Source of the DNA: Promethearchaeota archaeon
Lineage (GTDB): Archaea > Asgardarchaeota > Lokiarchaeia > Sigynarchaeales > SOKP01
Direction of reading: 5' to 3'
NCBI GenBank assembly: GCA_014730295.1
Contig: WJIN01000301.1
Location: forward strand, 1 to 64,000
Length of the DNA: 64,000 nucleotides
Shown here: in pieces, positions 1-64,000 of the stretch
Position numbering within the stretch: the stretch's first letter is position 1
Layout of the letters: each line of letters begins with the position of its first letter
The notes under the pieces: generated by a model
The model's database searches: none
What the model saw: the letters and a program-made list of their open reading frames with translations, nothing else
What the model was told of the DNA's origin: nothing
Position numbers and translations under genes: made by a program

Positions 1-2
1 CA

Positions 3-188
3 CGTCTCTGTGGACCTCAACACGTTCGTGAATCGGTATTAGGTGGTACTACATGCAGCAGCATATTTAGAGTGAGTCATTTTCAAAAATTTATTTGGAC
101 TCAACTGATATCGCTGCGGTTTGATCTTACTTCTTCTATTATTAATAATGAATTGAATGCTTTTAAATTTAAACTATATAGAATATAG
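3..188 (+). other. Possible 3' end of a truncated coding frame
   Basis: One frame is open from the window edge to a TAG at 186-188, giving 61 residues that I do not recognise. The first 70 bases are richer in GC than the flanking AT-rich DNA, so this may be the tail of an unrelated gene or of a mobile-element gene cut by the window edge. A shorter frame beginning at base 1 also closes quickly (13 residues). Nothing in 1-243 resembles a tRNA or rRNA to me. Confidence 0.2.
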
Positions 189-243
189 TTGGATCAATAA
201 TGACGGGTAGAAGAATCTCTAAGCTATAAAGATTTGATATATA

Positions 244-732
244 TTATGGGAAAATAGGAACAAATAAGCTGATCCAGACTAGTAGACCGAAAATGATATG
301 GAAAGATCCTGAAATTACACCCGTATTGACTTTAAACTTTCCGAGGATCATATAATGAGCTATCCCATTTCCTATTTGCATTAGAGCGAGCGATAAGCCA
401 TAAGGCAGACTCCAAAACCAATTGTTGGAGATTGGAATGTATAGTAAAAAGCTGACAATTACTAACGTATGACTGAATATAATAAAGAAGGAGCGATCCA
501 TATTTGGTTCGACTTTCTGTCCCAATTGCTTACTTTTGACTTTTGCTTCCAGAATCCAAATCTTTTTTGAGTTCTCTTCGATAAAATGAGCCGCGGTGGC
601 AATGCATAAAAACAAATAGAACATTGAAGAGTAGCTATATCTAATAGATAATAATTCAAGAAAAGAACCTAAAACAACTGACAGAATGAGTTGTCCGATA
701 AATAGAAACAAAATGGGTTTATATATTTTCAT
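244..732 (-). CDS. HXXEE-domain integral membrane protein
   Basis: The product has 162 residues and about four hydrophobic helices. It carries the family-defining HFIEE signature (H49, E52, E53) in the second helix, and a second conserved patch with N122 and H126 (NGIAH) followed by a basic loop and a last helix. This pattern fits HXXEE proteins, whose paired His and Glu residues inside the membrane suggest a metal-dependent membrane enzyme. The biochemical role of the family is not established. It stands alone, with the methyltransferase at 796-1473 upstream on the same strand. Confidence 0.7.
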   Translation of the reverse strand: MKIYKPILFLFIGQLILSVVLGSFLELLSIRYSYSSMFYLFLCIATAAHFIEENSKKIWILEAKVKSKQLGQKVEPNMDRSFFIIFSHTLVIVSFLLYIPISNNWFWSLPYGLSLALMQIGNGIAHYMILGKFKVNTGVISGSFHIIFGLLVWISLFVPIFP

Positions 733-795
733 AATTCTTGTTTTTATAAGCTATTTTTTAGGGATCACATATTTGGTGTATTATAAAGATGAATG

Positions 796-1473
796 TTAGG
801 GATTTTCTACTGAATCATCCGGTTTTTTGAAGTTAAATTGATAAACAAACCAATTTCCGAATTCTTCTTTCAATTGAAGCCCTGCCTCTCGAGCCCACCG
901 TTTTTCAGTTTTTCGAAAGGGATAATCGGGATCTAAAATTATCTCAGCTAGAGAAATAATCCCATCTGGCTTTAATATACGCTTGCATTCTTGAAGTGCC
1001 TTAACTTGATCGGGAAGTTCCGGAAGACACGCAATAGCAAGAACTCTATCGATACTCTTGTCTTCAAATGACAACTCGTACACGTCATCTATTTGAGGAT
1101 TAATGTATTCTATATTTTCTTCACGAACCCTTTCCTTTAGTCGTGTAATTATATCTTCCGAAATATCGATCGCATAGACCATTCCACCGGGTTTCACTTG
1201 TTCTGCTACAACTATCGTATAGTTTCCTTTTCCCGGACCTATCTCAACTACCTTCATTCCGGGACGCAAATTTAAACGCTCAGCAATCTTTTTTGGTTGT
1301 TGGAGGAGTTTTCTACGAAAGGGATTATCGATTAACACAGTTAAAAAGGAAGGGATCGGAAATTGATGGATTTTCCGTATGATACGTATAATCACGAAGA
1401 AAAATAGAAAGAAACATAACAAGCCAATGCCCAGAATAATCCTAATAATTTTTAATAGATTTAAAACATCCAT
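796..1473 (-). CDS. Membrane-anchored class I SAM-dependent methyltransferase
   Basis: A single hydrophobic helix (about residues 8-33) is followed by a class I methyltransferase fold. Motif I reads EIGPGKGNY at residues 77-85, followed by an acidic strand end (AIDIS) that should bind the ribose of SAM. A post-motif with PDGIISLAEI fits the Methyltransf_11 family. The N-terminal anchor suggests a lipid or membrane-associated substrate, but nothing in the sequence names it. The gene runs with the neighbouring winged-helix regulator (1530-1871) on the minus strand with a 56 bp gap, so the two could share a transcript. Confidence 0.8.
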   Translation of the reverse strand: MDVLNLLKIIRIILGIGLLCFFLFFFVIIRIIRKIHQFPIPSFLTVLIDNPFRRKLLQQPKKIAERLNLRPGMKVVEIGPGKGNYTIVVAEQVKPGGMVYAIDISEDIITRLKERVREENIEYINPQIDDVYELSFEDKSIDRVLAIACLPELPDQVKALQECKRILKPDGIISLAEIILDPDYPFRKTEKRWAREAGLQLKEEFGNWFVYQFNFKKPDDSVENP

Positions 1474-1529
1474 ATTTTAATCAAAGTAAGCGCATTCTAC
1501 GATTAGTTATTAGAAAAATATAAAAAAGA

Positions 1530-1871
1530 TTATTTAAGTTTATCAAAAAGCACTTGAAATTCTTCCTTAGCCTTAGAAAGCCCTAATTGCTCTAATAAGC
1601 GTGTGGATTTATCATTTAATATGTAAAAAGATCTGTCTTCAGAGCGTTTATATTCGTTCTTTTTTCTGTTTTTGATTAATTTATTGTCCTTTAGCACACT
1701 TAGATGATAATGGAGCTTATTATCCTGAATAGATGGGAGGAGCGATTTTAAATCACTAAACGACAATGGATTCTCACTGGCAAAGAGAGTAAGTAGAATT
1801 TTGTAGCGGGTCTTTTCTGAAATAAGCTCTAATTCCTTTCTCAAATCACGATAATCTTGAGGTATATTCAT
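1530..1871 (-). CDS. ArsR-like winged-helix transcriptional regulator
   Basis: The 113-residue protein is essentially one winged helix. An N-terminal helix is followed by SEKTRYKILLTLF, a helix-turn-helix (LSFSDLKSLL, then NKLHYHLSVLKDNKLI) and a basic wing, with a C-terminal dimerisation helix. The HYHLSVL recognition helix is typical of archaeal ArsR-type regulators. No metal-binding Cys cluster is present. Two adjacent palindromes lie in the divergent promoter region at 1943-1976, so autoregulation and control of the gene at 2035 are likely. The upstream methyltransferase may be a target. Confidence 0.8.
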   Translation of the reverse strand: MNIPQDYRDLRKELELISEKTRYKILLTLFASENPLSFSDLKSLLPSIQDNKLHYHLSVLKDNKLIKNRKKNEYKRSEDRSFYILNDKSTRLLEQLGLSKAKEEFQVLFDKLK

Positions 1872-1942
1872 AATCTCACCTTTATCTTAATTTTATAATC
1901 TATCTACCAATAAAAAAGAAGAAACTAGTCTATTTAAATCTA

Positions 1943-1976
1943 ACTCAAAACTGATTGAGTCAATTCCAATTGGAAT
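1943..1976. promoter_or_regulatory. Two adjacent palindromes, candidate operator
   Basis: The first is ACTCAA, six bases, TTGAGT (1943-1960). The second is a perfect 14-base palindrome, ATTCCAATTGGAAT (1963-1976). They lie between the divergent starts of the winged-helix regulator (ending at 1871) and the gene at 2035. Dimeric regulators of this fold bind such sites. Binding is inferred. Confidence 0.5.
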
Positions 1977-2034
1977 ATTATAAATTATAAGACTTATTGT
2001 GTTTTTATGTGAGTTTTCATAAATAAAGTATATT

Positions 2035-2529
2035 ATGGAAATCCCTCATGATAATGATACGTGGGAAATCTTTTTGGATGAGTTTATCGAAATTTTCTCC
2101 ATATCAGATATTCAAAAGCATAAGATTTTTATCTGTGGATCATATAAAAAAGAAAATCTAGCTACCTTGAAACTCATACGAAACCAAATAAATACCTCAG
2201 AGAAATATTTGGGCTTTTTCGAATTAAATTTTAAAAAAATTCATAACGAAAATTTTATTTTTAAGTTCGATTTGCTCGCTCGAATCACCGATGAGATTTT
2301 TATGGTAATCGAGCATGATAAGGGAGGACATATGATTGAATTGGGGATTATTCTTGCGATTAATGATTTTTTGAATAAAACAAGTGTAGCAGTATTGAAA
2401 AATACCCCAATGACACTTATGCTCAGTCGAGGAGGGTTACTCACCCCTTTTTTTATGAAAGATGAGAATTTATTTTATTTTGGGGAATTTTCAGAATTGG
2501 AGGATATTATCTCAACACTATATCCATAA
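2035..2529 (+). CDS. Uncharacterised protein, possibly nucleoside-deoxyribosyltransferase-like
   Basis: I do not recognise this 164-residue soluble protein with certainty. The opening strand HKIFICGSYKKEN, the central LARITDEIFMVIEHDKGGHMIELGIILAI and the short C-terminal helix follow the order seen in nucleoside 2-deoxyribosyltransferase-like or DUF7509-like folds. In those folds an early G-S-Y loop and a later Glu in an MIELG-type helix line a nucleotide pocket. This is a pattern match by eye. It is transcribed divergently from the regulator at 1530-1871, across the palindromes at 1943-1976. Confidence 0.5.
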   Translation: MEIPHDNDTWEIFLDEFIEIFSISDIQKHKIFICGSYKKENLATLKLIRNQINTSEKYLGFFELNFKKIHNENFIFKFDLLARITDEIFMVIEHDKGGHMIELGIILAINDFLNKTSVAVLKNTPMTLMLSRGGLLTPFFMKDENLFYFGEFSELEDIISTLYP

Positions 2530-2568
2530 AAAAATAATAAATAAAAAAAAATAATAAAAGAAATTTAT

Positions 2569-2970
2569 TTAAACTGGTGGCCAATCTACTAATACAATAC
2601 CTAAAGCAGCACCAATGAGTATTGCGACTAAGAGATATAATAGGAATGCGACCACGGATACACCAATTGCACCGATGAACCCCGTATTATGCCGAGCGCT
2701 AATAATTAACCACATTATGATGAGAACAATAATCCATGCAACTAAGCCCGAAATGAATAGAAATGTTATTGCAAATATTATCGTAATTATAAAAGAGGTT
2801 ACAAAAACGTCTCCGAATGAGTCGTGCCTGGATTTACTAAAGAAACTAAGTGCAATCGCTAAGAATATGCTCATTATCACTAGAAAAATCAGATAAATCA
2901 GCAGAAACCACATTATCGACTCTAATGTTGCGAAAGTATCTGCCCAATCGGGATTTATAATTTCAGTCAT
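2569..2970 (-). CDS. Small four-helix membrane protein
   Basis: The 133-residue protein has four strongly hydrophobic segments (about 15-40, 55-75, 77-95 and 103-128) separated by very short loops. It has a soluble, aromatic N-terminus (NPDWADTFATLESIMWF) and a charged loop near residue 47. No enzymatic motif is visible and I do not recognise the family. It converges with the gene ending at 2529, only 39 bp away. Confidence 0.55.
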   Translation of the reverse strand: MTEIINPDWADTFATLESIMWFLLIYLIFLVIMSIFLAIALSFFSKSRHDSFGDVFVTSFIITIIFAITFLFISGLVAWIIVLIIMWLIISARHNTGFIGAIGVSVVAFLLYLLVAILIGAALGIVLVDWPPV

Positions 2971-3112
2971 AATACTATAAAATTCTATCTCAATTAATAA
3001 ATATATTTCCCTTTTAGATTTGAAATCGGTTTAATGAAATTTATCTATATTGTATTATATCATATAGATTTATACCAAAAAGCTTTTAACTGCCCATATT
3101 CAAAATTTGTTT

Positions 3113-3568
3113 ATGAATGAACCACAGTCGCACTCTTCAGAAAAAATTAGAGAGCTCGCAAAAGACTTGGATGGTGCACTTGAGAAGAAGGATATTAACT
3201 TAATTAAAAGCTTTTTTGATGAAAGATGTGAGATTGAATTATTGGGGATAGGTTTAGAGGGCCATGAAGGAGTTGAGAAATGGCTGAATTATATTTTTAG
3301 CTATGTAGATTCTTTTCGATTAGAACCAATTAATATCTTAATTGAAAATGAGATATTTTTCGAAGAATTTGTGGTCCATGCGAAATTTCCCGATAATTCA
3401 AAACTTCAATCCAAATGGGCGGAAGTTTTAATTTATGAAAATTACAAGATTCGCTCTTTGCGACTTTATTTTGATAGAGTAGAGTTCGCAAAAGCAGCCG
3501 TTTCGGGCTTCTTTGCTCGAAAAATATTACAATATCTCGAAAGAAAGACATTAGAGGGATTAATTTAG
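3113..3568 (+). CDS. NTF2-like / SnoaL-like protein
   Basis: The layout is that of NTF2-like alpha+beta barrels. An N-terminal helix containing ALEKKDINLIKSFFDE is followed by an acidic strand (CEIELLGIG), a helix (GVEKWLNYIFSYV) and three antiparallel strands. Such proteins act as small-molecule isomerases, hydratases or binding modules, and the ligand here is unknown. An in-frame TTG at 3107 exists, but the ATG at 3113 is a better start because a TATA-like element (tttatacc) lies about 40 bases upstream. The gene at 3589 follows after 20 bp, so they are probably co-transcribed. Confidence 0.6.
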   Translation: MNEPQSHSSEKIRELAKDLDGALEKKDINLIKSFFDERCEIELLGIGLEGHEGVEKWLNYIFSYVDSFRLEPINILIENEIFFEEFVVHAKFPDNSKLQSKWAEVLIYENYKIRSLRLYFDRVEFAKAAVSGFFARKILQYLERKTLEGLI

Positions 3569-3588
3569 GAATCTGAATTCAATATCTT

Positions 3589-4197
3589 ATGATTGAATGG
3601 ATTAATTTTATATCATTATTCGTAAGTATTGTTCTTTTTTGTTATCTATACACCATTAGTCTCCAACCTAAGAAACGAAGCAAAAAACGCGGAGAAAAAG
3701 CGTGGAAAGAATGTGCAATCTTCAGAAGTGTTGCGGGCTTATTTGAATTTGTAATTACTGCGAATGTAATCTTATGGATATGGTTTCCGATCCCGCAATT
3801 AAATTTCTTAATATCTCAAAATTGGTGGATTGTCATCATCATCGGATTAGCCATATCTGTTCCGGGAATAATAGTAATGGTCAAAGGGATGGTGGATGCG
3901 GGTTCTGAAACCGCAAAACCTTCTGAAGAAACCGAAATGTATAAGGGCGTTTATAGATATATTAGACACCCTCAATCTCTTGGAGAGTTTCCTATATTCG
4001 TAGCCCTTGGATTTTTTATAAATTCTTGGACTATTGTAATAATTATGAGTCTTTTTATTATCATCTATGTTCCAATTATGATTCATTATGAAGAAAAAGA
4101 TTTGATTCGGCGTTTTGGCGAAAAATATAGAGAATATCAGAAAAATACCGGAGCTCTTTTTCCTAAAATTAGTAGTTTGAGAAGCAACAAAGACTGA
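3589..4197 (+). CDS. Isoprenylcysteine carboxyl methyltransferase-like membrane methyltransferase
   Basis: The 202-residue protein has about five membrane helices and the C-terminal signature of the ICMT/PEMT-like family: YRYIRHPQSLGEF, then two helices and HYEEKDLIRRFGEKYREYQK. In this family the RHPxxxG and EE...FG.xYxxY elements bind SAM at the membrane face. Substrates in prokaryotes are generally unknown and include lipids and isoprenoids. Family membership is clear and the substrate is not. It lies 20 bp after the NTF2-like gene. Confidence 0.8.
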   Translation: MIEWINFISLFVSIVLFCYLYTISLQPKKRSKKRGEKAWKECAIFRSVAGLFEFVITANVILWIWFPIPQLNFLISQNWWIVIIIGLAISVPGIIVMVKGMVDAGSETAKPSEETEMYKGVYRYIRHPQSLGEFPIFVALGFFINSWTIVIIMSLFIIIYVPIMIHYEEKDLIRRFGEKYREYQKNTGALFPKISSLRSNKD

Positions 4198-4252
4198 AAT
4201 CTTCAAAAGACACCGATTAATCGTGCAAGAAATAAAATTTCTCTGTTATTAC

Positions 4253-5263
4253 TTATTTTTTTTCGGTTTTTTGCTGATTTTCTTCATAATGTTTAGAAAA
4301 TTTATAATTCACAAGAATTATCCCCCCAGCAACACATAATAAGGCAAATGGATAGATAAAAATATCAAAATGCTCGCCTAAAAAGAGTGCTGAGAATATA
4401 ACTCCGATTAACGGTACGAGAGTTTGAAAAATTGCAGCTCTACTGGCATCTAATCTTTTCACCCCTTCTAAATAAAAGGTGTAGGCACCAACCGTCGATA
4501 ATAGAGAAAGGTATAAAACACCAATCCAGATTCGAGCAGGAATCATGGTATATTGAACGGGATTAAGAAATTCGGGGCTTATTATCAATGCAATGGGAGT
4601 AGTTATGACAAAACCGAAAATCGAAATCCATGTTATTAACCATAATGAACTGGGTTGAAATGACTTTTCTTCCGCCTTGGTTGTATTCATAAAATAGCGT
4701 GAGACGGTCGTATATGATGCATAAGCAAAAGCGGCCATAAGAATTAAAATATCTCCCAAAATACGGTTTGGAACGTTGAAATTGGGGGAAAATCCTATTA
4801 CCATAATAACTGCACCAAATGCGAGGATTGTACCAATAAGTTTTTTCCATGTAATTTTCTCTGTTTCAAGAAAAATGCCTGAGAGAATAACTACCCACAC
4901 AGCATTTGTAGTTACCAAAATGCTTGCATCACTCGCAGACGTAAATATTTCTCCTATTAAATACCCTATTTGATAAATTGTGACTGAAGAGAATCCCATA
5001 AAAAGTAGGGGTTTCCAGTGTTTCAGAGCAAATTTGATATTTAATGATCCTTCTCTATACTTCAAAAGAACTAGAAAGCATGTAACAGCTAGAGAATAGC
5101 GAAGTACTACGATCATTAATGGAGGAATAGTTTCTCCTCCCACCTCTTCGGAAACCATCCATCTTCCTAAAGGCCACGTACCGCCCCAAATAATGGCGGT
5201 GAAAAGAAGTAAAATATAAGCAGTAAAATTGCTCTTATTCTCATTGCGCGAATCCGAATTCAT
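4253..5263 (-). CDS. EamA-type drug/metabolite transporter (DMT superfamily)
   Basis: The 336-residue protein has ten predicted membrane helices in two repeated five-helix halves. This includes the typical first helix AIIWGGTWPLGRW and the second-half signature ASRAAIFQTLVPLIGVIFSALFLGE. Such carriers export metabolites, often amino acids or nucleobases. Nothing here defines the cargo. The last 20 residues are charged and cytosolic. It converges with the methyltransferase ending at 4197. Confidence 0.85.
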   Translation of the reverse strand: MNSDSRNENKSNFTAYILLLFTAIIWGGTWPLGRWMVSEEVGGETIPPLMIVVLRYSLAVTCFLVLLKYREGSLNIKFALKHWKPLLFMGFSSVTIYQIGYLIGEIFTSASDASILVTTNAVWVVILSGIFLETEKITWKKLIGTILAFGAVIMVIGFSPNFNVPNRILGDILILMAAFAYASYTTVSRYFMNTTKAEEKSFQPSSLWLITWISIFGFVITTPIALIISPEFLNPVQYTMIPARIWIGVLYLSLLSTVGAYTFYLEGVKRLDASRAAIFQTLVPLIGVIFSALFLGEHFDIFIYPFALLCVAGGIILVNYKFSKHYEENQQKTEKK

Positions 5264-5382
5264 ATCCTATATTTCCTTATATCTTATATTGTTATCAAAA
5301 AAGAGCGAAATGAATTAATTAGATGAAAAGAATAATATAGTTTCGTATAAAAATTTACGAATAAAACTACTTAGAAATTCTC

Positions 5383-5979
5383 TTATGATTCAAATTTAAT
5401 TTTATTCAAATAATTCTCTACTTTTTGTTCACAAGACTCACAAAATTTTACGGGCTTTTGATCAGTCTCCCTCAAATGATTTGAAAATCGCATTATACAA
5501 TGATTATCGCAATGTTTTAGTCCAAGTGTGTGTCCTAACTCATGAACTGCTTCCTTTAATGTCCTTAGTCGAAAAATTTTGGGATTCTCATCATGGCCGT
5601 AGAAAGCTTCTCTCAAACGTGTGAGTGAGATGATGGAAACCCCAAATTTCTTGGTCAATATATTGTTAGGAGGTGTCGCGATCCCAAAAACGAAGTTAAG
5701 ACCCCTTGAAAAAATATCCACATCTAGCACACCTAAAGTGCGAAAATATTGCTTATCAGTTGCAAGATCAAAAAGACGCCGTAAAATCTTCGAACCATCG
5801 TACTGTTTTCTCATTCTATTATATTCAGATTCCAATAAGGGCATTCGCTCTTTATTAATTTTGGTAGATAAACCATAATCGAGAAATCTTTTATCTAAAT
5901 CTCTCTTTAGACATTGGATTATCTTATCATTGAGATTTCCTATTTTATGAAGAAATACACTTTTCAATGGTTTATCCAT
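5383..5979 (-). CDS. amzA: Archaemetzincin zinc metalloprotease
   Basis: The catalytic motif is HELGHTLGLKHCDNHCIM. The first two His and the HC pair give the HExxHxxGxxH zinc site plus the first Cys of a second zinc site, and the Met supplies the metzincin Met-turn. A closing CESC pair (FCESCEQ) completes the structural zinc-binding Cys set of archaemetzincins. At 198 residues it is close to family length. The physiological substrate is not known for archaeal members. It is a single gene. Confidence 0.9.
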   Translation of the reverse strand: MDKPLKSVFLHKIGNLNDKIIQCLKRDLDKRFLDYGLSTKINKERMPLLESEYNRMRKQYDGSKILRRLFDLATDKQYFRTLGVLDVDIFSRGLNFVFGIATPPNNILTKKFGVSIISLTRLREAFYGHDENPKIFRLRTLKEAVHELGHTLGLKHCDNHCIMRFSNHLRETDQKPVKFCESCEQKVENYLNKIKFES

Positions 5980-6275
5980 TATGGTTTAAAAGATAAGACA
6001 AATAATTTAAATTTGAAGTGTTAAAATCATTAATCCTCAACAAATTTCTTTTTAGAACATGATATAGAAAGCTTATATTGAACTCTATCAAAATAGAAGT
6101 GTGTCCATTTATTATGATAATTCCATAAAAATAATTGGGAAGATATAGGATCAGAAATACCATTCGTTAAAACCGAATTTATATCTCTTTGATTTAAGAT
6201 TTTTAAGGTAAAAACTCCTTTTATTAATTGGGAAAGTGTAAATTAAAAAAGATTTCCCAACCTAGGTGAAAAGTA

Positions 6276-6515
6276 TTGAATTATTGTCCAATTTGTCATA
6301 ATTTACTGGTTCCAAGAGACAATCATTTACATTGTAGGGTATGTGATAAAGACTATGAGCTATATAAGGATGAAGAAGGAGAATATACTAATGTGCGAAG
6401 ATTTGGAGCTGAAAAAAACGTAGAGGCGCCCGTTGTTGAGAAAGATTTAGAAGAGTCAATTTCCAAAAGAGACCGAGAATCACATGAAGAATTTTTTGGA
6501 ACCGTAGAAAAATAA
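6276..6515 (+). CDS. Small zinc-ribbon protein, RPB9/TFS N-terminal-like
   Basis: The 79-residue protein opens with NYCPICHNLLVPRDN, then HCRVCDKDYEL, two CxxC pairs 16 residues apart forming a zinc ribbon. This is the pattern of the N-terminal ribbon of RNA polymerase subunit M/TFS proteins. The rest is an acidic, probably disordered tail with no second ribbon, so it lacks the catalytic C-terminal domain of TFS. The start is a TTG supported by AGGTGA a few bases upstream. A role in transcription is inferred from the ribbon only. Confidence 0.65.
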   Translation: MNYCPICHNLLVPRDNHLHCRVCDKDYELYKDEEGEYTNVRRFGAEKNVEAPVVEKDLEESISKRDRESHEEFFGTVEK

Positions 6516-6608
6516 CTACCTATTTAATCTTTATTTTGCACAGCATTCGAGAACTAAAATTGGATTAATTTTATGGTAATTCACCTTACAAAAAATAAAA
6601 TTGGATAA

Positions 6609-7283
6609 TTATAGGGCATCTCCTTTAATTTCGAGATGATCAACAATATGAATGACACCCGCAGTGAAGCGTGCGGTATTCATGGCAGCATCATAGGCTC
6701 TCCAATCATTTACATCTCCTGATAAAGTAACAATTCCGTCTTCAACCAAGACATCAATTTTCTCCGCATCTACACTATAGTTCCTTTCTAAAGCAGAGAT
6801 AATATCTTCTGCAATCTCTTTATCGATAAAATTTTTTGTAGGAACAATAGTCAATGTATCATTAATTTCGAAAACTCCGGTAATTCCCGCTATAATATGC
6901 TCAATTCGAGATTTTTGCCAATATGATGGGACAGAGCCTTTTAAGATTACAATCCCGTTATTCACTATTACAACTATGTCCTTATCTTCAATATCAGAAG
7001 CTAATTCAAGAGCTTTTTTAACGTTTTCCCGTATTTCTTCGTCTGTTGGTACTTCAATTGTTGAGGGGAATGCCACAGTGATCTCATTAGCAACTGCCCG
7101 GACTCCATGAACACTCCATGCATCTGCAGATGCAGCTTTCTTTTCCGCAAAGCTTGCTACTGATCCTTCCAGAATAACAGTTCCATCCTCAATAGATACG
7201 GTAATATTTCCAGCATCCACCCGATCATCCCAATATAGTTGATCAACCACATCTTTTTTAATTTCTTCCTTTAATTCACTCAT
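6609..7283 (-). CDS. Triple BON-domain protein
   Basis: Three BON repeats follow each other. Each has an amphipathic helix, then ITVSIEDGTVILEGSV, IVVIVNNGIVILKGSV or IDVLVEDGIVTLSGDV, then a helix with a conserved Trp or aromatic. BON domains are thought to bind phospholipids or act as osmotic-stress scaffolds. No signal peptide is present. I placed the start at the ATG at 7283 because GGGTGA lies just upstream. A longer frame to 7343 would add 20 non-conserved residues. Confidence 0.8.
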   Translation of the reverse strand: MSELKEEIKKDVVDQLYWDDRVDAGNITVSIEDGTVILEGSVASFAEKKAASADAWSVHGVRAVANEITVAFPSTIEVPTDEEIRENVKKALELASDIEDKDIVVIVNNGIVILKGSVPSYWQKSRIEHIIAGITGVFEINDTLTIVPTKNFIDKEIAEDIISALERNYSVDAEKIDVLVEDGIVTLSGDVNDWRAYDAAMNTARFTAGVIHIVDHLEIKGDAL

Positions 7284-7478
7284 ATGTTTCACCCTATTGA
7301 AATTCTTTTTATTTACTAATTTTGTATTAACTCTCGAATCCAAAATATCTTGTGTGGAACGCTCTAGTTAAATACTGCAATTATTGTTTTTATTTTTTTC
7401 ATTAATAGATTATTGATGAGAAACAAGTATGATTTCTTTGATAATCCACTATTCCCCCTCACTGAAATAGACTTAGAG

Positions 7479-8078
7479 CTAAATTTTTCCAATCTCGGTA
7501 TGAATTAATTTTTCTAACTTTTTAAAATCTTTCTGAAACTTATTTTTAATACTTGGAAATCTATATGCTGCCGCAGGATGATAGGTAGGAAATAGAATTC
7601 TATTATTATATTCAAATATTTTTCCCGAAATCTCTTTTAATCTGAGCGTATCTTCCATAAGAGCGTTTATTGCGGTGGTCCCCAGTGTTACAATAATATT
7701 TGGATCAATAATTTCAATTTCTCTTTCTAATATAGGTAAACATGCTTTTACCTCTGATTTGGTTGGCTTTCTATTTTTGCGATAGTTATTCTGGGTTGGA
7801 CGGTAGCGTACAACATTTCCAATCCATATCTTTTCCCTTTTTATTCCAATACTTTTAAGTGCTCTATTCAGAAACTCCCCCGCAAGACCCTGAAAAGGAA
7901 TACCCTTTTTCTCCTCCTCTTTTCCTGGAGTCTCTCCTACAAAAAATAAGGGGCTATTAGGATCTCCATTACCTAAATCTGAAACAAAATCCTTCTTCTT
8001 AGCTATATCCAGGTTTCTACAATCTTCAGATATTGAACTCTTATTGTATAAATCTTCGAGGTTTTTTGTTTTATTCAT
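7479..8078 (-). CDS. Family-4-type uracil-DNA glycosylase with reduced Fe-S cysteine set
   Basis: Family signatures are FFVGETPGKEEE (residues 46-56), the LAGEFL loop, IIVTLGTTA and the uracil-binding loop TYHPAAAYR with H167. Such enzymes remove uracil from DNA at the start of base excision repair. Known family-4 members hold a [4Fe-4S] cluster with four Cys. Here only C20 and C113 remain, the KCRP position reads YRP (Y92), and the N-terminal CxxC is reduced to one Cys. The cluster may be lost. The gene is monocistronic and divergent from the MBL-fold gene at 8296. Confidence 0.8.
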   Translation of the reverse strand: MNKTKNLEDLYNKSSISEDCRNLDIAKKKDFVSDLGNGDPNSPLFFVGETPGKEEEKKGIPFQGLAGEFLNRALKSIGIKREKIWIGNVVRYRPTQNNYRKNRKPTKSEVKACLPILEREIEIIDPNIIVTLGTTAINALMEDTLRLKEISGKIFEYNNRILFPTYHPAAAYRFPSIKNKFQKDFKKLEKLIHTEIGKI

Positions 8079-8295
8079 ATTAATAAGAACTATTTCACTA
8101 TAAAGTTAAATCTTTAGCTATAAATTCATTATCTCTGAAAAAATTATTATTCGAATTGGCACTTCATTTCATTGGATCGTCGGTAAGAATTTCAGAAACA
8201 GCTGTAAATAGATTATAATATTAAAAATTATAAGTGAATTTATAAAGAAGATCAATAAGAAAATAGAAAGAGTATAAAACTGGAAATGATAAAAA

Positions 8296-8928
8296 ATGGT
8301 TGTAGTTAGATATTTGGGGAGAGCATGTGTGGAAATCATAAGTGATAATGACCATATCGTTATCGATCCTAATTTTGTTGAACTTCCAAGAAAAGGTGTA
8401 AATAAAATACTATTGAGTCATGAACACGATGACCACCTTTCCAATGAAGATATTTTGAAGATATACGAAAAATATGCCAGAGAAAATAAACAACTCAAAA
8501 TTTTTGGACCAAAATCAACAAAAGAAAAAGTTGCGTTTGAGAAACTTTATGTAGTTAAAGCTGGCACGGTCATTGACTTGAAAGATGGAAAAATAGACGT
8601 ATACAGTATTGATTGTTGGGGTGCTGATTCTTGCTTGGCATATCTGGTAAATATTGACGGAAAACGAATTTTACATACCGCAGATTCAGCCAATTATTCC
8701 GATAGGTTGCGAAATATCGAAAAAGCAGTAGATTGTTGCTTCGTAGCGTGTTTTGAAGATTATTATGACAACTATTTGCATTTTGTCAAAACTATTCTTC
8801 CAAAATTAGCAGTTCCTTACCATTTTGGTCCTGATGAGATGCAAATGGGCGAGAATTTGGTTGAATATTTTAAAAAAAATTATTTAAAAGTAGAATTATA
8901 CAATCCCGGAGAAGAAATATCTATTTAA
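8296..8928 (+). CDS. Metallo-beta-lactamase-fold hydrolase (UlaG-like), intact metal site
   Basis: The 210-residue protein has the MBL zinc motif SHEHDDHLS (H42, H44, D46, H47), a second metal region HTADSANYSD and a terminal PYHFGPDEM. The short length and the order resemble UlaG-like or archaeal MBL-fold hydrolases. The substrate is unknown. A clear paralogue at 12480-13115 shares the LG(R)xC, IIDPN, HTADSAxxSDRLRN and PYHF blocks but lacks the main metal motif. The stop overlaps the convergent ArsR gene by 8 bp. Confidence 0.8.
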   Translation: MVVVRYLGRACVEIISDNDHIVIDPNFVELPRKGVNKILLSHEHDDHLSNEDILKIYEKYARENKQLKIFGPKSTKEKVAFEKLYVVKAGTVIDLKDGKIDVYSIDCWGADSCLAYLVNIDGKRILHTADSANYSDRLRNIEKAVDCCFVACFEDYYDNYLHFVKTILPKLAVPYHFGPDEMQMGENLVEYFKKNYLKVELYNPGEEISI

Positions 8929-9274
8929 AGTCAATTTTCAATGTCTTAATAATCAATTCCCATTGCTTTTCCTTCGAGATGATGCCGCTCTCAACAATTA
9001 ATTTCTTTCCTTCAATTAATCCCGCGTTTTCTAATTCTCTCAAATGATAATAAAGGGTTGGTTTTTTGAGCTTTTTATGATGAGCATGTAAACATAATCC
9101 TTCACAATTATTATTTTTAGCAACTTTATCATTGTGAGCATGTTTTAAAGTATTGTAGATTTCCTCTGATGTTTTGGGCTCGTCCTTAATTATCTTAATG
9201 ATATCCCATCGAATAGGACAATGGAGCGCTTTAATATAAGTTTCAATGTCATTTAAATCAATTTCTTTGGTCAT
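8921..9274 (-). CDS. ArsR-family regulator with Cys/His-rich insertion, probable metal sensor
   Basis: The 117-residue winged helix (CPIRWDIIKIIKDEPKTSEEI, then KKPTLYYHLRELENAGLI) is interrupted between the two DNA-binding helices by a loop, NNNCEGLCLHAHHKK. It holds two Cys and three His, a plausible metal-binding patch. The gene diverges from a Cys-rich 53-residue gene and an ABC exporter, with a palindrome at 9353-9374 in the shared promoter region. It may derepress the exporter operon on binding a metal. The start has a GAGGT ribosome-binding site. Confidence 0.8.
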   Translation of the reverse strand: MTKEIDLNDIETYIKALHCPIRWDIIKIIKDEPKTSEEIYNTLKHAHNDKVAKNNNCEGLCLHAHHKKLKKPTLYYHLRELENAGLIEGKKLIVESGIISKEKQWELIIKTLKIDFK

Positions 9275-9352
9275 TTTTACCTCAGTTTTTTCTCAGTAAT
9301 AACAGACTTTTAGATATATTTAAATATAATTAAGTAATAGATTTAATTAAGT

Positions 9353-9374
9353 CCCATACTTAACTGAGTGTGGG
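9353..9374. promoter_or_regulatory. Imperfect 22-base palindrome between divergent genes
   Basis: The half sites CCCATACT and AGTGTGGG flank a six-base centre, and 16 of 22 positions are symmetric. It sits between the Cys/His-rich ArsR regulator and the Cys-rich small gene, about 70 bases before the latter's start. That is the place expected of an operator for the regulator. Binding is inferred. Confidence 0.45.
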
Positions 9375-9441
9375 GTTTAAGTGTAATAATATTAGTTCAA
9401 TTTAGGTTAAAAATTTAATTTATTATAAGGAGATATAAAAA

Positions 9442-9603
9442 ATGAAAGTTAAAGAATCAGAAGGATGTGCATGCGATAAGCCCGACATTAAAGAAAAGTT
9501 TGATGGAGGTCATTGCTCCCTAAATCAAATCATTAAATGTCATGGTGATCAACCAATTGATGAACTTTTCAAGCACATAGAATTAGAAAAGGACAATGAA
9601 TAA
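9442..9603 (+). CDS. 53-residue Cys/His-rich protein, possible metal-binding peptide
   Basis: The start has a strong AAGGAG ribosome-binding site seven bases upstream. The product has a CAC near the N-terminus (C9, C11), HC (H24, C25) and CHGD (C34, H35), with an acidic helical tail. I do not recognise a named family. Its position, divergent from a Cys/His-rich ArsR regulator and 174 bp before an ABC exporter, suggests a metal-binding or metal-delivery peptide in the same response. The ligands and metal are unknown. Confidence 0.6.
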   Translation: MKVKESEGCACDKPDIKEKFDGGHCSLNQIIKCHGDQPIDELFKHIELEKDNE

Positions 9604-9777
9604 AGATTAGATGGCGAATAGAATGATACCATCTATGATTTAAAATCTATTACCAATTTTTTTAATATTGAGTAAAACAAGGTTAAATATATGGATAAAA
9701 AAAGTTGTAAATAAAAAAAACTCACAAAAAATATTCTAGAGAATGAGACATAAAAAAATTAAAATTAGGTGAAATAA

Positions 9778-10713
9778 ATGGAACAAAACGTTATAGAAGT
9801 ATATGGTCTCACAAAAGATTTCGGAGAGATTTTAGCAGTTGATAAGATAGATTTTTCGGTGAATGAGGGTGAGATTTTTGGATTTCTGGGACCAAATGGA
9901 GCGGGAAAAACCACCACAATTCGAATGATGACGGGGGTGTTGAAGCCTACTTCGGGAACAATTGAAATCTATGGAAAAAATATCTGGAAACATCAAATAA
10001 TGGTTAAGCAGATTCTTGGGAACGTTCCCGAAATGGCGAATGTGTACATGGACTTAACAGGACTTCAGAATCTAAACTTTATTGGTGAAGTATATGGGAT
10101 CCCTAAAGAAGTACGAAATGAACGCGCTTTAAAGCTGCTGAAGAAATTTGAACTGTTTGGGAGAAAAGATGCCCTAGCAAAAAGATATTCAAAAGGAATG
10201 AAACAAAGATTATTACTCTGTATGGCTCTTATGAGTGAACCGAAGATTTTATTTTTAGATGAACCCACCTCAGGATTAGATGTGCAGTCTAGTATCATTA
10301 TCAAGAATCTAATAAAAGAATATAACCAAAATGGAATGACTATATTTCTGACAACTCATAATATGGATGTAGCGAACGAGATGTGCCAAAGAATTGCGAT
10401 AATTAACCGAGGGAAAATTATTCGACTAGACACTCCGGATAACCTACGAGCGATTGAAAAAGAATATCAGGCAATTGATCTGCATCTTTCAGAAAAAGTA
10501 GATCTTGCTGATTTGGAGTCATTAAACGGTATAGATACGGTAAAGGAAGTGAAAACGTATTATCATCTTGTAGTAAACGACATTGATGCTGCCATTGAAC
10601 AAATTATCGCTTTTACAAGAGCTCAAAATATTAAAATTAAAAAACTCAATACACCAGAACCTTCTTTAGAGGAGGTATTCATCAATGTAATTAATGGAGG
10701 GGAGAACAATTAA
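9778..10713 (+). CDS. ABC-2 exporter ATP-binding protein
   Basis: The 311-residue protein has all ABC ATPase motifs: Walker A GPNGAGKTTT, a signature YSKGMKQRLLL, Walker B ILFLDEPTSGLD and a H-loop TTHNMD. A C-terminal extension typical of drug-exporter ATPases follows (residues about 225-311). AGGTGA precedes the ATG. The permease gene overlaps its 3' end by 20 bp, so both are translated together. With the upstream metal-sensor-like regulator and Cys-rich peptide, the exporter may move a metal complex or a toxic compound. Confidence 0.9.
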   Translation: MEQNVIEVYGLTKDFGEILAVDKIDFSVNEGEIFGFLGPNGAGKTTTIRMMTGVLKPTSGTIEIYGKNIWKHQIMVKQILGNVPEMANVYMDLTGLQNLNFIGEVYGIPKEVRNERALKLLKKFELFGRKDALAKRYSKGMKQRLLLCMALMSEPKILFLDEPTSGLDVQSSIIIKNLIKEYNQNGMTIFLTTHNMDVANEMCQRIAIINRGKIIRLDTPDNLRAIEKEYQAIDLHLSEKVDLADLESLNGIDTVKEVKTYYHLVVNDIDAAIEQIIAFTRAQNIKIKKLNTPEPSLEEVFINVINGGENN

Positions 10714-11494
10714 AGAAGACATTTTTAAAGAGCAATCAAAATTGGATATACTAATTGAACAAATAAGACGTTCATTTGCAGTGGCAAAAAAAGATCTCCG
10801 TATCTATTATAATAAAGGACCCGTTGTAATACAAGGGATTTTATTTCCCATAATGCTCTTCTTAGCCTTTACTGTGGGGAGAAACATCGTCCCAGTTTAT
10901 ATCATAACCGGCTTAATGGCGATGGTGCTCTTCCTCACATCAACCTCCATAGGGCCAGTAGTCTTTCCATGGGAAACTCGTCAAAAGACATTGGAACGAT
11001 TGATAACATGCCCAATTTCTATTAAAACTATCTTGTTGGGAAATGTGTGGAGTTCTTTTATGTTTGGATGTATTTTCTCAAGCGTCCCGTTAATACTTGG
11101 AATCATTTTCTTCGGGCTTTGGAAAAGCATGAATTTATTCATCATTATCCCGGGAATTTTATTAGCTGCATTTGCGTTTTCCTCCTTCAGCTTAATTCTC
11201 TCGGTACCCCCCACAGACACCCCCGCTAGCACGATGATACTTACCATTATTATTAAATTTCCGCTGATTTTTATTAGTCCCTTATTTATACCGATATCGG
11301 TAAATGCTATGTATCTTATCTCCCCGTTGACGTTTTTCTTAGATATATTGAATATGGGGTTGGGTACATCAAGTGGATTGGGATCTTTTGGACTTCTCAT
11401 TGATTTCGGGTATCTGATATTATTTGGCTTCGGATTTTTATTCTTGGCATTTAAATTACATTCCAAAACCCTTCAAAAGCGGTTTAAAGGTTAG
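10694..11494 (+). CDS. ABC-2 type transporter permease
   Basis: The 266-residue protein has about six membrane helices after a cytosolic N-terminus. The CPISIKTILLGNVWSSFMFG region and a terminal hydrophobic pair are typical of the ABC-2 (type V exporter) permease family. It overlaps the ATPase gene by 20 bp and both form one exporter. The start codon is uncertain. The ATG at 10694 has no convincing ribosome-binding site, while GGAGG just downstream might serve a later non-ATG start. Confidence 0.85.
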   Translation: MEGRTIKEDIFKEQSKLDILIEQIRRSFAVAKKDLRIYYNKGPVVIQGILFPIMLFLAFTVGRNIVPVYIITGLMAMVLFLTSTSIGPVVFPWETRQKTLERLITCPISIKTILLGNVWSSFMFGCIFSSVPLILGIIFFGLWKSMNLFIIIPGILLAAFAFSSFSLILSVPPTDTPASTMILTIIIKFPLIFISPLFIPISVNAMYLISPLTFFLDILNMGLGTSSGLGSFGLLIDFGYLILFGFGFLFLAFKLHSKTLQKRFKG

Positions 11495-11534
11495 ATGAAA
11501 TTAAAAGACTCAAATAAACCCAAAAAGAAGTGAT

Positions 11535-11552
11535 CTTTTTTTAATCTTTTTT
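11535..11552 (+). terminator. T-rich tract after ABC exporter operon
   Basis: Two runs of T separated by AA and C follow the permease stop by about 40 bp. Archaeal RNA polymerase ends transcription on T-rich stretches without needing a hairpin. None is seen here, so this is a likely terminator only by position. Confidence 0.35.
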
Positions 11553-11669
11553 GCTTGAAAAATAGTTGTTTTTCGAAAATTCCTTATCTCAGCGTTTCAA
11601 TAAAAGATAAAAGTTATAATACATAATATAATATATATACTCTTTATACTTTCAAGGAGTTAAACAAAC

Positions 11670-12308
11670 ATGTCCATGCAAAGAATCATTACTCAATTAC
11701 ATGAAAATAACAAGGAGTTTACTACCTCAGACGAGCTAAAGGAATACAGTCAAAAGCTCTACTATAACTATAATAATGTCATTAGCTATTTATTAAAACA
11801 AGGATATCTCTTAAAAATCTTTAAGGGTATTTTCTATGTCAAAAGCGATGAGGAGTATAAGAATAATAAACTCAAATATTCACTATTGGAATTGGTTGGA
11901 AAGGGGTTGGAATTAAAGGGGATTAGCAAATGGTATTATGGCCTTTATACCGCTTTGAAGTTAAATCAATATCCAGTAGAAGAAGAAAAAGATTTATTTT
12001 TTATTATGAGCGACCGTCTCTTTAAAACTAAGCCAGTGGAAATTTCGGGACATTCTTTTAAATTTATTAAGTTAAAGTATTCTCTTTTTGACTTTGGCAT
12101 AATCGATCAAAAAGTTAAGTTTTCTAATTTAGAAAAAACGGTACTAGACTTCATTTATCTATGGAAATACAACGGGATTCATGCACAAAAGATTGTGGTC
12201 GATATAGCCGAGTATATGGATAAGGTGGAGGAGGAAAAGATATTAAAATATGCCCAGTATTATCCAAAAAGTAATAAAAGAATTCTTGAGGAAGCTCTAA
12301 AAAAATAG
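11670..12308 (+). CDS. Orphan AbiEi-type antitoxin/regulator
   Basis: An N-terminal winged helix (YNNVISYLLKQGYLLKIFKG then IFYV) is followed by the AbiEi body. The YYGLYTALKLNQ stretch, FFIMSDRLFKTKPVEISG and VKFSNLEKTVLDFIYL match the antitoxin side of type IV AbiE systems. In those systems the antitoxin represses transcription and its partner AbiEii is a nucleotidyltransferase toxin. No such nucleotidyltransferase gene lies next to it: the next gene is an MBL-fold protein 171 bp away. A strong AAGGAG precedes the start, downstream of an AT-only TATA region. Confidence 0.75.
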   Translation: MSMQRIITQLHENNKEFTTSDELKEYSQKLYYNYNNVISYLLKQGYLLKIFKGIFYVKSDEEYKNNKLKYSLLELVGKGLELKGISKWYYGLYTALKLNQYPVEEEKDLFFIMSDRLFKTKPVEISGHSFKFIKLKYSLFDFGIIDQKVKFSNLEKTVLDFIYLWKYNGIHAQKIVVDIAEYMDKVEEEKILKYAQYYPKSNKRILEEALKK

Positions 12309-12479
12309 TATAATGAATAATTTAATTCAAATTTAGGACCTCTTCTCATTTTATATATATCTTCTCCCCTTTTATGATTAGATATATCAATACTTTAAAA
12401 TACAAATCATTATAAAGAAATAGTCACATTAATACTCAAAGATTATTTTATACCATTATTTTATTTTATGTGATGAAAG

Positions 12480-13115
12480 ATGGTTGTCACTTGTCGTTTT
12501 TTAGGTAGGTCTTGTTTAGAATTAATTACGCTTAAAGGGCATTTTATTATTGATCCTAATTATTTACTTCCGCCCACAGAAGGAATAGGGCGTGTATTTT
12601 TCACACAAGGAAATATGTATCATTTTGATCCTCAAAAAATAAAAGAAATTCAAGAAAAATATGGTCCAGAAGAGGAAGAAGAGTTAGAAATTTATGGTCC
12701 TACGATTTTAGAAGAAGAAACTGAATTTGATATTAAAAAAGTGAAAGATGGAAAAACTATAGGTTTTGAGGATACGAATGTGGAAATATTTGGGGTAGAA
12801 TGTAAAAACGCGGAAGAATGTTTTTCCTATGTGTTTACTATCGGGGAGGTTAGGGTTCTTCATACCGCAGATTCAGCTCATTTTTCTGACAGATTGCGAA
12901 ATTTTCAGGAAAAAATCGATTTTTGTTTCATATCTTGTGAGGAGGAGAATTTTGATAATTATCTGGCATTTCTACAAAAGCTCAATCCGAAAGTTACCTT
13001 TCCGTATCATTTTATTGAGGGCGAGGAGGATCGGGCGAGGAAATTGGTTGAATATTTAATGAATAATGGATTAGAATCCTCATTTTTAGAAATCGGGGAT
13101 GAGTTCGAGTTTTAG
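12480..13115 (+). CDS. Metallo-beta-lactamase-fold paralogue lacking the zinc motif
   Basis: This 211-residue protein is a clear paralogue of the one at 8296-8928, with the same opening FLGRSC, IIDPNY, HTADSAHFSDRLRN and PYHF. Where the paralogue has SHEHDDHLS, it reads TQGNMYHFD (residues 42-50), so three of the four metal residues (H, H and D) are gone and only the last His is kept. The later HTADS metal residues remain. It is probably catalytically inactive in the usual sense and may bind a ligand or the paralogue. No frameshift or internal stop is present, so it appears selected. Confidence 0.75.
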   Translation: MVVTCRFLGRSCLELITLKGHFIIDPNYLLPPTEGIGRVFFTQGNMYHFDPQKIKEIQEKYGPEEEEELEIYGPTILEEETEFDIKKVKDGKTIGFEDTNVEIFGVECKNAEECFSYVFTIGEVRVLHTADSAHFSDRLRNFQEKIDFCFISCEEENFDNYLAFLQKLNPKVTFPYHFIEGEEDRARKLVEYLMNNGLESSFLEIGDEFEF

Positions 13116-13210
13116 GAATCAGTTTCTATAGTGTGTCCATTTTTTTATCTTAATCATAACTATATACTTCTTTATATCTAATTAAGAAAAATAGTTTGTT
13201 TTATTACTGT

Positions 13211-13759
13211 ATGACAGAAGAGTGGATTAATTCAAGAGGAGAAAAAGTATTAAGAGAATTGGGGATTTCAGAATCACAGAAAGTTGTTGATTTTGGTTCT
13301 GGAGAGGGAATTTATACTATAATTGCGTCCCAGATAGTGGGCGCTTCTGGGAGAATATTTAGCATTGATAATGATAAAGCCATTTTAGATGAGCTAAAAC
13401 AGAAATTAAGATTAAAAAAGATTCAAAATGTTAAACTATTTCTTATGTCTAATGAGATTGAATTACCGCTTGCAGATAACTCAGTGGATATATTTTTGCT
13501 ATTTGATGTATATCATTTATTAGATACTCATCAGAGAAAAAAGATAATAGAAGAAGCAGCCAGAGTGCTACAGAAAAGCGGATTGTTATTGTATCACGCA
13601 ACTCACTTAAAATCCTATAATATAAAAATTGAGCGTGTAAAGAATCGGATGATCAAAAATGGATTGATCTTCAAACAAAAGGTTAAAAAACTGATGTTTC
13701 ACTGGAGTTGGATTGAAGAGGGGTTGATATTGATTTTTTCTAAAATTACTAAAGAATAG
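13211..13759 (+). CDS. Class I SAM-dependent methyltransferase
   Basis: The motif VVDFGSGEGIYT gives the SAM-binding loop and the next strand ends in FSIDND. A post-motif ARVLQKSGLLLYHAT is present. It belongs to the Methyltransf_11/25 class with no substrate clue. I prefer the ATG at 13211. An in-frame TTG at 13196 would add FYYC-type residues without family support. It stands 95 bp after the MBL-fold paralogue and 208 bp before the Hsp20 gene. Confidence 0.75.
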   Translation: MTEEWINSRGEKVLRELGISESQKVVDFGSGEGIYTIIASQIVGASGRIFSIDNDKAILDELKQKLRLKKIQNVKLFLMSNEIELPLADNSVDIFLLFDVYHLLDTHQRKKIIEEAARVLQKSGLLLYHATHLKSYNIKIERVKNRMIKNGLIFKQKVKKLMFHWSWIEEGLILIFSKITKE

Positions 13760-13967
13760 GATTAGGTTTATCTAATTTTTTTCAAAAGATAATATACCTT
13801 ATCGATTAATCGATTTAATCTATGAAGAAGATTAATACTTAAAACTAGAATAATTAGTTTTCTTACATTTTTTAGGGATAAATTTCAATTTCTTTATATT
13901 TTATCAAATCAACATTAAAATATTTTTTTTTACACCTAAATACTGAAAAAAAATATAAGGTGAGAAA

Positions 13968-14321
13968 ATGACGGAATCAATAATGAAAGAGGGAGAGGAA
14001 AAAGAAGAAATAAAAAAGGATGAACCGAGAAAGCGAATTTTTTCACCAGAGATGTGTTCATATTCCAACGAGGAAAATACAGGCTATGTTATTGAAGTAG
14101 TTTTGCCCGGAGTTGAAAAGGATACTATCCATCTCAAAATGACAAATGAAGATATCTTCGTAACTGGGGAAAGTGATGCAATACGATATGTGGGCTCATA
14201 TGGTTTATGCTGCCCCGTGGATACAAATAAAGCGCGAGCGAGATACAATAATGGTTTACTCAGAATTGAAGCGCCTTTCGAAGATATCGACTTAAAAACC
14301 GTTGAAGTCGATATTGAATAA
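13968..14321 (+). CDS. Hsp20/alpha-crystallin-family small heat-shock-like protein
   Basis: After a charged N-terminal arm of about 40 residues comes the alpha-crystallin core. It has the strands YVIEVVLPGVEKDTIHLKM and IFVTGESD, and closes with RARYNNGLLRIEAPF, which matches the A-x-x-x-n-G-v-L consensus. The terminal I-x-I tail motif for oligomerisation is not obvious. A Cys-Cys pair occurs in the middle (GLCCPVD). AAGGTGAG supports the start. It converges with the MBL gene, 24 bp apart. Confidence 0.75.
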   Translation: MTESIMKEGEEKEEIKKDEPRKRIFSPEMCSYSNEENTGYVIEVVLPGVEKDTIHLKMTNEDIFVTGESDAIRYVGSYGLCCPVDTNKARARYNNGLLRIEAPFEDIDLKTVEVDIE

Positions 14322-14345
14322 ACCAATCCTTCTATTTCTTCTTTT

Positions 14346-15413
14346 TTATTTTTTTAAAATCCACCATAACTCAGAGTTTTGTTCTACGCTCTTGATTTTT
14401 TTCAAACGTTCAAGTTCTCTCAACAAATTTCGATTTGAAATTAACTCTGATGCTTCTGCTATGATGATGCTGTCTTGAAAGAAAGGTTGATTGACTAAAT
14501 ACTTCTGAAACCGTTCTTTGTTTTTTTTAAAGGTAATATTAGTAATTTGTGTCAAGCTTAATTTTCCGTTCTGCTTTAACAATGTCAAGATCTGGTTTTC
14601 TTTGCGCAGTATGCTTGAATAGAATTGTTTTAAGCGAATAATCAAATTATCTGTAATCGGATTTGTTCCATGTCCAGATAATATCATATGAATGTCTTTC
14701 TTTTTCACTAATTCTTTAGCGAATATAATCGAATCTTTTAAATCTGAGACATTAGTAAGATTTCCAGATATATTAGCGCCTAACCTACTTAAATGAATAT
14801 CAGAACTAAATAGTGTATTATTAGATTCATCAAGGAAAAAGCACATTCCTGGTGAATGTCCTGGCACATGAATTACTCGCAAATCGCCTTCCAAATGGTC
14901 TCCATCTTCAAACCTTTTATCAATCGTTCTAGGTTTAATATTCCAAATATCAAAAATCATCTGCAAACTCTTGTTTACCTTAATTTTGGGATCTTTAGTA
15001 ATATTAAACTGGATAGCTGCCAAAAAGTCTCGATATTTTTGATTTTGTTGAAGAAGAGAAAGATCAAACAGTAGATTAAAATAATCTTTTACTGATTCAA
15101 TGAAATTGACTTCGAAAGAATGAATTAACGTACGGATTTCGGGATTTACACTTTTCAGATAATCTATAAGAGCCAAATGATCACTATGCGAATGAGTAAG
15201 ATATATATATTTTAAATCAGAAACATCAACCTTATTTATCTTCAGTGCTTCCTTTAGCTGCTTTTTTGAGATTCCAGGATCAATTATGGCAAATTCATTT
15301 GGGTTGATTTTAATAAGATAAGAATTACAAGTGTTAAAATTAAAACTGATCATAGATTCTTGAGGGATTAAAGTGGTTTTTTCATTTATTTTTACACAAT
15401 TTTTCAATCTCAA
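14346..15413 (-). CDS. Metallo-beta-lactamase-fold hydrolase at the end of the acyl-CoA operon
   Basis: The 355-residue protein has the complete glyoxalase II-like zinc motif LTHSHSDHLALI, then VPGHSPGMCFF and LFSSDIHLSRLG, and a late ILSGHG. A C-terminal region of about 90 residues has winged-helix character (QNGKLSLTQITN). It starts six bases after the end of the acyl-CoA synthetase alpha gene and is the last gene of that operon. A thioesterase-like role on acyl-CoA is a reasonable inference. The family also includes lactonases and ribonucleases. Confidence 0.8.
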   Translation of the reverse strand: MRLKNCVKINEKTTLIPQESMISFNFNTCNSYLIKINPNEFAIIDPGISKKQLKEALKINKVDVSDLKYIYLTHSHSDHLALIDYLKSVNPEIRTLIHSFEVNFIESVKDYFNLLFDLSLLQQNQKYRDFLAAIQFNITKDPKIKVNKSLQMIFDIWNIKPRTIDKRFEDGDHLEGDLRVIHVPGHSPGMCFFLDESNNTLFSSDIHLSRLGANISGNLTNVSDLKDSIIFAKELVKKKDIHMILSGHGTNPITDNLIIRLKQFYSSILRKENQILTLLKQNGKLSLTQITNITFKKNKERFQKYLVNQPFFQDSIIIAEASELISNRNLLRELERLKKIKSVEQNSELWWILKK

Positions 15414-15419
15414 TTTTAG

Positions 15420-16901
15420 CTAGTAGCTGACTTCTCCCTCCAAATTTAATTTGTTTTGTAAAAATTGCGAATATTGCCACATTCGAATGAGCACCCATAC
15501 TCCTTCCTCCGGGTAAAATACAGGAATACCGTTATCTTGTAAAAAGGCCACGAATTTTTCCTTCCTCGTATTATAGCACGTCAAGATAATAGGCTTATCA
15601 TATTTTTTTTTAAAACTTATCAATTCCTCAAAAATTGCAATGAAAAACTCGTGCATCATATCTCCGAAATATTTCATCGTTACAACGCTCGGATTATTTT
15701 TCATATAATCAGGAACGTTTACTAAGTTTTTATGGTATTCTGAACCCATTAATCCATAAATAATAAGAGAGTCAATCTCATCACTCTTTAGCAGGATGTC
15801 GGGTAAAACATTCAAATAATTTTGCATGTCATCGGAATAAGTGAGATCGATTGGATTCACGGTAGAGGCGGTTTCAGGCATCCAAGGTTTCAATTTTTCT
15901 TGAATTTCTGTGCTTAGTATGGGAACTTTCATTTTGTTAGTTTCCAATAAATCTGACATAAGGGTCCCTGGCCCCCCTCCCATTGTTAAAATGCCCACTT
16001 TATTACCTTTTGGTAAAGGAAGTGACTCAAAAGCTTGGAGAAGATTAAGCATCTCTATACTATTTTTCACTTTCACTGCTCCAGTTTGCTCACATATAGA
16101 ATCTATAATATAACCCGGAGAGGTTATAGCTGCAGTATGAGATTTTGCAGAACGCGTACCGGCATCTGTCTGACCTATTGGGATGATAACAATTGGTTTT
16201 TTCATATTAATACGTTCAATCGCATCAATAAATTCTATTCCTCGTCTAACGGCTTCAAAATATATACCAATACATGTTGTATCTTTGTCTTTTTCAAAGG
16301 CATGGAGATAATCTACTAGATCTGTATTGACTTCATTTCCGACGGAAACTATTTTTGAGATTCCCAGGCCGATTTTTTCGCTAATCGCGATAAGTGGCTG
16401 AACCGCATAAGTCCCAGATTGGGAAATAATTGCGGCTCCTCCTTTTCTTGGCGGCCATGGTACATGAGTGATATTGATATTGGGCGCTACAACCTCACCC
16501 GAACAATTAGGTCCCATTATTTTCATTCCATACCTCTGAGCAATTTGCTTCATTTTGTTTTGTCCTTCTCGATTACCGACCTCTAAAAAACCTCCAGAAA
16601 GCACAATTGCATGCATAACCCCTTTTTGACCACAATCCTCCAAAATATCATTAATATATTCAGTTGGAGTCGCAATAACCGCTAAATCTATCTCACCGGG
16701 AGCGTCTTTTATATTTCTGTACGCTTTGAATCCCAGAATTTCATCTTCTTTATGATGAATGGGAATTACCTTTCCTTGAAAACCAGCAGAAAGGAGATTG
16801 ATAAGATGTAAGCTCCCGAATTTTTGAAGCATATTTGAGACTCCATAAAACGCAACGGTATCTGGATTAAAAAATCCGTTTAATTCTTCAAGTTTAGACA
16901 T
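15420..16901 (-). CDS. acdA: ADP-forming acyl-CoA synthetase, alpha subunit
   Basis: The 493-residue protein has an N-terminal CoA-binding Rossmann domain (FFNPDTVAFYGVSN), a succinyl-CoA ligase-like middle and the phospho-His motif SAKSHTAAI with H255. The PILTxG-type and GGGPG loops follow. The reaction is acyl-CoA + ADP + phosphate to acid + CoA + ATP, so ATP is made by substrate-level phosphorylation. The beta subunit is encoded immediately upstream with one base between the genes. Length fits the separate alpha subunits of archaeal acid:CoA ligases. The acid is not determined, but the neighbours suggest medium-chain, branched or aromatic acids. Confidence 0.9.
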   Translation of the reverse strand: MSKLEELNGFFNPDTVAFYGVSNMLQKFGSLHLINLLSAGFQGKVIPIHHKEDEILGFKAYRNIKDAPGEIDLAVIATPTEYINDILEDCGQKGVMHAIVLSGGFLEVGNREGQNKMKQIAQRYGMKIMGPNCSGEVVAPNINITHVPWPPRKGGAAIISQSGTYAVQPLIAISEKIGLGISKIVSVGNEVNTDLVDYLHAFEKDKDTTCIGIYFEAVRRGIEFIDAIERINMKKPIVIIPIGQTDAGTRSAKSHTAAITSPGYIIDSICEQTGAVKVKNSIEMLNLLQAFESLPLPKGNKVGILTMGGGPGTLMSDLLETNKMKVPILSTEIQEKLKPWMPETASTVNPIDLTYSDDMQNYLNVLPDILLKSDEIDSLIIYGLMGSEYHKNLVNVPDYMKNNPSVVTMKYFGDMMHEFFIAIFEELISFKKKYDKPIILTCYNTRKEKFVAFLQDNGIPVFYPEEGVWVLIRMWQYSQFLQNKLNLEGEVSY

Positions 16902-16902
16902 T

Positions 16903-17625
16903 TTAGAGATCCTCCTTCAAAATGATTCTCGCATCTACCACCATAATACCTTTACCTTGTTCAAATACGATTATCGGGTTTAAATCTAGCTCCTCTATTC
17001 TAGGATTTTCACTTAATAAGGTACAGCAGTTTTGTAAACACTCCACAATCGCCCCAATGTCAGCTTTTGGTTTACCTCTATATCCATTTAAAATTGGAAA
17101 AGCTTTTATATTTTTGATCATTCGTTTTGCTTCACTCTCTTTAATGGGACAGACTCTATATGAAACATCTTTAAAAATTTCTACAAAAATTCCTCCCAAA
17201 CCAAACATAAGTACGGCTCCAAAATTAACATCCCTTACACCACCGATAATTACTTCTGCAAGACCATTTTCAGCCATTTGTTGAACATTCACTCCTTCTA
17301 TTTCCGCGTTGGGATTATATTTACGTAGATTTTCGATTAGTACTTCATAATTCTCTAATAATTCGCTTTCTGTACGAATGTCTAATTTCACGATCTGAGC
17401 TTCGGTTTTATGAATAATATCGGGACTCATAATTTTCAGCGCGATAGGATATCCGATTTCTTGAGCTACATTTAACGCGTCTTCCTTATTATTCACTAGA
17501 CCATATCGTCCTACTGGAATTCCATACTTTGAGATCAAATCCTTGCTCTCATGTTCCATTAAGAAAAATCGATTAGTCTTAATTACCTTCTCAACAATTT
17601 CATTAATTTCCACCTTAAGTCTCAC
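16903..17625 (-). CDS. acdB: ADP-forming acyl-CoA synthetase, beta (ATP-grasp) subunit
   Basis: The 240-residue protein is an ATP-grasp subunit. It has the ALKIMSPDIIHKTEA strand, the VQQMAENGLAEVIIGGVRD loop with conserved Glu and Gly, an FGLGGIFVE loop and a LDLNPIIVF metal/ADP site. It pairs with the alpha subunit at 15420-16901 and should carry the ADP phosphorylation site. Its start overlaps the preceding membrane-protein gene by 11 bp, so translation is coupled. It is shorter than fused ACDs but typical for split archaeal ones. Confidence 0.9.
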   Translation of the reverse strand: MRLKVEINEIVEKVIKTNRFFLMEHESKDLISKYGIPVGRYGLVNNKEDALNVAQEIGYPIALKIMSPDIIHKTEAQIVKLDIRTESELLENYEVLIENLRKYNPNAEIEGVNVQQMAENGLAEVIIGGVRDVNFGAVLMFGLGGIFVEIFKDVSYRVCPIKESEAKRMIKNIKAFPILNGYRGKPKADIGAIVECLQNCCTLLSENPRIEELDLNPIIVFEQGKGIMVVDARIILKEDL

Positions 17626-18046
17626 CCTTTTTAATCATACTAAATATATTAAAGGTTAAATTAGATTTCTTAATTAAGAATATACTAATTATAGCGAATA
17701 TTAGATCTATTAGTCCAAATATTAGCAGTCCAATCGTCATTGAGGGTATAATGAGGCTATTAGTAATTAGAACAAGTTGAATTGTAAACCTCAAAACAAT
17801 TATGAGCAATATATTCAAAAGATACTTCTCAACATTAAAAGATGAACAAAATAAAATTAGACCTAAAGTTATGGCTAATAATCCCGCTGTATGAGCAAAG
17901 ATGGGATATTCTAGTCTAATTATATTTAATCCTAATAAATTCAAAAGAGGAACTACATAAAAAATCATCATAAACCCAAAACATATTTCATATATCCCCC
18001 CAATCCAAGATATAATTTTTAGATATTTAAGATATGTGTTTTCCAA
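17615..18046 (-). CDS. Four-helix membrane protein inside the acyl-CoA operon
   Basis: The 143-residue protein has four hydrophobic segments, a basic cytosolic C-terminus and no recognisable catalytic motif. It overlaps the synthetase beta gene by 11 bp and follows the crotonase at 18066 by 19 bp, so it is part of the operon. Membrane location next to acyl-CoA enzymes could mean a link to lipid or acid transport, but there is no direct evidence. I do not recognise the family. Confidence 0.55.
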   Translation of the reverse strand: MENTYLKYLKIISWIGGIYEICFGFMMIFYVVPLLNLLGLNIIRLEYPIFAHTAGLLAITLGLILFCSSFNVEKYLLNILLIIVLRFTIQLVLITNSLIIPSMTIGLLIFGLIDLIFAIISIFLIKKSNLTFNIFSMIKKGET

Positions 18047-18065
18047 TATGATTCTCCTCTGGTTG

Positions 18066-18884
18066 TTATCTTCCTAAAAAATCTGGCTCTCGTTTTTCGA
18101 AAAATGCTAATAGCCCTTCGGTGAAATCTTCTGAATCAAAAGTTTTTAACAAGTTTTCAGCTTCTAATTCCAGTGCTCTGATAATGTTCTCTTCTAATAT
18201 CTTATTAATCGTGAGTTTTGCTAAGCCGATTGAATATGTAGGGCCTTTAGCTAACCTATGTGCGATGTCTTTAACCTTTTCCATAAATATAGTTTCTGGA
18301 AACACATCATTTAACAAACCCATTTCCAAAGCTTCATGGGCACTAAAACGATCGCCAAAAAAAATCAATTCTTTTGCTTTATGAATTCCAACTATTCGTG
18401 GAAGTATATAAGTCGAAGACATCTCAGGGATCAAGGCGCGCTTCATAAAATAAGTACCTAATTCTGCGTTTTCCGATGCATATACAAGATCACAGTTTAA
18501 TGCGATATTTAATCCACCACCCAATGCCAATCCGTTAATTGCCGCAATTAAGGGTTTAGGTGTTTTTTGCATTTTTAATACAATCCGTTTTTGCGATAAA
18601 TCTATCTCAGTCTCTCCAGTTTGCATTTTTCCTCCATCTTCAACACTATCAATATCTCCAGCCATACCTTGGCTCGCTTGATTAAAATCGCCACCAGTTG
18701 AAAATGCCCTACCCTTTCCCGTCATTATAGCAGCCCGAATATCTTTCTCTACCTCTATTCGCTCCATTGCATCATATATTTCGTCAAACATCCGTCCATT
18801 AATCGCATTTAATTTGTCTTCTCGATTAAAAGTAATAATGGCAATATTATTTTCTAATTCAAATATTATATATTTATATTCCAT
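18066..18884 (-). CDS. Enoyl-CoA hydratase/isomerase (crotonase) with altered catalytic residues
   Basis: The crotonase fold is clear: FSTGGDF, PKPLIAAINGLALGGG, and the C-terminal AHEALEMGLLNDVF helix. The first hydratase Glu position is N126 (GGGLNIAL in place of GGGCELAM) and the second is F146. A Glu is retained at IPEMSS (E154), the place used by delta3,delta2-enoyl-CoA isomerases. So it is more likely an isomerase than a hydratase. A roughly 30-residue insertion (about residues 70-100) follows the CoA-binding loop. It lies in the acyl-CoA operon with a second crotonase, SCP2 and a dehydrogenase. Confidence 0.8.
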   Translation of the reverse strand: MEYKYIIFELENNIAIITFNREDKLNAINGRMFDEIYDAMERIEVEKDIRAAIMTGKGRAFSTGGDFNQASQGMAGDIDSVEDGGKMQTGETEIDLSQKRIVLKMQKTPKPLIAAINGLALGGGLNIALNCDLVYASENAELGTYFMKRALIPEMSSTYILPRIVGIHKAKELIFFGDRFSAHEALEMGLLNDVFPETIFMEKVKDIAHRLAKGPTYSIGLAKLTINKILEENIIRALELEAENLLKTFDSEDFTEGLLAFFEKREPDFLGR

Positions 18885-18941
18885 TCTCCATCCCTCTGCA
18901 ATTTATTGAAAAATAAAAAAAAATGATATTTATTTATATAT

Positions 18942-19271
18942 TTACTTCATAAGCATCTGTAATTTAAGCATATCCTTCATAGGTCCTTTTGCTTTAATTT
19001 TTCCTCCCATAAACGCTTTTGTTGGACTTAATTCATGATCCATGATATCTATTATAACATCACTAGAGGTCGTAATAGTCATATCAGGATTTTCAGACTC
19101 GCCGTCTTTAATTTCACATTTATCCTCATCAAAAACCAGATAATAGTTATTTGTATCTGTGAAATTGAATTGTAACGTTTTTTTATAGCCTTTAAAGCGT
19201 TCCTTATAGGAGGGATCTTCCAACTTACTTACCATTTTTTTAATTCCTTCTATTAATTCCTCATCAGGCAT
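18942..19271 (-). CDS. SCP2-domain lipid/acyl-CoA-binding protein
   Basis: At 109 residues the whole protein is an SCP2 domain. An N-terminal helix is followed by LQFNFTDTNNYYLVFDEDKCEIKDGE, MTITTSSDVIIDIM and the KAFMGGKIKAKGPMKDMLKLQ helix that closes the pocket. SCP2 proteins carry sterols, fatty acids or acyl-CoA. Here it likely passes acyl-CoA between the two crotonases and the dehydrogenase in its operon. Such SCP2 proteins are known beside archaeal beta-oxidation genes. Confidence 0.85.
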   Translation of the reverse strand: MPDEELIEGIKKMVSKLEDPSYKERFKGYKKTLQFNFTDTNNYYLVFDEDKCEIKDGESENPDMTITTSSDVIIDIMDHELSPTKAFMGGKIKAKGPMKDMLKLQMLMK

Positions 19272-19319
19272 ATTTTAAACCTCCATTATTTAATTTAAAT
19301 TTAAAAAAATTGTTTGAAT

Positions 19320-20117
19320 TTATTTTCCTTTCCATATTGGTTCACGGTTTCCTTCCATAAATGCGGTAAAACCTTCTATTACATCTTCACTATGGAATAA
19401 TTCTTGGAATGGTTCCCATAATGTCCCGATCGCTCTACTTCTTGTATAATGATATCCTTTTTGAAACCATAATTTAGTCCATTTATGGCTTAATGGTGCG
19501 ACTTTTTTCATATCAAGTGCCATTTCCATAACGGCATCGTGAAGCTTATTATGGGGAACAACTTTATTAACTAAACCCATCCTATAGGCTTCTTGTGCAT
19601 CGATAACCTTCCCCGTAAGGAGTAATTCTTTAGTATGACGCATTCCAATTAATTCAGGCAAGAGTAGGAAAGCAACTCCACTGGCTAGACCTCGGCGATT
19701 TTCCCAAAAACCCATCACAGCATCATCGGCAGCAATGGCACAATCACACCATAAGGTCAGTTCCAGACCACCAGCATAACTATACCCATTAATTGCCGCG
19801 ATTAAGGGTTTGGGATATCTCATCATCAATTCACATGGATCAAGTAAAATGCCGAGAAAATCACCTAAACTGGTAAATCCAGTCGTCGACATCTCTTTAA
19901 TATCAAGTCCCGCAGAGAAAGCAGATTTACCTTTGATTTTCTCATCATTTCCAGTTAAAACAATTACCCTTACATCAATATCATCCCATGTTTCTTGTAA
20001 TATTTGTCCAATTTCCGCCCAGACATTTCGACTTAGCGCATTTCTTCTCTCAGGGCGATTAATTGTAATCCAACCAACCTCATTTTCAACTTCAAACTTA
20101 ATATCTTCATATCCCAT
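19320..20117 (-). CDS. Enoyl-CoA hydratase (crotonase) with both catalytic Glu
   Basis: It carries the CoA-binding loop (AFSAGLDIKE), AAINGYSYAGGLELTLWCD with E119 and GFWENRRGL with E139. These are the positions of the two Glu of hydratases, so hydration of an enoyl-CoA is expected. It ends a few bases before the SCP2 start region and begins six bases after the dehydrogenase. The C-terminal half carries an aromatic-rich extension (FQKGYHYTRSRA). Confidence 0.85.
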   Translation of the reverse strand: MGYEDIKFEVENEVGWITINRPERRNALSRNVWAEIGQILQETWDDIDVRVIVLTGNDEKIKGKSAFSAGLDIKEMSTTGFTSLGDFLGILLDPCELMMRYPKPLIAAINGYSYAGGLELTLWCDCAIAADDAVMGFWENRRGLASGVAFLLLPELIGMRHTKELLLTGKVIDAQEAYRMGLVNKVVPHNKLHDAVMEMALDMKKVAPLSHKWTKLWFQKGYHYTRSRAIGTLWEPFQELFHSEDVIEGFTAFMEGNREPIWKGK

Positions 20118-20122
20118 CTTAT

Positions 20123-21379
20123 TTACCTCATTGTATTGATTTCTTTCACATCCTCTTCTGTAGGACCTCTCACTGAAGGATTTATCATACGTGTATCAAC
20201 ATCTTGCTTAAATTCTTGTCTTCCGATGAATAATTTAAGGATGTCATTAGAACCGCCCGCGATTTGCATTAGAGCACCATTTTTCAAGATGCCTCCGATC
20301 CCTGTTTCTTGTAAGTAGCCGTCACCCCCAACAATATAGAGCGCATCTAATGCATTCTCCGTCAATGATTGTGTTCCAAATATTTTAGCTGTAGACGATT
20401 TCAATGCAAAAGAAAACATATCCGCCTCTCCCGTATCAAGCAGATGCGCTAAATAATAGATATACACTCTTGTGAGATGCATCTTCATACTGATGTTAGC
20501 CATTCGTAATTGGACACCATTATAACGTGATATAGGTTGGCCAAATTGTACTCGTCTCCTTCCATAGGCTCGAGCGGTCTCCAAAAGATTTTTTGTCGAA
20601 CCTACTACACTTGCGATTCCTAATCGTTCTATATTTAATGCTGAGGTCATTACAGTCCAACCATCTCCCGGATCCAGTATCATATTCTCTTCGGGAACTC
20701 GGACATTATGATAACGGATTACGCTATTTGCCATTTCTACATCGCCAATAAGCTCATTTATTTTTTCAATGGTAATACCGGGTGTTTCAGTGGGAACAAT
20801 AAAGGCCGTGAGATGCCTGTAGATTCTCTTCATATCGGGATCTGTATTAGCATAAAGCATGTGATAATCAGATAAAGCCCCCAATGTAATATAACGTTTC
20901 CAGCCATTAAGAACCCACTCATCTCCATCTTTTTCAGCATAGAGTTGGATTCCGGCCGCGTCATTACCCACATCAGGTTCCGTCACCGTAATACTTGCCC
21001 ATTTTTCTCCTTTTACAATTGGTTTGAGAAATTTTTCTTTTTGCGCCTCCGTACCGAATAGATGAATAGGGCCCGCGCCGAATACACTCGTTAGTAAAGG
21101 ATTAACATTGACGTTAGAACGTCCAATCTCTTCATTGAGTATTGTATACCCTACATATCCTTTATTGGAACCACCATATTGCTCTTCTGCTAATACCATT
21201 AATGGATGAAATCCATGTTCTATGCATAATTTAGATGCTGCCCATTGAATATCCATTGGATCTGCATTCTTTTCTAAGAGTTCCACTCCTATTGGTGCTA
21301 AATGATTATCCACAAACTCTTCTACATCATCAGCAAATTTACGTGTATCATCATCCCACCAGGGCATATAATCGAACAT
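20123..21379 (-). CDS. Acyl-CoA dehydrogenase, isovaleryl-type base arrangement
   Basis: The 418-residue protein has the FAD-binding TVTEPDVGNDAAG and the RRRVQFGQPISRYNGVQ helix. The MCAD-type catalytic Glu position near the C-terminus reads QIAGGSNDI, with A374 there. An IERLGIA helix offers E251 at the position of the base in isovaleryl-CoA dehydrogenase. So the substrate is probably branched or long-chain acyl-CoA. Electron acceptor genes (ETF) are not in the window. The start overlaps the upstream winged-helix gene in a TAATG arrangement. Confidence 0.9.
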   Translation of the reverse strand: MFDYMPWWDDDTRKFADDVEEFVDNHLAPIGVELLEKNADPMDIQWAASKLCIEHGFHPLMVLAEEQYGGSNKGYVGYTILNEEIGRSNVNVNPLLTSVFGAGPIHLFGTEAQKEKFLKPIVKGEKWASITVTEPDVGNDAAGIQLYAEKDGDEWVLNGWKRYITLGALSDYHMLYANTDPDMKRIYRHLTAFIVPTETPGITIEKINELIGDVEMANSVIRYHNVRVPEENMILDPGDGWTVMTSALNIERLGIASVVGSTKNLLETARAYGRRRVQFGQPISRYNGVQLRMANISMKMHLTRVYIYYLAHLLDTGEADMFSFALKSSTAKIFGTQSLTENALDALYIVGGDGYLQETGIGGILKNGALMQIAGGSNDILKLFIGRQEFKQDVDTRMINPSVRGPTEEDVKEINTMR

Positions 21380-21678
21380 TATCTATATCCCTCTGCACTG
21401 TAATTTTTATAGGCATCCTTACCAAGTCCAAATTTCAAATTAACCTCCCCAATTTTATTGAGGCCCTGCCAAGAGATTTTCGCTAATTTCACTTTATCAC
21501 CTTCACTATAAAGATTAACATAGTTTTTCTCTCCTAAGGATTTTAAAATGGGTTGAATCTCTTTTTTCTTTATAGATAATAGATTTGCGATATCATCTGC
21601 CTCCATATGCAACGCTTGGTTATATTCAAAATTCTTTGCGAGTACTTTCAAAGTTATATTTTCCAAATTATCCGCCAA
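21379..21678 (-). CDS. Small winged-helix-like protein, first gene of the acyl-CoA operon
   Basis: The 99-residue protein has helices (ALHMEADDIANLL, then KKKEIQPILKSLGEKNYVNLY) followed by a wing-like pair of strands with DKVKLAKI. A winged helix is likely. It leads the nine-gene minus-strand operon and overlaps the dehydrogenase start by one base. It could be a regulator or an RNA- or protein-binding adaptor. No ligand domain is visible. Confidence 0.6.
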   Translation of the reverse strand: MADNLENITLKVLAKNFEYNQALHMEADDIANLLSIKKKEIQPILKSLGEKNYVNLYSEGDKVKLAKISWQGLNKIGEVNLKFGLGKDAYKNYSAEGYR

Positions 21679-21936
21679 GACTTTTCACCTTTCTCTTTAA
21701 CTCAGATTTTATTTATAATCATATTTTTTATGAGAATATAGAAGGCTTTCATAAATTTAAAGAAATCCTATAAAAGATCCTAAGATTTTAATATCTAACC
21801 GAAATTGTTAGAATGACTTTGGAAAAATTTGAAAAATTTGAATAAATACGAATGAATTTAAATCAAACTGATCTTATATTAATCTAGAAATTTGAAATCG
21901 AATTAATAATATCATATAAATTACTACTGACTAGCC

Positions 21937-22746
21937 TTGGAAATTACTGATATCTTCTTTGAGTTCTCAAATCGAGGTAGGTTAGATTTATTTAAGAGTT
22001 TATATGAAAGTGATAAGAAGCATTCTGAATTAGTGGAAGAATTGGAAGTACCCGGCTCTGAAATATCTCGTCATCTCAAACGTTTGAGAGAAAAAAAACT
22101 AATTATTAAAAAACAGAATAACCGTTATACAGTTTCAAATATTGGGAAAATTTTTTACAATATATTTGAGATATTCGAAGTAACAATAAATCATAAATCC
22201 TTTTTTAATTCTCATGATATCATGTCAATTCCACTCTATTTATTTGTTGAATTGGGGAATTTGAAGACTCTTGAAATGAGTGATAAAACGATGCAAAATA
22301 TTGAACTATGGTCTAATTTAGTGAAGAATTCTGAAGAATTTATTTATGCCATATCAGATCAATTTCAAATCTCAATCTTACCAATTGTGGAAAGAAAATT
22401 ACAAAAGAAATCTATAGAAATAAAAGCTTTAATAAATAAAACCCTCATAAAATCCTATAATATTCCAGATGAATGGGCTAATAAATTCGACGATGCTATT
22501 GCGTTTTATAAAAAATTAGACATCTATGAAAATGTACGAATATTACCTGAGATTAATCTTTCACTTATCGTCTCAGATAAAGGTGGTATTCTATTTCTCA
22601 AAAAGAATAATTCTATTGATTATAGTGAATGTTTAATCGATAACCATCCAAATTTTATCAACTGGTGTATGGATATCTTTAAATTTTATTGGAGAAAAGG
22701 AGATTCACTCAGACCATTCATTAAAAGAGAAACGAAATCATTATAA
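21937..22746 (+). CDS. FilR1-type winged-helix transcriptional regulator
   Basis: An N-terminal winged helix (DLFKSLYESDKKHSELVEELEVPGSEISRHLKRLREKKLI) is followed by the FilR1 middle domain. This includes the FIYAISDQFQISILPIVERKL and AIFIKALIN-like stretch, and the LIVSDKGGILFLKK strand near the end. FilR1 domains are ligand-sensing. It diverges from the acyl-CoA operon with 258 bp between, so it probably controls that operon. The start is a TTG with a TATA-like element about 25 bases upstream, which fits a leaderless message. Confidence 0.75.
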   Translation: MEITDIFFEFSNRGRLDLFKSLYESDKKHSELVEELEVPGSEISRHLKRLREKKLIIKKQNNRYTVSNIGKIFYNIFEIFEVTINHKSFFNSHDIMSIPLYLFVELGNLKTLEMSDKTMQNIELWSNLVKNSEEFIYAISDQFQISILPIVERKLQKKSIEIKALINKTLIKSYNIPDEWANKFDDAIAFYKKLDIYENVRILPEINLSLIVSDKGGILFLKKNNSIDYSECLIDNHPNFINWCMDIFKFYWRKGDSLRPFIKRETKSL

Positions 22747-22861
22747 AAAGCCTACTGATTAAAAGAGCTAAAAAGGGAATACGATTTCTATCCATTTTAT
22801 TCGAGTATCAGAGTACAAAAAATTTAAAAAAAAATTTAAAATATATATTTTTTCGTATTTT

Positions 22862-23734
22862 CTATTTAGTAGAAACGAGTGCTAGGTTCAGGGGCTCTTC
22901 TAAAGGACCACTAATTCCGAGTTTCGCGGCAAATTTTTGTATATACTTTTTACGATGCTTATAGGTCATATCAAGTAAAATAAAAATCGGAGAGACCATA
23001 AAAGTGTATAATATGGGCATGAGCGGCCAGGTGATAATAAAGATTATAGTACTAATCTCAAGTGCTCCGTATCCTAACTGAGTTTGGATAAATCCCATTA
23101 AGATTTCATAATATGAAAAGAGAACTGAAATACCGGCATATCCTTTCAAAAGATAGTGTAACCAACTACCAACCCCTCTCACTTCCACTGGGAATGTACT
23201 ATCCTTTACTTTTTTTCGATTCGTATATACGATGCCTCCATCGAGCAAAAACCATACCGCACTAAACACCGCGAGTGATGCTCCAACTAATAAAGAAAGT
23301 AATATATTAAATGCTAAAGCTTGAGAGAAATCATTTGAATCACCTACTAAAAATTCTTGTAGAGTAACATTCTTTGAGAGCATTAACGCAATATTAAACG
23401 TCATTAAGATAGGAAAAAAACCTCGAAAAATTCCCTTAAACTCCTCGCTCTGTTTCCTTTCTTGGATTCCATATTCCATTCTCAAACCTATGGTGTATTT
23501 ATGAATGACTAAAAGAAGAGGTCCAAATATATATCCTGGTAATATACCTCCAATAGCCGCAGAAATCCACGCAATTAGTAGTATTAAAAAGGAATCAAAT
23601 CCCATATTATTTATCGGTGAAAATGCGATAAACCCCCCACCACCAGAAATACTGAATATAATCATGATAGTTGTGAAAAGGGCTAAAACTATCAACATTA
23701 TAATTAGCGGGTTCTTATACCTTCTGATTGACAT
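22862..23734 (-). CDS. Polytopic membrane protein of unknown function
   Basis: The 290-residue protein has six or seven hydrophobic segments. There is a GGGGFIAFSP turn after the first helix and a conserved-looking AAIGGILPGYIFGPLLLVIHK helix. A cytosolic basic C-terminal tail contains KHRKKYIQKF. I do not recognise the family. It converges with the FilR1 regulator (115 bp) and diverges from the URO-D-like gene at 23872. Confidence 0.55.
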   Translation of the reverse strand: MSIRRYKNPLIIMLIVLALFTTIMIIFSISGGGGFIAFSPINNMGFDSFLILLIAWISAAIGGILPGYIFGPLLLVIHKYTIGLRMEYGIQERKQSEEFKGIFRGFFPILMTFNIALMLSKNVTLQEFLVGDSNDFSQALAFNILLSLLVGASLAVFSAVWFLLDGGIVYTNRKKVKDSTFPVEVRGVGSWLHYLLKGYAGISVLFSYYEILMGFIQTQLGYGALEISTIIFIITWPLMPILYTFMVSPIFILLDMTYKHRKKYIQKFAAKLGISGPLEEPLNLALVSTK

Positions 23735-23871
23735 TATAAAATTTTTTTAGTTTGTTTATAGATCTCTTTCTAAGTTAATTTAAACCTTTTGCTTGAAACG
23801 AATAGATTTCAGCATTACATTCATAACATAAAGAAAGTTTTATAATGATGCCTATAGATAATTAATTAGGT

Positions 23872-25068
23872 ATGGATGCAAAAGAAAGAGTATTAACGGC
23901 AATGGACCATAAGGAACCAGACAGCGTTCCTTCATTTGAATTGTCCATAGATAATTTGAAAATATGTGAACATTTTGGTCAAGAATATGTATTTCAAGGA
24001 TTAGTAAAAAGTTTTAAAGATACATATGAGCTTTGTAATGGAGATCTTGAAACCTTCACCAGTACTATTTTAAGTGCGACGGAAACACGGTCTTATATTA
24101 AAAATACCCTAAAGCAACATCTAAGCTTATATCAAAAGATTGGCATTGATTTATCCGTCGTCCCTTTTACTGGATACATTTTATTTCCCAAATATTGTTT
24201 TGAGGATTATTTCATTGATGAATTTGGACGTGTGTTTGATTTAAGACGCAATCCCACGGATATGATGGACATCGCATATTATAAAACGGGATATTTTAAT
24301 AATTTTGAGGAATATGAAACATTTGAACCTCCTGATCCCAAAGAAAAGCGAAGAGAAAAATATTTTAAGGCAATGAAAAAAATTGAGGGGCAATATGAAG
24401 GAGAAGTATGTGTTATCCCTTCTATCTGGGGTATTTTTGAACCCACATGGCAATCGTTTGGATTTTCTACTTTCAGTAAATTAATGAGAAACAGGAAAAA
24501 AATGGAGAATATTTTTAAGGAGAGAGGACAATTTGCGCTTGATTTAGTAGAAACCTTTATCGAATGGGGAGAAGATGGAGCAATCCTAATATATGATGAT
24601 TTTGGATATAAATCCGGTCTTTTAATGAGTCCTAAGATCTTTAAAGACTATGTACTTCCTTGGTTGGATAGGATCTGTACCCTTGCTCATGAAAATGAGG
24701 TAAAAATTATTCTTCATAGTTGCGGTGACATTTTTGAAATATTCGATGACCTTGTAAAAACAGGAATTGATGCGGTCCATCCAATAGAGCCTACAACCGG
24801 AAATTCAGAATATGACATCTTCAAACTGAATAAGAAATATCAAGGAGACCTCACTTTTATTGGAAATGTATCCCCCCAAGATTTAGCCAACAAATCACCA
24901 GAATATATTGGAAATTATACTCGTAAATTGATAAAGGACCTTGCCCCGGGAGGAGGGTTTATTTTAAGTTCTGGACATAGCATAAACCCAGCAGTGAAAT
25001 TAGAAAATTATCTTAAAATGCAACAGACTTTAGAGCAATACGGAGGTTATCCAATTGATTTAAGTTAA
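23872..25068 (+). CDS. URO-D/MtaA/CmuA-type corrinoid methyltransferase-like protein
   Basis: The 398-residue protein opens with AKERVLTAMDHKEPDSVPS, the hallmark of the uroporphyrinogen decarboxylase-like superfamily. It has the zinc-type LHSCGD motif (about residue 283), then TGIDAVHPIEP and GGGFILSSGHSINP. The Cys and His suggest a methyltransferase acting on a corrinoid or a thiol, as in MtaA, rather than a heme decarboxylase. No corrinoid protein or regenerating ATPase is adjacent. It could serve methylotrophic or demethylation metabolism. The exact partner is unknown. Confidence 0.8.
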   Translation: MDAKERVLTAMDHKEPDSVPSFELSIDNLKICEHFGQEYVFQGLVKSFKDTYELCNGDLETFTSTILSATETRSYIKNTLKQHLSLYQKIGIDLSVVPFTGYILFPKYCFEDYFIDEFGRVFDLRRNPTDMMDIAYYKTGYFNNFEEYETFEPPDPKEKRREKYFKAMKKIEGQYEGEVCVIPSIWGIFEPTWQSFGFSTFSKLMRNRKKMENIFKERGQFALDLVETFIEWGEDGAILIYDDFGYKSGLLMSPKIFKDYVLPWLDRICTLAHENEVKIILHSCGDIFEIFDDLVKTGIDAVHPIEPTTGNSEYDIFKLNKKYQGDLTFIGNVSPQDLANKSPEYIGNYTRKLIKDLAPGGGFILSSGHSINPAVKLENYLKMQQTLEQYGGYPIDLS

Positions 25069-25152
25069 GAAATACCCTCTCATGGGATATAGAGCAAAGC
25101 AAGTAAAATTTAAAAAAAAGAAAAAGAATATACAAGAATTAGTTTGGATGAT

Positions 25153-26562
25153 TTAGCGGTCTTTTAGCTTGTCTCTCTTTTCTTTATGTAATATTTCCAC
25201 TTTATCTTTGATCTCTTGGTATGTCTCTTGTCGTATCGGGAATCTGCTTATTGATATGATCCCTATAATTAGTGCTATACTCGGAAATAGAAACATCAAT
25301 AGCCGAAGTCCAATTATAATTTCTAAAGTAACACTCTCAGGTTCAAACACTGTCCATCCGGTACTATTAAAGACTAAGCTAATTGTTAAGAAGATGAAAA
25401 TGGTAGATAATCTTATAACTAACGCATTTACCCCATAAAAACCGCCCTCTCTTCTCACACCCGTTTCCAGCTCATCATAATCTGCGATGGTAGATACAAT
25501 TGGATCTCGAAAATATAATGATCCCGCAAGACCAGCGCCTAAAAGCATAAAACTAATTAATGCTCCATAATACCCGCCGATTTCTGGTGAGAGAAAAGTG
25601 AAGGGGATAAGCCCAAGAATAAACACCGCCATAGAATACATAAAACCTTTTCTTAAACCAATCTTCATCGTAATAAAGCGCCATAGAAAGTTAAAAAATG
25701 CTGCTGAGATGAATGCCACACCCAATAAGAGACTCAATTGAAAGCCTTCAGGAACACCTAATACAAATTTTCCATATAATGGCACAATCGTCGGTAACAT
25801 CCCAAAAACGTACCAATTTGCTAATGCTGCTATTGTATATGATTGGAAAGCCTTATTTTTTAACGTATGTTTAATTGATTCGAAAAAATTTGGACCTGAT
25901 TTAGCCTCTACGATAAATTCTTCCCGTTCCTTTAATCCGAAAAGAATGAAAATAATTGCGGAAATAGTAAATATGATTGCAATGACTATACCAGTTATAA
26001 CATATCCTTGTTCATATGCAGCGTTAGTATAATCTTTAATAAAAAAGCTTGGCAAAATGAATGCTACAATTAATCCTAATACAGAAAAGATTTGTCTTGT
26101 AATATTTGCTTTTGCTCTGGATTCAAGATCGGGGAACATCACCGGGAATGAACTTGTCGCATTTATTGAAAACATAGTATAAATAGTGTCGAAAAGCATA
26201 ATGATGATGATGAAATACACGAAAGCTAAAAGATCATCAGCAGGTGGAGTCCATAATAAAACTATGATAATCGCGAATGGTATAAAAGAAGCGATTACAT
26301 AAGGACGTCGCTTCCCCCATTTTGTGCTTGTACGATCCGAAACGATTCCGAGCAAAGGATCGTTGATACCGTTCCATAGAGCCCAGAAAATAAAAGCGAT
26401 CGTAATCCAATTTACATCTAATTTTTGTATAGAATAATAGAAGGTGAATATCAAAAAAGTAAAGAATTGATATGCAGAGATGTCACCAAATTGCCCGAAA
26501 CTAAAGGCGATCGCACGCTTTAATGAATAATCCTCATCTTCAGATAAATTTTTCTTTGACAT
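25153..26562 (-). CDS. MFS transporter of the GPH (melibiose-type) cation:sugar symporter family
   Basis: The 469-residue protein has 12 predicted membrane helices. Its GPH signatures include an N-terminal KRAIAFSFGQFGDISA, the acidic WNGINDPLLGIVSDRT and the RRPYVIAS loop between helices. The family imports glycosides, pentosides and hexuronides with H+ or Na+. The substrate is not determined. The neighbours are not sugar enzymes. Confidence 0.8.
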   Translation of the reverse strand: MSKKNLSEDEDYSLKRAIAFSFGQFGDISAYQFFTFLIFTFYYSIQKLDVNWITIAFIFWALWNGINDPLLGIVSDRTSTKWGKRRPYVIASFIPFAIIIVLLWTPPADDLLAFVYFIIIIMLFDTIYTMFSINATSSFPVMFPDLESRAKANITRQIFSVLGLIVAFILPSFFIKDYTNAAYEQGYVITGIVIAIIFTISAIIFILFGLKEREEFIVEAKSGPNFFESIKHTLKNKAFQSYTIAALANWYVFGMLPTIVPLYGKFVLGVPEGFQLSLLLGVAFISAAFFNFLWRFITMKIGLRKGFMYSMAVFILGLIPFTFLSPEIGGYYGALISFMLLGAGLAGSLYFRDPIVSTIADYDELETGVRREGGFYGVNALVIRLSTIFIFLTISLVFNSTGWTVFEPESVTLEIIIGLRLLMFLFPSIALIIGIISISRFPIRQETYQEIKDKVEILHKEKRDKLKDR

Positions 26563-26741
26563 AATTGCTTATTTACATTTTAGAATTAAAAGTTTACGAA
26601 GGTTTATAATAGGTAATGATTATTCTCACTTTTTTTATTAGATATTAAAAGAAGTCTTATGAGATCTATTTAATATTTTCTATCAAGTTAGAGAATTCTT
26701 ATTTTAGAATCAAACCTACTATAGACAAATTATAAGCAAAA

Positions 26742-27341
26742 ATGTTAGAAATAAAGGATATTGTAGAACAAGGATATGATAAGATTGCAGAAGATTATTA
26801 CTCTCATCGAGATCTCAATAAATTTAATGGTGAGCTTGAAAAGTTTTCTGAATTGCTCCCTTCTAATGCAAATGTTTTAGATGTGGGCTCCGGGGCAGGT
26901 ATACCCACGGCAAGGTTCTTGGTAAAGAAGGGATTTAATGTAACTGGAGTAGATATCTCAACGAGTATGATCGAATTAGCCCGCAAAAATATACCAGAAG
27001 GTAAATTTATAAAAATGGATATTAATCATCTTGATTTTCCTAAGAATTCTTTTGATGGGCTTATATCAGTATACACATTATTTCATATCCCTCGAAAGAA
27101 TCATGCAGAAATATTTCAAAATTTCTATAGAATATTGAAAAAAGACGGGATTCTTATGATTAATACCGGAATCTCAGAATCAGAGAGTTTCACGAGATTT
27201 TTTGGAGTTAAAATGTTTTGGAGTAATTTTAGTCCAGATAAAACCTTGGAGTTGGTGAAAGATGCAGGATTTTCAATATTATTTGAAGGAATCCTTATAA
27301 GAGGCGGAGAATACCAATATTGGATATTTGGAAAAAAATAA
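26742..27341 (+). CDS. Class I SAM-dependent methyltransferase
   Basis: The 199-residue protein has motif I (VLDVGSGAGIPTARFL), GVDIS at the second strand and a late LKKDGILMINTG. It belongs to the general Methyltransf_11/25 class. The substrate is unknown and no linked gene suggests one. A start at ATG 26742 is about 180 bp from the divergent MFS gene. Confidence 0.75.
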   Translation: MLEIKDIVEQGYDKIAEDYYSHRDLNKFNGELEKFSELLPSNANVLDVGSGAGIPTARFLVKKGFNVTGVDISTSMIELARKNIPEGKFIKMDINHLDFPKNSFDGLISVYTLFHIPRKNHAEIFQNFYRILKKDGILMINTGISESESFTRFFGVKMFWSNFSPDKTLELVKDAGFSILFEGILIRGGEYQYWIFGKK

Positions 27342-27381
27342 AGAAAAATTATAATTTTTTTATTTATTCATACCAACTATT

Positions 27382-28152
27382 TTAATCTCTGAAGCCATAA
27401 TAAACATTAACCAGTAAAAGTAATGATTCTCTTAGTGAAAATGTATAAATTGGGATATCAAAACTAATTTGATACATTATTAAGGATGTAGCAATTGCTG
27501 AAAACATTAATATAGAGAAAATTCCTTTCCCCGTCAATTTCCATTTCTTTGTCTCTTTTTTCATTAGTTGCTCAATGATTTCTACATCTGATAAATTCCG
27601 GTAATCTTTTAAATTTTTTATCCTCTGCTTGATATTCTTCTCTTCTCTCCTATTTTTAATGGTTCTGAAGAAGGTACCAATAATATAAAGAACAATTATT
27701 ATGACGATGTCTAAGATTGTATTTGTATACGTAAATTCCACATTCGGTCCGAAGAAGTTAATTACTAAAATAAGAATCAATATAGTAAACAAGCTAATTC
27801 TTACGGAATATTTAGGTAAATAGAGCGGATATATTTGCTTTTCCGTTTCAATGTGTTCTAATTCACCGGTCATTTTTATTTCACTGATTATTTTTTCCAT
27901 TTTTTCTTTTGGACTTTTTCTTGCTTCAAAATAAAACGCGACTAAGATAAAAATGGCGTTAATTATTAATCCCGGTATTGGTTTTCCTTCAAACAAAAAG
28001 TAAAATGGAAATGCAACAACAAGAATGGTTGTTAACGCCCTTACACTTCCTCGTGGTAAACCGAGAGGATATTCTGGTACTTTTCGTTTATTAATTATGC
28101 GACTTACAAAAAGCCAAAGGATTATGAATCCTCCAATAATCCAGTTTATCAT
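27382..28152 (-). CDS. Membrane protein with duplicated LPxxSVR segments
   Basis: The 256-residue protein has about seven hydrophobic segments. Two similar blocks stand at the membrane edge: YPLGLPRGSVRALTTIL near residue 30 and YPLYLPKYSVRISLFTIL near residue 110. Each begins a hydrophobic helix, which suggests an internal duplication. A charged middle loop (ARKSPKEKMEKIISE) and KETKKWKLTG separate the halves. No enzymatic motif is present and I know no name for the family. Confidence 0.55.
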   Translation of the reverse strand: MINWIIGGFIILWLFVSRIINKRKVPEYPLGLPRGSVRALTTILVVAFPFYFLFEGKPIPGLIINAIFILVAFYFEARKSPKEKMEKIISEIKMTGELEHIETEKQIYPLYLPKYSVRISLFTILILILVINFFGPNVEFTYTNTILDIVIIIVLYIIGTFFRTIKNRREEKNIKQRIKNLKDYRNLSDVEIIEQLMKKETKKWKLTGKGIFSILMFSAIATSLIMYQISFDIPIYTFSLRESLLLLVNVYYGFRD

Positions 28153-28351
28153 TTTTTGAAATTACCTCGATCTTTTTGATATGATATTAATAATATTGTA
28201 ATTAGAAATTAATAATATAATGCTATGTAAATGTGTTTGCTATATAGAAATATATATTTTATCTGAATTCCCATGTCAGTTTCCAAATTTTCTGAGAAAG
28301 GTTTAAAATTTACCGGTTTTTTGATTAATATATTACTCGAGAGGAAAAAAC

Positions 28352-29437
28352 ATGATATTAGAACTTAATATTCAGAGAGATATGCTTTTAATATTTCATT
28401 ATTTTGCAATTTTCTTTGTAATATATTTAGTAATTCAGATTGTGATGAAGATTAGAGAAGGAAAATTGGTTTCCACCACGACAGGTCTTGCAATATATAT
28501 GACAACTTATGGGATCTTCGTATATTTTATGGGACTGCCGGTAATTTATCCTGAATTAGAGGATTTCTTTCAAGCGAGCATTATGACTGTTATGATAATT
28601 TACATAGGGGGAATGGTAGGATATATTTTACTCTCTGAATTAGATGATAATTTACATACAAAATCGGTCAAAAATGACAACAAATTCCCGTACCTTCTTA
28701 CAATTATTTCATTAGGTGGATTTATAATCTTTATACTGCTAGGTTTTGCTGGATTATATGATCCATTTATTACATTCTCAGTTGTATTAATTCCATTTAT
28801 TATTGCCACCGATAAGATTATTAAAAAGTTTAGAAACCTCGAAGTAGTGAAACGGGAAAATCCTGGACGATGGTTTTATGCGGGATTGACAATAACAGGT
28901 TTTTCGAATGCGTTTTCAAGCTTTTGGATGTTATGGGGGGAATGGTTTATGTATATTCGATATTTTACCGTTATAGTGGGATCCCTTCTAATGGTTCATG
29001 GGTGGCGGCTTCTCCCGAACTTATCTGAATTGGATTGGATGAGAAAAATGGAAAATTTATTCGTAATTCATAGCGAAACTTCCTCATTATTATATCAGTA
29101 CAGTTTCAAAACCGATGAAAAAACAAACGAGTTCGATTCCGATTTGACGGGAAGTGCGATGGGAGGAGTCGATATGCTTCTCTCAGAAATTTTAGCAGAT
29201 AAAGGACATATTAGAGAGATTGAGCATGAGGATAAGAAGCTATTTTTCAGTCATGGTCTTTATACCTCCTCAATTCTTATAACAGAAGGGGACTCTGACG
29301 AGTTTCGTTATCGTTTAGATATGTTTGAAATCAATTTTGAAAACGATTTTGATCCCAAAGAATTAGCTCATTTTTCGGGGGAAATCACTAAATTCCAACA
29401 AGCGGATAAATTTATCAGAGAATATTTTTCTCATTAG
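28352..29437 (+). CDS. Seven-helix membrane protein with C-terminal longin/Roadblock-like domain
   Basis: Residues 1-220 hold about seven hydrophobic helices, and residues 228-361 form a soluble domain. The start MENLFVIHSETSSLLYQYSF, the GSAMGGVDMLLSEIL helix and the IEHEDKKLFFSHG, SSILITEGDSDEFRYRL strands follow the longin/Roadblock pattern used to bind small GTPases in Asgard archaea and eukaryotes. So this may be a receptor-like protein linked to a GTPase or its regulator. Domain assignment is by pattern only. The gene precedes the PAS histidine kinase at 29609. Confidence 0.6.
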   Translation: MILELNIQRDMLLIFHYFAIFFVIYLVIQIVMKIREGKLVSTTTGLAIYMTTYGIFVYFMGLPVIYPELEDFFQASIMTVMIIYIGGMVGYILLSELDDNLHTKSVKNDNKFPYLLTIISLGGFIIFILLGFAGLYDPFITFSVVLIPFIIATDKIIKKFRNLEVVKRENPGRWFYAGLTITGFSNAFSSFWMLWGEWFMYIRYFTVIVGSLLMVHGWRLLPNLSELDWMRKMENLFVIHSETSSLLYQYSFKTDEKTNEFDSDLTGSAMGGVDMLLSEILADKGHIREIEHEDKKLFFSHGLYTSSILITEGDSDEFRYRLDMFEINFENDFDPKELAHFSGEITKFQQADKFIREYFSH

Positions 29438-29608
29438 AAATTAGTTTCCATCACATTTTTGAGAATTTATATTTTCATAGCATAAAAGTTAAAAATGGTC
29501 AATCCCCATTCCATTTGTAAGACATATTTGTAAAAGAATGTGTTTTGGATTAAATTAGGAAATTTTTTTTTTAGTGTTTTAGGTTTAATCTCGGATTGGG
29601 GATAACAT

Positions 29609-30760
29609 ATGTCAAAAATAATTAGAAGGGAAATTAAATCGAATGAATTTCTTTCGATTTTATTTGATAATATGGAAGCTGCGGTATTTTTGGTTGATAA
29701 AGAAATACGCATTCAAAATATTAATCGATCATTTACAAAACTCTTTCATAAATCAGAGGAAGAGGCTTATAATGAACTATGTGGAAATGCGATAGGGTGC
29801 ATTTTTCCCGTAAAGGAGGAAACGGATTGTGGGAGAACATATCATTGCAAACAATGTAAACTCCGAAAAGCAATCTCAGAATTATTTGAGAATAAAAACG
29901 ACGTTAAGAAGATAGTAATAAAACGAGAGTTTTTAATCGATGACCAATTTCACTTAAAATATTTTTATACTATTGCAAATTATTTCAGTTTTAAGGAGAA
30001 TGATTATGTTCTCATTATCATCAACGACATTACAGAATTAGAAGAAGCAAAAGAAAAATTAAAAGAATTGGATAATATTAAAAATGAATTTTTGGGAATA
30101 GTGGCTCACGATTTGAAAAATCCTATTTCTATTATCTCGATGGCCTCCTCCTTTCTACTGAATGAGGAAAATGATAAAGGAAATGCGGAAAATATATCAC
30201 TTATAGAGATGATCCAAAATTCAAGTAATTATATGTTAGATTTGGTTAATAACTTATTAGATATTTCAAAAATAGAGGCTGGAAAGCTTATACTTAATAA
30301 AACTGAGCAAGATTACATAGAATTTGTAAATGAAGTTCTTGAATTAAATAGGATAACAGCAAAAGACAGATTTATTAATATTAACCTTAAAAGGGAAAAA
30401 GATTATTATCCACTAATAATATTTGATAGGAATCGCATTAGGCAAGTGATAAACAATCTAATAGATAACGCAATCAAATTCTCTGCTGATGGCGCTCAAA
30501 TAATCGTTAAAATTAAGAAAGGATATACAGAAGGTGTATTGACAGAGATTACTGATTTTGGTCCAGGTATTCCCGACGTGGATTTACCCAAATTATTTAA
30601 GGAATATCAGACCACAAGCGTAAAAACTACGAATGGAGGGAAAAGTACCGGTCTTGGTCTTGCAATATGTAAAAAGATTATTGAAAAGCATGGGGGGGAA
30701 ATAGGAGTCAGAAGTCAATTAGGAAAGGGGAGTACATTCTATTTTACACTTCCGATGTGA
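29609..30760 (+). CDS. PAS-domain sensor histidine kinase with Cys-rich PAS
   Basis: The 383-residue protein has an N-terminal PAS domain (residues 12-145), the HisKA box [12 protein letters not shown] with H167, and HATPase motifs ([17 protein letters not shown] and [11 protein letters not shown]). The PAS has a Cys set (C58, C64, C74, C80, C83) resembling redox- or metal-sensing PAS domains. No membrane helix is visible, so it is probably cytosolic. A cognate response regulator is absent nearby. It follows the 7TM-longin gene by 171 bp on the same strand. Confidence 0.85.
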
Positions 30761-30779
30761 TTAATAATTCTAAATAGGA

Positions 30780-30825
30780 ATCTATAGATCTATATATAGC
30801 AAAACTATAGATATGTTTTTTTTTT
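30780..30825 (+). terminator. Stem-loop plus T run after the histidine kinase
   Basis: An 8-base perfect inverted repeat (ATCTATAG and CTATAGAT) with a 17-base loop is followed, three bases later, by a run of ten T. It starts 20 bp after the kinase stop and precedes the protease gene, so it fits an intrinsic terminator. Confidence 0.5.
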
Positions 30826-30886
30826 CTATTTAATTACTCTTTTGTATAATTTACAAAAAAGTAATATCTAATCACATAAATAAAAA

Positions 30887-33091
30887 ATGAAATATAATAA
30901 AACTAAATCAATAGGATTTGCTTTAATATTTTTTGGGTTGATTATGCCTTTATCCATGAATTTGATATTAAATTTTCCACACAATGACAATTCTAATTAT
31001 AAAGAAAAGAATGAACATATAATTGATGAAGTTACTCTTCTTAAACCAAGTTATATTTCAGATTCCTATCCTACTAATGAAACCCTAGCTATAATTGTTA
31101 ATATGACAATTTGGTCAGGTGTTCAAGCTACTGTAAATCAATATGCAAACGATTTAGAAGCAGCAGGATATGATACTATTATATATCATATGAATATCAC
31201 CAATATCAAAACACTCCGTAATTTATTAAAAAGTTATTATGAGTATAATAACACGGTTGGAGCTGTTTTGATTGGAAATTTTCCATATATTTGGTATAGC
31301 GATCCATGGCCAAATTATTACGAGGTCTTTGAATGTGATCTTTTTTTGATGGATCTTGATGGTGATTGGTGGGATACGAATGGAGATGGAATTTATGATA
31401 AGCATAATGCCTCCTCTGGATCAGATGTCTACCCAGAAATCTATATCGGGAGAATAGATGCATCAAAAAGGAATTTAGGTTCACAAACTAATATTCAAAA
31501 TATTAATAATCTTTTAGCTCAAATTCATTCCTATCGAATAGGGACATCCACTAGGACTCATAAAGCTTTAGTGTATATAGATGATGATTGGCAAGGCGAA
31601 GCAAACGGCTCATTAGATAATTGGCCTGCTTGGTTAAATAATGCTTATCCCAATCATGATGATATTCATACACCTAAATCATATACGAATAAGACAGATT
31701 GGTTAACGCGTCTTAATGGAAGTAATTATGAATTCGCACATTTAGCTGTTCATACTGCATCTGCTCCTGGAGGTCATAGATTTGGACCAAATGAAAGTGG
31801 ATCTGAAGGAAATTTGAGCGCAAATGATATACATAATAATGGTCCGGGTTTTACTTTCTATAATCTGTATTGTTGCCGTGGAGCAGATTATAACACGACG
31901 GATTGTATGGCAAATACATATCTCTTTTCGGGTAGCTATGCACAATCTGTTCTTGGAACAACTAAAGCTGGGGGTATGCAAAATGGAGCATTTTTTTATG
32001 ATAGTTTAGCTAAAAATAATACTTTCGGTCAAGCTTTTATAGATTGGTTAAAATCTTACCCTAGCTTGAGTGATGTTTATAGTCAATCATGGTTCTATGG
32101 CATGTGCATATTAGGAGACCCTTTCGCAACTATCCATTATGATTGCTCGGTACCCAAACCTTCAATAAGTTCAAGCACACACACCGAAAATGTATGGAGT
32201 CAAAACAACATAAATATTTTATTTAACTGGACACATCAGTCTGATATAAACGGAATTGATGGATCTTATTATATATTAGATCAGAATCCGAACACGATAC
32301 CCACAGCTACTACGGGTACATACACAAAAATAAATGGTACATCGTTCACGAATCTTGCCGATGGAATCTGGTATCTTCATGTTGTTGCAAAAGACACACT
32401 TGGTAATATTGGGAAAAGAGGTGATCATTTCACTCTAAAGATTGATACAACTGGTCCAGTTATAACTCTTTTAAGCCCAACAATTAACTATTATTCACCC
32501 AGTTCTTCAGTATTTATCTCTTGGGATGCGGTTGATGAATTTAATAGTTATTTCCTTTCAAATGTATATGATTGTTCAACTTGTCAGAATATATATGGTT
32601 TTGGTCCAAATAAAAACGTAACAGCGAGTTCGTTATCTGCAGGACCGCATAACATAAATATTACTTGTTCTGATAATGTATTGACAGGTAATTTTGAAAC
32701 TTTAGAAATTATGATTTATGTTGATTTGATTAATCCAACAGTGAATATAACCAATCCATTAGTAAATCAAACCGTAGAAAATACATTTACAATTGCTTGG
32801 CAAGCACTCGATGGCGAAAGTGGGATAGATCACACCGAGATTTACAGTGGAACTACTCTTATAAAAACAATTGATGGAACTATTAACAGTAGCACTATTT
32901 CAGGATTAACAGCGGGAACTCATACTATAAATGTGACTACTTATGATAAATCAGGTCGATCTGCATCTCAGACCATTTCTATCAATGTAAAACCTGGCGA
33001 GAATAATATCCCTGGTTTTCCACTTGGAATATTAATAATTGGCTCATCTTTGATTTCAATAGCCTATATAATTTCTAAAAAACAAAAATAA
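30887..33091 (+). CDS. Surface-anchored C25 (gingipain-type) cysteine peptidase-like protein with Ig-like domains
   Basis: An N-terminal signal or anchor helix (residues 8-28) is followed by a C25-like caspase-fold. AIIVNMTIW and AVLIGNFPYIW strands, a His in FAHLAVHTASAPGGH (H289) and a Cys in NLYCCRG (C329 or C330) form the likely dyad. A Ca-binding-like DLDGDWWDTNGDGIYD loop lies near 157-171. Residues about 430-700 are Ig-like repeats ending in T-rich strands. The tail PGFPLGILIIG..., one helix and KK resembles archaeal PGF-type C-terminal sorting signals. It is probably exported and anchored. Confidence 0.7.
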   Translation: MKYNKTKSIGFALIFFGLIMPLSMNLILNFPHNDNSNYKEKNEHIIDEVTLLKPSYISDSYPTNETLAIIVNMTIWSGVQATVNQYANDLEAAGYDTIIYHMNITNIKTLRNLLKSYYEYNNTVGAVLIGNFPYIWYSDPWPNYYEVFECDLFLMDLDGDWWDTNGDGIYDKHNASSGSDVYPEIYIGRIDASKRNLGSQTNIQNINNLLAQIHSYRIGTSTRTHKALVYIDDDWQGEANGSLDNWPAWLNNAYPNHDDIHTPKSYTNKTDWLTRLNGSNYEFAHLAVHTASAPGGHRFGPNESGSEGNLSANDIHNNGPGFTFYNLYCCRGADYNTTDCMANTYLFSGSYAQSVLGTTKAGGMQNGAFFYDSLAKNNTFGQAFIDWLKSYPSLSDVYSQSWFYGMCILGDPFATIHYDCSVPKPSISSSTHTENVWSQNNINILFNWTHQSDINGIDGSYYILDQNPNTIPTATTGTYTKINGTSFTNLADGIWYLHVVAKDTLGNIGKRGDHFTLKIDTTGPVITLLSPTINYYSPSSSVFISWDAVDEFNSYFLSNVYDCSTCQNIYGFGPNKNVTASSLSAGPHNINITCSDNVLTGNFETLEIMIYVDLINPTVNITNPLVNQTVENTFTIAWQALDGESGIDHTEIYSGTTLIKTIDGTINSSTISGLTAGTHTINVTTYDKSGRSASQTISINVKPGENNIPGFPLGILIIGSSLISIAYIISKKQK

Positions 33092-33111
33092 TTCAGATAT
33101 TTATAATCTCC

Positions 33112-33136
33112 CTTTTTTTCTTTTTTCAGTTTTTTA
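33112..33136 (+). terminator. T-rich tract after the surface protease
   Basis: Three T runs follow the stop by about 20 bp and precede the next gene by 94 bp. No hairpin is seen. It fits archaeal T-tract termination by position. Confidence 0.35.
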
Positions 33137-33229
33137 TTTAAATAATTCTCAATTCTAAAAACAATAGCAATAAATCGGCACTCTCTCTAATTTAATAATT
33201 GTTGAGAGGTTTAAATAAATTAGATCAAA

Positions 33230-33529
33230 ATGATAGCAATGAAAAATACACTAAAAGCAAATCAAGAACATATTTTAGAATTAGGGAAGTATCCGAATGG
33301 ACAATTAGCTGTATATTTAGAAGATAAAAATGGATTTCCTATAGCAGAACTCTCGATTATGGAGAATACTCTTGACTTAAAAAAAAATGAATTCATCTAT
33401 AAAGATTATTCCGAGCATAACGACTTTTCGCAAGAATTCTTAAATTTAGATATTATAAAACCAACCAACAAGTTTGTTATTGTAGGATCTCACCTCTGCC
33501 CAATATGCTATATCCCGAATTATGTTTGA
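33230..33529 (+). CDS. Small conserved-looking protein, DUF4313-like
   Basis: The 99-residue protein has LELGKYPNGQLAVYLEDKNGFPIAELSI, a short acidic stretch (YKDYSEHNDFSQEFL) and ends in GSHLCPICYIPNYV with a CxxC. The N-G-Q-L-A pattern with the later acidic helix is like DUF4313-type proteins found on mobile elements and phages. I hold this weakly. It converges with the NERD helicase, overlapping it by 10 bp. A mobile-element connection is possible because the helicase also has a defence-like domain. Confidence 0.5.
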   Translation: MIAMKNTLKANQEHILELGKYPNGQLAVYLEDKNGFPIAELSIMENTLDLKKNEFIYKDYSEHNDFSQEFLNLDIIKPTNKFVIVGSHLCPICYIPNYV

Positions 33530-35301
33530 AGTGGTTTAATAATCTCAATAAATTTATTACTTCCATTTGATTGGTTGCCGCTCAATATCAATCTTTCTTT
33601 GGAGCGTGTTACACCCACATAAAGTAGTTGCCTCTCTTTATCAGAAGTATACGTATCCAATTCGGGAATGATTATAGTATCAAATTCTAATCCTTTTGTG
33701 CCGTGAAGCGTTCCAATCAACACTCCTGGACTCTCATAATTATATTTTTCCAAATCTTTCCATTCTATATTAAAATTTTTGAAAAATTTAAAAAGAGGGT
33801 GTTCAAAGCCTCGTTTTGCGAGATTTTTCTTAAATAATATTAAAATTTTGGCATCTTGTTTTAGTAGTCGATCAATCTTTTCGGTTAGTTTCATATATTC
33901 ATCGTTTCTTGAATCGCTTAATATAATTTCAACGATCCCTTGTTTTCCAATAAATGCTTTTGTTGGTAAAAATTCATCAAATTGACCAATAAGGTTGGTA
34001 AGGCTCTCGGGGAGAATTTTTTGAGCAACTTCTCCAATTTCAATTGGCGTGCGATACGATTTTTCAAATCTTCTAACCCTCCCTCGTGCCTGAATTCCCA
34101 CACTCGACCAAGTGAATCGTTTTCGTGCGTAAATACCTTGTAACCCATCACAAGTAATTAATAAGGTGTTAGTCTCAGGGTTTAAGAGTGGAATGATTGA
34201 GCGAAACCAATCCTCCTCAAAATCTTGCGCTTCATCAATCAAAATCGCATCATATAATACCTTTTTCTCGCTTTCTGCTTTCAATTTATCTATAAGGAGA
34301 TTGGGAACGAAATCTTGAAAAAATATTGATATTTTTCCTTTTTTTTTAGCATTCTTCTCTCCTTCCTCATATAATTTCGAGAAATGGTCATTTTCACTCA
34401 GTAAATAATGGCGTGCCCATGAATGGTAAGTGGTAATCGTGATGTCAGCTTCATAATCCTGGGGATTTAACAAATGAAATAGAAGGTTTTTTAATAATCT
34501 ATTATAACAGAGGATGAGAATTTTCCATTCTGGATGATGTAATGCTAAATATCGAGCACGTGCAATCAATAAAACAGTCTTTCCACTTCCTGCAACTCCA
34601 AATATTAAGCGGTGTCCCTCTCCTAAATCTCGCGCTAATTCTTCTTGTTTCTCATCTAATAGTTTTACTTTATCTTCTGGTTTTATGAAGGTATTTAGAT
34701 TTTCCTGTCCAATGACCGGTAATCTACATGTAGGTATTATATTTGCTCGAAGTATTTTAAAGTAGTTTGATTCCAATTCAAATTTAAGCGGAATAAGGTC
34801 ATTAAAAAAATGATGAAAATTCTCGTTTCGACTGAGAACTCCTTGGAAGCATAATAATACATGTTTTGGTGCTAAAAGGTTGATTGTTTTAGCAATCCTA
34901 CTGTCTTCAGATATATTACTAAAAGCAACTATCCGTATAATAGGAATTTCGATTTCCTCGGGAAAATCACTATGATCGATTTTATTTTTTATCGCTCTCC
35001 AATATTGATATGTTTGGTCGAAAGGATTAGAAACAAGTATAGTAGACTTTTCCTTGAAGATTTCCCATGAACCTGATTTCGATATCGTCTTTAGATTTTT
35101 TTGTGAATAATCCTTTACCTCGATAATAATAACTCCAAAATTAGGTGAGAGAAGTAAGAAATCTGGCCTTAAAGTGTTTATATCAGGTTCAAAATAGAGA
35201 TACACTCCACTTTTTTCAGCAAAATAATTCTCAATTCGATAAAAAAAAGATCTTTCCCCCGAGGTCGAATTGGAATTTGGTTTACTGAGAACTTTTAGCA
35301 T
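33520..35301 (-). CDS. NERD-domain nuclease fused to SF1 (UvrD/Rep-type) helicase
   Basis: The 593-residue protein has an N-terminal NERD domain with RPDFLLLSP and GVIIIEVKDY (residues about 45-63), a PD-D/ExK-type core. It is followed by an SF1 helicase with GVAGSGKTVLL (Walker A, near 235), ILCYNRLL, LIDEAQDFEEDW (Walker B), and a late YVGVTRSKERLILSG. Such fusions process DNA and appear among defence or repair genes, but no partner genes are adjacent here. A leucine-rich middle joins both parts. The small gene before it overlaps by 10 bp in the opposite direction. Confidence 0.85.
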   Translation of the reverse strand: MLKVLSKPNSNSTSGERSFFYRIENYFAEKSGVYLYFEPDINTLRPDFLLLSPNFGVIIIEVKDYSQKNLKTISKSGSWEIFKEKSTILVSNPFDQTYQYWRAIKNKIDHSDFPEEIEIPIIRIVAFSNISEDSRIAKTINLLAPKHVLLCFQGVLSRNENFHHFFNDLIPLKFELESNYFKILRANIIPTCRLPVIGQENLNTFIKPEDKVKLLDEKQEELARDLGEGHRLIFGVAGSGKTVLLIARARYLALHHPEWKILILCYNRLLKNLLFHLLNPQDYEADITITTYHSWARHYLLSENDHFSKLYEEGEKNAKKKGKISIFFQDFVPNLLIDKLKAESEKKVLYDAILIDEAQDFEEDWFRSIIPLLNPETNTLLITCDGLQGIYARKRFTWSSVGIQARGRVRRFEKSYRTPIEIGEVAQKILPESLTNLIGQFDEFLPTKAFIGKQGIVEIILSDSRNDEYMKLTEKIDRLLKQDAKILILFKKNLAKRGFEHPLFKFFKNFNIEWKDLEKYNYESPGVLIGTLHGTKGLEFDTIIIPELDTYTSDKERQLLYVGVTRSKERLILSGNQSNGSNKFIEIIKPLQT

Positions 35302-35500
35302 TTGTATATACCCAATAGAAATATTACAAATAATTGTGCACGATATTCCTTACATAAAGAATTGTAAAGGTTATAAATAAATCTAACGCCCATATCACGC
35401 AGAGGATAACAAACATAGAGTTAAATCGAATAAATCGAATTATCTAAGTATGATCTTAAAAAAAATATGGAGAAAATCGCAAATTGATTCTGAGATAGAA

Positions 35501-35761
35501 TTATTTACTATTAAATGTATTCATTCCGGAATTTTCTGCCATACTTCTGAGGTTGTGGTGTTCCTTTAGTTCCTTTTTTGCTAACCTGACTTCCTCTTCA
35601 ATATCTAAATATTCTACAAGATTCTCAATTGCCTGCCATACATCAGCAATTTCATGTGCAATTAATAACTTATTCGATTTACCTCTGAAGTAATTCTTAC
35701 ACACTTCAAAGGTCAACTCGCTCATTTCCTCAAATAATCTTCCTACTACTTCATTAATCAT
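35501..35761 (-). CDS. MazG-like pyrophosphohydrolase-type helical protein
   Basis: The 86-residue protein consists of helices with the MazG-like pattern FEEMSELTFEV then AHEIADVWQAIENL, with pairs of acidic residues (E, E, then E and D) that would bind Mg. MazG-type enzymes hydrolyse non-canonical or excess NTPs. The domain is short and has a nonconserved tail, so activity is not certain. It lies alone, with a 199 bp gap to the helicase. Confidence 0.6.
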   Translation of the reverse strand: MINEVVGRLFEEMSELTFEVCKNYFRGKSNKLLIAHEIADVWQAIENLVEYLDIEEEVRLAKKELKEHHNLRSMAENSGMNTFNSK

Positions 35762-35902
35762 ATTAAATCATATTTATTATAGTTTTATCGTTTAAATAGC
35801 TCACATTTTACTTATGAAAATTACTTTTTTTTTTATCTTTAGAACTACTACTGATCAAATCCTAATTAGAAAAAATTTTTTTATTAAAATTAGTTAGATT
35901 TT

Positions 35903-36487
35903 TTATTGATTTTCTGCCCACGCAAGACAAGCCGCAATTATAGCGCCCAAAGCTGAAAGCATTAGACCTAATCCAAAATATTCACTATAACAACTTAGAA
36001 AAGTTAATGATGATGGACAAGTTGCTCCTATTATGATTGAATAAATAAACAAGAAAAATATGAGGGTCCCTCCAAAGGCCAATAAATAGGTATAACCTTC
36101 ACTTATGTTAATTATCTTAACTACTTTTATGATTCCGGGGATAAAACAGGTAATAGTGAAAAATAAGATGGTCTGGATTGAGAAAATCGTGATTATAATG
36201 GGTTCAGATCCAAAAAAATTTAGTATCACTAATATAGTAATTATCAATGTAATTGTAAACAAGAGGCCACCTATTGCTAACATTAAATATCCTTGATTTT
36301 TAGTATCTAAAGTTTTATAGACTACGAGCAATCCGGGTAAGGTACATATTATTATCATTCCAAACCCAATCATCGCAAAACCCGCTCTTACAGTTAATAG
36401 CAGTAAGAAGAACCCAAAAATCCCGCCTATAAAGATTGAGAGTATAGCAACTTCTCTTTTAGTTTCTTTCTCCATTTTTCTCTCCAT
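35903..36487 (-). CDS. Six-helix membrane protein of unknown function
   Basis: The 194-residue protein has six hydrophobic helices after a charged N-terminus (MERKMEKETKREV). A Cys-rich turn (GATCPSSLTFLSCYSEY) sits between helices five and six, probably extracytosolic. It lies divergent from the PadR gene at 36678. No motif is recognised. Membrane proteins divergent from PadR genes are often their targets, which is weak support for a common response. Confidence 0.5.
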   Translation of the reverse strand: MERKMEKETKREVAILSIFIGGIFGFFLLLLTVRAGFAMIGFGMIIICTLPGLLVVYKTLDTKNQGYLMLAIGGLLFTITLIITILVILNFFGSEPIIITIFSIQTILFFTITCFIPGIIKVVKIINISEGYTYLLAFGGTLIFFLFIYSIIIGATCPSSLTFLSCYSEYFGLGLMLSALGAIIAACLAWAENQ

Positions 36488-36654
36488 AAATTAGAAGTTA
36501 AATAATATTAAAAAAATTGGCGAAATATATAATCAGAATGAACTATTTAAGAATTACTACTCTAATATTGAGTCTGATTTTAGATTGATAGTGTTTTTCT
36601 TATTTATAAAAAAAATGAATATAAATAGATTTAAAAATGATTGAATTTTATATA

Positions 36655-36674
36655 TTCTCATATGAGAACGTTCT
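36655..36674. promoter_or_regulatory. Overlapping palindromes upstream of padR
   Basis: TTCTCATATGAGAA (14 bases, perfect) and AGAACGTTCT (10 bases, perfect) share four bases and end three bases before the PadR start codon. A TATA-like element (ttttatata) lies immediately upstream. A dimer bound here would block transcription initiation of padR, so it is a likely autoregulatory operator. The short distance to the ATG also fits a leaderless message. Confidence 0.55.
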
Positions 36675-36677
36675 TAA

Positions 36678-37313
36678 ATGGGAATGCTGAATAATAATTC
36701 TAAATCTAAAATGACATCGACAGACGCAGAATATCAACTGAATCATTCGGAATTTATCGTATTAGGGCTAATAGCGGAAGGACCTAGTCATGCTTATCAA
36801 CTAAATGAAAAAATAAAGGAAAGAGGAATGAGAGATTGGACCTCTATTGGAAAGTCTTCAGTGTACAGAGTCATAAAGAGTTTAAGAAAAGAAGGCTATG
36901 CAGATAGATGGATCGAAGAGGTTGACAACCGAGTTATAAAGGTATATCAAATCACAGAGAAGGGTTTAAAGACACTGAAAAAGCACGTTTATGAAGTTTT
37001 AAAGAGCTTTTATGGCAGAAATGATGAAGATTTCTATGTTGCTTTTTCGATGCTTCCGTTGCTCAGTAAAGAAAAGCAAATTGAGGCGCTTAACTATTCT
37101 ATAGAAAATATGAAAATCCATATTACCGAATTAAAACAGATGCTCGAGGAAAATTCTCAAATGCCATTAAATGTTACTGGTCTATTCATCCATCCAATTG
37201 AGATACTCAAAACGGATATTAAGTTTTTAGAATGGGTACTAGAACAAATAAAGAAGGGAAAAGGTAGTGCGGTTCCCAAAGATTATATAAACCAAGAGAA
37301 GAAAGAAAAATGA
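36678..37313 (+). CDS. PadR-family transcriptional regulator
   Basis: The N-terminal winged helix has EFIVLGLIAEGPSHAYQLNEKI, SSVYRVIKSLRKEGYADRW and YQITEKGLKTLKKHV, all typical of PadR. A long C-terminal helical arm (residues 120-205) provides dimerisation. It overlaps the next gene in an ATGA arrangement, so both are co-translated. Two overlapping palindromes just upstream of the start should be its operator. It probably controls the BtrH-like gene and maybe the DUF3795/UvrA-like operon 102 bp downstream. Confidence 0.85.
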   Translation: MGMLNNNSKSKMTSTDAEYQLNHSEFIVLGLIAEGPSHAYQLNEKIKERGMRDWTSIGKSSVYRVIKSLRKEGYADRWIEEVDNRVIKVYQITEKGLKTLKKHVYEVLKSFYGRNDEDFYVAFSMLPLLSKEKQIEALNYSIENMKIHITELKQMLEENSQMPLNVTGLFIHPIEILKTDIKFLEWVLEQIKKGKGSAVPKDYINQEKKEK

Positions 37314-38449
37314 TTAAAAAAAAATTAGTAGAGGGCTTCTCCCATAAAATCGGAGTTCATTGCGAGTCCTCCTCGATGCGGGATATGTTCGAATTCTACG
37401 GGTTTCCCATGGCAGAGGCGAGAGCATTCGGGTTGGATGGAACAATGGGTTTTGGATTCTTCGATTATTCAGAAACATATACAGGAGGGGTTCTGGCGGA
37501 TCTCCCCGTGTTTGTTGGAGGAAAACAAGATACCATAAATCCTAAATCACTTGCGTGCAGACTCCTAGGAATCCAATTACGGAAGCAATCATTTTCGAGT
37601 TCGGATAAAGCATGGCAAGAGAGCAAAAATTTAATTCAACAAGAGATCCCCTTAATGCTTCAAGTGGATCTAGGATACCTTGAATATATGAACCAAGGTG
37701 AGGATGAATTCCATTTTGGAGGACATTTCATTACGCTCGGAGGATTTGACGAAGCAAAAAGCATTGCGTTCGTGGGGGAATCTGATTTGGAAGATTTTCA
37801 GGAAGTTCAGATTAAAGAACTCAAAGAAGCAAGAAGTTCAGAACATGGTCCCACGTTTATGCATCCAAAAAATACACAATATTCCATGAGCGTGCGGCCC
37901 GATGGAAAACACCCACCCATTAATGCGGGATTAAAATTGGCTATTAAAAAGGTAGTGGATCATATGCTCAGACCCTCTATGAATAATATTGGGCTACAAG
38001 GCTTAAAAAAATTCGCTGACAATATCCTTGAGTGGAACGCAAAGCTTATAGGTACCGTAAAAAATCCCTCTAACGATACGGAAGTATGTTTCGCCAGGCT
38101 TACATTTGAATTGCTCCATGGATATATTGAAGAGTGGGGGACTGGCGGATCGTTATTTAGAAATTTATATAAAGAATTCTTAGAGGGTATTTTAGATGAT
38201 CCATTAGTTAAAGAAGGAAAAATGGCATGGAATGCTTCTGAGATTGAGATTCTCGAAGAGAGTTTGCCATTATTAACGGATTCTGCACAGCATTGGACGC
38301 TTTTTGCACATATCTTAAAGGATTCAGTAATGACCCATAAGGATGAATGTTTGGATAATGTCAATCTTTCAGAATTGTCAGAAATGATCCAAGCTATTTA
38401 CATTACAGAAGAAAAGCTATTCTCAAAATTACTTCATATAAAAATTTAA
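37310..38449 (+). CDS. BtrH N-terminal / DUF4872-type protein (cysteine-hydrolase-like)
   Basis: The 379-residue protein begins with GVHCESSSMRDMFEFYG (Cys at residue 18) and has GGHFITLGGFDEAKSIAFV with a conserved His. This is the BtrH N-terminal papain-like fold. The C-terminal half from about residue 200 corresponds to DUF4872. BtrH acts in butirosin biosynthesis as an acyltransferase that moves an acyl group from a carrier protein. No carrier protein is adjacent here, so the substrate differs or is unknown. It is coupled to PadR by a 4 bp overlap. Confidence 0.7.
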   Translation: MIKKKLVEGFSHKIGVHCESSSMRDMFEFYGFPMAEARAFGLDGTMGFGFFDYSETYTGGVLADLPVFVGGKQDTINPKSLACRLLGIQLRKQSFSSSDKAWQESKNLIQQEIPLMLQVDLGYLEYMNQGEDEFHFGGHFITLGGFDEAKSIAFVGESDLEDFQEVQIKELKEARSSEHGPTFMHPKNTQYSMSVRPDGKHPPINAGLKLAIKKVVDHMLRPSMNNIGLQGLKKFADNILEWNAKLIGTVKNPSNDTEVCFARLTFELLHGYIEEWGTGGSLFRNLYKEFLEGILDDPLVKEGKMAWNASEIEILEESLPLLTDSAQHWTLFAHILKDSVMTHKDECLDNVNLSELSEMIQAIYITEEKLFSKLLHIKI

Positions 38450-38551
38450 AACATAAAATAAGTCATGAATGAGAAAATGTCATTTATAGAAGATATAGAA
38501 GAAGACAAAGAAGAAATAATAAAAATATCAAAAACGATATAAGGTGGGAAA

Positions 38552-38992
38552 ATGGATAAAAAAAAATTAGTTGCCCGATGTGGATTGTGGTGTGGTACAT
38601 GCAGGGCATATTTACTTCAAAAAAAGGATTTATTTGAGGAAAAGGGTTATAAGCGAGGTTGTAATGGTTGTTGGATTCAAAATAAGAATTGCGCTTTCTT
38701 GAGAAAAAAATGCGGAAAATTAGGAAAGAAAATAGATTTTTGTTTTGAATGTGATGAGATGCCTTGCGCTGCACTAAAAAAATTGGATGAAAGTTATAAA
38801 AAGAGATATCACGTGAGCTTAGTGGAAAATTTAAAGCGAATGAAAGAAAATGGATTAGAAAGTTGGATACAAGAACAGGAAGAGTTATATCAATGTCCAA
38901 ATTGCGACGGAGAAATCTGCGTACACGATTTTGAATGTTTTGATTGTGGTCTTAGCCACGACCCAAATCTAGATAAGGGTGGAAATAATTAA
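38552..38992 (+). CDS. DUF3795 Cys-rich protein (first of two)
   Basis: The 146-residue protein carries many Cys: RCGLWCGTCRAY, GCNGC, FCFECDEMPCAAL, CPNCDGEIC and CFDCG. This fits DUF3795, a family predicted to bind metal ions through clusters of Cys. A late zinc-ribbon-like pair (CPNC then CFDC) is appended. AAGGTGGG gives a good start. The second DUF3795 gene overlaps the end by 14 bp. Function of the family is unknown. Confidence 0.7.
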   Translation: MDKKKLVARCGLWCGTCRAYLLQKKDLFEEKGYKRGCNGCWIQNKNCAFLRKKCGKLGKKIDFCFECDEMPCAALKKLDESYKKRYHVSLVENLKRMKENGLESWIQEQEELYQCPNCDGEICVHDFECFDCGLSHDPNLDKGGNN

Positions 38993-39419
38993 GAAAAAAA
39001 ACAATCCTATAGAACTACTTTCATATTGCGGGCTTTTTTGCGGGGCATGTCCTTCTTATCATAGAGAAACATGTTTAGGGTGCAGAAGTGAGGATCGTAA
39101 TCAGAAACGCACTTCAAAATGGAACTGCGATATAAGGGAATGTTGCGTTAATGAGAAAGAGGTATTATATTGTGGAAAATGCTCAGAATTTCCATGTAAA
39201 AGGATTTCACGAAAACTTATCGATTCTCACCCTAATGATCTTAGATTTTATTATCGACATGAAATTCCCGAAAATATGGATGATTTGAATAGTATAGGAA
39301 TTTCCAAATGGATTACAAAACAACGGGCAAAATGGTCTTGCGATAAATGTGGAGGTACTATTTGTTTTTATGAATATATGTGTAAAAAATGTGGAAAAAA
39401 GGTTAATCCTCAAAATTAA
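38979..39419 (+). CDS. DUF3795 Cys-rich protein (second of two)
   Basis: It is a 146-residue paralogue of the preceding protein, with YCGLFCGACPSY, CLGCRSED, YCGKCSEFPCKRI and CDKCGGTICFYEYMCKKCG. The GTG start overlaps the previous gene by 14 bp. It shares the C-terminal ribbon with its neighbour. The tandem arrangement suggests recent duplication or a two-part protein. It leads into a methyltransferase and a UvrA-like gene. Confidence 0.7.
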   Translation: MEIIKKKNNPIELLSYCGLFCGACPSYHRETCLGCRSEDRNQKRTSKWNCDIRECCVNEKEVLYCGKCSEFPCKRISRKLIDSHPNDLRFYYRHEIPENMDDLNSIGISKWITKQRAKWSCDKCGGTICFYEYMCKKCGKKVNPQN

Positions 39420-39435
39420 TTAAAAGGCACCTCAA

Positions 39436-40104
39436 ATGAATGAAAGAGATATTAATGTCATTGATATGGATTTTTTTCGTAAAGTATTTCTTAAATATAC
39501 AAAGAAAGCATTTCAATTAATCCCAATCATCAAGAACCCAAAGATCTTAGATATCGGATGCGGTACAGGTATTCCTACTATAGAGCTAGCACGTTTAAGC
39601 GGTGGAGAGATTATCGCAATGGATATCAACACAAAAGATCTACAAATATTAGACCAGAAAATTAAGAAGAAAAAATTGAGCAATCAGATAAGAATAGTGA
39701 ACGCATCTCTCTTAAAGAACAAATTTGATAAAAATTCTTTTGATCTAATCTGGGCAGAAGGAGTGTTTCATATCATAGGATTTGAGAAGAGTTTTGATGC
39801 ATCTCAGAGAATATTAAAAAAAATGGGATATCTTGTATTAAATGAATCAATAAAGAAAATCTCACCATATTTGCATGATATTGATAAATTCGGCTATATA
39901 AAATATAAAACATTACAATCATCTCAAGGGGTTTGGTGGGATGAGTTCTACAAACCTCTGGAGAAAGAAATTAATAGATTATTGGATGACGATCCAAAAT
40001 TAATAAATAATGCTCAAATTCGCAGATATCGGAGGGAAATCAGCATGGTCAAATCAAATCCCAAAGAATTCGATACTGCGTTTTATATCTTGCAAAAAGT
40101 TTAA
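39436..40104 (+). CDS. SAM-dependent methyltransferase in the UvrA-like operon
   Basis: The 222-residue protein has KILDIGCGTGIPTIELA (motif I), IAMDI and LKKMGYLVLNES. It is a Methyltransf_11/25-type enzyme with no clear substrate. It lies 16 bp after the DUF3795 pair and 17 bp before the UvrA-like gene, so the four genes form an operon. A link between a methyltransferase and the UvrA-like protein fits self-protection or modification of a small molecule, but this is inference. Confidence 0.75.
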   Translation: MNERDINVIDMDFFRKVFLKYTKKAFQLIPIIKNPKILDIGCGTGIPTIELARLSGGEIIAMDINTKDLQILDQKIKKKKLSNQIRIVNASLLKNKFDKNSFDLIWAEGVFHIIGFEKSFDASQRILKKMGYLVLNESIKKISPYLHDIDKFGYIKYKTLQSSQGVWWDEFYKPLEKEINRLLDDDPKLINNAQIRRYRREISMVKSNPKEFDTAFYILQKV

Positions 40105-40121
40105 AAGAGAATGAAATAAAA

Positions 40122-42617
40122 ATGGATAAAATAAAAGTCAGAGGAGCAAGGATTCATAATCTAAAAGATGTTGATGTTGATATATGTAAAAATCAATTAA
40201 TTTTGGTAACTGGCGTTTCTGGTTCTGGAAAGTCAAGCTTAGCCTTTGATATAATTTTCGAAGAGGGAAGAAGCAGATATTTGCATTCCATTGGATTTCC
40301 TCCTAAGTTCGAAGATGAAAAACCGTTTGACCTAATTGACGGGTTGAGTCCAACCGTAGCTGTCGAGCAGCGAACCTTAAGAGCAGTAAATCCCCGATCC
40401 ACTGTCGGAACGAGGACAAAATTATATAATTTTTTGAGAATGCTCTACTCAGCAGAGGCAGAGTTACTCTGTCCTATTTGTAAAGAACCAGTAGGAAGAG
40501 ATTTTGAATGCGAGATATGCGGCATGGTCGTTGATCGATTACAAATTAAACATTTTTCGTTTAATGAACCAAGCGGAATGTGTTTGAACTGTAGGGGACG
40601 GGGATATACACGGTACTTCACAGAAGATTTGGTAGTTCCGGACAAAGAGAAAACGCTGGTTGAAATAACAGAGGATGGATCGGGATGTTTTGCCGATCAA
40701 TTACGTTTTGTGGAACAATTGCATCGTTTTTATGATTTTAATCCTGATTCAGCGTATAAGGATTTACTCGATGAGGTAAAAGAAGTTTTCTTATATGGAA
40801 GCGGAAAGAAGTTATCTTTTAAATGGGAGTCAAAACGATTTTCTGGTGAATTAGAGCGAGAATATGAGGGTATCATACCGCATATGGAACGAGCACTTAA
40901 GGAATCCAAAAGCAGTTATCGGAGAAAGAAAATCTCTAGTAATTATATGTCCAAAAAGGTATGTAAAAAATGCCACGGATATCGAATAAATGAACAAGCG
41001 AGAGAAACGAAGATTGATGGGAAGCATATAGGAGAATTAGCAATGATGCCGATTGATGAATTGCTCGCATTCATTAAGCGAATAAAAGAGAAAAATATCC
41101 AGTCTCCTCAAGGTAAGGCTTTGTTGAATGAAATAATCAATGGATTGCAACAGATGATTGATGTGGGATTACCTTATTTGCATTTGAATCGCAGATTACC
41201 AAGCTTGAGCGGAGGGGAACTACAGAGACTTTCGTTGATGACCCATTTGGACGCTGGTTTAGATTCATTGATTTATGTGCTTGATGAGCCCAGTATGAGT
41301 CTTCATGAGCTGGAAAAAGCTTCTCTAATTAAGATTTTACAAAAGCTTAAGAAATTGGGTAACACTGTTGTTGTGGTTGAACATGATAAGAAATTTATCG
41401 AAATTGCCGATGAAATAATAGATATTGGACCTGGTGCAGGGAAAAACGGAGGAAAAATAATTTATCAAGGAGAATTGGAGGATATCAAAGAGAAAGAGGC
41501 TTCATTAACAGGTCAGTTTCTCAATGGGAAGATTGCACTTCCAGAAAAAGCTATCGAAACACGTCGTAAAATTGATGATAATACCCAATTTCTTAGTATA
41601 AAAGGAGCATCTACCAATAATCTAAAAAATGTTGATGTTAATATCCCTCTGGGGATGATGGTTGGCATTTGTGGTGTTTCGGGTTCAGGGAAGAGCTCTT
41701 TAATACAAGAGACTTTAGTTCCCTTGATTAATCCCTATTTCAAGAGAGGCCCCTCACATAAGAATCAGTATTCTAAGGATGAGTTAGATTCAGAAGAAAA
41801 TGGAGAAGATTTATTAGAATTCTCGGGTATTTTAGAAGGATGGAAGAATCTTGATGAGGTGATCATCGTAGATCAAAAACCAATTGCTAGGGTCAGAACA
41901 TCTACTCCCTGCACATATACAGGTATCTGGGGGCGTATTAGAAAGATATTTGCTAAAACAGATCTCTCAAAGGAAAGGGAGTATTCTGCCGGACATTTTT
42001 CATATAATTCAGATAAAGGAAGATGTCCTGCCTGTAGAGGACAAGGGATTCAGGATTTAGAAATTTCATTTCTCAGCAATTTCGAGATGCCGTGTAGAGA
42101 ATGTAAAGGATTACGATATAAATCGGAGATCTTGGAAGTTACTTACAAAGGAAAAACGATCGCGGATGTTTTGGACATGACGGTTTCTGAAGCGTTGGAG
42201 CTTTTCACCAATAATAATCGAATTGCGAATGTATTAAAAATATTGGAAGATGTAGGCATGGGGTATATCACCCTCGGTCAACCATCTCCCACATTGAGTG
42301 GGGGAGAGGCACAGCGAGTAAAACTTGCAAAGCGATTGGGGAGTGCCCGAAAATCTAAAACCCTGTATATTCTCGATGAACCGACGGTAGGACTTTCTTT
42401 TTATGATGCGGTAAAACTCATGGAACTTTTGGAAAAGTTGGTAGAGGAGGGAAATACTGTGCTAATCATTGAACACGATCCCGAAATTCTCTCCTATGTG
42501 GACTATTTGATTGAATTAGGACCTCAAGGTGGTCCAAGAGGAGGATATATAATCGCAGAAGGTACACCAGATGAAGTTAAGAATAATATAAATTCTAAAA
42601 CTGGGCCTTTTCTTTGA
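40122..42617 (+). CDS. UvrA-like ABC ATPase lacking the UvrB-binding domain
   Basis: The 831-residue protein has the full two-ATPase UvrA architecture: GVSGSGKSS (31-39), NPRSTVGT (90-97), the zinc-type CPIC/CEIC and CLNC, LPSLSGGELQRLSLM, the second GVSGSGKSS, CPACRGQG, CRECKG, and PTLSGGEAQRVKLA. Between the LLYA-like region (about 110) and FSFNEPSG (146) only about 35 residues occur. In canonical UvrA about 110 more residues, the UvrB-binding domain, lie there. It is thus of the UvrA2/DrrC type linked to drug tolerance. It closes the DUF3795/methyltransferase operon. Confidence 0.85.
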   Translation: MDKIKVRGARIHNLKDVDVDICKNQLILVTGVSGSGKSSLAFDIIFEEGRSRYLHSIGFPPKFEDEKPFDLIDGLSPTVAVEQRTLRAVNPRSTVGTRTKLYNFLRMLYSAEAELLCPICKEPVGRDFECEICGMVVDRLQIKHFSFNEPSGMCLNCRGRGYTRYFTEDLVVPDKEKTLVEITEDGSGCFADQLRFVEQLHRFYDFNPDSAYKDLLDEVKEVFLYGSGKKLSFKWESKRFSGELEREYEGIIPHMERALKESKSSYRRKKISSNYMSKKVCKKCHGYRINEQARETKIDGKHIGELAMMPIDELLAFIKRIKEKNIQSPQGKALLNEIINGLQQMIDVGLPYLHLNRRLPSLSGGELQRLSLMTHLDAGLDSLIYVLDEPSMSLHELEKASLIKILQKLKKLGNTVVVVEHDKKFIEIADEIIDIGPGAGKNGGKIIYQGELEDIKEKEASLTGQFLNGKIALPEKAIETRRKIDDNTQFLSIKGASTNNLKNVDVNIPLGMMVGICGVSGSGKSSLIQETLVPLINPYFKRGPSHKNQYSKDELDSEENGEDLLEFSGILEGWKNLDEVIIVDQKPIARVRTSTPCTYTGIWGRIRKIFAKTDLSKEREYSAGHFSYNSDKGRCPACRGQGIQDLEISFLSNFEMPCRECKGLRYKSEILEVTYKGKTIADVLDMTVSEALELFTNNNRIANVLKILEDVGMGYITLGQPSPTLSGGEAQRVKLAKRLGSARKSKTLYILDEPTVGLSFYDAVKLMELLEKLVEEGNTVLIIEHDPEILSYVDYLIELGPQGGPRGGYIIAEGTPDEVKNNINSKTGPFL

Positions 42618-42671
42618 TAAAATGAATTCTTTCTTAAATAATTAGTAATAAATCAATTTATGAGGATTTAA

Positions 42672-43695
42672 ATGAAAATTGAAATAAAGGGTGCTAAAGA
42701 AAACAATCTTAAAAATATAGATGTTGATTTTTCAAGCGGAATTACTGCAGTCATCGGGGTCTCTGGATCGGGAAAGAGTTCCTTAGTTTTCAATACCCTA
42801 TACCATGAAGCGAAAAGAAAATACCTTGAAACATTCACCTCTTTTTCTAATACATTAAGAATTAGTCCAGCAAATGTTGGATCTGTAAATGGACTTGGGC
42901 CGGCACTCTCCTTGGAACAGAATAGACTACATAGAAATCCGAATTCGACGTTAGCTTCTGCTACGGGAATTTATTAATTTATTGCATATTTTATATTCCA
43001 ATTTTGGAGAGAGGAGATGTTTGCATTGCGGAGAGAATATCTCCATGAAAGCTTCGGCGGATTAACTAAGTCAAAGAATTAATCATATATCCAATAAAGA
43101 GGAAATCATTCTTTACTCAATATTGATGATAAATGTTAGAGGATCTCATCAAGCTTTATTGAATCTTCTTTCTAATCAATTTTATAATCAAGATATTATA
43201 ATAGACGGGAAATCTTGGAAGAGGGACAAATTAAATCCAAATATAGAACACTCAATTCATTTAAAAATAGCTAAGTTAGAAAAGGGAACAAAATTAAAAA
43301 TTATTCATACAATCGTAAAGCAAATAGAATCGCTGGGATCTTTGGGGATTTTAATCAATTATGATAAAGAAGAGATTCTAGTCCCAAAGTTTATTGTGAG
43401 TTTGAATTGTGGACTTCTATTTAGAAAGCTTGAACCGAAACATTTTCATCAATTATGTTCTTAATGTAATGGTAAGGGATGTAATAAATGCGATAAAATG
43501 GGATTGAATCCAATTAGTAATTCGGTTTTTATTTTTGGGAAGACAATAGCAGAGATTCTTCATTTGACTGTAAAAGAATTGCTCTCAGAAATAAATAGAT
43601 CGCATTTAATTTCATTCTTTAACCGAATTATCAAAGAAATACGAAAGCGTCTGGAAATTCTCACGAATATTGGAGTAAGAAATCGTGTTTCTTAG
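42672..43695 (+). pseudogene. Decayed second UvrA-like gene
   Basis: It starts intact with a UvrA-like GVSGSGKSS, LGPALSLEQNR and a NPNSTLAS. A +1 frameshift occurs near 42977. From about 42979 a second frame continues UvrA-like (HILYSNFGERRCLHCGENIS). TAA stops interrupt at 43063-43065 and 43462-43464, and the frame then resumes with CNGKGCNKC and VKELLSEI. The coding ends at 43695 before the LSGGE region, so the C-terminal half is missing. It lies 54 bp downstream of the intact UvrA-like gene. Because the stops are TAA, recoding by pyrrolysine or selenocysteine is excluded. Confidence 0.8.
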
Positions 43696-43857
43696 TTTGT
43701 AATTTTTTCATTGAATTTGGCCTAAGAAATTTCAATTTTTAATAGATGTAATTATTAAAAAACTATTTTGTGTGCCTCTTTAAATATATAAGGAGCAAAT
43801 TTTGACAAAGGCAACTCAGATTCTATCTTCACTTTTAAGATTAAATCTAAAATACAC

Positions 43858-44838
43858 TTAAGTCTCGGGATAAAATCTCTTGGAGATTAGGCATAGATGA
43901 TAATGGAGCCACCAATGAAGATTAGGAAATGATTTTCCCTTAAGTATGTAAAAATCCCAGGAGGCATCCTTATTTTGGTTTTTTCGAAAATAATCTAAGG
44001 CGCGATGTATATCGGGATGATCATAGGAAAAGTTCAGAAGGGATAATGAATCTAGCGCCGATATTAGATCGGTCCACCAGAATGGATAGGAATATTTTGT
44101 CCAATACTCGGCAGCGCTCCGTGCAGAATATTCATCTTTCTCAAAGAACCTAGTAGCTAAAAGATTTCCCGCGAGTTTAGCAGAAGGATGGTGTTTATAT
44201 TTTGGATGATTAGAAAATGCTCTAAGAACGATACCAGTAACCCAATGACAGAAAGGAAGGCTCTTCTCAGGAACAATCGGGTCTTCATCATACAATTCAA
44301 TAGGCTTTTTTTCAATGTCTGGTATCTGCATGGGAATTATCCATCCGCCGTCTTCTTGCTCAAAGGAAAGCAACCACTCAAATGATTTAATTACTCTCTC
44401 ATCATCGTGATATCCTAGTCTACATAATAATTCTAAAACGGCAGAACTATAATTAGGAGCATATTGATTCCCATAAATTCCGCGAAAATCACCCTCCTCG
44501 GTTTGAGTGGTAAAAAGGAATTCGGCTGCTTTTCTCATATGTGTAAATGTTTTGTCCATGTCAAAAAAGTAGATTAATTGTGCCACATATCGATAAGTTT
44601 CCAATAATTCATAATCGGTATTGATATCTCTATGCTGCTTTTTTCGCTTATCTGGCCATGAGCCATTCTCTTGTTGGTATCGCAAAATCTCGTTAGCTCG
44701 ATGACTTTTCCACATGAAATGAGGTGATGTAGAGGTTTTATCAAGCAGATACTTTTCCAAATGATATTGGATAAGATCATCATCGATTTCTAATAAAGGT
44801 TCGAGAGGATCATATTCAAACTGATTTATCCATTTCAT
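43858..44838 (-). CDS. Prenyltransferase/squalene-oxidase-repeat protein
   Basis: The 326-residue protein is built of alpha-alpha toroid repeats with QW-like elements: RYQQENGSWP, QTEEGDFRG and FEQEDGGW, with helices of alternating aromatic and Leu residues. The fold occurs in terpene cyclases and prenyltransferase beta subunits. No DxDD catalytic acid motif of squalene-hopene cyclases was seen, so it may bind or process other substrates. It is a single minus-strand gene divergent from the oxidoreductase at 44971. Confidence 0.65.
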   Translation of the reverse strand: MKWINQFEYDPLEPLLEIDDDLIQYHLEKYLLDKTSTSPHFMWKSHRANEILRYQQENGSWPDKRKKQHRDINTDYELLETYRYVAQLIYFFDMDKTFTHMRKAAEFLFTTQTEEGDFRGIYGNQYAPNYSSAVLELLCRLGYHDDERVIKSFEWLLSFEQEDGGWIIPMQIPDIEKKPIELYDEDPIVPEKSLPFCHWVTGIVLRAFSNHPKYKHHPSAKLAGNLLATRFFEKDEYSARSAAEYWTKYSYPFWWTDLISALDSLSLLNFSYDHPDIHRALDYFRKNQNKDASWDFYILKGKSFPNLHWWLHYHLCLISKRFYPET

Positions 44839-44970
44839 TTGGCAATCCTACAACCTATAAGAAGAATAGATTATTATAATACTTTAAAGTAATATGAGTT
44901 AAGAAATTTAGTCTGTTAGTATATCAACTCAAATAATGCACATCCTATAAATCATAATTTTGGTGTTCAG

Positions 44971-46104
44971 ATGAGCAAAATTAAATATGCATTAGCGGGA
45001 TATGGATTAAATGCGATGGGACATAAAATGGAACTTGGATCCCATCCACTATTGAAAGGACGAACCGAATTAATTGCGGGATTTGATCCCGACCCTGAAA
45101 CTAATAAAAATTTACGGAATGAAGAGGGGGTAAAAGTTGCGGAATCTTATGAAGATATGCTAGACACTAAGGAGATTGATGCTGTCGTGATTTGTAGCCC
45201 CCCTCAACATCACGCCGAACAAGCAATCGCAGCCTTAGAAGCAGGATATCACGTCTATTCTGAAATCCCTATGTGCTTAAACGAAAAAGATATCGAGAAA
45301 ATAATTAGCGCGGAAGAGAGTTCGGGAAAAGTATATCAATTAGGTGAAAACTATTGTTTTTATCCCGAAGTCCTCTACGCAAGTTATCTTGTATCATCTG
45401 GGAAAATAGGTCCATCTGTTTATGCCGAATCAGAATATTTGCATGATGTGACTTATCGATGGAGGGAGAATAGTCGGGGAGATGTAGATACTCCAAGAGT
45501 TGATTCATGGTATCAATTATTTGACCCTTTAATGTATGCGCATTCGATTGGCCCCGCTCAAGCAGCATTAGGAGGGATACAATCTCCAATGCCATTTACA
45601 AAAGTCGTTAGTTTTGCGAATGATATTGGGGGGTATGAGGGTGAGCCAATTTGCACCCCTGCAAAATCTTTTCATGTAGGTTTATTTCAAACAAAAACGG
45701 AAGCTATCGCAAAATGTGCAAATGCTTATATTTTTGCCAGAGAACCAACACGCACGATGATCCAGGTCGTTGGACGAGAGGGTACATATGAATGTTATGA
45801 AATCGGGAGTCCTGGGCGGCTATTTCTCGCAGAAGGACATAAGATTACCCGATCACGGCATAGAAAAGGAAAAACCCAAACAATAGATAAAGACGCACTC
45901 GCTGAAATAATTGAACCCGTAGAAGGATTATATTATGGTGGACAAGCCCGTGTTGTCGACAATTGGCTCACATCCATCGAAAATAATGAAAAACCACTTC
46001 TTCATGCGAAAATTGGGGGTAATTTCTGTCATGCGGGAATCGCTGCCTCAAAATCGGCTCAGGCAGGAGGAATTCCAGAACGGATTAAAATTTATACGAA
46101 TTAA
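44971..46104 (+). CDS. Gfo/Idh/MocA-type oxidoreductase with altered catalytic motif
   Basis: The 377-residue protein has a Rossmann start ALAGYGLNAMGH, ICSPPQHHAEQAIAALEAGYHV and the YSEIP motif at 97-100. Most family members have EKP there, where the Lys is catalytic, so I99 in its place is unusual. A second domain follows with the typical beta-sheet dimer interface. The substrate is not known. Without the Lys, ordinary alcohol/ketone oxidation may be impaired. It ends 7 bp before the convergent glycosylase gene. Confidence 0.75.
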   Translation: MSKIKYALAGYGLNAMGHKMELGSHPLLKGRTELIAGFDPDPETNKNLRNEEGVKVAESYEDMLDTKEIDAVVICSPPQHHAEQAIAALEAGYHVYSEIPMCLNEKDIEKIISAEESSGKVYQLGENYCFYPEVLYASYLVSSGKIGPSVYAESEYLHDVTYRWRENSRGDVDTPRVDSWYQLFDPLMYAHSIGPAQAALGGIQSPMPFTKVVSFANDIGGYEGEPICTPAKSFHVGLFQTKTEAIAKCANAYIFAREPTRTMIQVVGREGTYECYEIGSPGRLFLAEGHKITRSRHRKGKTQTIDKDALAEIIEPVEGLYYGGQARVVDNWLTSIENNEKPLLHAKIGGNFCHAGIAASKSAQAGGIPERIKIYTN

Positions 46105-46111
46105 AATATTA

Positions 46112-46684
46112 TTATCCTGTATCCTTCAATTCTGAATAACGATAGCAATAAGTAAGATGATCATTGACCATCCCAACCGCTTGCATATAGGCATACATAA
46201 TCGTTGGTCCTATAAAGGAAAACCCAATCTTTTTCATTTCTTTGCTTATCCTTTTTGATAATTCTGTTTTGCCAGGAATCTCTTCTAATGCGTTCCAATG
46301 ATTTTGAATGGGTTTATTATTAACAAAATTCCAAATATATTCATTAAAAGATCCATACTCTTCTCTTATTTTTAAGAATATTTTAGCATTGTTAATTGCT
46401 GACCGAATTTTAAGCTCATTTCTGACAATTCCCTTATTGTTTAACAACTCTTGAACTTTCTTCTCATCATAAGTCGCGATCTTATTAAAATTAAAATTAT
46501 CAAACGCCTTTCGGTAATTTTCTCGTTTTTTAAGTATGGTAATCCAACTCAACCCTGCTTGAGCACCCTGTAAAACAAGTTGTTCAAATAAAAGCTTATC
46601 ATTATGGACGGGAAGACCCCACTCTTCATCATGATATTTCTTCATCAGCTCACTATAGTTCGCCCAACTGCATCGTTTTGACAT
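46112..46684 (-). CDS. tag: DNA-3-methyladenine glycosylase I (Tag type)
   Basis: The 190-residue protein has the Tag signatures RCSWANY with C5, KKYHDEEWGLPVHND with H18, GLSWITILKKRENYR and VNDHLTYCYRY with the last zinc His and Cys. Tag removes 3-methyladenine from alkylated DNA. The zinc ligands Cys, His, His and Cys are all visible. The gene is alone and adds to the DNA-repair set, with UDG4 earlier in the window. Confidence 0.9.
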   Translation of the reverse strand: MSKRCSWANYSELMKKYHDEEWGLPVHNDKLLFEQLVLQGAQAGLSWITILKKRENYRKAFDNFNFNKIATYDEKKVQELLNNKGIVRNELKIRSAINNAKIFLKIREEYGSFNEYIWNFVNNKPIQNHWNALEEIPGKTELSKRISKEMKKIGFSFIGPTIMYAYMQAVGMVNDHLTYCYRYSELKDTG

Positions 46685-46933
46685 AATCTTAACTCTCTGA
46701 AAGAGATATTTTGTATAAATCTTTCCGTCTGTTATCTATTAAAGGAAAAGATGATTAATAAGTAAAAGAGATTTAATAAATCATTTTCATAATAAATGGA
46801 AATAATGTGAGTGCCTAACTATTGTTAAAGCCACCGAGATTAATTTGAAATCCATATATGTCAAATATTCATATTTAAATAGGAAAAAATTCTTATTTGT
46901 TTTAGTAACCCAAATTCTTAAGAGAGAAGAAAA

Positions 46934-47641
46934 ATGGCTTTAGACCCTATTATTGTTCTTAATGGCGTATCCAGCTTAATTTTTGTAATTATTAGCATAT
47001 TGGTGGGTATTTTTATTATGGCAAACTATTCCCAGCATAAAAACGTTAATTTGATTTATGTTGGTTTAGCATGGATTGGATTATCTGAACCATGGTGGTC
47101 TTCTTCAATTTCCTTTCTAGTTTCTCTATCTAATGTGGATGGACTTGATGAGGTGACCTATTTTTTCATAGGAAATGTCTTTATTCCGATATTTGTGTTA
47201 TTTTGGTTGCTGGCGATGGCTAATTTATTAGATTGGAAATTCAAAAAGCAAATATCAATTGTATATATCATTGGCTCGGTTATCTATGAAATATTATTCG
47301 TATACTTTCTTTTTACATCTCCCGATTTTATCGGTACAAAAAACGGGCCTGTGGATGTAGATTATGAATTATTTACGATATTATTTCAGTTTATTAACTT
47401 AGTAATCGTTGTTGGAACAGGATTATGGTTTGCGATAAATTCCTTAAAATCTGAGCAGAAGCGAGTGAAATTAAAGGGGCAATTCCTATTGATTGCTTTT
47501 ATCTCGTTTGTTGTTGGAACGGCTTGGGATATTGTTGCCACACATCCATTGTCAAGATTGATCCTTGTTATCAGCGCGATAATATTTTATATAGGTTATG
47601 TCTTACCCCCAAGTATTGAAAAAATGCTTATTGAAGAATAA
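46934..47641 (+). CDS. Seven-helix membrane protein, receptor-like
   Basis: The 235-residue protein has seven hydrophobic segments with short loops and an N-terminus outside the membrane by charge distribution. It resembles in layout the 7TM half of the protein at 28352-29437 but has no soluble domain. Such stand-alone 7TM proteins are common in Asgard archaea. I do not recognise a specific family. The last residues (PPSIEKMLIEE) form a short cytosolic tail. Confidence 0.5.
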   Translation: MALDPIIVLNGVSSLIFVIISILVGIFIMANYSQHKNVNLIYVGLAWIGLSEPWWSSSISFLVSLSNVDGLDEVTYFFIGNVFIPIFVLFWLLAMANLLDWKFKKQISIVYIIGSVIYEILFVYFLFTSPDFIGTKNGPVDVDYELFTILFQFINLVIVVGTGLWFAINSLKSEQKRVKLKGQFLLIAFISFVVGTAWDIVATHPLSRLILVISAIIFYIGYVLPPSIEKMLIEE

Positions 47642-47675
47642 GTAATTCTAGTCAATATATCAAAAAATGTCTCTC

Positions 47676-47690
47676 TTTTTCTTTTTTTTT
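47676..47690 (+). terminator. T-rich tract after the seven-helix protein
   Basis: A run of five T, one C and nine T lies 35 bases after the stop. Transcription from both sides meets near here, since the P-type ATPase ends at 47734 on the other strand. It fits archaeal T-tract termination. Confidence 0.35.
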
Positions 47691-47733
47691 GGTCTATTCT
47701 CATCCATTTTATTGATGTTAAATTAAAAAAGAA

Positions 47734-50592
47734 TCAAAAATAGATTTTATTATTTCTTGAATATAATTTAAAGATTTCTATACCTATAATTCCAGGCAGA
47801 GCACATATTATACAAAGGATCCAATCTAAACCAGATAAAAACATAAAGTTAAGCTGAAAATTAAACAATAAGATTTCATTAATCACATAATTCACGGGAT
47901 AAGAATACACGATAACCAAAATATGCAATATTAATGGGAACAGACATAACATAAGAACCAATACAGAGAATTCTTTTTTAATACTATTAACCAAAGATTT
48001 ATTAGGACGTCTGAATGTCCAGACAAAATTCGTTTCCACAATCATAACAGTGGTAATGAGCATTGTCCGTGCTTTTTGGGCTATCAATTGATCTTCTGTG
48101 GACATTATTGGAATATAACTTAAAGAGGGATTGATATTTAGATCATTGAGAGGGATTATTCCCATATAGGTAAATTGGAAAATAATTACGAGAGAAATAC
48201 CCATTAAAAATGCTTGAATACATAACATTAGCCAAACATTCTTATTTAATATTTCTTCTCCGTCTCGCGGGGATTCTTTCATTATATCTATTGGTTTTTT
48301 ATCGATTAATAAGGCCAGAGCAGGGAAAGTATGAGCTAGATTGACAAGATAAAGGATTTGCCAGTTTGAGCTGAAGATTTCAAAAACAGGAAAGAATTCA
48401 TAACCAAAAAAGATAACAGCTTCCATTATATTCAGACATATGAAAAAATATATTATCGTTCTTATTTTTGCGAATAATGATCTACCAATCTCAACCCCAT
48501 TTTTTATCGACGCAAAATTATCATCGGTTATAACCATATCTGAAACCTCTTTAGCGACATCAGTTCCGGTTATCCCCAAAGCAATTCCCGCATCAGCTTT
48601 TCTTAAAGCTAGAGAATCATTTATTCCATCTCCAGTCATGGCCACAATTTTGTTTTCTTCTTGGAATTGATCCACAATAATTTCTTTATCTGAAGGATTT
48701 ACGCGTGCAAATACCGCGATATCTCTATAATCTTTATGATTTAACGTTTGAATTTGATTTCCTTCAATAATTTTATCTTCTTGGTTAAATATCCCCACTT
48801 CAGAAGCAATAGTTTTTGAAGTAGCGGGATGGTCTCCAGTTATCATAATTACCCGAATTTGAGCAGACTTACATTGACTGACAGCTTCCTTTACTTCCTT
48901 TCGCGGTGGATCCATAATACAAATAAGACCTAAAAAGATAAGGTTAGTTTCTATTTCAATCCTTTCTTGATGATCAAATTCATCAAGATGTCTATATGCG
49001 GCCCCTAATAACCTATATCCCTCTTCAGCATAGCTGGTAATTTTTTCTGACAATTTCATTTTTATATTTTCAGTTAATTCCATTACATCTCCTTGAATAA
49101 AAATTGAAGAACATATATTTATTAGCTTCTCAGGAGCTCCTTTACTATATGCTAAAATTTCGGCATTAGACTCTCTCTTTTTACAGACAGTTGTCATCAT
49201 TTTTATTTCCGAACTGAAGGAATATTCAAATAGTATATCATACATTTTCCTAACTTTTTCGGGATTATAATCTGCTTTTTCTGCTAAAACAAGCAAAGCC
49301 GCTTCAGTAGAGGAACCAATGGGTCTTCGGACGCTCTTTTTGTCTACATTCTTCCCCTTTATTTTTACTTCATCAAATTTTAGTTTTGCATCATTATTAA
49401 GAATAAGAGAATGGAATAAAGTTTGAGTAAGAGAATCATTAGTTTTGTCAACTCTTTTGCCATCTATTTTAATTTCTCCTTCATTAATATAACCTGAGCC
49501 AGATACATTGTATTCATCAAGCTGAAATACGATTTTCTTTACTGTCATCTCGTTTTTAGTGATCGTACCAGTTTTATCTGCACAAATCACAGAAACACGT
49601 CCTAAAGATTCTATCGCCGAGAGATTTTTTATAATTACACCTCTTTTTGCCATTTCTAGCACACCCGTTATAAGAACAAGTGTTACTAATAATGGCAGAT
49701 TCACGGGAAACACATTTATCGCTCTGATTAGGGCATTGGAAACAATATCAATAACTGATAGTTTGATAATCCCAGCAAGTAATAAAATGCTTCTATAGGA
49801 GATTAAAATTGTGAGCAGAATGATTGCTATTATTCCTAAGATATATCCTAATCTATTGAGCTTTTTTGTAAGAGGGATTTGCTCAAGTGTTCCCATTTTA
49901 TTTAATGATTTTGAGATATGTCCGATTTCTGTTTGGGCGCCAGTATAGATTACCATTATTTTTGCTCTACCGGTATGTAAAAAAGTTCCCATAAAAACCA
50001 TATTTTCTTGTTTTTGGATGGGAAGGTCATAATTTTTCAGAGTTGTCTCAGATTTCTCTACAGGTTCACTTTCTCCCGTCAATGGTGCTTCATTTATCGA
50101 TAAATTCATGGCAGAGAGAATTCTTCCATCTGCGGGTACTTTATCTCCTTGACTGAGTAATACAATATCACCTGGAACGATTTTTTTAGTAGAAATTTCT
50201 TCTTCTTCTCCATCTCTGACAACATTTGCTTTTAATGCGGCAATTTCTCGTAAAGATTCTAGTGCTTTTTGAGCACGATATTGTTGAAATATCGCAGCAA
50301 ATGAATTTATGACGATTACGATGAAAGTTATTATCGTTTCCTCAATTGAGCCAAATATAGAGATTATAATGCCCGAAATGATGAGGATAACGATTAGGAA
50401 ATTAAATAGAGGGGCAAGATAAACTTTCCAGATTGATTTATCAATCTTCGGTAATTCATTTTTTCCATATCTCTCTAATCTGCTCTGTGCTTTTTCTTGA
50501 GTGAGACCATTTTCTAAGTCAGTTCCAAGCTTCTTGCTTAAATCCTCAGGAGATAAGTTATATGGGTTCTTTATACCTACCGTTATGCTCAT
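47734..50592 (-). CDS. P2-type cation-transporting ATPase with altered ion-binding residues
   Basis: The 952-residue protein has LTGES (171-175), the phosphorylation site ICADKTGTITKNE with D339, and a late MTGDGINDSLALRKA. An N-terminal cation-ATPase domain precedes these. In M4 the usual PEGLP reads PVNLP (296-300), so the ion-binding Glu is gone. In M6 the NLVTDGLP motif reads NLAHTFP, so its Asp is gone as well. The M5 N and E (LNIMEAV) are kept. The ion is therefore unclear: it is of the Ca/Na/H class by sequence, but its binding site differs. Confidence 0.85.
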   Translation of the reverse strand: MSITVGIKNPYNLSPEDLSKKLGTDLENGLTQEKAQSRLERYGKNELPKIDKSIWKVYLAPLFNFLIVILIISGIIISIFGSIEETIITFIVIVINSFAAIFQQYRAQKALESLREIAALKANVVRDGEEEEISTKKIVPGDIVLLSQGDKVPADGRILSAMNLSINEAPLTGESEPVEKSETTLKNYDLPIQKQENMVFMGTFLHTGRAKIMVIYTGAQTEIGHISKSLNKMGTLEQIPLTKKLNRLGYILGIIAIILLTILISYRSILLLAGIIKLSVIDIVSNALIRAINVFPVNLPLLVTLVLITGVLEMAKRGVIIKNLSAIESLGRVSVICADKTGTITKNEMTVKKIVFQLDEYNVSGSGYINEGEIKIDGKRVDKTNDSLTQTLFHSLILNNDAKLKFDEVKIKGKNVDKKSVRRPIGSSTEAALLVLAEKADYNPEKVRKMYDILFEYSFSSEIKMMTTVCKKRESNAEILAYSKGAPEKLINICSSIFIQGDVMELTENIKMKLSEKITSYAEEGYRLLGAAYRHLDEFDHQERIEIETNLIFLGLICIMDPPRKEVKEAVSQCKSAQIRVIMITGDHPATSKTIASEVGIFNQEDKIIEGNQIQTLNHKDYRDIAVFARVNPSDKEIIVDQFQEENKIVAMTGDGINDSLALRKADAGIALGITGTDVAKEVSDMVITDDNFASIKNGVEIGRSLFAKIRTIIYFFICLNIMEAVIFFGYEFFPVFEIFSSNWQILYLVNLAHTFPALALLIDKKPIDIMKESPRDGEEILNKNVWLMLCIQAFLMGISLVIIFQFTYMGIIPLNDLNINPSLSYIPIMSTEDQLIAQKARTMLITTVMIVETNFVWTFRRPNKSLVNSIKKEFSVLVLMLCLFPLILHILVIVYSYPVNYVINEILLFNFQLNFMFLSGLDWILCIICALPGIIGIEIFKLYSRNNKIYF

Positions 50593-50630
50593 AGGCAGAC
50601 CTTATTCACTTATAAAACTTTAAATTAATT

Positions 50631-51242
50631 TCAATCCATCTCATGGTTAATTTCTTGCTCGGCTTCTTTATAAAACTCCTCAATTATTCTTAGGCGTTTT
50701 CTCGCTAATATTTTAGATTCTTCTAAAAATAATTTTTGCTCCAACTTCAAGATCTTACTTTCTAAGTGTTCTATTACCTCTTTAAAACCTCCCTTATTAT
50801 TTACCGTAAATCCAATCGTTCTGTAAAGTCCAATGGCGCCTAATGCGTCTAATTTATCAGCATCAGACAGCACTTTTGCCTCCAATGTTTTCGGTTTTAG
50901 ATTATTTGAAAATGAGTGCGCTCTTATTGAATGTATTATATTTTTAATCTCATTCTCTCTTAGTTTGATATTTCCATTCTTAAAAAAATCAATGGCCATT
51001 TCTGCAGAGAGTTCAGCATGATTTCTTACTGTTCTCTCATCTTCTCTCGTTCGACCGATATCATGCATTAAGGTAGCTATACTAAGTATGAATAGATCTG
51101 CTCCAACTGAATTTCCAATTTTAAGGGATAAATCATAAACTCGCTTGGTATGTTTAAAGCCGTGGATATCATTCTTTAAGGAATTATCAGAAGAAAATTG
51201 CTCGACTATTTTTAGAATTTTTTTTCTTTCTGATTGTTCCAT
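50631..51242 (-). CDS. HD-domain phosphohydrolase
   Basis: The 203-residue protein has the HD motif set: GFKHTKRVYDLS (His), LMHDIGRTRED (HD) and a late DADKLDALG (D) with intervening helices. Such proteins hydrolyse nucleotide or phosphoester bonds, and YedJ-like members have this length. No other domain is fused. It lies 39 bp upstream of the P-type ATPase on the same strand. Confidence 0.85.
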   Translation of the reverse strand: MEQSERKKILKIVEQFSSDNSLKNDIHGFKHTKRVYDLSLKIGNSVGADLFILSIATLMHDIGRTREDERTVRNHAELSAEMAIDFFKNGNIKLRENEIKNIIHSIRAHSFSNNLKPKTLEAKVLSDADKLDALGAIGLYRTIGFTVNNKGGFKEVIEHLESKILKLEQKLFLEESKILARKRLRIIEEFYKEAEQEINHEMD

Positions 51243-51408
51243 ATTATTCTAAGCACCAAAATGATAATAGATCTTATATATGTGAATAATTCATTACTTG
51301 TTTAATCTATAACTATTGTTTACTCAATAGAAATATTTAGATGGAAAATCTCTTAATATTGCTTCTAAAAGAGTAAATGGCATTTTAAGGAACCAATTTG
51401 AGCACAAT

Positions 51409-52353
51409 TTAAAATTTTTCATTGAACCCATCAAATTGGTCTAGTAATAGATCGGAATCTTTTTTATATATCACATTTAGCGCATAAGCTTGATTGGAAA
51501 GATAAGTCTCTCCTAATAGTAGAGATATTCGTATTTTATGGTCATTTTCACTAATTATTGGTAAAATTGAATCCCATTTAGAAAAAAAGGAATAATTTTT
51601 AGTCAATTCCAAAGCTTTGTCAAGTAGAACCATTTCTTTGGAATTTTTATCGATTTGAGTGTCAATTAATTTCTGTTCTTGGTTTTTAAAATAGGTTTTT
51701 TTGAATAATTGGTATCGTATATAAGACTCTTTATTAGCGTATTTGTAAATATAATAATCAAATGGATATAATCCTGGAATGTATTTGGAATTCTCCGGTA
51801 ATTTGAATTTGAGTATTATTTTGGATGCACATTTATTGAGAAAATATAGTGAATAGAACAATACAAAGCTGGGAAACAGATAAAAAAATAATATGTAAGG
51901 ATTCAAAAATCTAAATATAATTGAGACAATGAGAATACCTATCGAGATAATCATTAAGAAAGGATTTACTGCTCTATCAATAAAAAAGCGATATTTCTTC
52001 TTTGAAAAAGGATACACGATTGGAATCTTAGAGGCAGTGAGAAAATCAAAGAAAATGTGAAGAAAATAAAATGCTGCCCCGATAATCCAAGTAGCAATGA
52101 AATTTGTACCTATTAAGAAAAAAAGAAATACACTAGGGAAGAATGAAATTAGAATAGCACCAACAATAGAATGAGAAACGCCTTTATGTGATAATAATTT
52201 AGAATTCCTAAATTTGGGGATTATTTCAAGAAAAACATCCAAATCAGCTAAAATTGCCATGAATACCGCATAGTAAAAAAAGACAATATCCATGCCTTTT
52301 AGCAGATAATTAGCGAATAGTATGGCAATGATGAAGTGTGAAAAAAAGTCCAT
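51409..52353 (-). CDS. Membrane-bound metal-dependent hydrolase, YdjM/DUF457-type
   Basis: The 314-residue protein begins MDFFSHFIIAILFA and has ILADLDVFLE, LLSHKGVSHSIVGA, HIFFDFLTA and DRAVNP, the His/Asp set of the YdjM-like family. The family is predicted to be a membrane-embedded metal-dependent hydrolase. About five helices are seen, followed by a soluble C-terminal third that I do not recognise. The substrate is unknown. Confidence 0.75.
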   Translation of the reverse strand: MDFFSHFIIAILFANYLLKGMDIVFFYYAVFMAILADLDVFLEIIPKFRNSKLLSHKGVSHSIVGAILISFFPSVFLFFLIGTNFIATWIIGAAFYFLHIFFDFLTASKIPIVYPFSKKKYRFFIDRAVNPFLMIISIGILIVSIIFRFLNPYILFFYLFPSFVLFYSLYFLNKCASKIILKFKLPENSKYIPGLYPFDYYIYKYANKESYIRYQLFKKTYFKNQEQKLIDTQIDKNSKEMVLLDKALELTKNYSFFSKWDSILPIISENDHKIRISLLLGETYLSNQAYALNVIYKKDSDLLLDQFDGFNEKF

Positions 52354-52522
52354 TTCTCCTTTAGAAAAATGGATTTAAGAATTTTAAGTTAGTTGTGATA
52401 ACTTATAAAAATTCAGCACAGATAATTATGAATTATTAAATAATTTCCCCTCATCTATTGCAAAATAAATATTAAAGCAGAGTTTAAAACATCTTACACT
52501 TTTTCTACTTTAAAATCCAACA

Positions 52523-52954
52523 TCAAAATGAAATATCCCGCTCTTCTAAAAACGATTTAATTTTCCTTTCAAGTTCGTCCCGCGCTGTTCTAAATTGTTC
52601 AATTCTTTCTTCCTCAGAGCCTTCAAATGCAGCGGGATCTTCAATATTCCAAAATAATCTCGTACTCACACCTGGCAAAGTGGGACATAATTTTTCAGCT
52701 TTTTGACATACAGTAATAACAATCCCGAAATGCTTCTCTCCTAAATATTGATCCAAATTCTTAGAATAATGATCACTAATATCATATCCATTTTCTTCCA
52801 TAACTTTTTTAGTAAGAGGATGGATTTTTTTTATTTCAAAACCCGCACTGAACACGTTAAAATGATCTCCAGCTAGTTTATTCAAAATCGCCTCTGCCAT
52901 CTGACTCCTTGCTTGATTATGAGTACATAAAAAAATTATATTCGGTTTTTTCAT
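52523..52954 (-). CDS. arsC: Arsenate-reductase-type low-molecular-weight phosphatase-fold protein (first ArsC)
   Basis: The 143-residue protein has the P-loop FLCTHNQARSQMAEAIL at the N-terminus and the late TVCQKAEKLCPTLPGV with two further Cys, then EDPAAFEGSEEE. This is the thioredoxin-linked ArsC layout in which three Cys relay electrons. It would reduce arsenate to arsenite, which Acr3 exports. A 253 bp gap with two hairpins separates it from the gene at 53208, so it may have its own control. Confidence 0.85.
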   Translation of the reverse strand: MKKPNIIFLCTHNQARSQMAEAILNKLAGDHFNVFSAGFEIKKIHPLTKKVMEENGYDISDHYSKNLDQYLGEKHFGIVITVCQKAEKLCPTLPGVSTRLFWNIEDPAAFEGSEEERIEQFRTARDELERKIKSFLEERDISF

Positions 52955-53037
52955 AAATCAATCATCATTAAATTTGATTTAAAAATTACTTCTATATAAT
53001 ATATATTTTTAGACAATTTTCTCAATACAAGCATTTT

Positions 53038-53087
53038 TGAGGACGCAATCCTCATGTCAATCTCTCACTAAGATTTTTTGAGAGATT
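53038..53087. promoter_or_regulatory. Two adjacent stem-loops between the two ArsC genes
   Basis: The first is TGAGGA, five bases, TCCTCA (53038-53054). The second is AATCTCTC, 13 bases, GAGAGATT (53059-53087). They lie downstream of the gene at 53208 and upstream of the first ArsC on the minus strand. They may terminate or attenuate transcription into arsC. Confidence 0.35.
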
Positions 53088-53207
53088 TCATCCATTTTTT
53101 TATTTCTATTCAAAATAATGTCCAAAATATGCATGAGCTTTTCCGTATTTTTGACGCAAAATATTTTTAAATTGAGCTATATCTAACCGTTCCCGAATCT
53201 TCTCTCA

Positions 53208-53558
53208 TCAACAACCAGGATCCAGTTGAATATTAATTTCACTCTCTGGTATTAGTGAAAAGTCAGGATTTTCGTGTAGGGGCATAAATTCTCTGTTGGG
53301 ACCATATGCCATTATTCCTATATCATTATAGATTTGGTTTGTTTTCGGATTCCAGATTAATTGTAAATAGTTAGAGATGTATCCCTCGAAAATAGGGAAA
53401 ATAGATTCATCTGGATTATCTTTTAAGTATTTATCGACCTTCGCAAGAGCCTCAGGTAGGGTCCCATCGTCATTTATTTGGACATTAAAGGTTTTTCCTT
53501 GGGATAATCCACTATAGGGCATACTAATACTAATTTCTACGGTTTTAAACTCGATCAC
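53208..53558 (-). CDS. Small protein of unknown function ending in Pro-Gly-Cys
   Basis: The 116-residue protein starts with alternating strands (VEISISMPYSG, FNVQIND), a helix (LPEALAKVDKYL), then a strand QLIWNPKTNQI and a closing IPESEINIQLDPGC. The layout resembles a beta-grasp sulfur-carrier protein such as MoaD, with the final GG replaced by GC. This is a weak guess. It sits 64 bp after the second arsC and shares its operon direction, so it may have a thiol-related function in the arsenic/mercury response. Confidence 0.4.
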   Translation of the reverse strand: MIEFKTVEISISMPYSGLSQGKTFNVQINDDGTLPEALAKVDKYLKDNPDESIFPIFEGYISNYLQLIWNPKTNQIYNDIGIMAYGPNREFMPLHENPDFSLIPESEINIQLDPGC

Positions 53559-53622
53559 CTCAAAAGTTTTTAAGAATTTGTAAAATTTTCCTTCAATATA
53601 ATCTAAATAAGAATAAAGTAAA

Positions 53623-54039
53623 TTATTTGTTTAGCCAACTTTTAACCTTGCTTTCTATTTGATCTCGTATTTTTCTAAAAAACGCTAAAGATTCCTCCTC
53701 GGATCCTTCGAAAGCTGCAGGGTCTTGGAAAGGCCAATGTAATTCTTCTTGTACACCTAAAATGGTGGGGCACGATTCTTTAGCACTCGAACATACGGTA
53801 ATGAGAATATCAATATCGATTTTTTTCATTAGATCTCGTATATGCTTCGAAGTATGATCGCTCCAATCAAATCCGACCTCTTCAAGTACTTTAATGGTAT
53901 TGGGATGTATTGAGTGTGGCTCTATCCCCGCACTATAGGCATTATAACGATCGCTTCCATATTTATTGAAAAACGCTTCTGCCATTTGACTCCTGCAAGA
54001 ATTCCCCGTACATAAAACAACAATATTTTTTTTATTCAT
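53623..54039 (-). CDS. arsC: Arsenate-reductase-type protein (second ArsC)
   Basis: The 138-residue protein has the P-loop VLCTGNSCRSQMAEAFF, then TVCSSAKESCPTILGV and QDPAAFEGSEEESL, the ArsC layout with its three catalytic Cys. The P-loop reads CTGNSCRS where the first copy reads CTHNQARS, so the two are distinct subtypes. I prefer the ATG at 54039. A longer frame to 54087 would overlap the previous gene by 44 bp. It follows the thiol protein by 4 bp in the hgcAB-like operon. Confidence 0.85.
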   Translation of the reverse strand: MNKKNIVVLCTGNSCRSQMAEAFFNKYGSDRYNAYSAGIEPHSIHPNTIKVLEEVGFDWSDHTSKHIRDLMKKIDIDILITVCSSAKESCPTILGVQEELHWPFQDPAAFEGSEEESLAFFRKIRDQIESKVKSWLNK

Positions 54040-54043
54040 AGTA

Positions 54044-54361
54044 TTAGCTTGCCTCTCTTGATTGTATTTTTGAGATAGTCTTTTCATTAATGAATCCTTT
54101 TTCCTTTAAAATATTAGGCAATCGTTTCTTTAAGAGATGGACTGAGGATATTTTTTCTTCATCATCAATTATAACACATTTTTGAAATAATTTCATGTCG
54201 GCAGCTTTTTCAGAATGTAAAGATTTAGTATCATGGTTGATAAATTTGATATACGGTGTAAGGGCTTCAAAGACCCGATTCATAAAATTTTCCCATTCAC
54301 AAGCGCATACCTGTAGTGGAACATAAATATCTACTTTTAACTTTTTACCCTTTTTTGACAT
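54044..54361 (-). CDS. CxC thiol protein of the hgcAB-like operon
   Basis: The 105-residue protein has KVDIYVPLQVCACEWENFMN with C19 and C21 in a CxC after the first strand, then a helix and VIIDDEEKISSVHLL, a thioredoxin-like order. It is probably a metalloid-binding or redox carrier protein. GAGGG lies before the ATG at 54361, which is preferred to a longer frame at 54451 that overlaps hgcB by 65 bp. The gene is between the HgcB-like and ArsC-like genes, with 4 bp to the latter. Confidence 0.65.
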   Translation of the reverse strand: MSKKGKKLKVDIYVPLQVCACEWENFMNRVFEALTPYIKFINHDTKSLHSEKAADMKLFQKCVIIDDEEKISSVHLLKKRLPNILKEKGFINEKTISKIQSREAS

Positions 54362-54386
54362 AAAATCCCTCTTATAATAATTTTGA

Positions 54387-54716
54387 TTAACAACAAGTTT
54401 CACTATTATTTTTTTCTTTTGAACGTTTTCTAGCGTCCCATAAGCATCCACATCCTCTTTGTTCTTGCATTATTATTGCATGTGTAGGGCAATTCCTTTC
54501 ACATGCACTACACTCGGTACATTTTTCTGGATTAGTAATATTATATGTACCATCATTTTCTTTCTGAGGTAGTCCAAATGGACATATTTCTTCACACAAA
54601 CCACACGCAATACATTTAGAAGGATCTATAGAGATTCTTAAGTTTAAATCCTTCAAAAATCCTTCAATTATATTACTAGAATCACAACAACTTTTATTTT
54701 CTTCTAATTCCGTCAT
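54387..54716 (-). CDS. hgcB: HgcB-like 2[4Fe-4S] ferredoxin with terminal Cys pair
   Basis: The 109-residue protein has two [4Fe-4S] motifs: CIACGLCEEIC (C35, C38, C41, C45) and CTECSACERNC (C66, C69, C72, C76). The CTECSAC element is close to the CMECGAC signature of HgcB. The protein ends SETCC, the vicinal Cys pair that in HgcB transfers the metal. An extra GCGCLW segment (88-93) and an N-terminal CC (10-11) are further thiols. It likely supplies electrons and metal ion to the HgcA-like protein, whose gene is 27 bp upstream. Confidence 0.85.
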   Translation of the reverse strand: MTELEENKSCCDSSNIIEGFLKDLNLRISIDPSKCIACGLCEEICPFGLPQKENDGTYNITNPEKCTECSACERNCPTHAIIMQEQRGCGCLWDARKRSKEKNNSETCC

Positions 54717-54743
54717 TTTTATTCAAATCATTTTAAATTTTTT

Positions 54744-56408
54744 TTATAATATTATTATACTCAATGCTGTAAGAATTAAAGCAAGACAGAGTAAAATATA
54801 ATTTAGTTTTTGAAATAAGGGATATTCATCTCTAATTTCTCTAGGATTAGTTGACATTGTATAACCGCTAAAAGACATAGTCGTAAAGAATCCGATCCAT
54901 ATAAAAAAGATAAAATTCAAACTAATATATAAAAAGGATTTTTTAAGGATCCAGCTAATTAAACTCAGTGAAAAAGCATTTATAAACCCAAAAAAAATAC
55001 TCTTGATGATAAAATTGCGAGTAAAGTTAGAGATAGGATAAAAAAATATTAATAAAATATTTGGAAAGATGATCCAAAATAAGATATCCCCGATAATCCA
55101 AGTCTTATTAATCATATTAATAATATCTAATCCAAGAAAAGATATGAGTAGAAGCAATAAGGGTAAAAGGAATATTTTTCTCATTAGAAATGTTGTATGA
55201 GTGATACCAGCGCGGGTACGATGAGTTAATGTAAATTTAGCTCTTTTCATCTTTTCGGGCTTCTTTTTCGGATACATGGTAAGATACTCTTCTAAATATT
55301 TTGACCAAACTGGGCCGTATTTGATTTCAAAAGGGAATTTTTCAGACTTCTCGGGTAGTTTGGGTTTTGAAACCCCTCCGGCAGAAAGTTGGGGTAAAAT
55401 AATAGTTTTATTGTCTGTGAGATTTTTTACACCCGTCGCTTCAACAACTTCAAGTAGTTGATCATTACCAAAATCATTTCCTCTCGCAGCACACCAGACA
55501 TTAATACCGTTAGAGTCAATACATAATATCCACGCATCAAAACCTTCTAGATCCCTCATAACTTTAATAAATGTATATGCATAATTAGCGGTTGCAATAA
55601 TCGGAGAGTTTTTATTTGGATTACCTGATTTGTATAATCCGGGTTCGATTGGAACATTATCAACTTGACCTGTCAATAGACATCTCCAAATTTTTAGTTG
55701 CGATGAAATACCTTTTAATTTTCGTTTTTCTGGTTTGTAATAACCGGGTTCATTCTTATCTTCCTCAAATGATTTTTCTAATTCTATAACTTGAATTGAC
55801 CCGTGAGTCCATTTTTTCATATCAGTTATTTTGAAACCGATCGGTTCTAAATAATCTTTAAAATATTTTAAAGTGTTAGTTCTATCAAGTCTTAAACGTC
55901 TCAATTTTTTATTATAAAACCACCTTTTAACCCAGAAAGGTAATTTCCAAACGCCCGACGGGATAAATTCAGCGGCGATTATCAATCGACCATTAGGTTT
56001 TAAAGCATTCCAGGCATTGCGAAGAAAGATTTGTTGTTCCAACGGCCTTAGTTCTGATAACATAAAGGTACTAATGACCAAATCCTGGGAACTTTCTGGA
56101 ACTTTCAAATCTTTAATTGTTCCAATTTGATATAGCAAATCTATATTATCCTTTTCTGGCATATTTTTCAAAGCATAACTAATCATCTGAAAATTTTCAT
56201 CAATAGCTCTGACTTTAACGTCTTTTAATGCAATCTTTGAAGCCAAAATCCCAGTGCCACACCCAACTTCTAATATGGATTGATCGAGTTCAATCTTATC
56301 TAAAATCCAGTTTTGAACTTCAATATTTACTCCTTTTGTGAGATTAGTAAATTTTGAATCGTAACTTGCAGGTTCCTGCTCCAATTTTTGCATGTAAGTA
56401 ACTGCCAT
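54744..56408 (-). CDS. hgcA: Fusion of SAM methyltransferase with HgcA-like corrinoid membrane protein
   Basis: Residues 1-215 form a class I methyltransferase (ILEVGCGTGILAS, motif I at 47-53, then AAWNALKPNG-like post-motif). Residues 235-395 match the HgcA corrinoid domain: DAWILCIDSNGINVWCAARG with C306 as the expected lower cobalt ligand, then LPQLSAGGV and KYGPV. Residues 412-553 hold five membrane helices, as in HgcA. The motif has RG (309-310) in place of the canonical GK. Methyl from SAM could thus pass to the corrinoid within one chain. The substrate may be Hg(II) or an arsenic species. Confidence 0.85.
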   Translation of the reverse strand: MAVTYMQKLEQEPASYDSKFTNLTKGVNIEVQNWILDKIELDQSILEVGCGTGILASKIALKDVKVRAIDENFQMISYALKNMPEKDNIDLLYQIGTIKDLKVPESSQDLVISTFMLSELRPLEQQIFLRNAWNALKPNGRLIIAAEFIPSGVWKLPFWVKRWFYNKKLRRLRLDRTNTLKYFKDYLEPIGFKITDMKKWTHGSIQVIELEKSFEEDKNEPGYYKPEKRKLKGISSQLKIWRCLLTGQVDNVPIEPGLYKSGNPNKNSPIIATANYAYTFIKVMRDLEGFDAWILCIDSNGINVWCAARGNDFGNDQLLEVVEATGVKNLTDNKTIILPQLSAGGVSKPKLPEKSEKFPFEIKYGPVWSKYLEEYLTMYPKKKPEKMKRAKFTLTHRTRAGITHTTFLMRKIFLLPLLLLLISFLGLDIINMINKTWIIGDILFWIIFPNILLIFFYPISNFTRNFIIKSIFFGFINAFSLSLISWILKKSFLYISLNFIFFIWIGFFTTMSFSGYTMSTNPREIRDEYPLFQKLNYILLCLALILTALSIIIL

Positions 56409-56432
56409 TTCAACCTCTCTGAAGTATCTAAA

Positions 56433-57497
56433 TTATTTTTTATTTGTCCTCCAAAAACCTTTTTTTCCTAGAAATCTCCCTATATATACAATGGAAAGCA
56501 TTATCGGAATCTCCCAGAAAAGCCCCATCGTTGTCCCAAGGGCAGCTATGCTTCCAACTCCGTATAATCCCACCGCAGTTGCGATTGCGATCTCAAAATG
56601 CGACGATGATCCTATTATTACGCTGATTATCGCTTCCTTATAAGCGAAGCTCAGAAGTTTAGTGACAATGATATTGTATAAGACAACGATAAAAAATCCC
56701 ACTAACAATGGGATAGAGACAATGAGCATTAGTTGTGGATTATTCAATAAAACTTCTCCATTTAAGGAAAACAAAATTATTAAAGTTGTCAATAATGCTA
56801 CGATAGAGATCTTTCCTACAGCGGGCTTATAGGTATTTTCAAACCAACTTTCACCTTTCGATTGTATAAAAAATTTTCGTGAAAGAATCCCAATTAAAAG
56901 TGGAAGTCCAATGAAAACTATTCCAGATATTAGAAGTTGAGTCCAATCAATAGGTATATTCTGTATTCCCGTCAATAAGGACACCATAGGTACATATCCG
57001 ATTATTATTGTAATCGTGTTTATGCTGGTTGTTAATACATTCTGTTCTTGATTTCCGCGTGCCATCCAACCCCAAACCAAGACCATCGCGGTACATGGGG
57101 AACTGGATAGAAGAATTATTGCAACAATAAGCTGCTGATCTACTAAAAATATGTTAGCCATTGCCAATCCGACAAATGGGGCGATTAGCCAATTCGAGAC
57201 TAAAGTAGCGATGACGGGCTTTGGATCTCTTCCTATCTTCTTTAATTCAGAATATTGAAAATTAAGCATCGCGGGATACATCATTAAAAATAGACAGATT
57301 CCTATAGGAATTGAGATCCCACCTATTTTAATTGATTCGATGAAGTCTCCGATTCCTGAAACGACTTGAGAAAGCAAAATCCCGATGATAATGCATAGAG
57401 CAACCCAGGCGGGAAGAAATTTTTCAAAATATCCAAGTTTTTTTTCTCTTTCTTTGAGCTCCTCCTTGATAATCACTGGTTTTCTATTTTCAGACAT
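56433..57497 (-). CDS. acr3: Acr3-type arsenite efflux permease
   Basis: The 354-residue protein has ten predicted membrane helices and the Acr3 signature LLSSSPCTAMVLVWGWMARG with the essential Cys (C135) and SSSHFEIAIATAV with the conserved Glu (E302). It exports As(III) thiolate-free species out of the cell. It is first in the operon that includes the HgcA-like fusion, and its start is divergent from the ArsR gene at 57732. Together they form a complete arsenic response. Confidence 0.9.
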   Translation of the reverse strand: MSENRKPVIIKEELKEREKKLGYFEKFLPAWVALCIIIGILLSQVVSGIGDFIESIKIGGISIPIGICLFLMMYPAMLNFQYSELKKIGRDPKPVIATLVSNWLIAPFVGLAMANIFLVDQQLIVAIILLSSSPCTAMVLVWGWMARGNQEQNVLTTSINTITIIIGYVPMVSLLTGIQNIPIDWTQLLISGIVFIGLPLLIGILSRKFFIQSKGESWFENTYKPAVGKISIVALLTTLIILFSLNGEVLLNNPQLMLIVSIPLLVGFFIVVLYNIIVTKLLSFAYKEAIISVIIGSSSHFEIAIATAVGLYGVGSIAALGTTMGLFWEIPIMLSIVYIGRFLGKKGFWRTNKK

Positions 57498-57731
57498 ATT
57501 TTTTCATTTATAGATTTATATTTTCTGTTTATGAGTTTCATATTAGGTGAATTTATGGTCAGATTTAAACTCATCGATTTGGATTCACTATGATCAATCT
57601 GCAATCTATAATTACCTTAAATTATTATATTAGTATAGAGAATGGATTATTGGTGATAAAAGATAGATAAAAAAAGAAAAACAGAACTGATGAATACTTT
57701 AGAGAGTTGTGTGGATCTGGAGGGTGTTAAT
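57498..57731. promoter_or_regulatory. Divergent arsR-acr3 promoter region
   Basis: The 234 bp between the two start codons must hold both promoters and presumably the ArsR operator. A GTGAAT/ATTCAC pair spaced 36 bases apart (near 57548-57595) and AT-rich TATA-like stretches are visible. There is no compact strong palindrome, so the operator is not located. Confidence 0.4.
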
Positions 57732-58076
57732 ATGGCTCATTATTTTAAAGAACTGAGGGATCTTGGGAAGATTATTAGCCGAAACAAAGAATTTCAAGAG
57801 ATATTAGAGTTCTACAGTACTATGGGCAATGAAGAACGATTAAAAATTATAGAGAGTCTTAAAAGGCAGGATCATTGTGTTTGTGAGTTAGAAGTTATTT
57901 TGGATAAATCTCAACCAACCATTTCTCATCACCTAAGGGAATTGGAAAAAATTGGAATTATACGGGGCTGGAAAAAAGGAAAATTCACTCATTATGACAT
58001 TGTTGATGAGAAAATGGAGTATTATCTAAATTTAATGACATCACATTTTAAAGAGAAGGGAAAATCCTCTAATTAA
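57732..58076 (+). CDS. arsR: ArsR-type metalloregulatory repressor
   Basis: The 114-residue winged helix has STMGNEERLKIIESLKRQDHCVCELEVILDKSQPTISHHLRELEKIGIIRGWKKGKF. The CVC in the recognition-helix region matches the ELCVCDL arsenic-binding box of ArsR. A start at 57732 with GGAGGGTG upstream is preferred to the ATG at 57690, which would add 14 residues without a ribosome-binding site. It should sense As(III), Sb(III) or Hg(II) and derepress the divergent acr3-hgcAB-like operon. Confidence 0.9.
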   Translation: MAHYFKELRDLGKIISRNKEFQEILEFYSTMGNEERLKIIESLKRQDHCVCELEVILDKSQPTISHHLRELEKIGIIRGWKKGKFTHYDIVDEKMEYYLNLMTSHFKEKGKSSN

Positions 58077-58141
58077 AATTTGACGTACTACTTTTAGTTA
58101 TTATTATAATTTTGAATAAAATAACATAAGTTCACACAATA

Positions 58142-58681
58142 ATGTCTAAAATTAATATTAGTAAAGAGGATATCGCGTTCTTCGGGGAAGAGGTACCTCA
58201 AGAGAAAGATATTATATTTAGTAGTTATGCACTAATTGCAAATAAAGTAGGTAGGTTATATCGATGGCATTCCCCCATTATTATTACAACTGAAGAGATT
58301 ATATTTTATCAGCCTCTCCATTCTCGATTTAAAGAGGGGATAAATAAGGTAGAGCTTTATAAAACTCACGTATTTAAAAATCATAAGCACATATATATCT
58401 CTTCTTGGGATATTCGACCGAAATATAATGAACGAGGGGCTGAAACAAAAAATGAGTTTAAGACACGATGGAAAAGTTTTCAAAAAACGGTACTCCCTCA
58501 TGTAATTAATAGTATGAAGGAGCATTTGAAATATATTGAAGCAAATAAGGATAATTCTGAATTTTATAATGATAAAGATAATATGGAATTGCCTTGGTTT
58601 GGGACTGAAAAGAAATTAGAAAAACATATTCAAAAAGTATTGCCCAAATTCGAAAAAAAGTTGGCAAAAATTACTAAATAA
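58142..58681 (+). CDS. Uncharacterised soluble protein, possibly PH-like
   Basis: The 179-residue protein has strands (IIFSSYALIAN, PIIITTEEIIFYQ, HIYISSWDI) and a long C-terminal basic helical arm (KTRWKSFQKTVLPHVI, then KKLEKHIQKVLPKFEKKL). A PH-like fold is possible but unproven. It follows arsR by 65 bp and precedes another unknown gene by 27 bp, so they may be co-transcribed. No metal-binding Cys is present. Confidence 0.45.
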   Translation: MSKINISKEDIAFFGEEVPQEKDIIFSSYALIANKVGRLYRWHSPIIITTEEIIFYQPLHSRFKEGINKVELYKTHVFKNHKHIYISSWDIRPKYNERGAETKNEFKTRWKSFQKTVLPHVINSMKEHLKYIEANKDNSEFYNDKDNMELPWFGTEKKLEKHIQKVLPKFEKKLAKITK

Positions 58682-58708
58682 TAGTTAAAAACGAATAGGT
58701 GGAACTGA

Positions 58709-59485
58709 ATGGAAAATGTATTAGATCTGCCACTTTGGCTGCTTGTTTGTCAATCAGATTTAATTGCCAAAGCGAAGTTTGCTTCAGAGCTTAATCAGAA
58801 TGATCTTATACCAAATTCATATCTTAATTTTGATATGTCCATATATGAAATATACAAAGGTATAAATATCCCAGAGATCATCCCAATGAGACATTATTTT
58901 TACGAAGACACACACTTTCCCTTACAAAAAATGAAGAGTAATGATATAATCATTTTTGCATTAGATTATCGCCATGATAAATATAATAAATGTTTTTACT
59001 TCACGGAAAATAACAATGGCCCCTCTTTTATAATTTTTGATGAAAATGTCGTACAAAAAATCAGATCGGAATTAGATCTTCAAGAAAGATTATTAAAAAA
59101 CTTTTTGGAAAATCCTGAGAGGGTTCCCAATGAAGAAAAGATAATAAAATTCATCACGAATGTTCTAAACCCGGAAAAGGCAGAAGAAACGTATAAAAAA
59201 GTTGAATCATTCAAATCAAGAGACGTTCCCGCACTGGTTAAGTATATGAATGATCGACGGGAATTACCGCTTCAGCATATTCAATTAGCCAACAAAAGTG
59301 AAAACGCATTTGAGGCATATCGACATTACAGTCCTCAACAAGTTATTGATCTCATTGCAGCTATTCTCAATCATATCACGGGTATGAGGTTTGGCTTTAT
59401 TTATAACGGTGAAACCGATTCAGAACGAGATAAAACCTATAAAAAATGGATTATTTGGCTTGAGAGACAAAGCTTAGAAAGCTGA
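58709..59485 (+). CDS. Uncharacterised protein with C-terminal helical domain
   Basis: I do not recognise this 258-residue protein. It opens with beta-strand-rich residues 10-120, including IIIFALDYRHDKYNK and a CFYF. A helical half from residue 125 follows, with VPALVKYMNDRRELPLQHIQLANKS and YSPQQVIDLIAAILNHITG. The second half resembles armadillo- or HEAT-like helical pairs. It follows 58142-58681 by 27 bp and converges with the SDR gene. Confidence 0.45.
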   Translation: MENVLDLPLWLLVCQSDLIAKAKFASELNQNDLIPNSYLNFDMSIYEIYKGINIPEIIPMRHYFYEDTHFPLQKMKSNDIIIFALDYRHDKYNKCFYFTENNNGPSFIIFDENVVQKIRSELDLQERLLKNFLENPERVPNEEKIIKFITNVLNPEKAEETYKKVESFKSRDVPALVKYMNDRRELPLQHIQLANKSENAFEAYRHYSPQQVIDLIAAILNHITGMRFGFIYNGETDSERDKTYKKWIIWLERQSLES

Positions 59486-59495
59486 GATGGACCTC

Positions 59496-60332
59496 TCACA
59501 AATTTTCTTCAATTTCTTTAAATTCTTTACTAACCAGTTTATCTACCCATCTTTCGGGTAAGATTTTGATTAATCGGTACTTCAAGGTGCTGGGAGCAAT
59601 CAAATAACGTAGTTTGGGGTTTTTTTTAGTTAATGCTTTATAAATAACTCTTGAAACTTCTTTTGGATTTAATCCTTCACTCTTTCCTTTTTCAATGGCA
59701 TATTCTCCCAGTTTTTTAGCATATGGAGTGAAAATTGATTGGATTTCCCTTTTTAGTAATTCTTTTCCTTTATCCCAAATAGGAGTGGCGACTCGTCCGG
59801 GTTGAATAAGAACCAATTTCATATCGCAGAGGAGTAACTCTCGTCGTAATGAATCGCTATACCCTTCCAATGCAAATTTACTCGCGCAGTAAGGACCGAA
59901 GAACGGAGTCGCAAAAAATCCACTATCACTACTTATCATAATTATTCGCCCTTTAGACTTTTTCAGTAAGGGGAAAAAAGATTTAGTCACCCTATGAATT
60001 CCGAATAAATTTACTTCAAATTGTTCCCGAAGATCTTGGATTGGAAGATCCATGAGAGGGCCAGCACGAGCGATACCGGCATTGTTTACGAGTCCATAGA
60101 GCTCTGTATTTTGTTCTTTTATATGATGAAATGCGTCTTGAATTGTCTTTTCAATGGTCACATCGAGATATATTGGGGAAACGTTTGGAACATTCACTAA
60201 CTCTTGAAAGTCTTTTTCATCACGGACTCCACCATATACAGAAAAACCGTGGTGCGAAAGATATTCTGCTGTTGCGCGCCCAATACCACTACTCGCTCCT
60301 GTAATTAATATAGTCTTTCGATTTCCATTCAT
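59496..60332 (-). CDS. Short-chain dehydrogenase/reductase
   Basis: The 278-residue protein has TILITGASSGIGRATAEYL (TGxxxGIG), VNNAGIARAGP, a Ser in MISSDSGF and the catalytic YCASK. All the classical SDR catalytic residues are present, so it should be an active NAD(P)-dependent oxidoreductase. The C-terminal region has a lipid-type SDR feel (LLLCDMKLVLIQPGRVATPIW). The substrate is unknown. Confidence 0.85.
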   Translation of the reverse strand: MNGNRKTILITGASSGIGRATAEYLSHHGFSVYGGVRDEKDFQELVNVPNVSPIYLDVTIEKTIQDAFHHIKEQNTELYGLVNNAGIARAGPLMDLPIQDLREQFEVNLFGIHRVTKSFFPLLKKSKGRIIMISSDSGFFATPFFGPYCASKFALEGYSDSLRRELLLCDMKLVLIQPGRVATPIWDKGKELLKREIQSIFTPYAKKLGEYAIEKGKSEGLNPKEVSRVIYKALTKKNPKLRYLIAPSTLKYRLIKILPERWVDKLVSKEFKEIEENL

Positions 60333-60894
60333 AATTAGCCTATTTTATTTTGAATATATAATATTTCAACTTTAAATAGTGAATGAATCGCTATAAAAGA
60401 GCTCTATTGATGAAAAACTAAAAATAATAAAAAATGATTATATCAAATAAAAATTGAAAATTAGAGAATTAAAAAAAACATTTAAATTAAAATAAAAGGA
60501 GATTTTGTTTGACATTCTTTTTTACTATGTAAGACCATACTTAATTAGGATTATAATTATCACAACAATAATAAAAATTAATACACCTATAAAGATCCAG
60601 AATGGGTCCACTTTAGCTATTCAACTCTAATTGATTTCTATGTAGTAATATTTAAATTCTCTATTTATACTTTTTCAAACTTCACTTTATGATCTAATTA
60701 AAAAAAATGAAATTGATTCATGGATAGAGAATTGCCTATTTTGAGGATTTTGATTTCCGTGTATAGAATATAAACTATTTCTAGATATTGACTTAATTTA
60801 GTTACTGTTTTTTGGAAATTCCTTATAGAATGAAGAGATAAGATATATTTATTTGGATAGGTACACAAAAATAAAACCAAATGAGGTGTAAACT
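60333..60894. other. 562 bp intergenic stretch, AT-rich
   Basis: No long coding frame was recognised here. On the minus strand a GTG-led frame at 60525-60611 encodes a possible 28-residue single-helix peptide. The rest is AT-rich and includes TATA-like boxes. Before the zinc-finger gene at 60895 a GAGGTG ribosome-binding site is visible. I see no hairpin pattern or repeat of note. Confidence 0.4.
60525..60611 (-). CDS. Possible 28-residue single-helix membrane peptide
   Basis: The GTG-led frame encodes DPFWIFIGVLIFIIVV followed by more hydrophobic residues and a short LIKYGLT tail. It resembles small membrane peptides seen in archaea. The ribosome-binding site is weak and the support is only the hydrophobic pattern and the absence of other genes here. 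Confidence 0.3.
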   Translation of the reverse strand: MDPFWIFIGVLIFIIVVIIIILIKYGLT

Positions 60895-61011
60895 ATGCCT
60901 AAGGTTGAATTAGAATGTCCTATGTGTGATAAGACTTTTACTGGAGATACCGAAGAAGAAGCGAGGAGAAAAAAGAAGGAGCATGGTAGGACTCATCATA
61001 GAAGTAAATAA
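60895..61011 (+). CDS. 38-residue C2H2-type zinc-finger protein
   Basis: The product begins PKVELECPMCDKTFTG with C8 and C11 and ends with an EHGRTHHRSK stretch (H30 and H34). The spacing is CX2C, 18 residues, HX3H, which fits a single zinc finger with a basic, DNA-binding-like helix. GAGGTG precedes the ATG. It could be a small nucleic-acid-binding protein, as is common in archaea. Its neighbours give no direct hint. Confidence 0.6.
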   Translation: MPKVELECPMCDKTFTGDTEEEARRKKKEHGRTHHRSK

Positions 61012-61240
61012 CTTTTTTATTCCGAAGTAAATCCTTCTTTTATATTTTTTAAGGTATAATCTGATTCTTTTTTTGTAAATAATTGGCTTCTCTTAGAAGG
61101 TGATCCTATTTTGTTTTAAATACATAAAATATCGATACTCCCTTCCTTTTTATAGTGTAGAACAAGAATACATTTATTATGATGGATTTCCATAAAATTA
61201 ATGTTGAATCAATTTTTATCTTATTCGGGGAGATACCACT

Positions 61241-62506
61241 ATGAACGATTTTAACCGAAAAAAAAATTTAATAAAGTTTCTGAATATAATCAATCCTTCG
61301 GAAATTAATATTAAAAAGGAAGAGATATTTTATCGAGAAAAATATAAGGAAATTATAAATTATTTGAAGTTAATTTTAACGGAATCCAAGGATTTGGAAA
61401 TATATAATTATGTAAACCCAAAAGGATTTTTATTGATTAACGCTCACCCGGGAATTGATTTATTAGATTACCTAAAATTAATATGTTCAAACTTTTATAT
61501 TCACTGCGTACAATTTAAAGAATCAGTGATTGCTGAAAATCCTAAGGAATTTTTAGAGAATTTTACTAGTATTTTTAGCTATTTTGATGAGATCCTAAAA
61601 GAAGAATCGAGTAAGCAGAGTAAGGATACAACCAAAGAAGAAGATGATTCAAATGAAATTAATAATCAAAAATTACTAATAGTAAATCAGAACCAGCGTT
61701 TGGAACAGCTTGTAGGGATTAATAATTTGCTTCAGAAGTTCCTCTTTTATTATCAAGAAGAGGATAATTTAACTAAAATTTTGAATAATAATCTGGTAAT
61801 CATATGGATTAATTATAATTATGAATGCATTTTAGATATTTCAGACCAAATTTATAAAGTGTTTGATTTTATAATTAGAGTTCCGATATTAAATAAGATG
61901 GAGCGGCAACAGGTTTTTAGGGAATTCATGGAAAAGAATCCCAAAATTTCATTTGATATCAACAAGCTTGTTGAATTGACGAAAGATTGGGAAGTTGAGG
62001 AGATCAATCATTTACTCAAAACAGGAATCTTAAAACATCATATTAATGCCGATTTGAATACAACTAGCAATGAGATCACGGAAATCATTATAGATTTGGT
62101 GGATTCTGGAGAGTTTGTTCCAAATGTCAAAAAACGCCTTGAAAAGAACAAAAAAGAACAAAAAAGCCTCCCAGAAGGACCTTCTACAGAGAAAGACGTA
62201 ATCGAACAATCCTCGAAAGAAGATATCCCAATAGAGTCAAAAGAAGAGATTCTTAATCAAATTAAATCCGAAAATTATTCTGAGTTTATGCTCAATCAAT
62301 TATATGAAAACGCCGCTTCGGAAAATTATAATGAATTGGTTTTGATTATCGATAAATTAGACAAAAAAGAACCATTGGAAGATAACGATAGGAAATTACT
62401 GTCTAAATATCCATTTATCTTAAATAATTCTCCCTCTCGAGCCCAAATATTTCTCGAGAAGGCAAAAAAAAGAATTGATATGATTACCAAATCGTTTGGA
62501 AAATAA
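61241..62506 (+). CDS. Degenerate AAA+-like protein beside an SMC-like gene
   Basis: The 421-residue protein has the order of an AAA+ module. A Walker A-like strand GFLLINAHPGIDLLDYLKL (62-80) lacks the GKT. A sensor-1-like LVIIWINYNYECILD (N191) is followed by FDFIIRVPILNKMERQQVF and a lid-like VEEINHLLK. An acidic, low-complexity insert at 120-145 and a long linker at 285-340 precede a helical C-terminus. It appears unable to hydrolyse ATP. It is 18 bp before the SMC-like gene and likely works with it. Confidence 0.6.
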   Translation: MNDFNRKKNLIKFLNIINPSEINIKKEEIFYREKYKEIINYLKLILTESKDLEIYNYVNPKGFLLINAHPGIDLLDYLKLICSNFYIHCVQFKESVIAENPKEFLENFTSIFSYFDEILKEESSKQSKDTTKEEDDSNEINNQKLLIVNQNQRLEQLVGINNLLQKFLFYYQEEDNLTKILNNNLVIIWINYNYECILDISDQIYKVFDFIIRVPILNKMERQQVFREFMEKNPKISFDINKLVELTKDWEVEEINHLLKTGILKHHINADLNTTSNEITEIIIDLVDSGEFVPNVKKRLEKNKKEQKSLPEGPSTEKDVIEQSSKEDIPIESKEEILNQIKSENYSEFMLNQLYENAASENYNELVLIIDKLDKKEPLEDNDRKLLSKYPFILNNSPSRAQIFLEKAKKRIDMITKSFGK

Positions 62507-62524
62507 GATGAGAGTAGATATTAA

Positions 62525-64000
62525 ATGAGCGATAATATTAAAAAAACTATGGAAATAGGCGCGAAAGGTCCATTGGAGAGGCCCGTTCATATCCAGAAAG
62601 TTATTTTAGAAAATTTTCTCTCATTTAAAAAGGATGAAGTAGATTTTGGAGATAATAAATTTATTATTATAATTGGTCCAAATTGGAGCGGTAAGACTTC
62701 GATATTTCAAGGAATTAAATTTGCTCTCGGGAGTAACGAGCGTGGAGAGCGCTACCCAAAATGGTCAGATTTTATACGGCATGGACAAGACCATGCGATG
62801 GTTGAGATTCATATTTTAGATAATTCTAACTTATTAAAAATCAGAAGAACCGTTGTAAAAGGTCATTCTCCATTTTTTGAATTGAAAACACCCAAAGATA
62901 AAGAATTCAGAAAAATTAAAGTGAGTGAAATCCAAGAGATTGTTTCAGAGTTACATTATAATCCTGATAATCAATTTGCCTTTGTGAGTCAAGGGAAAAT
63001 TGATGCTATCAAGGATCTTAAGCCTACTGAACTTTGTACTTTTCTTGAAGAAGGAATCGGATTAATTGGATTAAGAAAGGAGATTTTACAGAAAAAGGAT
63101 GATATTGAGAATCTAAATTCAGAATTATTATCTCTAAACACGAAAAAGAATTCTTTAAATATCAATTTAGATCTATTGAGACCAAAATTAGAAAGATTAG
63201 AGGAAAAAAAAAAATTAGAGAAGGGAAAAAGGAAATTTGAAGATGAGTTATTATGGGCAAACCGTCAGAAATTATTATTGGAAATTGTGGATCTAACAGA
63301 CGAGGTTAAAAAACTAAATTCTTTAATCCATACGATTAAGACCCAAAAGCAAGAAAATCTCGAAGAAGTTGATTCATTATCAAAAGAAATTGAGCAATTA
63401 GAAGACGAAATTAACAAAATTTCAAAAGAACTTGGTCAAAATGAGTATCGAAAACAAGATTTAGTAGGTAAAATCAAGAGATGGCAAAAAGCAAAGGTTC
63501 AGATGAAAGAAGAACTGGACAGAATTTCTGAAAAAAGAAAAATTCAAGAAAAAAAGCTAGAAAATCTTCAAAAACAGAAAGTCAGCATTCAGAGCAATTT
63601 ATCTGCGGTTGATAAACAAGTCTCTGATATTGAAGAGAAAATTGAGGAATTAATTAAAGAACAAGCGGAATTATCGGATAAAATAGAAGAGAATAAGATA
63701 TTTTTAGAAAAATATAATCAATTAGCCTCTGAAATAAAGCAAAAAGAAGGTAAAATTGAAAAGAATGAAACCATAATAGGAGATCTTGATAGCCAAATTA
63801 ATCAACTGTTTCAAAGTTTCAAAGATATAAAACATAAGTTAGATAAAAACAAGTGGTTTTTAGAAAATCCAACTAAAAATTTATTAAAAGAGCTTGATGT
63901 TAAATTAGAAAAGACCTCATCGAGATTATTTTCTATTGAAGAAGAAATAAAGAGATTAGAACATGATAAATCACGTAAAATTACTGAATTCAAACGTTTG
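62525..64000 (+). CDS. SMC5/6-like or Rad50-like ATPase, N-terminal part, truncated by the window edge
   Basis: The frame from ATG 62525 stays open to the right edge (492 codons). Residues 25-110 form a head with VHIQKVILENFLSFKKDEVDF and IIIIGPNWSGKTSIFQGIKFALG (Walker A), followed by FIRHGQDHAMVEIHIL. FVSQGKIDAIKDLKPTEL then leads into coiled coil. The (F)xxxGQDHAxVEIxI and FVSQGKID elements resemble SMC5/6 heads more than Rad50 or bacterial SMC. The Walker B, signature and hinge lie beyond the edge. It pairs with the degenerate AAA+ gene upstream. Confidence 0.8.
   Translation, partial: MSDNIKKTMEIGAKGPLERPVHIQKVILENFLSFKKDEVDFGDNKFIIIIGPNWSGKTSIFQGIKFALGSNERGERYPKWSDFIRHGQDHAMVEIHILDNSNLLKIRRTVVKGHSPFFELKTPKDKEFRKIKVSEIQEIVSELHYNPDNQFAFVSQGKIDAIKDLKPTELCTFLEEGIGLIGLRKEILQKKDDIENLNSELLSLNTKKNSLNINLDLLRPKLERLEEKKKLEKGKRKFEDELLWANRQKLLLEIVDLTDEVKKLNSLIHTIKTQKQENLEEVDSLSKEIEQLEDEINKISKELGQNEYRKQDLVGKIKRWQKAKVQMKEELDRISEKRKIQEKKLENLQKQKVSIQSNLSAVDKQVSDIEEKIEELIKEQAELSDKIEENKIFLEKYNQLASEIKQKEGKIEKNETIIGDLDSQINQLFQSFKDIKHKLDKNKWFLENPTKNLLKELDVKLEKTSSRLFSIEEEIKRLEHDKSRKITEFKRL

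Follow-up and report, generated by a model that had tools for sequence, protein, structure and literature searches.

The window, that is, the entire analyzed stretch of 64,000 nucleotides, contains a gene array in which a divergent ArsR regulator is followed by an ACR3 permease, a fusion protein that combines a methyltransferase with an HgcA-like domain, a ferredoxin, a CxC thioredoxin-like protein, ArsC, a 116-amino acid protein and a second ArsC:

57690..58076, plus strand: divergent ArsR/SmtB regulator with an HCVCELE motif (NF033788, 71.3 bits against a cut-off of 55)
56433..57497, minus strand: arsenite efflux permease of the ACR3 type, encoded immediately before the fusion on its upstream side (TIGR00832, 276.6 bits against a cut-off of 282.8)
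54744..56408, minus strand: fusion ORF of 554 amino acids with an ATG start, stop codon included; CpaM-type methyltransferase, HgcA-like corrinoid domain and five-helix membrane domain
54387..54716, minus strand: HgcB-like ferredoxin, directly downstream of the fusion, with two 4Fe-4S motifs, GCGC at the position of HgcB Cys73 and a C-terminal CC
54044..54361, minus strand: small CxC protein with a thioredoxin-like model; the likely start is an internal ATG, and the open frame reaches 54451
53623..54087, minus strand: ArsC-like arsenate reductase of the thioredoxin type (TIGR02691, 147.4 bits against a cut-off of 174.3)
53208..53558, minus strand: conserved cluster protein of 116 amino acids with a C-terminal GC and no Pfam match
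52523..52954, minus strand: second ArsC-like protein (TIGR02691, 119.8 bits against a cut-off of 174.3)

On the plus strand, frame 1 over 54744–56408 is interrupted by stops throughout. In the small CxC protein, for which there is no Pfam match, C49 and C51 are invariant in the 15 aligned sequences (alignment A3), and the Foldseek matches of its model are mostly to thioredoxin-fold proteins, at weak significance (best E 0.013). A preliminary description of this locus concentrated on the fusion and overlooked both the HgcB-type ferredoxin and the ars neighbors, and its interpretation is supported in part by the results below.

Domain architecture of the fusion protein

The fusion protein consists of three parts, and the second of these harbors a short diagnostic motif:

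55764..56408, minus strand: methyltransferase domain, residues 1–215, with LEVGCGTG at 46–53 and the acidic residue D70
55224..55703, minus strand: predicted corrinoid-binding domain, residues 236–395, borders approximate
55479..55502, minus strand: cap-helix motif NVWCAARG, residues 303–310, with C306 at the position of HgcA Cys93
54750..55229, minus strand: membrane domain, residues 394–553, five helices according to the secondary structure of the AlphaFold2 model

The N-terminal part is a class I SAM methyltransferase with a Rossmann-type fold and a GxGxG motif, which is matched by Pfam Methyltransf_25 at residues 45–140 and by the NCBIfam model CpaM (NF043040) at residues 4–211, and the structural rows of the VIA-align comparison span approximately residues 4–215 of the model. 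G49, G51 and G53 of the SAM motif as well as D70 are invariant in 44 of the 44 aligned fusions, and the only recurrent cysteine of this domain in alignment A1 is C50, inside the SAM motif. The part that follows is matched by Pfam CdhD (242–343), HgcAB_like (250–507) and HgcA (246–549). The predicted counterpart of HgcA Cys93, C306, is a cysteine in all 44 aligned sequences, that of the window included. At the C terminus, the model has five helices (394–429, 437–460, 466–489, 492–514 and 522–553), the same number of membrane helices as in HgcA. The best Foldseek match of the whole model is the HgcAB complex 9a0b (E 1.7e-11), which is itself a computed model; the AlphaFold2 model of the fusion carries no corrinoid, its residues 306–312 have pLDDT below 50, and the cap region is poorly resolved. 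The domain matches and the model bear out the earlier account of a 554-residue protein with a methyltransferase, NVWCAARG (C306) at 303–310 and five C-terminal helices, which the model places at 394–553.

Distribution of the fusion

A protein search retrieved 781 relatives of the fusion at E ≤0.001. Among the best 120 of the 781, which were examined, 118 are full-length fusions of 541–578 amino acids that contain both the methyltransferase and the CdhD Pfam domains, at 58–81% identity; all organism names given for these are Asgard, with many rows nameless. The two exceptions are P0025 (358 amino acids, CdhD only) and P0034 (485 amino acids, marked as partial). The proposal of the preliminary description, a SAM-type methyltransferase as an integral part of a membrane corrinoid protein that resembles HgcA, is supported. 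These full-length proteins come from several sources, which rules out an assembly or frame artefact. The nearest relatives suggest that the window itself is of Asgard origin.

In the genome scan, the single-protein query gave no matches, and the query with alignment A1 gave at least 586 matching stretches, the best 80 of which were kept and correspond to 79 loci. A match at E ≤1e-60 is present in 91 of the 227 genomes of the phylum, and, by the coordinates of the loci that were read, at least 58 of the 227 Asgard genomes encode the fusion. The loci read among these genomes include 47 of the Lokiarchaeal type (Loki-type, our own label for one clade; 46 genomes), seven Thorarchaeal and five of the Hod-/Heimdall-type; at the Thorarchaeal locus L032, the contig end cuts the fusion. 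The fusion is also found in proteins named after two Lokiarchaea that are known in culture, Promethearchaeum syntrophicum (P0215, named Prometheoarchaeum syntrophicum, 545 amino acids, motif NVWCGARGD) and Lokiarchaeum ossiferum (P0245, 587 amino acids, motif NVWCAARGD). In nr, P0215 bears the name of the acetyl-CoA decarbonylase/synthase gamma subunit (CODH/ACS), which looks like a misannotation.

In Asgard archaea, Chloroflexota, Bacteroidota and other groups, the CpaM-type domain is either fused to the HgcA-like protein or encoded by a neighboring gene. Single proteins that combine CpaM, the HgcA-like domain and a ferredoxin are encoded at L031:585-2357, L040:1409-3298 and the Asgard loci L138, L140 and L141, and the ferredoxin part of these triple fusions lacks the HgcB-type cysteines. 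Some Asgard genomes, for example, G001, G002, G004 and G119, encode the fusion together with a second CpaM plus HgcAB-like system, either split or triple-fused, and this coexistence within one genome implies that the fusion and the CpaM/HgcAB-like pair likely differ in function. In the titles and abstract openings of the top matches from the open-licence literature, we found no description of an HgcA-methyltransferase fusion, of HgcA in Asgard archaea or of CpaM in this sense.

Relationship to HgcA, CpaM and other families

The fusion scores 165.0 bits with the HgcA model NF040863, against a cut-off of 275, and reads NVWCAARG in place of the HgcA motif N(V/I)WCA(A/G/S)GK. The lysine of this motif is present at 36 of the 38 HgcA loci but at none of the 60 Asgard fusion loci, and at none of the 22 Asgard CpaM plus HgcAB-like loci and the 18 bacterial loci. 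Phylogenetically, the fusion lies outside the HgcA clade, within a clade of Loki-type and Thorarchaeal fusions. By these sequence measures, namely, the score below the cut-off, the motif without lysine and the separate clade, the fusion is not HgcA proper. The preliminary description had spoken of the HgcA corrinoid domain in an HgcA-like protein and surmised a divergent subfamily; the divergence is supported.

The best match of the methyltransferase part is CpaM, at 132.8 bits against a cut-off of 180, an alignment that covers positions 3–215 of the 216 in the model. Among the fusions scanned, the bacterial ones at L022, L026 and L031 pass the CpaM cut-off and the Asgard ones at L003, L013, L017 and L019 fail it. 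With HgcAB_like (NF043039), the fusion scores 171.5 bits against a cut-off of 285, and its ferredoxin is a separate gene rather than a C-terminal domain. The earlier expectation that the C-terminal part would score better with HgcA than with other corrinoid families has thus come out almost even between two models of the HgcA superfamily (171.5 bits for HgcAB_like and 165.0 for HgcA), with the CODH/ACS gamma subunit (NF003195) far behind at 64.4 bits. The NCBIfam models may, reportedly, originate from Haft and Gwadz 2023.

Two candidate identities were rejected. A copy of the CODH/ACS gamma subunit (CdhE/AcsC) shares the homologous corrinoid domain (NF003195, Pfam CdhD), but its score is far below those of the two HgcA-superfamily models, NVWC is missing from the six outgroup stretches that were read, and gamma forms the outgroup of the tree. 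ArsM is likewise a SAM-dependent class I methyltransferase found amid ars genes, but the fusion scores 34 bits with NF008823 against a cut-off of 263, and its domain has the lone recurrent C50, whereas ArsM requires several arsenic-binding cysteines.

The closest known systems are two. With CpaM (NF043040) and HgcAB-like (NF043039), the fusion shares the two building blocks, adjacent or fused, and its corrinoid part scores best with NF043039; it differs in scoring below both cut-offs, in the clade formed by the Loki-type and Thorarchaeal fusions, in the separate ferredoxin with HgcB-type cysteines and in the frequent ars linkage. With HgcAB (NF040863, NF040864), it shares the position of the cobalt-ligand cysteine, the five-helix membrane domain and a 2×4Fe-4S partner with the Cys73-type and C-terminal cysteines; it differs in the fused methyltransferase, in the motif, NVWC(A/G)ARG as opposed to NVWCAAGK, and in its place outside the HgcA clade. 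The fusion would work like HgcA and CpaM yet is classed as neither.

For the eight stand-alone HgcA-like matches examined in Asgard archaea, ordinary hgcA was rejected: all eight have non-lysine motifs. By motif and size, a methyltransferase-like gene adjoins seven of the eight, and at L177 it lies approximately 2.6 kb upstream. The Cys73-type feature occurs in none of the six of these loci with a scored ferredoxin. At L180 and L181, the ferredoxin motifs are inside the HgcA-like protein, which at L181 has a CC near the C terminus and no GxGC. The stand-alone methyltransferases beside HgcA-like proteins that the preliminary description mentioned do exist: they correspond to NCBIfam CpaM NF043040, and genes of that size adjoin HgcA-like genes in the Asgard loci.

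Phylogeny of the corrinoid domains

In the careful tree, which included 64 of the 133 corrinoid-domain rows, was rooted on CODH/ACS gamma and has incompletely settled bootstrap values, all 16 HgcA rows group together (100/99), the Loki-type and Thorarchaeal fusions make up a clade of their own (97/89), and the CpaM/HgcAB-like set, together with the Chloroflexota fusions and the triple fusions, comprises a third branch (97/81). The Hod-/Heimdall-type fusions and L133 join this third branch (89/82), so that the Asgard fusions do not all belong to one clade, and the bacterial L022 stands apart. The quick tree of 133 rows (SH-aLRT only; duplicates as well as L139, L142 and L143 left out) yielded support of 99 for the HgcA clade, 99 for the Loki-type clade and 92 for Loki-type plus Thorarchaeal fusions, and the bacterial L022 and L027 pair together in it. 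In both trees, L133, which was labeled fus_ARG by its motif, falls outside the Loki-type plus Thorarchaeal clade. The outgroup row L155 overran the end of its gene and was excluded from the careful tree.

The ferredoxin partner

The ferredoxin encoded downstream of the fusion scores 54.7 bits with the HgcB model NF040864, against a cut-off of 99, and possesses the features of HgcB, namely, two 4Fe-4S motifs, a Cys73-type cysteine and C-terminal cysteines. According to two studies, full mercury methylation depends on HgcA Cys93 and, in HgcB, on Cys73 together with one or more cysteines at the C terminus (PMC7305189, PMC11588087). Both HgcB-type features are found in 57 of the 57 complete ferredoxins of the Asgard fusions (45 Loki-type, seven Thorarchaeal and five Hod-/Heimdall-type); the 48 Loki-type loci have 46 ferredoxins, that of L165 being truncated where its contig stops, and the sequences of L010 and L122 do not extend to a ferredoxin. 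The ferredoxin named after Promethearchaeum syntrophicum has a matching tail that ends in GCGDNSCC. In contrast, GxGC, the Cys73-type pattern, is present in none of the 17 ferredoxins scored in the 22 Asgard CpaM plus HgcAB-like loci, and the ferredoxin next to one such system, at L142, ends without a C-terminal cysteine. Judging from these motifs, the ferredoxin is the telling part that sets the fusions apart from the known CpaM/HgcAB-like pair.

For 16 of the 18 bacterial fused/CpaM loci the ferredoxin was scored; both features occur at L027 and only the first at L022, and the other 14 lack GxGC. At L027 (Zixibacteriota), the fusion at 3638-5221 has the motif NVWCAAGAG, and the ferredoxin frame that ends at 5478 has GVGC and a CGCG end; this is a case of HgcB-type cysteines outside the Asgard archaea, and both L027 and L022, the latter from Poribacteria, speak against a clean split. 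At the canonical HgcA loci, GxGC was detected by pattern in 30 of the 36 ferredoxins, and of the other six, five stop at TGA at this position and one reads NVGC. The five HgcB-like frames in question (L046, L058, L062, L070 and L077) stop as GVG-TGA at the Cys73 position, with the usual tail continuing beyond, which fits a selenocysteine form; a selenocysteine form of HgcB is listed in a 2026 review.

Linkage to arsenic resistance genes

The neighborhoods were scored by phmmer with the window proteins and three further queries, ArsM (from L015), MarR (from L006) and a Thorarchaeal ArsR (from L020), under our own thresholds and with ACR3 counted within 6 kb. Loci with less than 3 kb upstream were left out, namely, 9 of 48 Loki-type, one of seven Thorarchaeal, one of five Hod-/Heimdall-type, three of 14 Asgard CpaM plus HgcAB-like, six of 18 bacterial and six of 38 HgcA loci. 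With the MarR and Thorarchaeal ArsR queries picked after viewing the Asgard loci, and with these and the window queries favoring those groups, ACR3 was found at 20 of 39 Loki-type loci and an ArsR or cysteine-rich MarR regulator at 34 of 39. The respective counts are 0/6 and 5/6 for the Thorarchaeal loci, 0/4 and 0/4 for the Hod-/Heimdall-type, 1/11 and 0/11 for the Asgard CpaM plus HgcAB-like loci, 0/12 and 0/12 for the bacterial fused loci, and 5/32 and 8/32 for the canonical HgcA loci, 11 of 32 of which have any ars gene or regulator. The Fisher test for ACR3 at Loki-type versus HgcA loci gives 0.0025, a value that is descriptive only, the loci being non-independent. No ars gene or regulator was detected, despite more than 3 kb of upstream sequence, at the four Hod-/Heimdall-type loci, the Loki-type loci L013, L124, L128, L131 and L172, and the Thorarchaeal L017.

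CVCE is present in 34 of the 34 ArsRs of the Loki-type and Thorarchaeal loci (30 by pattern and four Thorarchaeal ones, CVCEF, read by eye) and resembles the arsenite-sensing site of classical ArsR. At four loci (L006:9152-9616, L016:9208-9672, L160:10872-11336 and L113:11449-11928), the upstream gene encodes a protein that by eye is a MarR-like regulator whose cysteines lie close to both termini, and ACR3 is missing; in Loki-type loci lacking ACR3, such a regulator may replace ArsR as the metal(loid) sensor. Between the regulator and the fusion, L158:9716-10285 and L160:9899-10486 encode a protein that, also by eye, is flavodoxin-like, with the cysteine cluster CNACDSCRETGTC, and that could serve as the electron donor for cobalt. 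At L140:5032-6144, an ACR3 gene lies approximately 1.9 kb upstream, the sole case among the 14 Asgard CpaM plus HgcAB-like loci. An ArsM-like gene within 6 kb of the fusion was found at two of the 48 Loki-type loci: that of L015 adjoins the fusion and scores 347.3 bits against a cut-off of 263, and that of L113 is ArsM-like by phmmer only.

The link to arsenic suspected in the preliminary description is therefore substantiated as gene linkage in the Loki-type clade (ACR3 at 20 of 39), with As(III) as the substrate a conjecture from that linkage. Canonical hgcAB, too, lies near acr3, arsC and arsR in several methylators, as reported previously (McDaniel 2020, PMC7438021), so that ars linkage does not separate arsenic from mercury, and Hg(II) would be possible as well.

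Proposed function and alternatives

The location of the fusion beside arsenic-defense genes suggests a self-contained enzyme that methylates a toxic metalloid or metal. Specifically, we propose that the fusion is a membrane-bound corrinoid methyltransferase with its own SAM methyl-donor domain that functions as part of an ars-type metalloid-response cluster, a proposal that we consider equally apt to prove right or wrong. The sequences themselves establish the domain make-up, the conserved residues, the order of the genes and the separate clade. In the mechanism that we infer, which comprises corrinoid binding, cobalt methylation by SAM in cis, an acceptor and a direction of transfer, the corrinoid would be held by residues ~236–395 with C306 as the lower ligand of cobalt, and the downstream HgcB-like ferredoxin would reduce the cobalt to Co(I). 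The N-terminal CpaM domain would then bind SAM and methylate Co(I) in cis, and the methyl group would be accepted by a thiophilic metal(loid), with As(III) and Sb(III) as the likeliest candidates, which the GCGC and C-terminal CC of the ferredoxin would deliver. The product would leave or be exported, and ArsC and ACR3 would deal with arsenate and arsenite. In HgcAB, the methyl group comes from SAM via methyl-Co(III) with a cobalt-thiolate ligand, according to one study (PMC11588087). With a SAM methyltransferase in cis, a cobalt-ligand cysteine and the HgcB cysteines, which presumably carry the metal, the most straightforward interpretation is transfer from SAM to cobalt and on to a thiophilic metal(loid), and the gene neighborhood suggests As(III) or Sb(III) as the acceptor.

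Several observations count against this proposal. An ArsM near the fusion (L015, L113) would be superfluous if plain arsenite methylation were what the fusion does, some fusions lie where no ars gene or regulator was detected, and the HgcB-type cysteines extend beyond ars-linked fusions and beyond the Asgard archaea, as seen in the Hod-/Heimdall-type loci and L027. Furthermore, HgcAB takes the methyl group of SAM without a domain of this kind, so that SAM delivery need not require the methyltransferase domain, and it may not be the fused domain that methylates the cobalt. It might instead act outside the normal cycle, either by re-methylating oxidized cobalt or by methylating a corrinoid protein or a small molecule, with the catalytic methyl group coming from elsewhere. 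SAM re-methylates cobalt for reactivation in cobalamin-dependent methionine synthase, which provides an analogy. Nevertheless, the domain type recurs with HgcA-like genes across the groups named above, and this recurrence suggests a core function, so that we view a role outside the cycle as rather unlikely.

The fusion could also be a mercury methylase that, with the HgcB-like ferredoxin, methylates Hg(II), the methyltransferase domain only speeding up SAM delivery and the ars linkage reflecting regulation by thiophilic metals. All the relevant cysteines, at the HgcA Cys93 position, at the HgcB Cys73 position and at the C terminus, are kept, and the ars genes near canonical hgcAB fit this possibility. 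However, the fusion and its ferredoxin score under the HgcA and HgcB cut-offs, the motif lysine is absent, the fusions form their own clade outside that of HgcA, and ACR3 and ArsR/MarR are commoner at the fusion loci than at HgcA loci. In addition, Pyrococcus furiosus and Methanococcoides methylutens, which have fused HgcAB, gave no methylmercury above controls in published experiments (PMC5893877); judging from the NCBIfam name alone, one would expect these two species to have proteins of the HgcAB-like branch. We therefore hold the mercury-methylase reading to be improbable. A still fainter prospect is the reverse direction, in which the corrinoid would serve to take methyl groups off methylated arsenicals or other organometals: ArsC, ACR3 and, at two loci, ArsM would suit the handling of methylated arsenic, but the SAM-binding domain points to donation, and the formation of SAM from methyl-Co is uphill.

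Returning to metalloid methylation from SAM, a bolder version, which we put forward tentatively and with more doubt than confidence, is that the HgcA superfamily has a third branch, encoded by Asgard archaea and, among these, by both cultured Lokiarchaea. This branch would be a one-protein SAM:corrinoid:metalloid methyltransferase that, with its HgcB-type ferredoxin and within ars operons, makes C-As or C-Sb bonds through cobalt chemistry that bears no relation to ArsM.

Implications

The natural fusion of a SAM methyltransferase with an HgcA-like protein constitutes independent genomic support for SAM as the physiological donor in this superfamily, and bears on the non-mercury roles of HgcA-type proteins and on the cellular source of their methyl groups. 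It is also a case where the gene neighborhood suggests a substrate other than mercury, and the fusion clade would have to be set apart in surveys that equate HgcA-like genes with mercury methylation. Since sequences named after Promethearchaeum syntrophicum and Lokiarchaeum ossiferum encode the fusion, its function is testable in living Asgard cultures. If the metalloid reading is true, the chemistry of HgcA-type proteins extends beyond mercury and may have its origin in defense against metalloids.
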